From Synechococcus sp. CO36386bin_29 (GTDB lineage Bacteria > Cyanobacteriota > Cyanobacteriia > PCC-6307 > Cyanobiaceae): a DNA stretch of 42,207 nucleotides. Where the stretch lies: the NCBI GenBank assembly GCA_011523835.1, contig WTFZ01000063.1, positions 1 through 42,207 of the forward strand. The letters run 5' to 3'. Below are positions 1 through 42,207 of the stretch, piece by piece (within the stretch, counting starts at the first letter, position 1; the number at the start of each line of letters is the position of its first letter). The notes below the pieces were generated by a model. The model worked only from the letters and a program-made list of their open reading frames with translations, was not told the origin of the DNA and searched no databases. A program made the translations under genes and the position numbers.

Positions 1-101
1 ACACCACCGAAAAGAATCGTCGGAACACCACCGAGCGGTTGGAGATCAAGAAGTTTTGTCCTCACGACAACAAAATGACGATTCACAAAGAGATCAAATG
101 A
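1..101 (+). CDS. rpmG: 50S ribosomal protein L33, C-terminal part
   Basis: Partial gene cut by the window start; the frame begins at base 3 and ends with TGA at 99-101. The visible 32 residues run from [18 protein letters not shown] to a C-P-H-D-N-K stretch and a lysine-rich end, which is the C-terminal half of bacterial L33, a small protein of the large ribosomal subunit. The Cys-Pro part is one half of the zinc-ribbon-type motif seen in many L33 proteins. rpsR follows 50 nt downstream on the same strand, the usual cyanobacterial rpmG-rpsR pairing. Confidence 0.9.
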
Positions 102-151
102 TCTCTTGAATCTGAAATTTCTGTTCTTACTTCGACTCCTAAACCATCGCA

Positions 152-373
152 ATGTCCAGCTCCTTCTTCAAGAAGCGTCTTTCGCCGATCAAGCCCGGTG
201 ATCCCATCGATTACAAGGATGTGGATCTCCTCAAGAAATTCATCACGGAACGCGGAAAGATTCTTCCCCGCCGCCTGACAGGTCTGACAGCCAAACAGCA
301 GCGTGACCTCACCAACGCAGTAAAGCGTGCTCGCATCGTGGCGCTCCTGCCCTTTGTGAATCCAGAGGGCTGA
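152..373 (+). CDS. rpsR: 30S ribosomal protein S18
   Basis: This 73-aa protein has the full S18 pattern: a basic N-terminus ([16 protein letters not shown]), the central [17 protein letters not shown] segment and the RNA-binding [17 protein letters not shown] helix, ending in LLPFV. S18 sits on the platform of the small subunit and pairs with S6. The ATG at 152 gives the normal family length. It lies 50 nt after rpmG, and the exoribonuclease frame opens immediately after its stop codon, so all three are probably co-transcribed. Confidence 0.97.
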
Positions 374-376
374 TTT

Positions 377-2437
377 CTGGCGACCGCCAACATCAAACCT
401 GGTGATCTCGTTGGGGTCAGCGACCTGAAATCCCCTCAACTCGCGGTTGTGCTCTCTGAGCAAGGCAGCAAGCGACGTTTGAGTGTCGGTTTTAAAGCCA
501 AGGAGCAGGTTCTCCCCGCTCGTCAGATCTCGCTCATTACCTCCAATCCCTCCACCACCGATGTGGCTGGACGGTTGGGGGTTTTTCCATGGGGATTCAC
601 AGAAGACGACCTCAAATCAATCAGTCTCAAGCATCGCGACTGGGGCCAAGCCTGGGTCCTGTTAAGCGAATCAAACGAGACTCTCGATCTTGAGGATTTT
701 GCTGATCTTGTGCACGGATCCCGTGATGCCCTGCACTGTGCAGCCACCTGGTTGTCACTCAAGGATGAGGAACAGGATCTGTTCCGGTTCAAGCAGGAAC
801 TGATCAGCCCACGGTCGCTTCAGGAGATTCGCCTGCGACGTCAGGAACGACGTCGACAACAACTCCAACAGAGCCGATTCCAACGCTGGATGACGTTCCT
901 CAGCGCAAAAGAGAACCCCGAAAGGCGAGAGCTGGAGCCATTGCACAGGGAGTGGATTGAGCAGCTCATCCGCTTCTCCTCTGGAGGGCTCTCTTTAAAC
1001 GATCTAAGCACCGAGCTTCGACAATCCCTAGCGAGCTTGCGATTGGATCAGAACCGAGGCGATGTACGCGAACGGCTGGTGACTCTTGGCCAACTCGATC
1101 CACATCAGCTCACCTCGATGGCAAGCTCGGTCTGGAGCAACGGTTTCAATGCCGAACACATGGCTGAGGCCGAGCGGCTGATTCAAAGCTGCATGGAAGA
1201 TCAGCCCGGTGATTCCGAACGCACTGACCTCACCGATCAGGCTTGCGTCACCATCGATGACTCCGAAACCCGAGACATTGATGATGCTTTGGGTCTTGAA
1301 CGTCTTGCTGATCAGCAGCTCAGGATCTGGATCCACATCGCGGATCCTGGTCGTCTGATCACACCAGGGTCACCTCTGGATCTCGAAGCCAGACGCAGGG
1401 GAAGCAGCCTGTATCTGGCCAGAGGAATACTGCCGATGTTTCCAACGACCCTGTCCACGGAGGTGTTCAGCCTTCAGGCAGGTCGGCGAAACGCTGCCTG
1501 GAGTACGTGGGTGGATCTCGATTCCGCCGGAAACATCACAGCCAGCGGTCTATGTCGAAGCTGGGTATCCCCTCGCTACCGCCTGACCTATGACGATGCT
1601 GATGAACTGATTGATTTCGCTCCGCCGGAGGAGGCTGATCTCTCCGATCTTCATGCCTTACTGGCGATCAGACGTCAGTGGCGCGTGGATCGGGGTGCAT
1701 TGCTCATGGACTTACCGGAAGGTCGCATCCGCTGCCGCAACGATCATCCAACCGTCGAAATCACAGAGCCCAGTCCGTCGCGCGAGATGGTCGCGGAAGC
1801 CATGATCCTCTGCGGCACTGTTGCAGCATCAAAGGGCATTGAGAACGCTTTGCCTCTCCCGTATCGAAGTCAACTGCCTGCAGAACTTCCATCGGCCGCA
1901 GAACTTGAGCGTCTTGCTGATGGAGCAGTGCGATTCGCTGCCATCAAGCGCTGTCTCAGCCGAGGTCTGATGGGAACCCAACCGGCAGCACATTTCAGCC
2001 TAGGCATACCGGCCTACACCCAGGCAACCTCGCCGATCAGACGCTACAGCGACCTGTTGGTGCAGCGGCAGTTCGCTGCGATGCAAACGCCAGATGGTGG
2101 TGAGACGCCTCTGGTGACGGAGTCACTGGAAGCGATTCTCCGAGACGTTGAATCAGCCATCCGCGAGGGACTCTCCATCACCCGTGAAGATCAGCGGCAC
2201 TGGCAACAGGTGTGGTTTGAGCATCATTCCAGCGAACGATGGTCAGTTGATTTTCTCCGTTGGTTACGTCCGCAGGAACGACTTGGGCTGGTGCGGATCG
2301 AAGAGCTGGCCATTGATCTTGCAGCAACCTGTCCGAGTGGCAGTGAGCCCGGTGACGCCCTGTTGCTGGAGGTTTCCGGTGTCGACTCTCTCCGTGATCA
2401 GCTGAATCTGGTCGCCAACCCCCAGGGCGTTCGCTGA
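377..2437 (+). CDS. RNase II/RNase R family 3'-5' exoribonuclease
   Basis: An exoribonuclease of the RNB family that degrades RNA processively from the 3' end. The catalytic acidic cluster is visible in SETRDIDDALG, and the conserved ATSPIRRYSDLLVQRQ motif lies near the end of the RNB domain. A weak S1-like stretch closes the protein. Start choice is difficult. The first ATG/GTG/TTG-type start in frame is a GTG at 449, but 24 upstream codons, including KPGDLVGV, read like the normal N-terminus. Directly after the rpsR stop there is only a CTG (377) in frame, preceded by a GAGG-type ribosome site about 8 nt away. With CTG the protein is 686 aa, with GTG 662 aa. The gene follows rpsR in the same frame. 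RNase II versus RNase R cannot be settled from sequence alone. Confidence 0.9.
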   Translation: MATANIKPGDLVGVSDLKSPQLAVVLSEQGSKRRLSVGFKAKEQVLPARQISLITSNPSTTDVAGRLGVFPWGFTEDDLKSISLKHRDWGQAWVLLSESNETLDLEDFADLVHGSRDALHCAATWLSLKDEEQDLFRFKQELISPRSLQEIRLRRQERRRQQLQQSRFQRWMTFLSAKENPERRELEPLHREWIEQLIRFSSGGLSLNDLSTELRQSLASLRLDQNRGDVRERLVTLGQLDPHQLTSMASSVWSNGFNAEHMAEAERLIQSCMEDQPGDSERTDLTDQACVTIDDSETRDIDDALGLERLADQQLRIWIHIADPGRLITPGSPLDLEARRRGSSLYLARGILPMFPTTLSTEVFSLQAGRRNAAWSTWVDLDSAGNITASGLCRSWVSPRYRLTYDDADELIDFAPPEEADLSDLHALLAIRRQWRVDRGALLMDLPEGRIRCRNDHPTVEITEPSPSREMVAEAMILCGTVAASKGIENALPLPYRSQLPAELPSAAELERLADGAVRFAAIKRCLSRGLMGTQPAAHFSLGIPAYTQATSPIRRYSDLLVQRQFAAMQTPDGGETPLVTESLEAILRDVESAIREGLSITREDQRHWQQVWFEHHSSERWSVDFLRWLRPQERLGLVRIEELAIDLAATCPSGSEPGDALLLEVSGVDSLRDQLNLVANPQGVR

Positions 2438-2445
2438 GCGAATCA

Positions 2446-2808
2446 TCAGGCCAGCAGTGCTCGAAGGCGACGCGCCAAAGCTTCAAGAGGAGCACCATCG
2501 CTTGGCGATGCGCAACGTTCACCGGTCTCCCCGTTCATCCAGACCGGGTGCTGCCCGTGCCAAAGGATCGGCCGGGTGGGATGATCAACCCATGAAAGGG
2601 TGAGATTGAGATCGTTTCCGCTTCGGTAAAGCTCCAGCTCGAGATCATTGGTCTCATGGCGAAGCCCATCGGCATCACGACACTCGATTCTCCCGCAGTA
2701 ATCCTCAGGGGTTGCATCCTCAGCGGAAACCACCGCATGAAGCCATGGCTTGCGACAAAGATCTGCCGCTGCTGAGATCAAGGTTTCGAGCGGGGCACAT
2801 GAGGCCAT
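2446..2808 (-). CDS. conserved hypothetical protein, about 120 aa
   Basis: A soluble acidic protein with no family that I recognise. It is rich in Trp, His and Cys (KPWLHAVV, LSWVDHPTRPILWHGQHP, GERCASPS) and ends in an Arg/Leu-rich helix (LEALARRLRALLA). It has no signal peptide or membrane segment. It is the last gene of the minus-strand carbon-metabolism cluster. An ATG at 2808 places it 2 nt after the stop of the CIA30-domain gene; an alternative ATG at 2823 would overlap that gene by 14 nt and add five residues (MQRIE). The stop lies 8 nt from the convergent exoribonuclease stop. Function unknown. Confidence 0.75.
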   Translation of the reverse strand: MASCAPLETLISAAADLCRKPWLHAVVSAEDATPEDYCGRIECRDADGLRHETNDLELELYRSGNDLNLTLSWVDHPTRPILWHGQHPVWMNGETGERCASPSDGAPLEALARRLRALLA

Positions 2809-2809
2809 C

Positions 2810-3382
2810 TCAATACGCTGCAATCGAGCGAATCAACAGCTGGATGGACCCTGACCGGTAGCCGGGGTTGGACTCACCGTCGTCTCCAAACCGGGAGTGG
2901 AGCAGTTGAAGACGTGTGATGCAGGAAGGATCAAAGCGGAGTGGCAGCTTGATGGGGCTCGCTCTAACGACAGGTGTGAGCCGTTCAAAGGGAATCTCTA
3001 TCTCGGATGTTCCATCCGACTGGGTAGGCACGGTGGAAACCCATCGCAGGCCCCCGGGAATGAGCTCCGTGAGGCCGAGAACGCCATCGCGGCAAGCCAC
3101 TGCAAATTTGAAACTCCTTCCCTGACCGTCGAGGGACAACCGCAGGCCACGGAAGCCAGTCAGATCCAAGGGGGGGGTGTAGACCGAGGAGCGACAACTG
3201 ACGAAGCCGCCACCATCACTCACCACTTCGCCCTCGAGCATGAGCCCTGAATCGGTGACACGGCAGCCTGCACGGCTTTTGCCACCCATGATCGTGTCGT
3301 TCAAGCTCGACCAGGCATTGAAAGCCGACCCGGATGCAATCACTCGGATTTGTGGAGCGGGCTGGGACGGTGGCGTTGTCAA
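2810..3382 (-). CDS. CIA30 domain-containing protein
   Basis: This 190-aa protein matches the CIA30 (complex I intermediate-associated protein 30) family, a jelly-roll fold resembling carbohydrate-binding modules. Diagnostic segments are WSSLNDTIMGGKSRAG near residues 25-40, the GGGFVSCRS strand, and the RGLRLSLDGQGRSFKFAV core. In mitochondria the family helps assemble complex I; in cyanobacteria its role is not established, though a link to NDH-1 or photosynthetic complexes is possible. Its start overlaps the pgl stop by 4 nt, so translation is probably coupled. A run of eight G (C on the coding strand) at 3170-3177 lies within the gene. Confidence 0.85.
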   Translation of the reverse strand: MTTPPSQPAPQIRVIASGSAFNAWSSLNDTIMGGKSRAGCRVTDSGLMLEGEVVSDGGGFVSCRSSVYTPPLDLTGFRGLRLSLDGQGRSFKFAVACRDGVLGLTELIPGGLRWVSTVPTQSDGTSEIEIPFERLTPVVRASPIKLPLRFDPSCITRLQLLHSRFGDDGESNPGYRSGSIQLLIRSIAAY

Positions 3383-4095
3383 AGACCTCGGGAAGCAGCC
3401 TGATCTGCGAGCACAAGAATCTCCGTGCTCGGAGTGACCAGTTTGGCAGGAGTGCGTTCAGCCGATTCCGAAGCGTCAAGCAGGCGGGACAGTGCCTGAT
3501 GCTTGCCTTCGCCACTGACAAGAAACAGCACTTTCCTCGCTGCACTCAACACCGGTGCCGTGAGTGTGATGCGATCGAGCCCCTTGCCTCGACCGATCGT
3601 GGTCCACTGATCGCGCACCTTCGGTGCATCCGTCCCGGGAAACAGCGACGCTGTGTGACCGTCATCACCCAGACCGAGCAGCATCAGATCGAACACCGGT
3701 GGATCTCCTTCACAGACCTTGGCGAGCAACGATGCAAACGCCTCAGCACTGGCCTCAGCTGTGGGTAGCTCAACGGTTGGAACGGGATGAAAGCAGGCGC
3801 GCGATCCTGGGTGACCAGGTTTCAGAAGTGTGTTGCGCAACATCCGCGCATTGCTGGATTCGTCATCAGCAGCAACCCAGCGTTCATCACCCAGCAACAC
3901 GTCGACGCGATCCCAGGGAAGGTGCTCTTCACCCAGACGTTCGTAGGCGCGGGCGGGTGTGCTCCCACCGGAGAGGGCAATCTGGGCGCGATCGCGCTGA
4001 TCAAGAGCCAAATCGATGGCAGCACCGATGTGCTCAGCGGCAAGGCGGCCCAGATCCTGAGGATCTGAGGCCCGCTCGATGCGATAGGAGGTCAT
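3379..4095 (-). CDS. pgl: 6-phosphogluconolactonase
   Basis: Hydrolyses 6-phosphogluconolactone to 6-phosphogluconate, the second step of the oxidative pentose phosphate pathway. The 238-aa length and motifs fit the DevB/SOL family: ALSGGSTPARAYERL (phosphate loop, residues about 41-55), LPWDRVDVLLGDERWV, and LMLLGLGDDGHTASLFPG, which contains the catalytic His. The gene follows gnd by 10 nt and overlaps the CIA30-domain gene by 4 nt. Placing the lactonase next to the dehydrogenase that uses its product makes pathway sense. Confidence 0.95.
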   Translation of the reverse strand: MTSYRIERASDPQDLGRLAAEHIGAAIDLALDQRDRAQIALSGGSTPARAYERLGEEHLPWDRVDVLLGDERWVAADDESSNARMLRNTLLKPGHPGSRACFHPVPTVELPTAEASAEAFASLLAKVCEGDPPVFDLMLLGLGDDGHTASLFPGTDAPKVRDQWTTIGRGKGLDRITLTAPVLSAARKVLFLVSGEGKHQALSRLLDASESAERTPAKLVTPSTEILVLADQAASRGL

Positions 4096-4105
4096 CGTTC
4101 TGAGC

Positions 4106-5524
4106 TCAGTTCAACCACTCAGTGTGGAAGATTCCGTCCTTATCGACACGCTCATAGGTATGCGAACCGAAGCAATCGCGCATGGCTTGCACCAGGTTCT
4201 GAGGCAAACGCGCGGTGCGGTAGCTGTTGATGTAATCGAGTGTGCTGCTCAAGCAAGGAACAGGAATTCCAGCTTCGGCAGCTCCGGCAACCACCTTGGC
4301 CAGACCTGGAAGCCTGCGGTTCACCTGCTCTGCAAACCATGGATCGATCAACAGATTGGCCAGCTGAGGATCAGCATTGAATGCATCCTGAATGCGCTTC
4401 AGGAGCCGAGCACGAATGATGCAGCCACCCTTCCAGATCTGCGCGATCGAAGGCATGTGCAGGTTGTAATTGTGCTCAGCCGAGGCAATGCGCAACAGCT
4501 CCATTCCCTGGGCGTAGCTGGCCATGCAAGCCAAAACCATGGCATCCATCAGTGGTGCCATGCCATCGGCGGGTGTGCCCATATCAAAGGACTTGATCGC
4601 CGGGCCCTTGATGATCGGCTCCGCCTTGATCCGTTGCTCCTTCATCGAACTCATCACTCGTCCGTTCAAGGATGCGTAAATCGTGGGGACGGAGGCTCCC
4701 ATCTGCAGTGCACTGACAACGGTCCAGAGCCCTGTTCCCTTCTGCCCGGCCTTGTCCTGGATTTTTTCCACCAAGTCGGCGCCATCGTCGGGATCCTTTG
4801 TGCGCAGGCACACTTCGGTGATCTCAACAAGATAAGAGCACAGCTCTTCGGTGCTGTTCCAATGGGCGAAGACGTCAGCCATCTGGGTGCCGTTCATGCC
4901 ACCCACACGCTTCATCAGGTCGTAGCCCTCGGCAAGGATCTGCTCAATCCCGTATTCGATGCCGTTGTGGACGGTTTTCACAAAGTGACCTGAGCCTCCG
5001 GGACCGATGTAGGTCACACAGGGGCCGTCTTCCACCTGGGCAGCCATTTTGCGAACCAGGCTTTCAATGGCGTCGTAGGAGGCTTTGGTGCCACCCGGCA
5101 TCATGCTCGGCCCTTCAAGAGCACCCTTGGCCCCCCCGGACACACCCATACCGATGAAGCCGAAACTCTTGCTCTCCAACTCGGCAACGCGACGCTCGGT
5201 GTCGTGATATTCAGAGTTACCACCATCAATCAGAAGATCTCCCTCCTCGAGAAACGGTGAGATCTGCTGAATCACAGCGTCAACGGGGCCACCGGCCTTC
5301 ACCATCATCAGGATGCGGCGGGGACGCTCCAGCTTGTTGACAAAGTCCTGTAGGTCAGTGGCGCCTTGAATGTTCTTGCCGGCACCACGACCAGACAGAA
5401 AGTCTTCAGTCTTGGAATAGGTGCGGTTGTAAACAACACTCGAGAAACCGTTGCTTTCGGCATTGAGGACGAGGTTTTCCCCCATCACACCCAAACCGAT
5501 CAGACCGAAGTGGGCCTTGGACAT
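4106..5524 (-). CDS. gnd: 6-phosphogluconate dehydrogenase, decarboxylating
   Basis: Oxidises 6-phosphogluconate to ribulose 5-phosphate with CO2 release and NADPH production. The 472-aa length is normal. The N-terminal Rossmann loop is GLIGLGVMGENL; substrate motifs are GGNSEYHDTERR, GVSGGAKGALEGPSMMPGG and the catalytic KTVHNGIEYG segment. The C-terminus ends FHTEWLN. The last 23 coding bases (4106-4128) recur with three mismatches just upstream of the start codon (5527-5549); see findings. The gene lies between glgC and pgl on the same strand. Confidence 0.97.
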   Translation of the reverse strand: MSKAHFGLIGLGVMGENLVLNAESNGFSSVVYNRTYSKTEDFLSGRGAGKNIQGATDLQDFVNKLERPRRILMMVKAGGPVDAVIQQISPFLEEGDLLIDGGNSEYHDTERRVAELESKSFGFIGMGVSGGAKGALEGPSMMPGGTKASYDAIESLVRKMAAQVEDGPCVTYIGPGGSGHFVKTVHNGIEYGIEQILAEGYDLMKRVGGMNGTQMADVFAHWNSTEELCSYLVEITEVCLRTKDPDDGADLVEKIQDKAGQKGTGLWTVVSALQMGASVPTIYASLNGRVMSSMKEQRIKAEPIIKGPAIKSFDMGTPADGMAPLMDAMVLACMASYAQGMELLRIASAEHNYNLHMPSIAQIWKGGCIIRARLLKRIQDAFNADPQLANLLIDPWFAEQVNRRLPGLAKVVAGAAEAGIPVPCLSSTLDYINSYRTARLPQNLVQAMRDCFGSHTYERVDKDGIFHTEWLN

Positions 5525-5611
5525 GGTCAGTTAAACCATTCACTGTGGACAGTGTGACCATGCCATCGAACTTCGGCTGCAACCTGGACAACCTCTGTCA
5601 GGAATGAATGA
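5525..5611. repeat. Intergenic gap with a direct-repeat copy of the gnd 3' end and a small palindrome
   Basis: Bases 5527-5549 match the final 23 bases of gnd (4106-4128) at 20 of 23 positions and in the same orientation, including the stop codon. On the minus strand this copy reads SEWFN-stop, against TEWLN-stop in gnd, and ends 2 nt before the gnd start. Overlapping it is a palindrome, CACTGT-GG-ACAGTG, at 5541-5554, a possible operator for gnd. No similarity to gnd is visible further upstream. Confidence 0.6.
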
Positions 5612-6907
5612 TCAGATCACCATTCCATCGGGGATGGAAGCGTTTTTCACCACCACAACGATCCCATTGCGGATATAAAACCCGAGTTCGGGACGATCAG
5701 CTTCTTCAACGTGATCCTTGTTGACGATGGTGACATTGCTGCCGATCCTCGCGTTCTTATCGAGAATGGCTCGCTTCACAGTGGTTCCTTGACCAACACC
5801 CAGTGGGATTCCACCACGTTCCCTGAGCATGGCGCGCTCACTGGATGACTCAAAGAAATCCGAGCCCATCACAAGGGAGTCCTGCAGGACTACATCGTTC
5901 TCGACTCTGCTTCTCACACCTAGCACTGAGTGGTGAATGCTGCAGGATTTGAGAATGGAGCCTTCACCGATGATCGAATCAGTGATCTGGGAGTCCACCA
6001 GCTTGCTGGGGGGCAGATACCGAGGACGTGTGTAGATCGGAAAGTCGGCGTCGTAGAAACTGAATGGCGGGGTTGGCTGCTGAGTCAGTGCCAGATTGGC
6101 CTCATAGAAGGCACCGATGGTGCCGATATCTTCCCAGTAATCATCAAAGACGTAACTCTTGAGGAGATCACCTCGCTGAAGTGCTTCAGGGATGACTTCC
6201 TTTCCAAAATCCTTATACGTTGGATTCTGGTGAAGAAGATCGAACAGGGTGTCGCGACTGAAGACATAAATCCCCATGGAGGCAAGGTAAGGACGCTCCT
6301 TCGCTGACTCGCCGCTCAAACCGAAACGCGCAGTGTCGACAGCCATTTCCAGAAGAGAATCACCCTTGGGCTTCTCCCTGAATTCAAGGATGCGACCATC
6401 CTGGTCGGTGCGCATCAGGCCGAAGGCCTCTGCCTGCTTGGCGTCAACTGGAAGAGCCGCAACAGTCAGGTCAGCTCCGGTGCTGCGGTGGTGATTGATG
6501 AACAGGCTGTAATCCATTCGGTACAGCTGATCGCCCGAAAGGATCAGATACTCATCAACATCCCACTCTTGAAACAGCCACTGATACTTGCGAACAGCAT
6601 CGGCAGTACCCTCAAACCAGGATGGACTCTCTGGTGTCTGCTGAGCTGCCAGAACCTCAACGAACCCCTGACCAAAACCAGCCGAGAGGTTATAAGTCTG
6701 GCTGAGGTGTCTGTTGAGTGAGGCACTATTGAACTGAGTCAACACATACATCTTGTTGATGCTTGAGTTGATGCAGTTACTGATCGGAATATCAATCAGT
6801 CGGTACTTACCAGCGAGTGGCACAGCGGGCTTGGCCCGCATCTTGGTTAGAGGGTAGAGACGCGTACCTGCGCCTCCCCCGAGAATGATGGCCAGAACGC
6901 GCTTCAT
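5612..6907 (-). CDS. glgC: glucose-1-phosphate adenylyltransferase (ADP-glucose pyrophosphorylase)
   Basis: Makes ADP-glucose from ATP and glucose 1-phosphate, the committed step of glycogen synthesis. The 431-aa protein has the nucleotidyltransferase loop [20 protein letters not shown], the [19 protein letters not shown] segment, the metal-binding [10 protein letters not shown] motif, the sugar-phosphate loop EFREKPKGD, and a C-terminal left-handed beta-helix from about residue 300 that carries allosteric sites. In cyanobacteria this enzyme is activated by 3-phosphoglycerate and inhibited by phosphate. It lies between hemA and gnd on the same strand; the 131-nt gap to hemA may hold its own promoter. 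Confidence 0.98.
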
Positions 6908-7038
6908 GCCGCCCCCGCAGATCGGCGTTGCGGAGCAAACTTACCGGACTTTTCCCGTTCTCAACCGCGAAATCGCAAGATCCGCCAAGAATGGTGCGAA
7001 TCAATTTTGGACAGCGGCGATCGTGGCGAATCACACCC

Positions 7039-8352
7039 TCAGCGATCCCCGTCGTCGTCCTGCTGAAGAGCAAACAGTCGCTCCACAACAGACAAAGCAT
7101 TCTGACGATCTGAGCGGGTCTGGGGACTGCGAAGAGCCGTCACAGGGGTATGCAGAATCTTGTTGATGATCCCTTTGCTGAGAGCCTCGACCACCTTGCG
7201 TTCTCTGGCTGAGAAGTCGGGACCCATGCGGCTGAGTGCCTTCATCAGCTCCTCGGAGCGGATGGACTCCATCGACGAACGCAGGCGGTTGATCGTGGGA
7301 ACTGCTTCCAGAGAGTCCCACCACTCCAGAAACATCCGACTTTCCTCATCAAGAAGGCTCTGCGCCTCACGGGCGACCTGCTGACGGGCCTCTTGGTTGC
7401 GTTCCACAACCTCTTTGAGATCGTCAACATCATGGGATTCGACGCCCGAAAGACCCACCACATCTGCTGCGATGTTGCGGGGAACGCCGATATCAATCAG
7501 GCGCAGCGAACTGCGTCTGTTCAAGTTGGAAAGACGCTGGGCATCGATGATCGGATCATCAGCCGCAGTACTGGTGAAGACCAGGGAACATGTGCTCAGA
7601 CAGTGATCAAGATCCTTCAGTGGTCTGCACTGAACGGGAAATGCTGGGAAATCCGCCGCGAGAGCCTCAGCTCTTTCAACTGTGCGATTGAGTAAAACAA
7701 CATCGGATGCGCCTTTTGCCTGGAGATGCTGCAGCAAGAGGCGACTCATCCTGCCGGCACCGACAACGGCGACCTGCTCATCCTGAAGAGAAACAAGATC
7801 GTCGAGTCCACGGGACTGACCGAGCTTGAGTTGTGCCAGTTCGACCGCAGCTGAACTGATCGACACAGCACCGGTGCCGAGATTCGTTTCCGAACGAACG
7901 CGTTTGCCGGTAGTGACAGCCTGGGTCAGAAGCCGATTCAGAATCGGACCGAGAGATTTGTGTTCCTGCCCCAAGCGCATCATCTTCTTGACTTGGGAAA
8001 GAATCTGTCCTTCTCCAAGCACAAGGCTGTCGAGACCAGCGGCCACCCTCAGCAGGTGAGCCACTGCTTCTTCATGGTGGAACGTGAAGAGGTGAGGTTT
8101 GAGATCTCCGGTATCCAGACCGGAGTGACCACTCAAAAACTCCCTGACAGCTGAAATTCCGAGTTCAGGGTTGCGAACAAGGGTATAGATCTCCAGACGG
8201 TTGCAGGTGCTGAGAATTGAGGCTTCCAGCACCTGATCATGGCCACGGAGATTCTGAAGGGATTCCTCCATCGTCTGCTCAGGAATGCTGAGCTTTTCGC
8301 GCACTTCAACCGGTGCCGTTCGATGACTGAGGCCGACAACGGCGATGTGCAT
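7039..8352 (-). CDS. hemA: glutamyl-tRNA reductase
   Basis: Reduces glutamyl-tRNA(Glu) to glutamate-1-semialdehyde with NADPH, the first committed step of heme, chlorophyll and bilin synthesis. Visible motifs: GLSHRTAPVEVREK at the N-terminus, the nucleophilic Cys in LSTCNRLEIYT (about residue 50), GEGQILSQVKK, the NADPH-binding VVGAGRMSRLL near residue 200, and the C-terminal dimerisation helices. The 437-aa length is typical. It begins 30 nt after the glpX stop and is probably co-transcribed with it. Confidence 0.98.
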   Translation of the reverse strand: MHIAVVGLSHRTAPVEVREKLSIPEQTMEESLQNLRGHDQVLEASILSTCNRLEIYTLVRNPELGISAVREFLSGHSGLDTGDLKPHLFTFHHEEAVAHLLRVAAGLDSLVLGEGQILSQVKKMMRLGQEHKSLGPILNRLLTQAVTTGKRVRSETNLGTGAVSISSAAVELAQLKLGQSRGLDDLVSLQDEQVAVVGAGRMSRLLLQHLQAKGASDVVLLNRTVERAEALAADFPAFPVQCRPLKDLDHCLSTCSLVFTSTAADDPIIDAQRLSNLNRRSSLRLIDIGVPRNIAADVVGLSGVESHDVDDLKEVVERNQEARQQVAREAQSLLDEESRMFLEWWDSLEAVPTINRLRSSMESIRSEELMKALSRMGPDFSARERKVVEALSKGIINKILHTPVTALRSPQTRSDRQNALSVVERLFALQQDDDGDR

Positions 8353-8382
8353 GGAGAAATCCCTTGTTGCGTGAAAAAGTGG

Positions 8383-9387
8383 TCAGCTCAGCGCGATGCT
8401 CTGAGCGCCGTCCTTGATGTGCACCGTGTTGGTGAAGCGGCAGGTGTTGTCGAGGTTGCTGATCACCAGGCTGCTCGTACGGGTGCAATCCGACTCGAAC
8501 TTAACGCCGTGGAACAGGAGTCCATCGGTGATACCGCTGCCTGCGAACACCACGTGCTCACCGGAAGCCAACTCCTCAGCTTCGTAGATCTTGTCGGGGT
8601 CAGCAATCCCCATCTCAGCCAAACGGGCAAGATTGCCTTCCTTAGTGAGATCAGCCCACTCCTTGGTCTGGGCGACCGCGGGGTCGTACACGAGCTGACC
8701 CTGGAAGTGACCGCCGAGAGCGCGCATGGCAGCAGCAGAAATCACACCTTCGGGTGCAGCGCCGATGCCCATCAGGCAGTGGGTTCCCGTGCCGGCAAAT
8801 CCACAGGCAATGGCGGCCTGAACATCACCATCGGAAATTGGCTGAACCCGAGCGCCGGTGGCGCGGATTTCAGCGATCAAGTCCTTGTGACGCGCACGAT
8901 CCATCACGACGATGGTGAGCTCACTCGGAGCCATTCCAAGACATTCGCTGAGAATCTTGATGTTTTCAGTGGCGGACTTGCGGATATCCACCTTGCCTTT
9001 GGCAGCCGGAGGAGCAGCCAGCTTCTTCATGTAGAAGTCGGGTGCATTGAAGAGACCTCCACGATCGGAGGCTGCAAGAACAGCCATGGAGCCTCTCTGA
9101 TTGTTGGCACAGAGATTCGTCCCTTCGCAGGGATCGACTGCGAAATCAACCCCGGGGCCGGTTCCGCTGCCCACTTCCTCGCCGATGTAGAGCATGGGAG
9201 CTTCGTCCCGCTCACCTTCACCGATCACGATGCGGCCCTGCATTTGGATCTGACCCATGCGCTGACGCATCGCCTCAACAGCTGCAGCATCGGCTTCATC
9301 CTTCTTGCCGAGACCAGTGAGGCGAGCGGAGGCGATAGCCGCCTGCTCAACGACCTCGAGAATTTCCTGGATGAGAGTGCGATCCAC
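8383..9387 (-). CDS. glpX: fructose-1,6-/sedoheptulose-1,7-bisphosphatase, class II
   Basis: A GlpX-type (class II) bisphosphatase, which in cyanobacteria usually cleaves both fructose 1,6- and sedoheptulose 1,7-bisphosphate in the Calvin cycle. The 334-aa protein shows [20 protein letters not shown] and the metal-binding [14 protein letters not shown] segment, then the VVMDRARH and [14 protein letters not shown] motifs. The start is GTG at 9387 (residues [14 protein letters not shown]). It is the first gene of the minus-strand cluster and stands divergent from rpe, another Calvin and pentose phosphate gene. Confidence 0.96.
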
Positions 9388-9530
9388 GGGAGTGCGGCGG
9401 GGGTACTGGTTGCGGAGAGTGTCAGCTCACTGGGCTTGGTGCCACTGGGCTTCTCACTCAAAAGCGCGGCTCACTGTATCAGCGACTTCCGCACTCTTTA
9501 CAATCGCCTGGTCTCAGCAGTCTTCCCGTC
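9388..9530. promoter_or_regulatory. Divergent promoter region between glpX and rpe
   Basis: These 143 non-coding bases must drive both glpX (-) and rpe (+). Toward rpe a TACAAT -10-like hexamer lies at 9499-9504, without a clear -35. Toward glpX, a TTGTAA and GATACA pair about 17 nt apart can be read on the minus strand. A direct repeat, CACTGGGCTT, occurs at 9428-9437 and 9443-9452. TTTACAAT at 9497-9504 resembles one half of the RpaB HLR1 box, but I see no second half, so this is weak. Confidence 0.4.
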
Positions 9531-10214
9531 ATGAGCACCAAGTCCCTGGTGGTCTCCCCTTCCATCCTTTCAGCGGATTTCTCACGACTCGGCGAGGAGG
9601 TCAAAGCTGTTGACCAAGCCGGTGCCGACTGGATCCACGTCGATGTGATGGACGGGCGTTTCGTTCCCAACATCACCATCGGTCCACTGATCGTCGAAGC
9701 ACTCCGCCCGGTCACAACCAAGCCTTTGGACGTGCACCTGATGATCGTCGAACCCGAGAAGTACGTTCCCGACTTCGCCAAAGCAGGTGCCGACATCATT
9801 TCCGTTCAGGTTGAAGCTTGTCCGCACCTGCATCGGAATCTGGCCCAGATCAAGGATCTCGGAAAAATGGCGGGTGCCGTTCTCAACCCCAGCACGCCGC
9901 TAAGCACCCTTGAGTATTGCCTCGAACTGTGCGATCTCGTGCTGATCATGAGCGTGAATCCTGGCTTTGGTGGCCAGAGCTTCATCGAGAATCAGGTTCA
10001 GAAAATCCGTGACCTCCGTCGCATGTGCGATGAAAAAGGACTGGATCCCTGGATCGAAGTGGATGGCGGCGTCAAGGGCGGCAATGCCTGGAAGGTGATT
10101 GAAGCCGGTGCCAATGCAATCGTGAGCGGCTCCGGAGTCTTCAATCAGTCGGATTACGCCGCTGCCATCCAAGGCATTCGTGACAGCAAGCGCCCTGAGG
10201 CCGTCTTGGTCTGA
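9531..10214 (+). CDS. rpe: ribulose-phosphate 3-epimerase
   Basis: Interconverts ribulose 5-phosphate and xylulose 5-phosphate in the Calvin and pentose phosphate cycles. The 227-aa TIM barrel shows [15 protein letters not shown], the [17 protein letters not shown] catalytic and metal-binding strand, [23 protein letters not shown] (the phosphate loop region) and the catalytic Asp in [12 protein letters not shown]. The ATG at 9531 gives the normal N-terminus. It is divergent from glpX, so two Calvin-cycle genes share one control region. A hairpin follows 19 nt after its stop. Confidence 0.97.
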
Positions 10215-10232
10215 TCAGCAGTCACCGCCTTC

Positions 10233-10268
10233 TGGATGCATCAACACTCAGGCTGGCTGGTGCATCCA
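10233..10268. terminator. Stem-loop after rpe
   Basis: TGGATGCATCA pairs with TGGTGCATCCA as an 11-bp stem with one T-G wobble and a 14-nt loop. It lies 19 nt past the rpe stop. There is no T-run on the plus side, so it is either a weak terminator or an RNA-stabilising hairpin; convergent small ORF transcription could also use it. Confidence 0.45.
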
Positions 10269-10282
10269 GTCGATCACACGGG

Positions 10283-10384
10283 TCAAAGAAAATCACAGTG
10301 ACTGTCATCATTTTCCGCTTCCCTGGCCTGAATCGCCAGAGCTGAAAGTGGCAGTAAAAATGCAAGTCCAACGATGATTTCCAT
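10283..10384 (-). CDS. candidate 33-aa small membrane or exported peptide
   Basis: On the minus strand an ATG at 10384 opens a 33-codon frame ending in TGA at 10283. The first 18 residues are hydrophobic (MEIIVGLAFLLPLSALAI), followed by a charged tail, QAREAENDDSHCDFL, with one Cys. This layout fits a single-pass small membrane protein or a short signal peptide with a tail. There is no strong ribosome site upstream. I recognise no family. It lies between the rpe hairpin and an AT-rich stretch, and conservation in related genomes would decide whether it is real. Confidence 0.4.
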   Translation of the reverse strand: MEIIVGLAFLLPLSALAIQAREAENDDSHCDFL

Positions 10385-10578
10385 GATCCCGGATCAGGTA
10401 TCCCGATCATGAACAGATTAAGAATATTCCAACAGCCTCATTAGATACCTTCGCCGAAATGTATTAAATGACTCAAAACTTCTGAGCTTCTGATTCATTA
10501 ATAGCTCCCTTTTGTTGCAACGACCACATTGGATGAGTCGAGTCGCCTCATAAGTTGAAATCTGTAAGCGATAAGTCC
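10385..10578. other. AT-rich intergenic stretch
   Basis: Clearly richer in A and T than its neighbours, for example around 10410-10510 (ATTAAGAATATTCC, ATGTATTAAATG, TTCATTAATAG). I see no tRNA, hairpin with a T-run or reading frame of use. It probably holds the promoter of the downstream 71-aa gene and perhaps of the minus-strand peptide, but no confident -35/-10 pair stands out. Confidence 0.4.
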
Positions 10579-10794
10579 ATGTCACTTGAAGATCGTGCCA
10601 TTGCCATCACTCCCAGGGGCTCATCCATAATTCGGATGCAGGAGGGTCATTACACAGTCTGTGACAGTGAACACAATTGCAGAATTGTCTCGAATCTCTG
10701 GCTGGCTGAAGAGACTGTCAGAATGCAAGAACAGGGATTTGAATTTCCTTACAGCACCAACTTCAAATCCATGCCTAAACAATCTGAGGCTTAA
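10579..10794 (+). CDS. hypothetical protein, 71 aa
   Basis: A small soluble protein with no family that I recognise. It starts MSLEDRAIAITPRGSSIIRM and has a central CDSEHNCRIVSNLWLAEETV segment with two Cys six residues apart, then an aromatic EFPYSTNF stretch. The ATG at 10579 is preferred; a TTG at 10555 would add eight residues. Codon use is more AT-rich than the neighbours. It converges on ccsA with a 12-nt gap. It is plausibly real but lineage-specific. Confidence 0.6.
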   Translation: MSLEDRAIAITPRGSSIIRMQEGHYTVCDSEHNCRIVSNLWLAEETVRMQEQGFEFPYSTNFKSMPKQSEA

Positions 10795-10806
10795 AAGCAT
10801 CGTTTT

Positions 10807-11802
10807 TCACGCATCAAAGAACCATCCGTAACTGTGCAATCCGATACCGAGCAGGTTGACTCCGATGTAACAGACAACAATCACGATCAGGCCAGCGACT
10901 GCAAGCAAAGCGGGTCGACGTCCCTGCCAGCCACGGCTGAGACGGGTATGAAGATAAGCGGCATACACCAACCAGCAGATCAAGGCCCAGGTTTCCTTCG
11001 GATCCCAGCTCCACCAACTGCCCCATGCTTCGTTTGCCCACACGGCGCCGCTGATGATGCCAACAGTCAGAAGCAGAAATCCCACAGTGATCGTCCTGTA
11101 ACTCAGACTGTCGAGCTGCTCACTGCGACTGAAATTCAGCGAGGATAATTGCAGATCTGGTGATGTCTGAAAAACAGCGGTGCCGTCACCGGCCGGAGAG
11201 GACACTGCTCGACGGAATGCACCTGATCCGATCGAACTGCTTCGCAGCTCAAGCTGCTGCTCTCGATCTGTGAATAGAACCGCCACCGACAGTAGTGAAC
11301 CCACGAGAAGTGCGGCATAACTCACCATGATCACGCTGACGTGCATCACAAGCCAGCTGCTGCGGAGAGCAGGAACCAGCGGGGATGCCTGTTGCAACTG
11401 ATCAGGCAAGGCGAAGCTGGCGAATGCGATACATCCCAGACCCATGGGTGTTGCAGATGCAGCGACGAGTGGAGAAGGCCACTGACGTTCCACCAGCAAT
11501 TGGGTGAGTGTGCAAGCCCAGGCCAGAAAGCAGAGAGATTCGTAGAGATTGCTGATCGGAAAATGGCCGGACTGCCACCAACGCAACACCAGTTGTGTTG
11601 TGAGAATCAGATTGGCAAGAGCCACTAACGAGCGCACAGCGCTGGAACTACGACCGTTGGAGAGAGCCCAGAAGCTCCAGGGGAGAGATGTGAGCAGCAA
11701 AGCAAATGCTGCTAAACCCAAGACCAGTACTGGTTCTGAAGCGATTGATTCCAGATCGAGACTCCCCAAGGCAGGCACGGGCGCATCAAGTTGTACAGGC
11801 AA
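10807..11802 (-). CDS. ccsA: cytochrome c biogenesis protein CcsA
   Basis: A polytopic thylakoid or plasma membrane protein of the System II pathway that delivers heme to apocytochromes c (cytochrome f, c6) together with Ccs1/CcsB. The 331-aa protein has about eight hydrophobic segments and the Trp-rich heme-handling [13 protein letters not shown] motif near residue 265, followed by a conserved His in YAAYLHTR. The start is a TTG at 11802, 15 nt after the LptF/G stop, so it is probably the last gene of the lpt operon. No in-frame ATG lies near the start. Confidence 0.95.
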
Positions 11803-11817
11803 TTCTGCCGTGACGGA

Positions 11818-12984
11818 TCAGCGGCTGGCTTGCCTCAACAGAAAACCTCCACCAGCCAACGAAATCAACACTGGAGACCAAGCCGCCAGGAGAGGTGGCA
11901 AGGTGCCTTTCACTCCAAGGGAACTGAAGCTGAAACTCAGGACGTAATACACAAGAATCAGCACGACGCTGATCCCGAAACCCTGACTACGACTCGTGCG
12001 GCTATTTGGTTTGGCTCCCAGGCTGGCGCCGATCAGGCCGAAGACCAGACACGCCATGGGAAGGGTGAACTTCTCCTGGATTCTGACCTGAAGCCGTCGC
12101 GCCTCCTTGATGTCACCAGCCTGTTCGAGCAGATCCCTGGCCCGAAGAGCTTCGGCGACCGTCATGTTGTTCGCATCCTTAGGCAACTGGGCGATTCGGA
12201 TCGGAGCTGCGCTAAGTGGATAGAAATACTGATCAAAATCAGCTGATGTGGTGCTACCTGATGGAGTGAGCGTGAGAATCTGACCGTCAGAGAACTGCCA
12301 TTTGGCCTGGCTCTCGTTCCAGACAGCACGATCGGCCACAAGCATCTGCGTGAACCCTGCACGAGTGAAATCCAGAACGGTGACTCCACTCATCACGCCG
12401 TTCAGAAACTGGCGCGCGTAAAACAGCTGAGCCAAACCTTTGCTGCTGTTGCCATCAGGATTCTGGATACGACCAAAACGGGAATAGACGATATTGCTTC
12501 CCTTTTCTGTTGCAATCGCTTTCCCCAGGGCACGACGCAGAGTGATTTCAGCGGAACGATTGGCCCGCGGCACCAGCACGTCGTTGAAGACAAAGGTGAG
12601 TCCTGACATCAGCAGCGCCAGAACAAGAGCAGGCACGATCATGCGTGTGGCTGTCACTCCCACACTGCGCAGAGCTGTGAGCTCACTGTTGGCGGATAGA
12701 CGGCTGTAGGCCAGAAGCGAAGCCATGAGCGTCGCCATCGGGAACGAAATCACCAGAAAGCTGGGCAGACGCTGAAGGAGAACCTCAACGGCCGTTGCAA
12801 CAGGAAGACCCGATTCAACGATCTGACGGACCAGTTCAAACATCACCCCCACGGAGAGGGAGACCACCGTGAAGGCAGCAATCGCGAAGAGCAGCGGACC
12901 CAGCAGCTCAGTGATCAACCAACGATCCAGCAAAGGAATCTGATGGATCAGGCGTCGGAAAGAGGATCTGACGGATTCGATCAC
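11818..12984 (-). CDS. LptF/LptG-family permease (YjgP/YjgQ)
   Basis: An inner-membrane permease of the lipopolysaccharide export ABC transporter. The 388-aa protein shows the family layout: N-terminal membrane helices (about residues 25-50, 65-90 and 110-135), a periplasmic beta-jellyroll domain with IVYSRFGRIQNPDG, and a C-terminal block of membrane helices from about residue 305. Only one LptF/G-type gene is present here, so it may act as a homodimer or pair with a paralogue elsewhere. The GTG start overlaps the lptB stop by 4 nt. LptF versus LptG cannot be separated by eye. Confidence 0.92.
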   Translation of the reverse strand: MIESVRSSFRRLIHQIPLLDRWLITELLGPLLFAIAAFTVVSLSVGVMFELVRQIVESGLPVATAVEVLLQRLPSFLVISFPMATLMASLLAYSRLSANSELTALRSVGVTATRMIVPALVLALLMSGLTFVFNDVLVPRANRSAEITLRRALGKAIATEKGSNIVYSRFGRIQNPDGNSSKGLAQLFYARQFLNGVMSGVTVLDFTRAGFTQMLVADRAVWNESQAKWQFSDGQILTLTPSGSTTSADFDQYFYPLSAAPIRIAQLPKDANNMTVAEALRARDLLEQAGDIKEARRLQVRIQEKFTLPMACLVFGLIGASLGAKPNSRTSRSQGFGISVVLILVYYVLSFSFSSLGVKGTLPPLLAAWSPVLISLAGGGFLLRQASR

Positions 12985-13709
12985 AATTGGAATCCCTCCC
13001 CGAGATAGTGACGACGGACCAGGGGGTCATGAGCAACCTCCGCTGACAAGCCTGAAGCGAGGATGCTTCCATCGGTGAGGATGTAGGCACGATCTGTGAT
13101 CGCCAGGGTCTCCCGGACATTGTGATCGGTGATCAAAATTCCCATACCCCGCTGCCGAAGGGAATGGATGAGTTGCTGAAGGTCGGCCACTGCCAGTGGG
13201 TCCACACCAGCGAAAGGTTCATCAAGAAGAAGATATCGCGGGCCTTCGAGGCCCACGGCCAGAGCCCTGGCCACCTCACAACGGCGCCGTTCACCACCCG
13301 ACAATTGATAACCGCGACGGTTGAGAAACGGTTCGAGATGAAAATCTCGGATCAATTGCTGCAGTCGTTCCCGGGACTGAGCTCCGCTCAGCCCACTCTG
13401 GTCCAAGACCAATTGAAGGTTCTGACGCACCGTGAGCTGACGAAAGACACTGGGCTCCTGCGGCAGATAACCGATGCCCAGACGGGCTCGCTGGGGCATG
13501 GAGAGGGTTGCAACCGGGTGTCCATCGAGAAGGACCTCTCCGCTATCCGGGCGGAGCAGTCCGATCACCAAGTTGAAACTGGTTGTTTTGCCTGCACCAT
13601 TCGGGCCGAGAAGGCCGATCACTTCACCGGGTTCCAGAGTGAGGGTGAGGTTTCTTACAAGAAGTCTTCCTCCCAGAGTGAGAGAGACGCCAATGAGGCT
13701 CAAACTCAT
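12981..13709 (-). CDS. lptB: LPS export ABC transporter ATP-binding protein
   Basis: The ATPase that powers lipopolysaccharide extraction from the inner membrane. The 242-aa sequence has Walker A GPNGAGKTT, Q-loop YLPQEPSVFRQLTV, signature LSGGERRRCEVARAL, Walker B RYLLLDEPFAGVDP and the H-loop ITDHNVRE; the overall pattern is LptB-like. It overlaps the LptA-like gene by ATGA on one side and the LptF/G gene by GTGA on the other, so all three are translationally coupled. Confidence 0.96.
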   Translation of the reverse strand: MSLSLIGVSLTLGGRLLVRNLTLTLEPGEVIGLLGPNGAGKTTSFNLVIGLLRPDSGEVLLDGHPVATLSMPQRARLGIGYLPQEPSVFRQLTVRQNLQLVLDQSGLSGAQSRERLQQLIRDFHLEPFLNRRGYQLSGGERRRCEVARALAVGLEGPRYLLLDEPFAGVDPLAVADLQQLIHSLRQRGMGILITDHNVRETLAITDRAYILTDGSILASGLSAEVAHDPLVRRHYLGEGFQL

Positions 13710-14152
13710 GGTGTCAATGGCGTCGTTTCAGTCGGCTTGGCAGGAATCAAGAGTGTGGATCTCACCTGATTTCCCTCGGCAGGTAGGGCCAGAGCCCGCT
13801 CATCATCAAGGTTGTAGGTCACCCGCTCGGCACGAAGACGGCTGCCATCCTCCTGAATCAGATCAACGTCGCCACTCAGAACGATGCGCCCTTCGCGGCT
13901 GAAGTACTGCGCTTGCCGTGATGTTGCTATCACGCCCCTCGAGGGATACTCAATTCTCACATTGCCTGAGGCCGTGACGACTCCAGTGACGTTGTCGGCA
14001 CTTTGGCTGTCGGACTCGATATTGATCAGACCAGCCTCAACTGATTCGGCCTCATCAACCGGAGTTGGTAAAACCTGGGAGCGCACCTGTTCAACGGATG
14101 CCAGAACCAACACAGCGGCTAAACAGCCTGAAAGCCACGGCACTGGTCTCAT
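13706..14152 (-). CDS. LptA/OstA-like periplasmic LPS-transport protein
   Basis: A 148-aa exported protein starting at ATG 14152 with a clear signal peptide (MRPVPWLSGCLAAVLVLASV). The mature part has the OstA/LptA beta-repeat pattern: INIESDSQSAD, VTASGNVRIEYPSRGVIATSRQAQYF, IVLSGDVDLIQEDGSRLRAE. LptA bridges the periplasm and carries lipopolysaccharide to the outer membrane. The open frame extends upstream to 14299, but that part looks non-coding and would bury the signal peptide. The gene overlaps lptB by 4 nt. Confidence 0.88.
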   Translation of the reverse strand: MRPVPWLSGCLAAVLVLASVEQVRSQVLPTPVDEAESVEAGLINIESDSQSADNVTGVVTASGNVRIEYPSRGVIATSRQAQYFSREGRIVLSGDVDLIQEDGSRLRAERVTYNLDDERALALPAEGNQVRSTLLIPAKPTETTPLTP

Positions 14153-14201
14153 CCTCTGCGACTTGAACGGCAATGGAGGGTGGCAAAAAGAGATCACGGG
14201 G

Positions 14202-14576
14202 TCATGGTCCCATGGGATCCCGACACGGGGAGAGGGTTGGGGGCGGAAGCTGCTCTGGGTCTCGATTGTGTTGAAGTGCCTGCAGGCGAGCACTCGCAAG
14301 CTTGTTCAGTTTGTTGAGATCAAGCCCGAGAGCAGAAGGCAGTGATGCTTTCAGGCGTCCGATTCCCTCGCCGAGAAGAATGGTGGCCCCACGGGCGTTG
14401 CCTCTCTCAAGGTGAACATGGGCCACAGCAATCTGAATGATTCCCTGGAGCAGACGCCGTTGAGGATCGACTTGCTCATGCCAGAGCTCCTCGAAGGCAT
14501 CGTGGGCTTCGTACCAGGCTCCGGAGTTGAACAGCTCCAGAGCATGAGTGAAGCGTGAGTCTTCAATCAGATTCAA
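14202..14576 (-). CDS. DUF309 domain-containing protein
   Basis: This 124-aa protein matches DUF309, a small helical family of unknown function. Key segments are FNSGAWYEAHDAFEELWHEQ (about residues 16-35) and RLLQGIIQIAVAHVHLERGN, with the conserved His/Glu pairs that look like a metal- or ligand-binding site. It starts with TTG, overlapping the typA stop (TTGA). It lies between typA and the LptA-like gene. The Pro-rich tail is probably disordered. Confidence 0.85.
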   Translation of the reverse strand: MNLIEDSRFTHALELFNSGAWYEAHDAFEELWHEQVDPQRRLLQGIIQIAVAHVHLERGNARGATILLGEGIGRLKASLPSALGLDLNKLNKLASARLQALQHNRDPEQLPPPTLSPCRDPMGP

Positions 14577-16375
14577 CGCTTGGCCATCTTCTTGGCAGGC
14601 AACTTACGGAGGCGAATGGACTCCGGAGTGACCTCGAGCATTTCATCAGGACCGATATATTCCAACGCTCTTTCAAGGGTCATCTGCACAGGAGACTGAA
14701 GCGTGTCCAGTTCTTCCGCACCGGCTGAACGCATGTTGGTGAGTTGCTTAGCCTTGCAGACATTGATCTCCAGATCCTGCGGGCGGTTGTTCTCACCAAT
14801 AATCATTCCCTTGTAGACCTTGGTGCCAGGTGAGATGAAGAACTGACCGCGATCTTCGGCATTCTTCAGGGCATAGAACGTTGCGGTTCCTTCTTCGAAG
14901 GCGATCAACACACCATTTCTGCGGGTATCAAAGTCACCCGACATCGGCCGGTACTCGAAGAAGGAGTGGCTCATGATTCCTTCTCCACGGGTTGCGCGGA
15001 TGAACTCACCCCTGAAGCCAATCAGACCACGGGACGGCACAACAAACTCAAGTTGGGTGCGACCATCCTGACCGGTTTCCATGTTCTGCATCTCGCCCTT
15101 ACGTGTACCGAGTTTTTCGATACAGGACCCCACTGCTTCTTCCGGAACATCCATGACCAGTGTCTCAACAGGCTCACAGGGAGTGCCATCAATAGTTCTG
15201 AAGATCACCTGTGGCTGAGACACCTGGAACTCATAACCTTCACGGCGCATCGTTTCAATCAGAATTCCAAGATGCAACTCACCGCGGCCACTGACGGCGA
15301 AACGATCCGGAGAATCGGTGTCCTCCACTCTCAGAGCCACATTGGTGAGCAATTCACGCTGGAGACGGTCACGAACCTGGCGACTGGTGACGAACTTGCC
15401 TTCCTTACCTGCAAACGGTGAATCATTGACGACGAACGTCATCTGCAGAGTGGGTTCATCCACTTTGATCAGCGGAAGAGCCGTCGGTTCATCAGGGCAG
15501 GCGATGGTTTCGCCGATGTTGACATCGTCAAAGCCGGCCACAGCAACCAGATCTCCGGCGGATGCCTCTTCGATCTCAACGCGCTGAAGACCTTCAAAAC
15601 CAAGCAGTTTGCTGATGCGACCTTTCTTGACGGAGCCGTCGTCCTTGATTAGCGCAGCGTTCTGACCCTGTTTGATTTTTCCGTTATGAACACGGCCGAT
15701 GATGATGCGGCCAAGGAAGTCGGAATAATCAAGGGTTGTGATCTGAAGCTGAAGGGGCTTCTCAGGGTCACCGACCGGGGGTGGTACGTGGCGAAGAATC
15801 GCGTCGAACAGCGGACGCATGTTCTCGCTGTCGGTCTTCATGTCGGGCTTGGCGAAGCCCCCCAGACCACTGCCGAACAGATAAGGAAAATCGCACTGAT
15901 CGTCATCTGCCCCGAGTTCGATGAACAAATCGAGCACCTTGTCGACGGCGGTCTCGGGATCTACCCGGGCGCGATCGATCTTGTTGACAAACACGATGGG
16001 GCGCAGCCCTTGCTCAAGTGCCTTCTTGAGAACGAATCGGGTCTGAGGCATCGGCCCCTCATTGGCGTCCACGATCAGCAGGCAACCGTCGACCATGCCC
16101 AGCACCCGCTCCACTTCACCGCCGAAATCGGCGTGACCGGGTGTGTCAACGATGTTGATGCGGGTGTCGTTATAGGTGACCGCTGTGTTCTTGGAAAGAA
16201 TGGTGATACCGCGCTCACGCTCCAGATCGTTGGAGTCCAACACGCAGGTGGGCACCGCCTCGTTATCGCGGAAGATGCCCGACTGGGCCAGCAGAGAGTC
16301 GACCAAGGTCGTCTTGCCATGGTCAACGTGGGCGATGATCGCGATGTTGCGAATCGCCTTTTGCTGGGCGCTCAT
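14573..16375 (-). CDS. typA: ribosome-associated GTPase TypA/BipA
   Basis: A translational GTPase related to EF-G that binds ribosomes and helps assembly and stress adaptation. The 600-aa protein shows G1 AHVDHGKTT, G2 RGITI, G3 DTPGHADF, G4 NKIDR, then domain II and the TypA-specific C-terminal region (PSRGLIGFRGEF). It starts at ATG 16375, 64 nt after the U32 gene, and overlaps the DUF309 gene by 4 nt. Confidence 0.97.
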   Translation of the reverse strand: MSAQQKAIRNIAIIAHVDHGKTTLVDSLLAQSGIFRDNEAVPTCVLDSNDLERERGITILSKNTAVTYNDTRINIVDTPGHADFGGEVERVLGMVDGCLLIVDANEGPMPQTRFVLKKALEQGLRPIVFVNKIDRARVDPETAVDKVLDLFIELGADDDQCDFPYLFGSGLGGFAKPDMKTDSENMRPLFDAILRHVPPPVGDPEKPLQLQITTLDYSDFLGRIIIGRVHNGKIKQGQNAALIKDDGSVKKGRISKLLGFEGLQRVEIEEASAGDLVAVAGFDDVNIGETIACPDEPTALPLIKVDEPTLQMTFVVNDSPFAGKEGKFVTSRQVRDRLQRELLTNVALRVEDTDSPDRFAVSGRGELHLGILIETMRREGYEFQVSQPQVIFRTIDGTPCEPVETLVMDVPEEAVGSCIEKLGTRKGEMQNMETGQDGRTQLEFVVPSRGLIGFRGEFIRATRGEGIMSHSFFEYRPMSGDFDTRRNGVLIAFEEGTATFYALKNAEDRGQFFISPGTKVYKGMIIGENNRPQDLEINVCKAKQLTNMRSAGAEELDTLQSPVQMTLERALEYIGPDEMLEVTPESIRLRKLPAKKMAKR

Positions 16376-16439
16376 GGGGGTCGGTGTTGGGGGCGAAAGG
16401 TCGCTGAGACGCCCGGAGGCGCAGCCGGTGAAGACTATC

Positions 16440-18998
16440 TCAACGTGAGATCGATGTGGTCCCCTGCGGACGATCCGAGCGCAGACTTCCGCGGGTCACC
16501 CCGAGGCGATGCTCAATCTGTTCACGTCGCCACACCTCAGCGGACGGCCTATGTCCTTTCAGTGCCTCGCTGTACAGAAGCACCCGTCGCTGGGCAGCCT
16601 CGGAATCCTCATCGAGAAGGTCAAGGCGGAAATGCCGCAGGCCCCGCGCACGCAAGGCAGGGAATGCTTCGATTCCGGTCTGAGCCGTTCCGTTGAACAG
16701 CGTGTTGCGACAACCAAGGTCTGCTCGCAGAGGATGCTCAACACCACTGCGGTCCCTCAGAAGAACGGTGTGGGTTTCACAGGGTCTGCCGCAATCCGTG
16801 TGGTCGTGACCATCGGAAAGCAACGAGCAGAACAGACAGTGCTCCATATGAAAGAGAGGCATGTGCTGGTGCAGCACGACCTCCAGACGATCAGCAGGCG
16901 CGTTCTCGGAAAGCGCAAGCAGCTGCTGGAGGTTCAGATCACAACTTGCGGTGATGCGTTGAAGTCCCCAGCGTTCGATGAACCAGAGCAACGTGAGGGG
17001 ATTGGCCACATTCAGGCTGAAATCCCCTCGGCAAGGGGCCCTGTCACTGAGACGTTCGAGTTGATCGGCATTGCGCACGAGAAAGCCATCAGGCCGGGCG
17101 CGCAGAAGTGGCTCCAGCGTCCATGCCTCGTCGGGTCGAGTCACCTTGGGGCCGGTCAACCAGATGCCATCACCCCAGCAACCGCGTGCCATGGCGACAG
17201 CCTCCTTGAGCTCGCGAGGCTGCTCCAGATCGGCGATGACACTCTGAATCAGCGACTGGTCACCGATGGCGATCAATCCCCTGAGCTGGTCGAGGCTGCG
17301 CACCAGCACCGTCAACCCAGGGTCCTGATCGACACTGGCTATCGGTAAACGCTTGAAACAGCTTTGAATCAGCTGGTGACGCTCTGATTCGCTTGGGGCT
17401 GCAGCGCATCGTTCTGATGTCATCACAGGATTCCCAGGAACAATCCCTGCATTTGCCATGGCCTGCAGCAAGGCGCGACGCAGGCGGTTGAGTTCGCCAA
17501 CAGGCAGAAAAAGCGACTCAGAGAGCTCCAGCTGCAGATGCTCCAGGCGCCAACCAGTCCCGCCAAGGCGTCCCAGCTGAGCAATGAGGCGCTCACGGCT
17601 GAGACCGTGATCCGTCGCCGGTTCGAGCAAACGATCACTGATAACCACCAGCGGACGATGATCTGACCGCTGCGGAAACAGAAGTTCAAGTTCGAGCGGC
17701 TTGCCGTTTTGGCCTCGAACGACAACGGAGAGCGGGGAATCCAGAGGTTGGGTCTCTCGAGTGGCTCGGCGGCTCCATGTGGATTGCCACTGAGGATCAC
17801 TGGTCAACCAGACAGGAGCGCCCGGGCGCAGCCCACTGGTCTCGACGCGACCTGGCCCCAGCTTCAGGCGCCAGCAGTGATGACCTGTGGACACAAGATC
17901 CATGATCCTGCCCCCGACTTCACGGGGAATATCAAAGGCTCCGCCCTCCGTCGCAGCCACTTCCAGCACCAAACCCTGACCGCGCTGCGGCTTGATTTCA
18001 GCCTCAACCTCGATCCAACCACGTGGGTGAGCCGCGACAAGCCGACCAAACGAAGGGCCGCGCTTCTTACTCCAACGACCATGAACCAGTGCTGGATGGT
18101 CAATACCCTCAAGCCAACCGGTGCTCAGACCTCGGGAAAAACCGAGCTCAAGCTGATGGTGAACGGCATCGTGATCGTCGATGACTCCGTCAAGAGCACG
18201 GCGATACACGTCAGTGACCGCTGCCACGTAAGCGGCACTTTTGAGCCTTCCTTCAATCTTGAGACTGCTGATGCCGATTCTGGCGAGTTCAGGGATCAGG
18301 GACCACGCCGCAAGGTCCTGGGGCGAGAGCAAATAGCGCTGATCGCCTAAGTCACGCTCCTTCCCATCCACGATGAGCTCGTAAGGCAGTCGACAGGCCT
18401 GAGCGCATTCCCCACGGTTGGCACTGCGTTGTCCGAGGGATTCACTCGTCAGACACTGACCTGAATAGGCTACGCAGAGGGCTCCGTGAACAAACACTTC
18501 AAGGGGCACATCCAGCTCACGCTGCCTGAGCTGCTGCTGCACCCGTTCCAGGTCCTTCAAGGTGAGTTCACGGGCCATGACAACCCGCTCGCAACCAGCG
18601 GCAGCGGCCTGAGCAACACCAGCGGCGCTGGTGACGGACATCTGGGTTGATCCATGAAGGGCCAGGCCAGGCACGAGCTCTCTGGCGAGCAGGCACAGAC
18701 CAAGGTCCTGAACAATCAAGGCGTCGACCCCGGCCATCCAGCACTCCACAAGAAGTTCGGAGACCTGATCGAGCTCTTCCGTAAACACCAAGACATTGAG
18801 GGTGAGAAAACCCTTGACCCCTCGGGCATGCAACCAACCCATGATTTCGGGCAGCTCGCCAATGCTGAAGTTTTCAGCCCGTAGTCGGGCGTTGAAGATC
18901 TCAACCCCGAAATACACCGCATCTGCACCTCCCGCCACTGCTGCCCGCAGGGCGTCCCAGTCTCCGGCAGGTGCCAGCAGTTCCGGTGCGGTGGTCAT
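16440..18998 (-). CDS. U32 family peptidase-like protein (RlhA/TrhP type)
   Basis: A large (852-aa) member of the U32 family. The signature with Cys residues EVFVHGALCVAYSGQC lies near residue 170, after an N-terminal TIM-barrel part (LLAPAGDWDALRAAVAGGADAVYFG); a long C-terminal extension follows with further Cys (HMEHCLFCSLLSDG). Some E. coli U32 members (RlhA, TrhP) take part in hydroxylating rRNA or tRNA rather than in proteolysis, so an RNA-modification role is plausible here too. The ATG at 18998 is preferred; a GTG at 19004 overlaps the VanY-type gene by 4 nt. It precedes typA. Confidence 0.9.
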   Translation of the reverse strand: MTTAPELLAPAGDWDALRAAVAGGADAVYFGVEIFNARLRAENFSIGELPEIMGWLHARGVKGFLTLNVLVFTEELDQVSELLVECWMAGVDALIVQDLGLCLLARELVPGLALHGSTQMSVTSAAGVAQAAAAGCERVVMARELTLKDLERVQQQLRQRELDVPLEVFVHGALCVAYSGQCLTSESLGQRSANRGECAQACRLPYELIVDGKERDLGDQRYLLSPQDLAAWSLIPELARIGISSLKIEGRLKSAAYVAAVTDVYRRALDGVIDDHDAVHHQLELGFSRGLSTGWLEGIDHPALVHGRWSKKRGPSFGRLVAAHPRGWIEVEAEIKPQRGQGLVLEVAATEGGAFDIPREVGGRIMDLVSTGHHCWRLKLGPGRVETSGLRPGAPVWLTSDPQWQSTWSRRATRETQPLDSPLSVVVRGQNGKPLELELLFPQRSDHRPLVVISDRLLEPATDHGLSRERLIAQLGRLGGTGWRLEHLQLELSESLFLPVGELNRLRRALLQAMANAGIVPGNPVMTSERCAAAPSESERHQLIQSCFKRLPIASVDQDPGLTVLVRSLDQLRGLIAIGDQSLIQSVIADLEQPRELKEAVAMARGCWGDGIWLTGPKVTRPDEAWTLEPLLRARPDGFLVRNADQLERLSDRAPCRGDFSLNVANPLTLLWFIERWGLQRITASCDLNLQQLLALSENAPADRLEVVLHQHMPLFHMEHCLFCSLLSDGHDHTDCGRPCETHTVLLRDRSGVEHPLRADLGCRNTLFNGTAQTGIEAFPALRARGLRHFRLDLLDEDSEAAQRRVLLYSEALKGHRPSAEVWRREQIEHRLGVTRGSLRSDRPQGTTSISR

Positions 18999-19000
18999 TG

Positions 19001-19759
19001 TCACTGACCTACAGCCAACCTTCGGGCCGGCTCAAACGCGCGCAAGGCTTCGGATGATCCCTCAAACCGCCAATGCCAGGGCTCGTAACTCACACCCTGG
19101 GGATTGATGACGGGGAACGACAACGTGAAGTGATAAACAGCAGCGTTGTCCTGAAGCCAGCGAAAGGCACGCGTGTTTTCAAAGGATTGGGAGAGATTCG
19201 TTGCAGGATCTTCTCCATCTCCAAGATCCACCGCATAGCCGGTGCTGTGTTCGGAATAGCCCGGCGGCGCGGACACTTTGGCCCGTTCCGCCGCGGATTG
19301 GTTCCGTTCCGATTTCACATCAAAGAAGATGCTTTTCTGTAGATCATGAGAGCGGTAACCGCTGAGCAGGCGCAGGTCCACACCATCAGCAGCAGCCGAT
19401 CGGCGCATGGCATTCAGAGCAAGAGCCGCATCACGATGCAGTTCAATGCCTGCCTCCACCGGCACAAGCAAGTCGGAGCTTGCTTCTGAGTAGGGGAAGT
19501 GTCCGAGCAGACGGCCATCGGTCGTGGGTTCAGCGTCGATTCCATCCACGGCAACTGGGGGAATCGAGGAACGCCCGCTGAGCCATTCAGGGACCAACAG
19601 AACTGCAGCCATTGACGCTGTGAACAGAAACCCGCAGGCGAGAAACAAGACGAGACCACGCCCCCGTTTCGGAGCTGCGGAGCGACTGCGACGCGCTACA
19701 GGGATATCGTCGCGTTTCTGATCGCGGGATCTGCTGCGTCTGGCGACAGCCCGTGACAC
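19001..19759 (-). CDS. membrane-anchored D,D-carboxypeptidase, VanY/M15B family
   Basis: A zinc peptidase trimming D-Ala from peptidoglycan stem peptides. The 252-aa protein begins with a basic stretch and one membrane helix (LVLFLACGFLFTASMAAVLL, about residues 35-56), placing the catalytic domain outside the cytoplasm. The domain has LLSGYRSHDLQ, the zinc motif SEHSTGYAVDLG and the second His in YEPWHWRF. The GTG start at 19759 has an AAGGA ribosome site. It is the first gene of the long minus-strand run and is divergent from chlP. Confidence 0.92.
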   Translation of the reverse strand: MSRAVARRSRSRDQKRDDIPVARRSRSAAPKRGRGLVLFLACGFLFTASMAAVLLVPEWLSGRSSIPPVAVDGIDAEPTTDGRLLGHFPYSEASSDLLVPVEAGIELHRDAALALNAMRRSAAADGVDLRLLSGYRSHDLQKSIFFDVKSERNQSAAERAKVSAPPGYSEHSTGYAVDLGDGEDPATNLSQSFENTRAFRWLQDNAAVYHFTLSFPVINPQGVSYEPWHWRFEGSSEALRAFEPARRLAVGQ

Positions 19760-19815
19760 GACTTCCTTGCAGTGATGTGTCGATCGTAAGGGGAGGAGCC
19801 GGGAACGCCCCCGGA

Positions 19816-19845
19816 TTGATAGTCATCAGTGATAGCTTTTCAATA
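19816..19845 (+). promoter_or_regulatory. Candidate promoter of chlP
   Basis: TTGATA (19816-19821) and TCAATA (19840-19845) are separated by 18 nt and lie 24 nt or more before the chlP ATG. The -10 match is weak (an overlapping AATAAC is also possible). The call rests on position in the divergent gap as much as on sequence. Confidence 0.3.
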
Positions 19846-19868
19846 ACAATCCAGCGGAGTGAGCTGAG

Positions 19869-21242
19869 ATGCTGAGAGTTGCCGTCGTCGGAGGTGGTCC
19901 GAGCGGATCCTGCGCAGCCGAAATTCTTGCCAAGGCTGGCATCAGCACCTGGTTGTTTGAGCGAAAACTCGACAACGCCAAGCCTTGTGGTGGGGCGATT
20001 CCACTGTGCATGGTCGAGGAGTTCGACTTACCGGAATCGATCATCGACCGCAAGGTTCGCAATATGAAGATGATTTCGCCCTCCAACAAGGAGGTCGACA
20101 TCAAGCTTGATCCGCTCGGCTACGACGACAACGCCTATATCGGCATGTGCCGCAGGGAGGTTTTCGACGCTTTCATGCGCAATCGTGCTGCAGAACTCGG
20201 CACGACGCTGATCAACGGCCTTGTTCAAAAAATCGATACCGGAACGGCCCGACAGGGTCCTTACACCCTTCACTACGCCGACTACAGCTCCGGAGGACCA
20301 ACCGGTGAATTGAAGACGCTTGAGGTGGATCTGATCATTGGTGCTGACGGGGCCAACTCCCGTGTCGCCAAAGCGATGGACGCTGGTGATTACAACGTGG
20401 CGATCGCCTTTCAGGAACGCATCAAATTGCCTCCTGAGGAAATGACTTATTACGAAGATCTCGCAGAGATGTACGTCGGAACGGACGTTTCTCCTGATTT
20501 TTATGCGTGGGTGTTCCCCAAATACGACCACGTGGCCGTTGGCACTGGGACCATGCAACAGAATCAGTCCCTCATCAAGGGGCTGCAGAAGGGAATTCGT
20601 GAGCGCGCCCGCAAGCGACTGTTCAAGGGAGAGGTGATCAAAGTTGAGGCGCATCCGATTCCAGAACATCCCAGACCACGTCGTGTCGTCGGTCGCATGG
20701 CCCTAGTTGGCGATGCTGCCGGTTATGTGACAAAAAGTTCCGGTGAAGGCATTTACTTCGCAGCCAAGAGTGGTCGGATGTGCGCTGAAGCCATCGTTGA
20801 GATTTCAGCGAACGGCAGCCGTGTGCCCACTGAGAAAGAAATCAAATCGACCTATCTCAAGCGCTGGGACAGAAAGTACGGAGCCACTTACGCCGTCTTG
20901 GACATCCTTCAGCGAATCTTCTATCGCAATGATGCGGCCCGCGAAGCATTCGTCGAGATGTGTGATGACCGGGATGTTCAAAAACTCACCTTTGACAGTT
21001 ACCTCTACAAGAGGGTGGTGATGATGAATCCCTGGCAGCAGATCAAACTCACTCTGCGCACCCTTGGCAGTCTTCTCCGCGGTGAAGCCCTTGCCCCTGA
21101 AGGCTATGACGCCGTTCCATCCGCCGTTGGGCGTTCAGAGGGTGATTTTCTGGCTGATGAAGCAGCCCAAGCCATCAAGGCGCAGGCCCAGACCGACTCC
21201 GCTGCTGAACCGAAGGAGCGCCCCACCGTCACGACTGGTTGA
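19869..21242 (+). CDS. chlP: geranylgeranyl diphosphate/chlorophyllide reductase
   Basis: Reduces the geranylgeranyl chain to phytyl for chlorophyll, tocopherol and phylloquinone synthesis. The 457-aa flavoprotein has the FAD loop VAVVGGGPSGSCAAEILAKAG at the N-terminus, KPCGGAIPLCMVEEFDLP, the LIIGADGANSRVAKAMD motif and the second FAD motif LVGDAAGYVTKSSGEGIYFA. A GGAG ribosome site lies 9 nt before ATG 19869. It acts at the thylakoid. The gene faces glyS with a perfect 12-bp hairpin in between. Confidence 0.97.
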   Translation: MLRVAVVGGGPSGSCAAEILAKAGISTWLFERKLDNAKPCGGAIPLCMVEEFDLPESIIDRKVRNMKMISPSNKEVDIKLDPLGYDDNAYIGMCRREVFDAFMRNRAAELGTTLINGLVQKIDTGTARQGPYTLHYADYSSGGPTGELKTLEVDLIIGADGANSRVAKAMDAGDYNVAIAFQERIKLPPEEMTYYEDLAEMYVGTDVSPDFYAWVFPKYDHVAVGTGTMQQNQSLIKGLQKGIRERARKRLFKGEVIKVEAHPIPEHPRPRRVVGRMALVGDAAGYVTKSSGEGIYFAAKSGRMCAEAIVEISANGSRVPTEKEIKSTYLKRWDRKYGATYAVLDILQRIFYRNDAAREAFVEMCDDRDVQKLTFDSYLYKRVVMMNPWQQIKLTLRTLGSLLRGEALAPEGYDAVPSAVGRSEGDFLADEAAQAIKAQAQTDSAAEPKERPTVTTG

Positions 21243-21251
21243 TGCAATCAC

Positions 21252-21280
21252 AGCTGAATCTGCGTTCTGCAGATTCAGCT
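21252..21280. terminator. Perfect 12-bp hairpin between convergent chlP and glyS
   Basis: AGCTGAATCTGC pairs perfectly with GCAGATTCAGCT around a 5-nt loop (GTTCT). It is centred in the 51-nt gap between the two stop codons and would serve both strands. There is no T-run on either side, so termination may need more than the hairpin, or the hairpin may mark mRNA 3' ends after processing. Confidence 0.6.
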
Positions 21281-21293
21281 CACCCAAACCTTT

Positions 21294-23453
21294 TCAGGAC
21301 TGAATATTGTCGAAACGGGCCAAAACGAAGGCCTGATTGCGCAGGACTCCGAGCAAGTTCAGACGATTGCGTCTGACAGAAGCATCGTCGGCCATCACCA
21401 TCACGCTGTCAGCGCCATCAAAGAACGCTTCAAGGGCGCGGGCTGCATCCTGAAGTTTCTGGGCCAGTCCTTCATAGTCTCGAGCCAATGCCATTGGACT
21501 CATGGCTTGTAGTTCCGCCAGAAGCACGCCTTCACTCGGTGAATCAAACAGCGTGGCATCCACCACCCCATCAGCACGCAGTGCTGACTGCGGCAGATCG
21601 CCTTTGTCAGCCAACCGCGATGCCCGTTGAACAACGGCCTGAAGAACCTGCAGACTTCCGGTTTTACGGAGGTTGCTCAACAGCAAGAGACGATTCCGTG
21701 CATCCACAGGATCCTCCAGCAGACGTTCAGTGCTGACGCCCTCGCCGCTGACGGCTTGCACCAGATCAATCGCAAATCCATCCTCCTCAAACTGCGACAC
21801 CATCCGCTGACGCAAGAGCTGTCCAAGATCACTAGCCAAAGCTGACGCTTCAACCTTGAAGTCCGGAAAACGCTCTGCCCAGTGGGTCGCCGCCGTCTTG
21901 AAGAGTGACTGGAGAGGAAGTTTCCAGCCACGACTCCAGAGGATCTGAACAATTCCATTGCCTGCCCGCCGGAGGGCGTAGGGATCAGAAGATCCAGTCG
22001 GGCGCTGACCCTTGGCGAAAATGCTCAACAGCAACTCAATTCGTTCCGCCAGCGCCAACAGGGCTCCTGTCTCACTCGTGGGAAGCGCATCGCCGGCACC
22101 AGCAGGCTGGTAGTGCTCTGCAACAGCGAGAGCCACGTCACGGGGTTCTCCTTCTTCAAGAAGGTATTTTCCGCCCATGAGTCCCTGCAGCTCAGGAAAT
22201 TCTCCAATCATCTGACAAACAAGATCGTGTTTGCAGAAATGGGCAGCTCGCCTCGCATGGCTGGCGACGGACTCATCGCATTGAAGAGCGAGAAGCAGTT
22301 GGTCCATGACCCAGCTAATCCGCTCACTGCGGTCAAGGAGTGAGCCAAGACCTTCGGCAAACGTCACCCGTTCCAGGCTTTGCCGCCGCATCTCGCTGGA
22401 CTGGCGACGATCCACCGTTAGGAAGAACTCAGCATCAGCCAGTCGGGCGCCAAGGACGCGTTGATTGCCGCTGACGATGGTGTCTGAAGCGGGTTCCAGA
22501 CCATTGCCCACCAGAAGAAATTCAGGCATGAGGTCGTCCCTGGCCTGAAGCTGCAGAGGGTCTGAGGCGGCTTGCGGATGACGTAGCGGCACATAACGCT
22601 GATGGGCCTGCATGACCGTGACAATCACCTCGGGTGGCAGCTCAAGAAAACGATCTTCGATCTTGCCTTTCAGCACAACAGGGGTTTCGACAAGATCGAC
22701 CAATTCCTGAAACAGTGAATCCGGACAATCCGCTTGACCACCACAACGCTCGGATTCCAGCGCGATCGCATCACGGATGAATTCAGCCCTCTGATCACGG
22801 TTCACCATCACCCCAGCTCCGGCCAGCTGATCCAGCAGTTCCTCAGCTGAAGTCACCTCCTTCAACGGTGCATGGAGACGATGACCACGGCTTCGCCGAC
22901 CGCTGGTCACCACAGGGTCAGCCGCATCCAGAGTCACAGGGATCACTGCATCCCCGAGCAGGACTACAAGCCAGCGAACCGGTCGACTGAAGCGCTGCTC
23001 TCCACACCCCCAACGCATGAATCGTCGACCCTGAAGCGCATCGATCCAACGGGGAACACACTCGCTGAGCAACGAGGAACTGGAGCGCCCTGGAGTGCAG
23101 ACCCGCGCGAACAGACAGGGACCTTTCGGTGTGTCTCTTGGCTGGAGATCGGATGGATCCACTCCGCAGCGCTTGGCAAACCCGATGGCAGCAGGACCAG
23201 GCTGACCATCCACGAGCGCCTGGGAGACAGGGGGCCCTTTGCGATCCTCCTCAAGATCCGGTTGAGAATCGATGAGGTCCTTGACCACCACGAGAAGCCG
23301 ACGCGGCGTTCCCGTGACAGAAAGTTCACCATGCTCGAGCCGCAGATCCTTGAGATCACTGCGAACCCTCTGCTCAAGTTGGTGAAGGGCCGAGGGAACG
23401 AAATCGGCGGGGAGTTCTTCAGTGCCGATCTCAAGCAGAAACGTGTTCGCCAC
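21294..23453 (-). CDS. glyS: glycyl-tRNA synthetase beta subunit
   Basis: The tRNA-binding subunit of the bacterial alpha2-beta2 glycyl-tRNA synthetase; the catalytic alpha subunit (glyQ) is not in this window. GTG at 23453 gives 719 aa beginning with the family N-terminus ANTFLLEIGTEELPADFVPS. Other motifs are GTPRRLLVVVKDL, FSRPVRWLV, and HD-type and anticodon-binding regions toward the end. The frame stays open upstream to 23567, but that part (rich in Arg and Ile, no family match) should not be included. It is divergent from sir. Confidence 0.95.
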   Translation of the reverse strand: MANTFLLEIGTEELPADFVPSALHQLEQRVRSDLKDLRLEHGELSVTGTPRRLLVVVKDLIDSQPDLEEDRKGPPVSQALVDGQPGPAAIGFAKRCGVDPSDLQPRDTPKGPCLFARVCTPGRSSSSLLSECVPRWIDALQGRRFMRWGCGEQRFSRPVRWLVVLLGDAVIPVTLDAADPVVTSGRRSRGHRLHAPLKEVTSAEELLDQLAGAGVMVNRDQRAEFIRDAIALESERCGGQADCPDSLFQELVDLVETPVVLKGKIEDRFLELPPEVIVTVMQAHQRYVPLRHPQAASDPLQLQARDDLMPEFLLVGNGLEPASDTIVSGNQRVLGARLADAEFFLTVDRRQSSEMRRQSLERVTFAEGLGSLLDRSERISWVMDQLLLALQCDESVASHARRAAHFCKHDLVCQMIGEFPELQGLMGGKYLLEEGEPRDVALAVAEHYQPAGAGDALPTSETGALLALAERIELLLSIFAKGQRPTGSSDPYALRRAGNGIVQILWSRGWKLPLQSLFKTAATHWAERFPDFKVEASALASDLGQLLRQRMVSQFEEDGFAIDLVQAVSGEGVSTERLLEDPVDARNRLLLLSNLRKTGSLQVLQAVVQRASRLADKGDLPQSALRADGVVDATLFDSPSEGVLLAELQAMSPMALARDYEGLAQKLQDAARALEAFFDGADSVMVMADDASVRRNRLNLLGVLRNQAFVLARFDNIQS

Positions 23454-23530
23454 AGCACGTGCGTATCCAAGTGGCGACTGTATTGGAAGCCGCTTCGCTA
23501 GTTTCAGATAGTTGATGCAGCTCTTTGCCG

Positions 23531-25291
23531 GTGAGTCAGTCCAGTGTGGAATCCGCAACGGAATCAACCACTGCCAGGCTGCCGAAGGCTGAGCAACGCA
23601 AGGTTGACAGTCGTCATCTGCGGGACCCCCTGCTCGATGAACTCTCGAACGAACTCCCTTTCTTCAGTGAGGACGCTCTTCAGCTCCTGAAGTTCCACGG
23701 AAGTTACCAGCAGGATGATCGTGACAAACGGGAAAAAGGCAAGGACAAGACCTGGCAGATGATGCTGAGGCTGCGAAGCCCAGCTGGCCGCATCCCGGCG
23801 AAGCTCTTCCTGGCCATGGACGATCTTTCCAATCGTCTTGGCGATGGAACCCTTCGTGCCACAACGCGACAGGCCTTTCAAATGCACGGCATTCCGAAAG
23901 GTGATCTGAAAGAGGTGATCGGAACCATCGTTGAAAACATGGGGTCCACACTGGCGGCCTGCGGTGACATCAATCGCAACGTGATGGCTCCGGCGGCGCC
24001 TTACGCCAAGGGTGCCTATCCGGCAGCACGTGAACTTGCCGATGAGATTGCAGATGTTCTCAGTCCTGAGGCAGGTGAAGCGTCTTATCTCGATCTATGG
24101 ATCGATGGTGATCTGAGCTATCGAATCCGTCCTTCGCGGACGGTTAAGGCAGCGCGTTCCCGTCAGCGTGATGCCGGCGTTTTTTCGGGCAGTGATGCAG
24201 AACCTCTCTACGGAGACACCTATCTCCCGAGAAAGTTCAAGGTCGCCGTGACCGTTCCGGGAGACAACTCTGTTGATCTACTAACCCAAGACATCGGTTT
24301 GGTTGCTTTCACCGATGCCTCAGGAGTCCTCATCGGATGCAATGTCTATGTGGGTGGAGGCATGGGCCGCACTCACAACAAGGAGGAAACCTTCGCAAGA
24401 ATTGCCGATCCTCTTGGTTACGTCGGCGCAGACGATGTTCTTGACCTCGTGCAGGCGATCCTGGCCTTGCAGCGTGATCATGGTGATCGTCAGATCCGGC
24501 GGCACGCCCGGATGAAATATCTCCTCCACGACAAAGGGGTGGACTGGTTCAGAAGTGAACTGAAGTTGAAGTACTTCCGTGGTGAGCTCAAAAGTCTTCG
24601 CAACGAGCCGAAGGCAAAACTGAGCGACTATCTCGGCTGGCACCGACAGCAGCCCGGTGTCTGGTTTGTCGGGATTCCCCTGCTGTGTGGGCGGGTTGAA
24701 GGTTCATTCAAGGTTGGGCTACGCGAGATCGTTGATCGCTACCAGCTTGAGTTGCGCTTGACGCCCAACCAGGACATCCTGTTGTGCAACATCGGAAGCT
24801 CTCAGCGCAACTCCGTTCGTGAAGCGCTGTCGAGCCTGGGAATCCAAACTCCGGACGCACCCCCACCGCTGGCACGTCACGCCATTGCATGTCCTGCCTT
24901 GCCGACCTGTGGGCTTGCCATCACTGAATCCGAGCGCATCCTTCCTCAGGTCCTTGAACGTCTGGATGCACAACTCAGCAAACTCGAAATCGAAAAGTCA
25001 CTGCTGTTTCGGATGACCGGATGTCCCAATGGTTGTGCTCGCCCCTACATGGCTGAACTGGCACTCGTTGGCAGCGGCGTGAATCAGTACCAGTTGTGGC
25101 TTGGTGGAAGCGCCAATCTGCAGCGTCTGGCGAAGCCATTTCTGCAACGCATGCCGTTGGATGAACTCGAGAACACTCTTGAACCCTTGTTTGTCAGTTG
25201 GAAAGAGGCTGGTGGACGCAGAGGATTCGGAGATCACATCAGCCGGCTCGGTGAGGATCGGGTGGCTGAACTGCTGGCTTCAGTGCCTTAG
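23531..25291 (+). CDS. sir: ferredoxin-dependent assimilatory sulfite reductase
   Basis: Reduces sulfite to sulfide with six electrons from ferredoxin, using siroheme and a 4Fe-4S cluster. The C-terminal cluster ligands are visible in CPALPTCGLAITE and FRMTGCPNGCARPYMAELALVG. The N-terminal half has LKFHGSYQQDDRD and LRATTRQAFQMHGI, typical of the ferredoxin type. A GTG at 23531 gives 586 aa; a TTG at 23525 adds two residues. Neither has a clear ribosome site. The stop TAG shares three bases with the stop of the convergent VanX-type gene. Confidence 0.96.
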   Translation: MSQSSVESATESTTARLPKAEQRKVDSRHLRDPLLDELSNELPFFSEDALQLLKFHGSYQQDDRDKREKGKDKTWQMMLRLRSPAGRIPAKLFLAMDDLSNRLGDGTLRATTRQAFQMHGIPKGDLKEVIGTIVENMGSTLAACGDINRNVMAPAAPYAKGAYPAARELADEIADVLSPEAGEASYLDLWIDGDLSYRIRPSRTVKAARSRQRDAGVFSGSDAEPLYGDTYLPRKFKVAVTVPGDNSVDLLTQDIGLVAFTDASGVLIGCNVYVGGGMGRTHNKEETFARIADPLGYVGADDVLDLVQAILALQRDHGDRQIRRHARMKYLLHDKGVDWFRSELKLKYFRGELKSLRNEPKAKLSDYLGWHRQQPGVWFVGIPLLCGRVEGSFKVGLREIVDRYQLELRLTPNQDILLCNIGSSQRNSVREALSSLGIQTPDAPPPLARHAIACPALPTCGLAITESERILPQVLERLDAQLSKLEIEKSLLFRMTGCPNGCARPYMAELALVGSGVNQYQLWLGGSANLQRLAKPFLQRMPLDELENTLEPLFVSWKEAGGRRGFGDHISRLGEDRVAELLASVP

Positions 25292-26016
25292 TTGTTATCC
25301 ACGCGGCCGTAAATAGCCATTGAAGCCTCAGCCTTCCAGGCCCAGAGCTGATCGCCATAGCTGAAGTGCCACCATTCATTGGGATGACGGACAAATCCGG
25401 CATGTTCCATCGCTGCCTGCAGCTGGCATCGCCGGTGATGCCAAAGAGCCTCGAGACTCTCGGGATTGATTTTCGCGGATGCTGCGTGATGGTCAGGCAG
25501 TGACTCGGGGCCAATGGCGTCGATCTCTCCCCCCATGGAAAGGGGAGCTCCACACGCATCCGCCAGTGTGAGATCGATGGCTCCACCAGTGCTGTGGGGG
25601 GGCGGTGTGCGCGGATTGTCACTGGGTGGTGCCCAGAAGCGCCCCACATCGCGCCGGACGTCTTCCAGTGCCCTCGTCCATTGCGGCATCGTCGGTTCAA
25701 GGCCTCGCCGCCCGCATTCCTCCCTGACCGCATGGTCAACCATGAAGGCCTGAACACTGACGGGGCGCCAGGCATCAAACACGAGCAACTGGATCGAGCC
25801 GATTTGAGAATCCGGATGCTGGGTGAGGTGATTCTGCGCCTGAGCGAGACGGCTCAGGACGCTCGATCGCACCCTGAAGGGATCACCCTGCTGACCGTAA
25901 GGAGCACCCAGTTGTACGTAAGGATGGGGCTCCAGACAGAGAAACCGCCCCCTGATCGACTCCAGCGGTTCACCGCACTCCTGGATGGCCACATCACTCC
26001 AAGGCCGGCGCATCAC
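25288..26016 (-). CDS. D-alanyl-D-alanine dipeptidase, VanX/DdpX family (M15D)
   Basis: A zinc peptidase that hydrolyses free D-Ala-D-Ala. The 242-aa protein shows the VanX-type Arg motif LLVFDAWRPVSVQ, the zinc motif HSTGGAIDLTLAD with His and Asp ligands, and HPNEWWHFSYG carrying the catalytic Glu and third zinc ligand. No signal peptide is seen, so it is probably cytoplasmic and may recycle cell-wall D-Ala-D-Ala rather than give vancomycin resistance. It follows recG by 43 nt. It is distinct from the membrane-anchored VanY-type protein at 19 kb. Confidence 0.92.
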   Translation of the reverse strand: MMRRPWSDVAIQECGEPLESIRGRFLCLEPHPYVQLGAPYGQQGDPFRVRSSVLSRLAQAQNHLTQHPDSQIGSIQLLVFDAWRPVSVQAFMVDHAVREECGRRGLEPTMPQWTRALEDVRRDVGRFWAPPSDNPRTPPPHSTGGAIDLTLADACGAPLSMGGEIDAIGPESLPDHHAASAKINPESLEALWHHRRCQLQAAMEHAGFVRHPNEWWHFSYGDQLWAWKAEASMAIYGRVDNN

Positions 26017-26059
26017 TGAACTTCAGATCATCAGAACTTTATGCACCGGGTCATCACCG

Positions 26060-28591
26060 TCAGTTCAACTGTGCTGCTGACGTCACGCGGTTGCGTTGAT
26101 CATCGAGAAGACTGCGAAGAACCGCGTGCTCGTTCAGATCAGGATCGTTGAGGAGGATGTCTGCCGCTTCCTCTCGAGCCTCCTCCAGGACGGACCCATC
26201 ATCGGCAAGGCTGGCCAAAGCCAGATCGGGCAGACCCGACTGGCGCGTCCCCAGCACTTGCCCGGGACCACGAAGCCTCAGGTCCATTTCAGCAATCTCG
26301 AAACCGTCGGTTGAGCGGACCAGCACCTCAAGTCTCTGCCTGGCCAGAGGATTGCGACTGTCGTTGATCAACAGGCAGCGGGATGCCGCAGCTCCACGCC
26401 CGACCCGCCCACGCAACTGGTGAAGCTGGGCCAGCCCGAACCGATCGGCGTGATCAATCATCATCACGCTGGCTTCGGGAACATCAACACCAACCTCCAC
26501 AACCGTGGTGGAGACCAACACCTGCGTTTGACCACGAGCAAAGGCCTGGATCACCGTTTGCTTCTCCGCACTCGGCAGGCGTCCATGCAGCAGACCCACT
26601 TTGAGATCCGGGAACACTTCATCCTTCAGTTGACGATGCACATCGACAGCTGACCTCAGGTCCATTTTTTCTGACTCTTCAACAAGCGGTAGGACCACAT
26701 AGGCCCTCTGACCTTTCTCCACCTCGTCGCGGATCAGGCTGTAAGCCTCGTCCCGCTGCGAGCCTGCCAGCATCGTGGTGACGATCGGCGTGCGTCCCGG
26801 CGGCAATTCATCGATCTGACTGACATCCAGGTCTCCATGAAGTGACAACGCCAGGGTTCGGGGAATCGGTGTTGCCGTCATCGTGAGGAGATGGGGCTGA
26901 AGCCCTTTCCCCAAAAGTCGATTGCGCTGTCGCACTCCGAAGCGGTGTTGCTCATCCACCACCACCAGTCCAAGTCGTTCGAAAGCGACAGGATCCTCAA
27001 GCAGTGCGTGCGTGCCCACAAGAACCTTGCAAGCCCCTGAGGCCACATCGGCGAGAATCTGCCGCCGTTTCTTCAAAGGTGTGGAACCGGTCAGCAGCTC
27101 AACAGTGAGATGCAGAGGCGGAAACCATTGGCAGAGACTGCGGTGGTGCTGTTCAGCAAGAACCTCTGTGGGAGCCATCATTGCCCCCTGCCATCCAGCC
27201 TCGATCGCCTTGAGCAGTGCAGCCACGGCGACAACGGTTTTGCCGCTCCCCACATCACCCTGAACCAACCGGGCCATGGGCTCAGATCGTTCGAGATCAT
27301 CATCAATCTCCGCCAACACTCTGTTCTGTGCCGCTGTGAACTGGAAGGGAAGATTGTCGAGGAAGCGACTCAGCAAACCATCAGGATTCGATGGAAGCCG
27401 TAGCGAAGGTGCCGTTCGCTGACGCAGTGCCGCCCTGCGCTGCATCAATCCGAGCTGCAGTAGGAGGAATTCGTCGAAAACAAGACGGTGTCGGGCTTTC
27501 TGGAGCTGCTCGGACGTTTCCGGTCGGTGAATCGCCGTCAAAGCCTGGTGACGATCCAAGAGATGCCTGGCCTGACGTCTCTGCGGCGGCAGTGGGTCCG
27601 GCCAGAAACGAACCGATGGCAGCACCGCCTCCACCAGGTTTCGGAAACGATCCGCCGTCAGTCCCTCGGTCAGGGAGTACACCGGCAACAGCCTGCCGAT
27701 GCGTCTGGATTGCAATGGAGCCTGGGCGCTTTCCATGACTTCGATCAGAGGGTCCTGAAAGCTCAGGCCGTAGGGACCGTCTTTGACCAGACCGCTTACA
27801 GCAACAGTGGCTCCATTGGGATAAAGCCTTGTCTGACCATGGAGATAGGAGGGATTGCTGAAGCGCCGACCTGCCAGGAAACGACTCACCTTGATTCGAC
27901 CGGTGGGATCCTGAAGCTGAAGTTCGATGATGGAGAGATTGGGATTTCTCGGGCTCGTGAAGCCGTGACATCGACGTACGGTTGCGACGATCGTGGCTGT
28001 TTCGCCAGGCACCAGAGCTTCAATCCGACGTAAGGCGGAATAGTCCACATAGTCCCTCGGATAGTGCAGCAGTAGATCCCTGACCACAAGAAGACCAAGG
28101 CTGGCCAGCCGTTCCGCCTGCTTGGGGCCAATACCTCGAACCCGTGACAGCGGTGCATCGAGCGGGATGACGCCCTTCAGGGAACTTGAGGCTTTCGTGC
28201 TGCTGGTGGCAACCTTCAGTTTTGGAGGTGCCATCGGACGGCTTGGTTCGAGTCGCTGGCGCAGGCCGTGGAGCCACTGCCTCAACGTGGTGACCAGACG
28301 CCGGCGCGCAGCATCACTGAGAGATGGATAGGACTTGAAGTCGTTGGAGAACGTTTGAAGGCGATGCTCAGAATCTGATGGGAAGGGAATTCCAGGAGGA
28401 GCACCCAACTCCCGCATCATGAAACTGTGAAACGTTTCCTGCCGACCCTGAACATTGCCGAATCCACGCTCTGCTTCAAGCGACAGTGCCTGCTGAAGAG
28501 GACGAATCCAGACCAGAAAACGCTCCAGAGCCTGGTGATCCAGACCAGGACTTAAAGATTCGGGTTGTTCTCCGAACGGTTGGGCCACCAA
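26060..28591 (-). CDS. recG: ATP-dependent DNA helicase RecG
   Basis: Remodels stalled replication forks and branched DNA. The 843-aa protein is longer than E. coli RecG (693 aa), with about 130 extra N-terminal residues common in cyanobacteria. Motifs: VRGIGPKQAERLASLG, wedge/OB domain with IELQLQDPTGRIKVSRF, Walker A QGDVGSGKTVV (about residue 445), the DEQH box, TATPIPRTLAL, GLLHGRLPSAEK and the C-terminal QLRGRVGRG. Its ATG lies 40 nt inside the preceding 376-aa gene, indicating coupling. Confidence 0.97.
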   Translation of the reverse strand: MVAQPFGEQPESLSPGLDHQALERFLVWIRPLQQALSLEAERGFGNVQGRQETFHSFMMRELGAPPGIPFPSDSEHRLQTFSNDFKSYPSLSDAARRRLVTTLRQWLHGLRQRLEPSRPMAPPKLKVATSSTKASSSLKGVIPLDAPLSRVRGIGPKQAERLASLGLLVVRDLLLHYPRDYVDYSALRRIEALVPGETATIVATVRRCHGFTSPRNPNLSIIELQLQDPTGRIKVSRFLAGRRFSNPSYLHGQTRLYPNGATVAVSGLVKDGPYGLSFQDPLIEVMESAQAPLQSRRIGRLLPVYSLTEGLTADRFRNLVEAVLPSVRFWPDPLPPQRRQARHLLDRHQALTAIHRPETSEQLQKARHRLVFDEFLLLQLGLMQRRAALRQRTAPSLRLPSNPDGLLSRFLDNLPFQFTAAQNRVLAEIDDDLERSEPMARLVQGDVGSGKTVVAVAALLKAIEAGWQGAMMAPTEVLAEQHHRSLCQWFPPLHLTVELLTGSTPLKKRRQILADVASGACKVLVGTHALLEDPVAFERLGLVVVDEQHRFGVRQRNRLLGKGLQPHLLTMTATPIPRTLALSLHGDLDVSQIDELPPGRTPIVTTMLAGSQRDEAYSLIRDEVEKGQRAYVVLPLVEESEKMDLRSAVDVHRQLKDEVFPDLKVGLLHGRLPSAEKQTVIQAFARGQTQVLVSTTVVEVGVDVPEASVMMIDHADRFGLAQLHQLRGRVGRGAAASRCLLINDSRNPLARQRLEVLVRSTDGFEIAEMDLRLRGPGQVLGTRQSGLPDLALASLADDGSVLEEAREEAADILLNDPDLNEHAVLRSLLDDQRNRVTSAAQLN

Positions 28592-29682
28592 TGGGTCTGA
28601 ACCTCCCTGGTGTTTAAGCGACGCTGCCAGTGTCGCTCTTTCACCACAAGAGTGGAGAGATAGCGCCGTTGCTTCTGAATGCGTTCACGGCAACGACGCA
28701 GAGCGTAGTGATCGAATTCCAGTTCGGAACTGCGCAATAGCAGGCAGTGGCTGTCGAAGGACTGCTCATCGGTCATCACGGCAAGCGGAAGCTGAAGTCT
28801 CAGAAGATTCGACTGGGCAGACTGAGACGGAACCTGCCCGTTGATTGCGGCCTCAAGCAACTGAATGGGTAGGAGACTTCTGATGATCCCCGAGCGCATC
28901 AACTCAACATTGAGTGCATGGGAAAGATTGCGTAGACGTCTGCTAAGAGCTGCATCAAGTCCTGACATCCAGGCCAGCAGATCACTGGGCAAGCTCGGCA
29001 TCAACTGATCTGAAGTGGAAAGCTCCCTGATGTCAGAGACTTCAAACGGCTGTATGGAATCAACGGTCGCGTCCTGGATCTCCCTGGCTTCCATTGACTC
29101 ACCAGCAAGGACGAACAGAGAGCGGAGCAGATCGAGCTCCGTGGATTCCTGCCCAGACGGTGGGACAGCCTTCGTAGGTTGCTCTGCAACGCCCTCTACA
29201 CCCTTGTCTGAGGATTGTGGAGAGGGAAGCAGACCGTCAACTAAATCGGGACGATCGAGGGGAAGTGACAGGCCAAGATGAACTTCGTAACAGGGCTCCT
29301 CAGGCACCGGAGGTTCAGCGGCATTGGCCAGTGCCTGAACCTGGAGGAGTCGGCTGCGCTGAGCATCCGCCCGCAGACGATCAGCCGTAACGAGCAACTG
29401 CTCGATGGTGATCAGAGACGAGGTGCGCTGAACGAGTGAATCGACCCGGAGATGGAAACTTTTCAGGCCATCCCCTCTGCGGATCTGAGAATCAAGATCA
29501 AGATCACAGAGGAGATGCTTGATGGCTGTTTGAACAGCCCGAGGAAGTTGATCGCGAACGATCTGAAGGTAAAGCGCTTGCTCCCTGTAGATGGATGGGG
29601 ATAAAGAGCGACATCGGTCAGCCAGACGCTCCAGCTGGAGGTCTGGATCATGACGGTGGCGGCTCTCCGTATGACCCTCCAA
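28552..29682 (-). CDS. uncharacterised 376-aa protein between tsf and recG
   Basis: I do not recognise a family. The N-terminal half is helical, rich in Arg and Leu (LQLERLADRCRSLSPSIYREQ, LLCDLDLDSQIRR); a low-complexity acidic Pro/Ser/Gln linker spans about residues 135-185; and the C-terminal half is again helical and very basic (YALRRCRERIQKQRRYLSTLVVKERHWQRR). There are no membrane segments or signal peptide. The start is TTG at 29682, 2 nt after the tsf stop, and it overlaps recG by 40 nt, so it is firmly inside the translation and repair operon. The basic tail could bind RNA or DNA, but that is inference. Confidence 0.8.
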   Translation of the reverse strand: MEGHTESRHRHDPDLQLERLADRCRSLSPSIYREQALYLQIVRDQLPRAVQTAIKHLLCDLDLDSQIRRGDGLKSFHLRVDSLVQRTSSLITIEQLLVTADRLRADAQRSRLLQVQALANAAEPPVPEEPCYEVHLGLSLPLDRPDLVDGLLPSPQSSDKGVEGVAEQPTKAVPPSGQESTELDLLRSLFVLAGESMEAREIQDATVDSIQPFEVSDIRELSTSDQLMPSLPSDLLAWMSGLDAALSRRLRNLSHALNVELMRSGIIRSLLPIQLLEAAINGQVPSQSAQSNLLRLQLPLAVMTDEQSFDSHCLLLRSSELEFDHYALRRCRERIQKQRRYLSTLVVKERHWQRRLNTREVQTHWWPNRSENNPNL

Positions 29683-29684
29683 GA

Positions 29685-30344
29685 TCAGCCCTTGGTCATC
29701 GATGCCACCTCAGCGGCAAAATCGTTTTCTTCCACTTCGATGCCCTCACCAAGGGTATAGCGGGTGAAACGTCGGACCTTCACGTTTTCACCAATCTTTC
29801 CAGCTGTCTGCTTGACCAGCTCAGCAACGGTGAGAGAGCTGTCTTTGATGAAGGGTTGCTCCATCAGGGCAAGCTCTTTCAGGCGCTTGTTGATCCGACC
29901 TTCGACAATTTTCTCCTTCATCTGTTCAGGCTTGCCATCGAGGTCATCACGACCCATTTCAATAGCTTTCTCGCGTTCACGGATCTCAGCAGGAATCTCG
30001 TCGGTGGTGACGTATTCCACGCCAGGGCAAGCAGCCACCTGCATGGACACGTCTTTCAGAAGCTCCTGGAACATGTCACCACGAGCAACGAAGTCGGTTT
30101 CGCAGTTGACCTCAACCAGGACGCCGACGCGAGCTCCAGTGTGGATGTAGCTGCCGATCGCACCTTCAGCAGCCGTGCGGCCGGACTTTTTCTCAGCACT
30201 GGCAATGCCTTTCTGGCGAAGCCATTCGATGGCTTTATCAGCATCGCCATCAGTGGCTGCAAGAGCTTTCTTGCAATCCATCATTCCAGCGCCGGTCTTG
30301 TCACGCAGGTCCTTAACGAGCTTGGCGGATACGGCAGCGGCCAT
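29685..30344 (-). CDS. tsf: elongation factor Ts
   Basis: The nucleotide exchange factor for EF-Tu. The 219-aa protein starts [20 protein letters not shown] and shows [26 protein letters not shown] (UBA-like N-terminal domain), the EF-Tu contact Cys-Glu-Thr-Asp-Phe motif ([13 protein letters not shown]) and a short dimerisation region, the compact form usual in cyanobacteria. ATG 30344 is preferred over an upstream start at 30374. It follows rpsB with an attenuator hairpin between them. Confidence 0.97.
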
Positions 30345-30370
30345 CGGAAGAGAAGAAGGTGTGTATTTGG

Positions 30371-30407
30371 ACAAAAAGCCGCCTTTCCAAACATCTGGAA
30401 GGGCGGC
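30371..30407 (-). terminator. Intrinsic attenuator/terminator between rpsB and tsf
   Basis: On the minus strand GCCGCCCTTCCA pairs with TGGAAAGGCGGC (12 bp, one G-T wobble) around a 6-nt loop, followed at once by TTTTTGT. This is a textbook rho-independent signal in the rpsB-tsf gap, where partial read-through would set the S2 to EF-Ts ratio. Confidence 0.85.
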
Positions 30408-30430
30408 GTGAACATAGCGGCTCGCGGGAC

Positions 30431-31150
30431 TCAGCCTTCGCTGTCGTCACCACCACGCTGTTCGTTGGAGCCATGACGGCCTTCGTTGATGGCATCAGCC
30501 AGACGGCTCAGCACCAGCTGAACGGAACGCACAGCGTCGTCATTGCAAGGGATGGGGACCTCGCAGAGATCAGGATCACAATTGGTATCCAGCATGGAAA
30601 CCAGAGGAATATCCAGTTTGCGGGCTTCAAGCACCGCATTGGTTTCACGACGCTGATCAACCAGCACCACGACGTCAGGCAGGCGACGCATGTTTTTCAA
30701 TCCGCCCAGATATTTCTGAAGACGATCAAGCTCACGCCGGAGAACAGCCCCTTCCTTCTTGGGACGCATGGCAATCGCTCCGCTCGACTCCATGCGCTCC
30801 AGATCTTTGAGGCGATCGATTCGGGCTTTCATCGTCGTCCAGTTGGTGAGCATGCCGCCCAGCCAGCGCTGATTGACATAAGACCCACCGCAGCGCAAAG
30901 CCTCTTGTGCAACCACCTCAGATGCTTGTTTCTTGGTTCCAACGAAGAGGAAACGTTTGCCGCTTCTCGCAGCTGAACGAACCCACTTGTAAGCATTGTT
31001 CATGCAGACAGCAGTCTGCACGAGATCAATGATGTGAACCCCGTTGCGCGCGCAGTAGATGTAGCGCGACATCTTGGGATTCCAGCGACGGGTCTGGTGA
31101 CCGAAGTGTGCACCAGCCTCCATCATCTCAGCGAGAGTGACGACAGCCAT
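30431..31150 (-). CDS. rpsB: 30S ribosomal protein S2
   Basis: Small-subunit protein with normal length (239 aa). It begins [19 protein letters not shown] and shows [45 protein letters not shown] and [14 protein letters not shown], all S2 hallmarks. The Glu/Ser/Asp-rich tail ([12 protein letters not shown]) is probably flexible. ATG 31150 is preferred; a GTG at 31180 would place coding sequence within the structured leader. It is the first gene of the rpsB-tsf-orf-recG-ddpX run. Confidence 0.98.
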
Positions 31151-31161
31151 AATTGATTGAG

Positions 31162-31243
31162 GTTTCGGGTTGGCCTCCACCTGTCAGGGATCACGCGGCA
31201 GGCAATAGCCCGAACCACGATCAGCACCCGAAACAGACAGGTG
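31162..31243 (-). promoter_or_regulatory. Structured rpsB leader with crossing inverted repeats
   Basis: Two perfect inverted repeats interlock. GTTTCGGGT (31162-31170) is complementary to ACCCGAAAC (31226-31234), and CACCTGTC (31178-31185) to GACAGGTG (31236-31243). Formed together they make a pseudoknot; otherwise they are alternative helices. A GGAGG on the coding strand (31174-31178) sits inside this fold, 23 nt before the ATG. A small hairpin, CGGGC-TATT-GCCTG on the coding strand, lies in the loop. S2 autoregulates its own mRNA in E. coli; that this leader serves the same role here is inference. Confidence 0.6.
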
Positions 31244-31247
31244 TGCG

Positions 31248-31275
31248 GTTTTAGGGAACTTTTTTAATTTATCAA
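31248..31275 (-). promoter_or_regulatory. Candidate rpsB promoter
   Basis: On the minus strand TTGATA (31275-31270) and TAAAAC (31253-31248) are separated by 16 nt. A start site near 31241 would begin the transcript about at the first helix of the leader. The -35 matches consensus at five of six positions, the -10 at four. Confidence 0.4.
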
Positions 31276-31284
31276 ACGGTCTGT

Positions 31285-32217
31285 TCAGCGAAGACCGCTG
31301 GCCTTGGCTTCGCTGTAAAGAGCCTCAACACCGATTCGATTCAACGGAAGACGCAGAAGCTCGAGAGCCAGTGATGGCTGCCCCCGATGGATGAGCCAGG
31401 AGAGAAGGGGCTTCAAAGTGCGCTCATTCACCAGACCGCCCAGGGTGAGAACAGACCAGAGAACCCTGTGCATCCAGGTGAACTGAATGATCATGCGCAC
31501 GCGGCGACTGGGATGCTTTCGGTAAAAAACGAGACCCATCCGGGCGCGTTCTCTCTCCACGCGAATCAGATCGGGGATCTGTTCAAGCCGGAAAGCAGGG
31601 TGCCAGTGGTAACCAACAGCCTCGGGACAACGGACAAGTTCAACACCCATCTGTCGCAGACGCTCACCGAGTTCAAGGTCTTCCCATCCATAAAGGTGGA
31701 ATCCCGTGTCAAACAGTCCTGACCGCTCAAGAACCGAGCGGTCGATGGCAACGTTGCCAGTGGCGAAGTAGGCCCAGGACAGATCTCTGAGCTTGTGACG
31801 CTCTTGTGTTGGATGCTCAAAATTCGCGGTGTTGATGACAGCGCCGTAGGTGAAACAAAGACGTGTACCGCTGTGGCGCCAGTGGGAAGAGAGCGCTTTC
31901 GCATGGCAGGCGAGAAACGTCGGAGTGACGACGAGATCACTGTCGATGAAAACGATGACATCACCCCGGGCATGAGAGACACCGCGGTTCCGCCCTTCAG
32001 CGGGACCACCATGTCGCTGTTCGATGAGCCGAACACTCGGGAAACGGCTGCTCGACGCTCGCAACCAGTCAGGAGTTCCGTCGGTGGAGCCGTCATCCAC
32101 GACAACCACTTCATACGACTCGATTTCACCACTGGGACGCTGCTCTTCCAGTGCAAGTAGGCACTTTTCCAGAATCGGGCGTCGGTTGTAAGTGGGAATG
32201 ACAACGCTGATGAACAT
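31285..32217 (-). CDS. family 2 glycosyltransferase
   Basis: A 310-aa GT-A fold sugar transferase. It starts MFISVVIPTYNRRPILEKCL, has the nucleotide-binding VVVDDGSTDGTPDWL, the metal-binding DSD in VIVFIDSDLVV (about residue 95) and the galactosyltransferase-like GWEDLELGERLRQMG motif near residue 175. There is no membrane helix, so it is probably soluble or peripheral. The sugar and acceptor cannot be told; cell-surface polysaccharide or LPS is likely. It precedes rpsB, with the leader in between. Confidence 0.9.
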   Translation of the reverse strand: MFISVVIPTYNRRPILEKCLLALEEQRPSGEIESYEVVVVDDGSTDGTPDWLRASSSRFPSVRLIEQRHGGPAEGRNRGVSHARGDVIVFIDSDLVVTPTFLACHAKALSSHWRHSGTRLCFTYGAVINTANFEHPTQERHKLRDLSWAYFATGNVAIDRSVLERSGLFDTGFHLYGWEDLELGERLRQMGVELVRCPEAVGYHWHPAFRLEQIPDLIRVERERARMGLVFYRKHPSRRVRMIIQFTWMHRVLWSVLTLGGLVNERTLKPLLSWLIHRGQPSLALELLRLPLNRIGVEALYSEAKASGLR

Positions 32218-32259
32218 CCGCGCTTCTCGGTACTCCGATTGACGTCAGCCTAAGGGCAC

Positions 32260-32282
32260 AAAAAAAGGGGGGAGATCCCCCC
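32260..32282 (-). terminator. Strong intrinsic terminator after the 51-aa gene
   Basis: On the minus strand GGGGGG-ATCT-CCCCCC is followed by seven T. It lies 23 nt after the stop of the small basic protein gene and 42 nt before the glycosyltransferase start, so it closes the pcyA-devBCA transcript and separates it from the next unit. Confidence 0.9.
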
Positions 32283-32305
32283 TCGTCCAGCTTGAAGGCG
32301 CAGGA

Positions 32306-32461
32306 TCAATCCGCGGCGCCACCGTTGTTTGCAGTACCAGTCACACCGTTACCAGCACCTTCGCCACGTCCATCGTTGCGGAGCTTGCGCTTCTTGAATT
32401 TGCGCGCGTAAGCGCGGTTGCGCTCTTGCTTTTCCTTCTTGAGATTTCTGCGCTTGGCCAT
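32306..32461 (-). CDS. small lysine/arginine-rich protein, 51 aa
   Basis: ATG at 32461, TGA ending at 32306. The N-terminal 29 residues are strongly basic (MAKRRNLKKEKQERNRAYAR, then KFKKRKLR), and the rest is a Gly/Asn/Ala-rich flexible tail. The composition resembles small ribosome-associated or nucleic-acid-binding proteins; I recall similar short proteins in marine picocyanobacteria, but no function is known to me. It lies 35 nt after devA and just before the terminator. Confidence 0.8.
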   Translation of the reverse strand: MAKRRNLKKEKQERNRAYARKFKKRKLRNDGRGEGAGNGVTGTANNGGAAD

Positions 32462-32496
32462 ACTTTGGTTGAAATCTTGGCGTTTGTGACTCCAAC

Positions 32497-33228
32497 TTAC
32501 TCAATGGCCTGAAACAGGCGGCCGTCTTCCATTCGCACAAGCCGATCGGCCACATCAAGAATTCTGGGGTCGTGGGTCACCATGAGCACGGAACAGGATT
32601 GTTCCCTCGCCAGGCGTTTCAGAAGTTCCACAACTTCTCGACCAGTTGAACGATCGAGGGCTGCTGTCGGTTCATCCGCCAGCAACAATTTGGGTCTGGC
32701 TGCAAGCGCCCTGGCGATGGCGACGCGCTGCTTCTGCCCCCCGGAGAGATCGTGGGGGCGCTTCCCGAGTTCATCGTTCAGACCGACAGCGCGCAGCCAC
32801 TCCCTGGCTTGATCACGCCGACCCCTGTAACTGAAACCTGGAAGAAGATCGGCGCCCATTTGAACATTTTGTTCCGCCGTCAGGCAACGAAGCAGATTGT
32901 GTCCCTGAAAAATCATCCCGATCCGGCGCCGGAGTTTCTGTCTCTGTCCCCGTCCGGCTCCTTGAAGCTGCTGCCCGAACACACGAACATCACCTTGCTG
33001 AACCTGGCGCAAAGCACCGATCAAGGTAAGCAGCGTGGTCTTTCCACATCCGGAGGGCCCGGTCAGAAGCACCACCTCACCGGCGGCGATCTCTAAATCG
33101 ACACCTTGCAACACCTGCCGTCGGGTTGATCCCTTGCCATACCAGTGACTCAAGCCGCTGATGCTCACACTGAGCTTCTGTAAGGGCTCTGACTTCTGGG
33201 ACGATGTTGAAAGCGTGATGCTCGACAT
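32497..33228 (-). CDS. devA: DevA-type ABC exporter ATP-binding protein
   Basis: The ATPase of a DevBCA exporter. The 243-aa protein has Walker A LTGPSGCGKTTLLTLIG, Q-loop MIFQGHNLL, signature LSGGQKQRVAIARALA, Walker B LLLADEPTAALD and H-loop VTHDPRI, matching the MacB/LolD/DevA group. Its ATG shares one base with the devC stop (TGATG). In heterocyst-forming cyanobacteria DevBCA exports envelope glycolipids; in unicellular marine strains the substrate is unknown. Confidence 0.93.
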   Translation of the reverse strand: MSSITLSTSSQKSEPLQKLSVSISGLSHWYGKGSTRRQVLQGVDLEIAAGEVVLLTGPSGCGKTTLLTLIGALRQVQQGDVRVFGQQLQGAGRGQRQKLRRRIGMIFQGHNLLRCLTAEQNVQMGADLLPGFSYRGRRDQAREWLRAVGLNDELGKRPHDLSGGQKQRVAIARALAARPKLLLADEPTAALDRSTGREVVELLKRLAREQSCSVLMVTHDPRILDVADRLVRMEDGRLFQAIE

Positions 33229-34400
33229 CAGAAGATCTCCGCCGGATCAGCATCCACAAGACGGCGCATCGCTAATCCAGCCGACGCCATGCACATGATC
33301 AGGATCATGGAGAACACGGTGAAGGCTCGGCTGAAGTCCATGGCAACGGGAAGCTGAGTTGCATTTCTCACGAGCAGGTATAGACCCTGTCCTGCGGCAT
33401 AAGCAGGTAAGTATCCGAACAGAGCCAGCAACAATCCTTCGCGCACAACCACACCGAGAAGGGTCTTGAGCCGGTACCCCATCGCCATCAACGTGGCGTA
33501 TTCAGGCAGATGATCACTCACATCCGAATAGAGCACCTGATAAACGATCACGCACCCCACCACGAACCCCATGGCGGCACCGAGAGTGAAGATGAAGCCG
33601 ATGGATGTTCCGGTTTTCCAATAGTTCTGCTCGAAATCGATGAACCCCTGTTTGGTCAACACGGTCACATCATCTGGCAGCAGGGTTTGAAGACGCTCAA
33701 CTGCCAGCTGGGTATCGGCTCCTGCATTGAGACGAATCAGCCCCACTTCAATGCTGCCTGGAGGCGTATTGGGAAGCAGCTCTCGGAACGTTTCACTGCT
33801 GGTGAGCAGGTTTCCATCGGCACCGAAGGATGTGCCGAGCTCGATCAAACCAGCAACCCGGACACGTTTGCCCGAAATTTCGCTTTCCACAACACGGCCC
33901 TCGCGGAACCAATCGGCAACAGGTCCGAATTCCGGTCGCGATCGCTCATCAAACAGAACTCTGCCTTTTTGAGTCAGTTCCTTGGCTTTGGGCGCCAGGG
34001 TCGGATCCGTCAACAGAGGATCACTCGGTTCAAATCCGAGGGCAAGGATGGAGCGTGTCCCTCGGGTTTCCGGATTTCTCCAGAGAAGAAGATTCCAGTT
34101 CACAGGGGTGATCCCTTCCACTTCCGAAAGCGCCATGGCTTGCACCAAGCGCCTTTGGGGAAAGCCGGCCATGCTCACCGAGCTCGTTGATCTCGGGCTG
34201 ATTAGAACGATGTCAGCATCGAATAAACGATGCACAGTGACACTGGCATCAAACAAACCGTCTCGGAATCCCAGCTGCATGAACATCAGGATTCCAGCGA
34301 AACTGATGCCAGCGAGGGCAACGGCCAGGCGAACCGGCTGCCGGATCAGCATCAACGATGCCAAAGGAATACCCCGTCGACTCCAGAAACCATCAATCAT
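33228..34400 (-). CDS. devC: DevC-type ABC exporter permease
   Basis: A 390-aa FtsX-like permease. One membrane helix lies near the N-terminus (LAVALAGISFAGILMFMQLG, about residues 27-46), then a periplasmic domain of about 220 residues, then three helices: ~271-293 (IGFIFTLGAAMGFVVGCVIVYQV), a segment around 322-345 and one at 360-382. This is the DevC topology. The start overlaps devB by ATGA and the stop overlaps devA by one base. It works with DevA, DevB and probably a TolC-like outer membrane channel encoded elsewhere. Confidence 0.93.
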   Translation of the reverse strand: MIDGFWSRRGIPLASLMLIRQPVRLAVALAGISFAGILMFMQLGFRDGLFDASVTVHRLFDADIVLISPRSTSSVSMAGFPQRRLVQAMALSEVEGITPVNWNLLLWRNPETRGTRSILALGFEPSDPLLTDPTLAPKAKELTQKGRVLFDERSRPEFGPVADWFREGRVVESEISGKRVRVAGLIELGTSFGADGNLLTSSETFRELLPNTPPGSIEVGLIRLNAGADTQLAVERLQTLLPDDVTVLTKQGFIDFEQNYWKTGTSIGFIFTLGAAMGFVVGCVIVYQVLYSDVSDHLPEYATLMAMGYRLKTLLGVVVREGLLLALFGYLPAYAAGQGLYLLVRNATQLPVAMDFSRAFTVFSMILIMCMASAGLAMRRLVDADPAEIF

Positions 34401-35308
34401 TGGCCTTGGAAGCGGGCGATCACTTTCAATCCGGCCAACCTTGCAACACGGTTTGCTGAAGCCCGATCAAGAGCCACCTGCACTTCGACAATCCTGGCAT
34501 CGGCATCACCGGTGGGGTTAGTGGACAGAACCTCCCGTTGTCTCACCTGGGGGCTGATGCGCTCGACACGTCCCCTGAGGCTTCCGTCGAATCCACCGTT
34601 CTCACTCACAAGTGTCACAGGGTCACCAACAGCGATCCGATTGATGTCGGATTCATAAACCTCGATCAAAGCCTCCATTGACTGGCTGGCGCCGACCTCA
34701 AGAACACCATCAGCGTTGGGACGCTCCCCAACCCTGGCGTTCAACTTGAGAACGGTGCCATCGATCGGTGACTTCAATTCACTGTCAGCCAGGTCGGCCT
34801 CAAGGGTGCGTCGTTCGGCGATCAGCTCGACGCGTCTCCGTTGAGCCAAGGTCAACGCGTCCTGCTTCTCTTCGAGAATCACCATGGCGGCAGCGCCGGC
34901 TTTGGCAGCCTGTGAGTAACGCAAAACTTCTCGACGCAGCAACGGAATTTCCGTATCAACCGAAAGAATCTGCGCATCGAGAGCCGAGAGATCAGCTTCG
35001 ATCTGAGGGCGGCTGTCAAAGACCGCCAACACCTGACCACGGGTGACCATGTCCCCCTCTTCAACGAACAGTTGCGAAACTCTCGGAGTGCCCCCGAAGC
35101 CACTGACCGGTGCCGCGAGGCGACGGATCTCTCCAAGGGGACGAAGCCGACCCAGGGCAGCGACGGCCTCCCGCGGTCGCGGAGATTCGGTCTTCGGAGC
35201 CTCCACGACCACGGGGTCGGACCGCCGCTGGAGCGACAGAACCACCCCAGCAATGGCAAGGATTGAGAGCGTCCCGGCACCGATCCAAAGGGTGCGCTTG
35301 GACATCAT
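34397..35308 (-). CDS. devB: DevB-type membrane fusion protein
   Basis: A 303-aa HlyD/MFP-family adaptor joining the DevCA pump to an outer membrane channel. An N-terminal helix anchors it (LWIGAGTLSILAIAGVVLSL), followed by a lipoyl half (LFVEEGDMVTRGQVLAVFDS), a coiled-coil hairpin (LSALDAQILSVDTEIPLLRREV to ERRTLEADLADSE), the second lipoyl half (KSPIDGTVLKLNARVGE) and a beta-barrel. ATG 35308 overlaps the pcyA stop by 4 nt. The frame extends upstream to 35422, but that lies inside pcyA and lacks MFP features. Confidence 0.93.
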   Translation of the reverse strand: MMSKRTLWIGAGTLSILAIAGVVLSLQRRSDPVVVEAPKTESPRPREAVAALGRLRPLGEIRRLAAPVSGFGGTPRVSQLFVEEGDMVTRGQVLAVFDSRPQIEADLSALDAQILSVDTEIPLLRREVLRYSQAAKAGAAAMVILEEKQDALTLAQRRRVELIAERRTLEADLADSELKSPIDGTVLKLNARVGERPNADGVLEVGASQSMEALIEVYESDINRIAVGDPVTLVSENGGFDGSLRGRVERISPQVRQREVLSTNPTGDADARIVEVQVALDRASANRVARLAGLKVIARFQGQ

Positions 35309-36039
35309 GGACAGGCTGGTTCTTCGAAAAGGAGTTCTTCGATGTATCGGTCGGCCCACGCCGTCCCGAAGGCCTTCTCCAGAACCCGACGAGTCTTGTC
35401 GTTGCGTTTCTGTTGCTGGCAATACGACACCTGCCCGTGATACCTGGCAAGCGTAAGCGGATCGCTGGGCTCCGAAGGCTGTGCGCGCTCCACAGCACGA
35501 CTCAGGATCGCCAGGTACGTCTCAACAAGATCCAAAAACCAGCCTTGTTCCTGAGGGCTCGCAGGGCGGATGAAACATACAAACGGTGAAAAGATCGTCG
35601 CCCAGGTGGGAAGGTCGCGAACCTGTTCGAAAGCAGGTGTCTCAACGTTGCTGAGGGCCTCGTTGATCTCGGTCGGCAAAGCCTCGCCCACAGGCGATAG
35701 ATCGACGATGGCCGCGGAAATGCCAGCTGGACTGGCGACGATGTCAGCTCCGAATACGGGAAGATCGAAGCGTGGGTCCGGGAAGAACACGCAGTGGAGA
35801 ATTTGCAGACCGACTCCGAGTCGGGCCGTTTCGAGGTGAAGCTTGCGCAGTCCTCGACAGGAGTGAACCTCATTGTTGATGAACAGGTCCTCCCCATCGA
35901 GACGGCCACAGACCTCCTCGAGATCCGTTGGAATCGATAGATCCTGCAGACCAGTTAGGCCCTCGCGATACCGACGGATGCAATCGGCAAGGGAGACCAG
36001 CAGCGGTTGAAGCTCCGGGCCGCTCTGGGACTCAGGCAT
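35305..36039 (-). CDS. pcyA: phycocyanobilin:ferredoxin oxidoreductase
   Basis: Reduces biliverdin IX-alpha to phycocyanobilin in two two-electron steps using ferredoxin; the product is the chromophore of phycobilisomes and phytochromes. The 244-aa protein has the family segments LHCVFFPDPRFDLPVFGADIVASPAGISAA (split here from about residue 82), DLSPVGEALP, a conserved core Asp in FGADIV, and the C-terminal YCQQQKRNDKTRRVLEKAFG. ATG 36039 is preferred to a TTG at 36042. It overlaps devB by ATGA and is divergent from the M16 pair with a 24-nt gap. Confidence 0.96.
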   Translation of the reverse strand: MPESQSGPELQPLLVSLADCIRRYREGLTGLQDLSIPTDLEEVCGRLDGEDLFINNEVHSCRGLRKLHLETARLGVGLQILHCVFFPDPRFDLPVFGADIVASPAGISAAIVDLSPVGEALPTEINEALSNVETPAFEQVRDLPTWATIFSPFVCFIRPASPQEQGWFLDLVETYLAILSRAVERAQPSEPSDPLTLARYHGQVSYCQQQKRNDKTRRVLEKAFGTAWADRYIEELLFEEPACP

Positions 36040-36063
36040 CAATCCGATCCGTCATTGCACAGA

Positions 36064-37371
36064 ATGGGACTTTGCCACGGGACCCTGAAAGCGATCTCAT
36101 CCGGTCCTGCACTGGAACACCTGACTCTCTCCAACGGCAGCACCCTGGTCTCCGCAGATCTTCCAGGAGCAAGTCTCACCTGCCTCGATTTCTGGTGCCA
36201 GGGCGGCAGTTTCTGGGAACGGGACGGTGAGGAAGGCATCGCTCACTTTCTTGAGCACATGGTGTTCAAGGGGAGTGAACGGTTGAAACCCGGTGACTTC
36301 GACCGTCAGATCGAAGCCCTCGGCGGCAGCAGCAATGCCGCCACTGGTTTCGACGACGTGCACTTCCACGTTCTCGTTCCTCCCAGGGAATCGAAGGCAG
36401 CGTTGGACCTCCTGCTTGATCTGGTCCTGCATCCCTCCCTCGATGAGGATTCATTTGCCATGGAGCGTGAGGTGGTTCTGGAGGAAATCTCCCAGTACCG
36501 CGATCAACCCGATGATCTGGTTTTTCAGAAAGTTCTGGAACTCAGCTTTCCCGGACACCCCTATGGCCGTCCAGTGCTGGGACTTGACTCCAGCCTGAAA
36601 ACCATGAACCCCAAGGGAATGCGCCGTTATCACCAACGCCGCTATCAGGGGCCGAACTGCTGCCTTGCCGTAGCAGGCGCCAATCCCGGAGATCTGGTCA
36701 CCGAGATCCAAGGCAGCGCACTCGCAGCCCTACCCGGAGGGGCGATTGCGTCAGGTCAGTCATCCACTGAAGCCGACACCAGCTCAGCGGAGCAGCTGCC
36801 CTTTCAAAGCAGAAGGGAATGCCACAGCTTTCCCAGACTCGAGTCAGCACGCCTCCTGATGGTCTGGCCAGCCGCGGCTGCAGCCGACCCGATCGGCGTT
36901 GCAGGTGCAGACCTGGCCACGACAATTCTTTCCGAGGGTCGCCGCAGCAGGCTGGTGCAACGACTCCGCGAAGATCTGCAGATCGTTGAATCCATCGACA
37001 TGGACGTGACGACCCTCGAACAGGGGAGCCTGGTGATGCTGGAGGCCTGCTGCCCGGAAGAACAGTTGGATCGAGTTGAACAGGAGATCCGTCAGGAACT
37101 GAGGCGCAGCGCCGAGGAGCCTCTTCTTGAGGAGGAACGGAACCGTGCACTTCAACTCGTGGGCAATGGTTACCGCTTCAGCCTGGAAGCTCCAGGATCG
37201 GTGGCGGCCTGCGCGGGCTCCCAGGCCGTCTGGGGGAGACAGCGTCAGCTTCTTGAACCACTCCACGATCTCGAACAGTGGAGTGCCACTTCACTGCAGG
37301 AGTTTGTGATGCAGAAGCTTCAGCCAGAGCAGGCATGCACCTTGATCGCCCGCCCTGCAGAAACACCATGA
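36064..37371 (+). CDS. M16 family zinc peptidase (catalytic subunit)
   Basis: A 435-aa insulinase/processing-peptidase-like protein. The inverted zinc motif HFLEH lies near residue 62, within GIAHFLEHMVFKGSERL, and the third ligand region EREVVLEEISQYRDQPDD follows about 75 residues later, so the active site is intact. The C-terminal half repeats the fold without zinc ligands. ATG 36064 is chosen because an upstream ATG (36007) would run into divergent pcyA. It overlaps the second M16 gene by ATGA, implying a heterodimer. Confidence 0.93.
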   Translation: MGLCHGTLKAISSGPALEHLTLSNGSTLVSADLPGASLTCLDFWCQGGSFWERDGEEGIAHFLEHMVFKGSERLKPGDFDRQIEALGGSSNAATGFDDVHFHVLVPPRESKAALDLLLDLVLHPSLDEDSFAMEREVVLEEISQYRDQPDDLVFQKVLELSFPGHPYGRPVLGLDSSLKTMNPKGMRRYHQRRYQGPNCCLAVAGANPGDLVTEIQGSALAALPGGAIASGQSSTEADTSSAEQLPFQSRRECHSFPRLESARLLMVWPAAAAADPIGVAGADLATTILSEGRRSRLVQRLREDLQIVESIDMDVTTLEQGSLVMLEACCPEEQLDRVEQEIRQELRRSAEEPLLEEERNRALQLVGNGYRFSLEAPGSVAACAGSQAVWGRQRQLLEPLHDLEQWSATSLQEFVMQKLQPEQACTLIARPAETP

Positions 37372-38627
37372 ATGGCAGACCTGAGGTGGTGATCGACCCG
37401 GTCACCACCACCGGAGTCCTCTCCGCAAAACTCTGGATCCGTCGGGGAAGCGGCGCAGACCCTGTCGGACAACGGGGTGGGCATCAGCTTCTTGGCTCCG
37501 TACTCAGTCGTGGCTGCGGACCGCTGGACCATGTCCAGCTGGCGGATTTGGTGGAAGGCTGCGGGGCAGGACTGCGCTGCGACACCAACGAAGACGGAAT
37601 CCTGGTCAGTCTCAAATGCACGCAGAACGATGCCGACCGTTTGTTGCCGATCCTTGGCTGGATGCTGCAACAGCCTCATTTGAATCCGGCTCAAATTGCG
37701 TTGGAAAAGGACCTCAGCCTGCAGGCTCTCCAACGACAACAGGAGGATCCATTTCAACGGGCCTTCGATGGCTGGCGACGGCTGGTCTATGGACATGGTC
37801 CCTATGGACACGACCCTCTCGGTATTGCCGAGGATTTAGAGAGCCTTCATCCCCAACACCTCGTTGCACTTGCCTCAGGAGTCAATGATGAAGGATCTGT
37901 TCTGGCCCTGTCCGGAACGATTCCCCAGGAAATTGAGACGATCCTGCAGAACTTCGAAACGCAACCCAACAGCACAGCGAAGGAGCCGGCAACACCCGAT
38001 CGTTCAGGCGAATCACAGCGACAAGACCAGTCGTTGACGCTCAACACCGTCGAGACCGAACAAGTGGTGTTGATGCTCGGTCAACCCACCCTGCCCCACG
38101 GCCATCCGGATGATCTGGCGTTGAGAGTCTTTCAAGCCCATCTGGGCTCGGGGATGTCGAGCCTTCTGTTCCGACGCCTGCGAGAAGACCATGGGGTTGC
38201 CTACGACGTGGGGGTACACCACCCGGCGAGACAGCATTCGGCTCCCTTTGTGATGCACGCCTCAACAGGAGTGGAACGTGCACGTCTGAGCCTTGAACTG
38301 CTGATGACGAGCTGGGAAGAGCTGCTGACCCTCGTGATTGAGCAAGGGGATCTTGATCTGGCAAAAGCCAAAGTCCGGGGACAGCTCGCTCACGCCTCCC
38401 AAACCACAGGCCAGCGGGCGGAACGCCGCGCCCAGATCCGTGCGCTGGGGCTCCCGGACGATCACGATCGCCGCAGCCTCGATGAACTCGACCAACTCAA
38501 TGGTTCTGCACTCAGAACAGCAGCCTGCAGGCATCTGCAATCTCCATCGCTCAGCCTGTGTGGACCGGAATCAACCATCAACGGTCTCGAATCCATCTGG
38601 AGGAGGGGACCCTTCGCCTCAGCTTGA
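37368..38627 (+). CDS. M16 family peptidase-like protein (non-catalytic partner)
   Basis: A 419-aa M16 paralogue in which the zinc motif position reads HQLLG (in GGHQLLGSVLSRGCGPLD) instead of HxxEH, so it should be catalytically inactive. A later region, SGMSSLLFRRLREDHGVAYDVG, is the conserved R/Y-type substrate-binding segment of M16B partners. The start ATG 37368 overlaps the first M16 gene by 4 nt. This is the standard active/inactive two-subunit arrangement. The stop lies 9 nt inside the convergent sipA. Confidence 0.92.
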   Translation: MNGRPEVVIDPVTTTGVLSAKLWIRRGSGADPVGQRGGHQLLGSVLSRGCGPLDHVQLADLVEGCGAGLRCDTNEDGILVSLKCTQNDADRLLPILGWMLQQPHLNPAQIALEKDLSLQALQRQQEDPFQRAFDGWRRLVYGHGPYGHDPLGIAEDLESLHPQHLVALASGVNDEGSVLALSGTIPQEIETILQNFETQPNSTAKEPATPDRSGESQRQDQSLTLNTVETEQVVLMLGQPTLPHGHPDDLALRVFQAHLGSGMSSLLFRRLREDHGVAYDVGVHHPARQHSAPFVMHASTGVERARLSLELLMTSWEELLTLVIEQGDLDLAKAKVRGQLAHASQTTGQRAERRAQIRALGLPDDHDRRSLDELDQLNGSALRTAACRHLQSPSLSLCGPESTINGLESIWRRGPFASA

Positions 38628-38846
38628 AACCTGATCCTCGACAACAGTCAGCGCTTCAACTTTCAGGAGGAACGTTCCCCGTGTGAAACGCACGGCAACG
38701 GTGTCTCCTGGCTGCAACGCGACGACGATTCCCACCTCATCGAGGTCCACGAGATCGGGGGGGCGAAGCATCGGCATCGGATCGGCTGTCTTCAGAAAGG
38801 GCTGGGCGCCAATGAGTCGCACCTGGTCACCGATGGAAACATTCAT
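38619..38846 (-). CDS. sipA: SipA/DUF3148 regulatory protein
   Basis: A 75-aa protein with the SH3-like pattern of the cyanobacterial DUF3148 family: GDQVRLIGAQPFLKTADPMP, MLRPPDLVDLDEVGIVV and a C-terminal VRFTRGTFLLKVEAL. In Synechococcus elongatus SipA binds the sensor kinase NblS and adjusts its activity in the high-light and nutrient-stress pathway that includes phycobilisome degradation. ATG 38846 is preferred; the frame stays open upstream to 39008 but runs into the bioY coding region. It is convergent with the second M16 gene and divergent from bioY. Confidence 0.85.
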   Translation of the reverse strand: MNVSIGDQVRLIGAQPFLKTADPMPMLRPPDLVDLDEVGIVVALQPGDTVAVRFTRGTFLLKVEALTVVEDQVSS

Positions 38847-38902
38847 GAGTACTGGGCAATACGTTCCTCTTACAGCAGGATGGTGCCAGCTGACGACTGC
38901 CC

Positions 38903-39475
38903 GTGAGGGCTTTAGCCACGTGGAGCGGCGCTGTCGCCGGACTGTTCCTGATTCTCGTCGGGAGCCTGATACAGGCTGCCCTGGTGATTCCTCTGAGGGA
39001 ACTCCCACCAGGGGTCCTGGCTCTGCCTAGCACCTGGCAGGTTCCAGCATTGCTTCTCTGCTCACTTGTGGCAGGTCCCAGAGCCGGTGTGATCGCTTCG
39101 GTTGCTTACCTGACCATCGGTCTTGTGGATTTGCCTGTGTTTCACGGCGGCGGGGGATTCGCTTATGTGCTCACCCCTGGATTCGGGTACCTGGCCGGTT
39201 TCGTTCCCGCAGCGTGGCTGACGGGGCGTTTATCCCAACAGAGCGGAATGAATGACATCCCCAGGCTCACACTGGCAGCCATGGCAGGTCTGTTGCTCAT
39301 CCAGCTGTGCGGTCTGCTCAATCTCCTGATCGGAGCGCAGCTCGGCCGATGGCAGGCTCCCCTATCCGAGCTCATCTTCAGTTACAGCCTTGGTCCCCTG
39401 GCCGCTCAGCTTGCTCTCTGCTGCGCCGCAGGCCTTCTGGCTCGTGGAATCCGCAGTCTCCTCTGGGTGGAATGA
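38903..39475 (+). CDS. bioY: biotin transporter BioY
   Basis: The substrate-binding S component of a biotin ECF transporter, or a stand-alone biotin transporter. The 190-aa protein has about six hydrophobic helices, with the family segments LPSTWQVPALLLCSLVAGPRAG, YLTIGLVDLPVFHGGGGF and LTPGFGYLAGF. The start is GTG at 38903. It overlaps lspA by ATGA. Marine picocyanobacteria that scavenge biotin usually carry this gene; whether biotin synthesis genes exist cannot be seen here. Confidence 0.92.
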   Translation: MRALATWSGAVAGLFLILVGSLIQAALVIPLRELPPGVLALPSTWQVPALLLCSLVAGPRAGVIASVAYLTIGLVDLPVFHGGGGFAYVLTPGFGYLAGFVPAAWLTGRLSQQSGMNDIPRLTLAAMAGLLLIQLCGLLNLLIGAQLGRWQAPLSELIFSYSLGPLAAQLALCCAAGLLARGIRSLLWVE

Positions 39476-39978
39476 ACTCTGCAGAACGCTCAATGAGATG
39501 GAGTCGACGTTCCCTTCGGCGCGGACATTTGCTTCTCATCAGCGCGTTGATGGTGATCCTTGATCAATGGAGCAAAAACTGGGCCCAAAGTGCCCTTCCC
39601 CCTGGCCGGCCGGTGGCCTTCATTCCAGGATTCCTGCAGCTGCGACTTGTTCAGAACACTGGAGCCGCTTTCAGTCTGTTCACAGACTCAGCGCTCTGGC
39701 TCGGTGTTCTCAGCTTGCTGGTCACGCTTGCGGTCACAACTTGGATCTGGTTTCAGCCCAAACGGGGGCTCTGGATGGGGCTGGCTCTGGCTTTTCTGCT
39801 CGGAGGAACCGTTGGGAATGGCCTTGATCGTTGGCGATTGGGCTCTGTGACCGATTTCCTGGAACTGATTCCGATTCAATTCCCAATCTTCAACTGGGCG
39901 GATGTCGTGATCAATCTCGCCGTCATCTGCTTCGCCATCGACGCTTTCCTTGAACGCCATGGCGACACCGAATCCTGA
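39472..39978 (+). CDS. lspA: lipoprotein signal peptidase (signal peptidase II)
   Basis: An aspartyl peptidase of the plasma membrane that cleaves prolipoprotein signal peptides after lipid attachment. The 168-aa protein has four hydrophobic helices and the motifs VILDQWSKNW, VQNTGAAFSL, the first catalytic Asp in GNGLDRWRLGSVTDF and the second in FNWADVVINLAV. ATG 39472 overlaps bioY by 4 nt; a second ATG at 39493 is possible. It overlaps the FHA-PBP gene by 20 nt. Confidence 0.95.
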   Translation: MNSAERSMRWSRRSLRRGHLLLISALMVILDQWSKNWAQSALPPGRPVAFIPGFLQLRLVQNTGAAFSLFTDSALWLGVLSLLVTLAVTTWIWFQPKRGLWMGLALAFLLGGTVGNGLDRWRLGSVTDFLELIPIQFPIFNWADVVINLAVICFAIDAFLERHGDTES

Positions 39979-42121
39979 CGGTCAGGGCATCGCGGCCCAT
40001 CTGACCATCCATCAAGACGATTGCCCCGATCAAAGCCTCTGGCTGCACGGAGAGGGATACCGAATCGGTCGCGATCCAGAACTGGAAATCTGCATCGAGC
40101 ATCCGGCCGTCAGCAGACTGCACGCTCTTCTGCAGAAGCGCAAACGGCAGTGGTGTCTTCTAGATCAAGGTTCAACCAATGGACTCTGGTGGAAGGGACG
40201 AAGGGTCAGAGAGATTGAGTTGAAAGACGGTGATCGAATCAGCCTGGCGCCCTCCGCTGAAGCAGGAGCTCCGAGCCTCGTCTTCGAGAACAAAGCCAAT
40301 CGTGGCGCGCAACGCCTGCAACGCTGGCTCGGGATCGTCTTGCTACTGGTCCTCGGTGGCTCAGGCATCCTGCTGCTTCTCGCTGGCCTTGATGTTCCAG
40401 TCCGAGGTCGCTTGGCCAATGTGCGCGGACCAGTGGCCATCTACGACGGCAACGACAAACCTCTTGATTCCATTGATTCCAGTCGTCACCGCGAACTCTC
40501 CTCTCTATCGGATTTTTCACCAGTCCTGATCAACGCTCTGCTGAGCAGTGAAGACAGCCGCTTCTGGTGGCATCCCGGCGTTGATCCCATCGGAACAGCA
40601 CGGGCTTTCGCCACAAACCTGAGTGGAGGCAAGGTTCTCGAAGGAGGAAGCAGCCTCACCCAGCAACTGGCCAGAAGTCTTTATCCGGACCTTGTCGGTG
40701 AAGGAGACACCTTGGGCAGGAAATGGAAAGAATTGCTGGTCGCCCTGCAGCTGGAAAGCCGCTTCAGCAAGGGTGAACTTCTCCTGAACTATCTCAACAG
40801 GGTGTACATCGGGGTGGGATGGGGCTTCGACGATGCCTCGCGAACCTTTTTCAACAAATCAGCCGGATCACTCACGGTGGAGGAGGCGGCACTGCTGGTG
40901 GGTCTGTTGCCATCACCCAACGGTCATGACCCCTGTCAGTTTCCGCAGCGGGCGCTCGAAGCCCGGAACAGAGTTCTCAACAAGATGGCAGATGCCGGAC
41001 GCCTCTCCCTGGATGCGGCGCGCACGGCCCGACGTCAACCCATAGAACTGGCCAAGACTGCTTGCAGCCAACAATCCACACGTCGATCTGCTCCCTTTTA
41101 CACCGATCAGGTCAGAAGAGATTTGCAGGCCCTGGTGGGCCCAGAGGTGGCAGCGGAAGGCAATTTTCTGATCGAAACCCACCTCGATCCGGTGCTTCAA
41201 GACGTCATTGAACGGAGACTGCGCGAGCTGATCGGCAATGCAGGCGGGCTGGGCATCAGTGAAGGAGCTGCGGTCGTGATCGACAGTCGCAGTGGTGGGG
41301 TGCTGGCGATCGCCGGAGGTCGCGACTACCGCTTCAGTCAGTTCAACCGTGCCTCCATGGCCCTGCGACAGCCAGGAAGCACGTTCAAGCTCATGACCTA
41401 CCTCACAGCTCTGGACCGGGGGGTCAAGCCCACTGAGAGCATCGACTGCAGCCCGATGGAATGGGGCGGGCAGCGCTTTGACAGTCCCTGCAGGGGTCGT
41501 CTGACGCTGACCAGCGCATTCGCCTCGAGCAGTAACACCGCAGCCCTACGTCTGGCCAAACGCGTGGGGCTCGAGCAGGTGATCCGCCAGGCACGTTCCC
41601 TGGGCATCACCACCCCTCTGGATCCTGTTCCCGGCTTGGTTCTCGGACAGAGCGAAGTGCGTTTGATCGAGCTCACGGGTGCTTATGCCGCAGTGGTCAA
41701 CCAGGGCCAGTGGAAACCTCCCACCACGATCCGCCGTCTGATGGATGCGGAAACATGCCGTGAAGACAGTCTGCTGGGATGCGGAAGCCTCGCTCAAACG
41801 CAGGGGAACAACGTGAATGCCGGACGCCAGGCCATCCGTCCGGAAGTTGCCAAACAGATGCAGGCCATGCTCAGAGCGGTGGTCAGAAGCGGCACAGGAA
41901 CGGGTGCGTCTCTTGGAGGACAGGAAGGCGGAAAAACCGGCACCACCAACGATGGTCGCGATCTTCTTTTCATTGGCTACGAACCAACGCGTCATTGGGT
42001 GCTGGGCATCTGGCTAGGCAATGACGACAACAGCCCCTCGGCCAGCACGAGTGCTCTTGCAGCATCTCTGTGGGGAGACATCGTCCGATCGGCTGGTCGT
42101 GGCGGTCTCAAGACGCGATAA
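39959..42121 (+). CDS. FHA-domain class A penicillin-binding protein (transglycosylase/transpeptidase)
   Basis: A 720-aa bifunctional peptidoglycan synthase with an unusual N-terminal FHA domain. Order: FHA (about residues 15-105, with RIGRDPELEICI, HPAVSRLHALL and DQGSTNGLW), one membrane helix (about 123-143), GT51 transglycosylase with the catalytic Glu in LLSSEDSRFWWHPG (about residue 196) and GGSSLTQQLARSLY, then transpeptidase with SxxK as STFK (Ser near 474), SSSN (about 523) and KTG in GGKTGTTNDGRD (about 658). FHA domains read phosphothreonine, so this enzyme may be steered by a Ser/Thr kinase. ATG 39959 is preferred to TTG 39950. Confidence 0.94.
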   Translation: MATPNPDGQGIAAHLTIHQDDCPDQSLWLHGEGYRIGRDPELEICIEHPAVSRLHALLQKRKRQWCLLDQGSTNGLWWKGRRVREIELKDGDRISLAPSAEAGAPSLVFENKANRGAQRLQRWLGIVLLLVLGGSGILLLLAGLDVPVRGRLANVRGPVAIYDGNDKPLDSIDSSRHRELSSLSDFSPVLINALLSSEDSRFWWHPGVDPIGTARAFATNLSGGKVLEGGSSLTQQLARSLYPDLVGEGDTLGRKWKELLVALQLESRFSKGELLLNYLNRVYIGVGWGFDDASRTFFNKSAGSLTVEEAALLVGLLPSPNGHDPCQFPQRALEARNRVLNKMADAGRLSLDAARTARRQPIELAKTACSQQSTRRSAPFYTDQVRRDLQALVGPEVAAEGNFLIETHLDPVLQDVIERRLRELIGNAGGLGISEGAAVVIDSRSGGVLAIAGGRDYRFSQFNRASMALRQPGSTFKLMTYLTALDRGVKPTESIDCSPMEWGGQRFDSPCRGRLTLTSAFASSSNTAALRLAKRVGLEQVIRQARSLGITTPLDPVPGLVLGQSEVRLIELTGAYAAVVNQGQWKPPTTIRRLMDAETCREDSLLGCGSLAQTQGNNVNAGRQAIRPEVAKQMQAMLRAVVRSGTGTGASLGGQEGGKTGTTNDGRDLLFIGYEPTRHWVLGIWLGNDDNSPSASTSALAASLWGDIVRSAGRGGLKTR

Positions 42122-42128
42122 CGAACGG

Positions 42129-42207
42129 ATGAAACAGCAGACCCGCTGGCTCTTGGCAGGAACTGCGGCTCTGGTCGCGCTGATGGTGATTGGCCTGGTG
42201 CTTCAGG
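42129..42207 (+). CDS. N-terminus of an exported or membrane protein (partial)
   Basis: ATG at 42129, 7 nt after the FHA-PBP stop, runs to the window end. The 26 visible residues (KQQTRWLLAGTAALVALMV onward) are a basic start followed by a hydrophobic helix, a signal peptide or membrane anchor. Not enough sequence is present to name it. Confidence 0.6.
   Translation, partial: MKQQTRWLLAGTAALVALMVIGLVLQ

Follow-up and report, generated by a model that had tools for sequence, protein, structure and literature searches.

Here, we describe a class A penicillin-binding protein that carries an FHA domain at its N-terminus (FHA-PBP, type A) and is encoded in a 42,207-nucleotide window (the whole stretch of DNA analysed) of Synechococcus sp. 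CO36386bin_29 (contig WTFZ01000063.1, assembly GCA_011523835.1; 206 contigs, 85% complete), together with a candidate partner for it. From comparative sequence analysis and structure prediction, we give an even chance to the reading that this bifunctional peptidoglycan synthase is linked to a phosphothreonine signal through the FHA domain it carries, with phosphorylated Thr291 of the membrane protein STK-A as the likeliest ligand. The FHA-PBP architecture itself is not new, being known and widespread; new here is the hypothesis of a specific partner and docking site, for which comparative support is real but limited. No report of a kinase partner of an FHA-PBP was found in the literature searched (open-licence full texts).

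The FHA-PBP gene lies at 39959..42121 on the forward strand, as do all features given here, and encodes 720 aa from an ATG; an alternative in-frame TTG start at 39950, 9 bases upstream, gives 723 aa. The 3' end of lspA (signal peptidase II, 39412..39978) overlaps the ATG by 20 bases, and a membrane protein gene cut by the window end follows (42129..42207, start only). Pfam matches, all above the curated cut-offs, place an FHA domain at 40058..40246 (residues 34-96, E 3.7e-17), a GT51 glycosyltransferase domain at 40457..40987 (residues 167-343, Transgly E 9.1e-50) and a transpeptidase domain at 41264..42064 (residues 436-702, Transpeptidase E 7.6e-33). Hydrophobicity of the sequence marks a membrane helix at 40328..40393 (about residues 124-145) between the FHA and synthase domains, an order that agrees with the preliminary description, in which an intact FHA domain stood N-terminal of the helix and both synthase domains outside. 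By its domains and catalytic motifs (E198, E258, S474/K477 of SxxK, S524/N526 of SxN and K659 of KTG) the protein is a class A penicillin-binding protein, and the nearest NCBIfam model is that of the PBP1A family (PBP_1a_fam; 431 bits, below the cut-off of 508.75).

The FHA residues checked (R38, S52, H55, S72, N74 and G75) are all present in the window protein, and its FHA domain is predicted to be a phosphothreonine reader. Residues were compared in an alignment of 68 type A rows (the window protein appears twice, as "win" and L002, so 67 are distinct), 15 rows from other cyanobacterial families and 4 of a second type of FHA-PBP (type B), and wherever an aligned row is uncut, none of these FHA residues and none of the catalytic residues listed above varies. 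R38, S52 and N74 are kept in 68/68 type A, 15/15 other-family and 4/4 type B rows, E198 is found in 68/68 rows and E258 in 67/68 (one gap), and the SxxK, SxN and KTG residues of the transpeptidase are unchanged across uncut rows. Loss of the phosphopeptide-binding residues from orthologues, which the preliminary description had named as evidence against a signalling role, was seen in none of the 67 distinct type A and 15 other-family rows.

The fusion is real, and a chance or mis-joined ORF is excluded by full-length orthologues (68-89% identity) in 26 of 30 other genomes of the genus, with fragments in 2 more. Every near-complete genome of the genus (24/24; completeness 90% or more, contamination 5% or less) has an FHA-PBP orthologue, and an FHA domain was found in 29 of 31 genus genomes, including 24/24 near-complete ones. 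Among 201 genomes sampled from the family, 101 have an FHA domain and 96 a type A FHA-PBP (assigned by reading, with 56% identity as the lower bound for a row). Among the matches listed for 290 genomes sampled across the class, nearly every non-family protein extends over the FHA region, with identities of about 41-49%. Since these matches occur class-wide and all 15 non-family rows read keep the FHA residues, the fusion on this evidence is an ancient trait, general among cyanobacteria, that has been lost in some lineages, chiefly streamlined ones; its placing among cyanobacterial architectures in the preliminary description is borne out across Cyanobacteriia.

In relatives the FHA-PBP gene adjoins lspA, which also marks the empty site in genomes without it, being followed directly there by the next gene; the FHA-PBP gene was missing from this position in the genomes read that lack type A (type A-minus). 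Decayed relics remain in the MIT 0701 genome and in G100, and those of the MIT 0701 group derive from the C-terminus and stand beside lspA. Retention of an FHA-less orthologue in FHA-less lineages was considered and rejected: the best hits listed there are ordinary penicillin-binding proteins (about 36-40% identity), and beside lspA the gene is missing. An FHA ORF of G059, tried as an FHA-PBP, is a tandem-FHA ABC transporter, and it lies within a kinase-vWA-PP2C cluster.

Gene content points to STK-A as the candidate partner. Exactly one FHA domain is found in 22/24 near-complete genomes of the genus (the second copy in G027 has equal ORF length and lies on another contig), 19/24 have a single Pfam Pkinase match that passes the cut-off, and 18/24 combine the two, the kinase being STK-A. 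This protein consists of a kinase domain, a linker, one membrane helix and an outer domain made of a helical part and a beta-sandwich; the copy in the window's genome is 81% identical to that of marine Synechococcus WH7803, to which the genome is close. Weak Pkinase matches of about 20 bits, present in nearly every genome of the genus, are probably ABC1/UbiB-type proteins. The window's genome also holds a second Pkinase match over the cut-off (L073), apparently a fusion of cyclase and kinase that is truncated at a contig end. That the window protein is served by the kinase of the type B gene cluster was considered and rejected, for among the 31 genus genomes only G007 has that cluster kinase and extra FHA proteins.

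The predicted structure of STK-A has a kinase fold at residues 17-278 (against PknB: Z 26.0, rmsd 2.5, 241 residues aligned), and the protein passes the Pfam Pkinase cut-off. In genomes with a type A FHA-PBP (type A-plus) it keeps the catalytic Asp, the Asn and DFG. The Asp and Asn of HxDxxxxN were found by pattern in 87/92 type A STK-A genes, the 5 misses being contig-edge ORFs (4 cut before the motif, and that of G077 extended beyond the pattern window); DFG status was taken from other comparisons of the genes, the DxG pattern window having missed several full-length ones. The VAIK lysine is Arg in 29/29 type A-plus rows, and the glycine loop is degenerate. Because Arg replaces the ATP-binding Lys, STK-A may be a weakly active kinase, or a scaffold phosphorylated by another, non-Hanks kinase. 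Outside the family the best homologues are canonical (CVLKE lysine in 23/26, HRD and DFG in 26/26), although each is the top match in a genome with many kinases and may be a paralogue. The beta-sandwich resembles GOLD, PPC and similar domains (best Z 12.2, rmsd 2.0, 92 residues), a likeness too general for naming a ligand.

Single STK genes are listed for MIT9313, CC9902, CC9605 and CC9311, and none for WH8102 and four Prochlorococcus strains, by Zhang and others (PMC2176072), where the marine single genes group with Slr1443. Judged by gene content, we take these marine single-copy genes to be STK-A. Kinase activity of Slr1443 (SpkE) was at first not detected and was reported later, according to a passage of PMC11863333. 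The preliminary description knew of no partner kinase or phosphoprotein for FHA-PBPs; gene content and co-loss now narrow the search to STK-A as a candidate, while kinase activity of STK-A itself is put in doubt by the Arg at the VAIK position.

Directly after the STK-A kinase domain stands a motif, [DEA][RS]TxxL, with Thr291 (numbered in the G000 protein) followed by Leu at +3, which is compatible with the preferences of other FHA domains. Across 78 full-length STK-A genes neither Thr291 nor Leu294 varies, and P279, G283 and P284 ahead of the motif are equally constant; the linker after it is variable, with a length of 30-118 aa in the 71 genes measured. The kinase-fold alignment with PknB and PknA stops at 278-280, so that Thr291 and Leu294 lie beyond it. 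In a predicted model (WH7803 STK-A, 26-row alignment), residues 281-290 have a mean pLDDT of 72, a moderate confidence, and residues 291-326 fall below 50. With the fold ending near 278 and pLDDT under 50 from 291, Thr291 is predicted to open a disordered linker; given the invariant GP before the motif, this segment may partly pack on the kinase. A related threonine motif is found in the linker of 16/26 outside-family homologues, against 0.7 expected from shuffles (the pattern was set after 6 of the 26 rows had been seen, and 10 of the remaining 20 match), and in these canonical relatives it stands further from the kinase domain.

The fusion co-occurs with one particular kinase-like protein, a question raised by the preliminary description. 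STK-A was recovered in 92 of 96 type A genomes of the family and in 18 type A-minus genomes; the four type A genomes from which it was not recovered (G164, G169, G179, G183) are all under 90% complete. The motif is present in 89/89 type A genomes with an assembled STK-A linker, and 3 more genes are cut before it. Among near-complete family genomes, 75/75 with FHA-PBP have STK-A and its threonine motif and 0 have FHA-PBP without the motif; of the 55 lacking FHA-PBP, 2 retain the motif among the genes read, and 3 (G186, G078, G141) give weak STK-A matches outside that set.

In type A-minus STK-A genes the catalytic motifs have decayed or the whole kinase domain is deleted, and the outer domain is retained. 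In G034, G090, G197 and G218, DFG has become DGG or EGG, the activation segment is deleted and the motif is gone; in G139, G157, G055, G058 and G082 the kinase domain is deleted and the outer domain still present. STK-A of the 2.4 Mb genomes G039, G120 and G142 has lost HGD, DFG and the motif, yet a type B FHA-PBP, accompanied by a kinase cluster of its own, remains in these genomes. Synechococcus sp. GFB01, one of the genomes in which a type B FHA-PBP survives whole or in pieces, has lost the STK-A N-lobe, and DRT reads EPS; further named examples of co-loss are MU1642 and a Vulcanococcus MAG. Decay is partial in the MIT 0701 group, where the catalytic Asn is lost and the motif reads DRT in G059 and DRP in G100, with Pro for Thr in an otherwise retained segment. 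Partial decay of STK-A beside relics of FHA-PBP fits the expected look of a recent loss.

The motif is kept in 3 of the 18 type A-minus STK-A genes, those of G117, G059 and G153. The complete genome G117 is a clear-cut exception, with lspA followed by the next gene and with STK-A and motif intact, which a recent loss of FHA-PBP would explain. In G059 the motif is kept though the catalytic Asn is gone, and G153 is only 78% complete and has sister genomes that carry FHA-PBP. Four incomplete named genomes (L309, L318, L319, L337) also keep the motif with FHA-PBP not found, and were left out of the tree because these are probable assembly gaps. The outer-domain tree, built from 111 rows by a quick method, has 6 changes of state for FHA-PBP. 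Well-supported branches give 4 independent pairs, of which, over random pairings, 2 to 4 (mean 3.6) change in the same direction and 0 in the opposite one (sign test, median p 0.125). This tree omits G153 and adds the named rows L314, L351, L361, L364, L377, L381 and L382, the last three from genomes where even an ordinary penicillin-binding protein was not found; six type A STK-A genes cut before the outer domain are absent from the trees, and 45 of 74 named loci were examined. With 4-6 independent losses, the co-loss evidence is suggestive, not significant. Many of the FHA-PBP losses are in genome-reduced lineages, and genome reduction could lie behind part of the pattern.

Type B FHA-PBPs (at least 31 rows in the family sample, 41-44% identity to the window protein) were read at 6 loci, where five genes stand together: that of the FHA-PBP itself and those of a small membrane protein bearing an FHA domain, a kinase whose C-terminal end is rich in CxxC, a vWA protein and a PP2C phosphatase. 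Gene order is identical in 6/6 loci, and the vWA, PP2C_2 and Pkinase domains were assigned by Pfam. Compared with TerY-P systems, the cluster gives a weak PADLOC TerY match (E 0.0022), and its phosphatase is unmatched. Through its gene order the cluster connects an FHA-PBP with a kinase and a phosphatase, which is new here and, though it concerns another protein, lends strong general support to the signalling idea of the preliminary description.

As we picture the proposed mechanism, a signal on the outer domain of STK-A would alter phosphorylation of its linker, where Thr291 would be phosphorylated by STK-A or by another, non-Hanks kinase. Phospho-Thr291 within [DEA][RS]TxxL would then dock the cytoplasmic FHA domain of FHA-PBP, and docking might recruit, release or hold the synthase and thereby change wall synthesis. 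No adaptor would be needed, because FHA domain and synthase form one protein. More tentatively, the pair may form a minimal picocyanobacterial circuit, in which one membrane kinase or pseudokinase addresses one reader that is also a wall synthase, derived from a pan-cyanobacterial pair whose kinase is still canonical. Of the coupling between Ser/Thr signalling and wall synthesis suggested in the preliminary description, what holds is that the architecture could allow such a design.

The same losses could arise by streamlining without coupling, if STK-A and FHA-PBP simply belonged to a common dispensable set and the FHA domain read some other phosphoprotein. The clustering of losses in reduced genomes, the few independent events (4-6, p 0.125) and the intact STK-A of G117 all speak for this account. 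We consider it unlikely, however, given that decay is restricted to the kinase domain and linker motif and spares the outer domain, that it also occurs in G039, G120, G142 and GFB01, which are not stripped of type B FHA-PBP or its pieces, and that most genus genomes offer no second FHA domain or kinase over the cut-off.

Packing of the motif on the kinase is the main structural rival to the docking-site reading: the motif would be a mere C-terminal tail of the kinase fold, and STK-A would phosphorylate another protein, such as a partner of FHA-PBP or a wall enzyme, that the FHA domain reads. The invariant P279, G283 and P284, the pLDDT of residues 281-290 and the joint loss of kinase and motif in most type A-minus genes are what this predicts. 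It nevertheless seems improbable to us, for Thr291 and Leu294 lie beyond the aligned fold at the start of the low-confidence segment and are invariant all the same, G100 replaces the Thr alone in a segment otherwise retained, and the threonine motifs of canonical relatives stand farther from the kinase domain. Least probable in our view is that no phosphosignalling occurs and the FHA domain is a constitutive protein-protein module or binds an intramolecular or non-threonine ligand. Loss of the VAIK lysine from STK-A in the family would suit such a role, but a purely structural one does not demand contact residues invariant in all distinct type A and other-family rows, and the paralogous FHA-PBP adjoins kinase and phosphatase genes in every locus read.

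The closest precedent for docking at phospho-Thr291, as proposed here, is the PknB-MurJ/CwlM-FhaA system of Mycobacterium tuberculosis, in which peptidoglycan synthesis is likewise regulated by docking at a phosphothreonine, with an FHA domain and a membrane protein that carries a kinase or pseudokinase domain. There, according to PMC6180346, the pseudokinase domain of MurJ (MviN) binds FhaA once phosphorylated by PknB, and phospho-CwlM binds FhaA via Thr382. FhaA is a separate adaptor in mycobacteria, whereas the FHA domain here is fused to a class A synthase; and PknB is a canonical PASTA kinase, whereas in the candidate STK-A no PASTA domain is matched and the ATP site is degenerate. Class A proteins of the PBP1A family, whose solved relatives include Acinetobacter PBP1a, share the GT51 and transpeptidase domains and all catalytic motifs with FHA-PBP, which differs from them in its cytoplasmic N-terminal FHA domain and its score under the family cut-off. 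In the 2007 list (PMC2176072), the single-copy STK genes of marine strains fall in the SpkE (Slr1443) group of cyanobacterial Hanks kinases, from which STK-A of this family differs in being without the VAIK lysine and glycine loop; the passages of PMC2176072 and PMC11863333 on the SpkE group contain no link to an FHA domain or a penicillin-binding protein. Rv1747-type FHA-ABC transporters also fuse an FHA domain to a membrane output module addressable by a Ser/Thr kinase, the output being transport in their case and wall synthesis in that of FHA-PBP.

The proposal turns an unexplained, cyanobacteria-wide domain fusion into a specific and testable pair, a single FHA domain with a single threonine. 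Since in most genus genomes no competitor for the role of reader or kinase passes the Pfam cut-offs, replacing that one Thr by Ala should show cleanly whether Ser/Thr phosphorylation steers wall synthesis. If the proposal is true, abundant marine photosynthesisers would have a direct route from phosphosignal to wall synthase that dispenses with the adaptors of mycobacteria.

The outer domain of STK-A, the one-pass membrane kinase-like protein considered as a candidate partner of the type A FHA-PBP, is kept as a stand-alone membrane protein of ~310-335 aa in records from which the kinase domain has been deleted (L377, L381, L382, L379, L380, L124 and L125). Because this stand-alone form survives loss of the kinase domain, the outer domain has a function of its own. 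In genome G000 (L072:778-2853 and 2884-4095), and likewise in L079, L080, L083 and L084, STK-A is divergent from two genes whose sequences resemble those of ergothioneine-type EgtB and EgtD. A cyanobacterial STK-A gene is also present in L373, a record titled as a Bifidobacterium breve MAG that is probably mislabelled.

The window also encodes two putative D-Ala-D-Ala peptidases (VanY and Peptidase_M15; 19004-19759 and 25291-26016). Elsewhere in its genome, a kinase domain with an apparently intact lysine is fused to a nucleotide-cyclase-like domain (L073:1285-2366), truncated at the contig end.

Decayed remains of the FHA-PBP C-terminus adjoin lspA in G100 (L216:1970-2440), where a KTGTT remnant is retained, and in G059, Prochlorococcus sp. 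MIT 0701 (C39:227933-228049). The second type of FHA-PBP, type B (41-44% identity among the matches listed), is divergent from a group of genes whose products are a small membrane protein with an FHA domain, a kinase, a vWA-domain protein and a PP2C-type phosphatase, as in genome G007 (L074:5492-11634), with identical gene order in all six loci read (L074, L075, L076, L077, L078 and L085). Grouped with the kinase-vWA-PP2C genes of G059 is a tandem-FHA ABC transporter (L126:2348-4705), which resembles Rv1747 and occupies the position held by type B FHA-PBP in other genomes. The kinase-vWA-PP2C signalling core is thus shared, whereas its FHA output differs, being an ABC transporter in G059 and the type B FHA-PBP in the other genomes.
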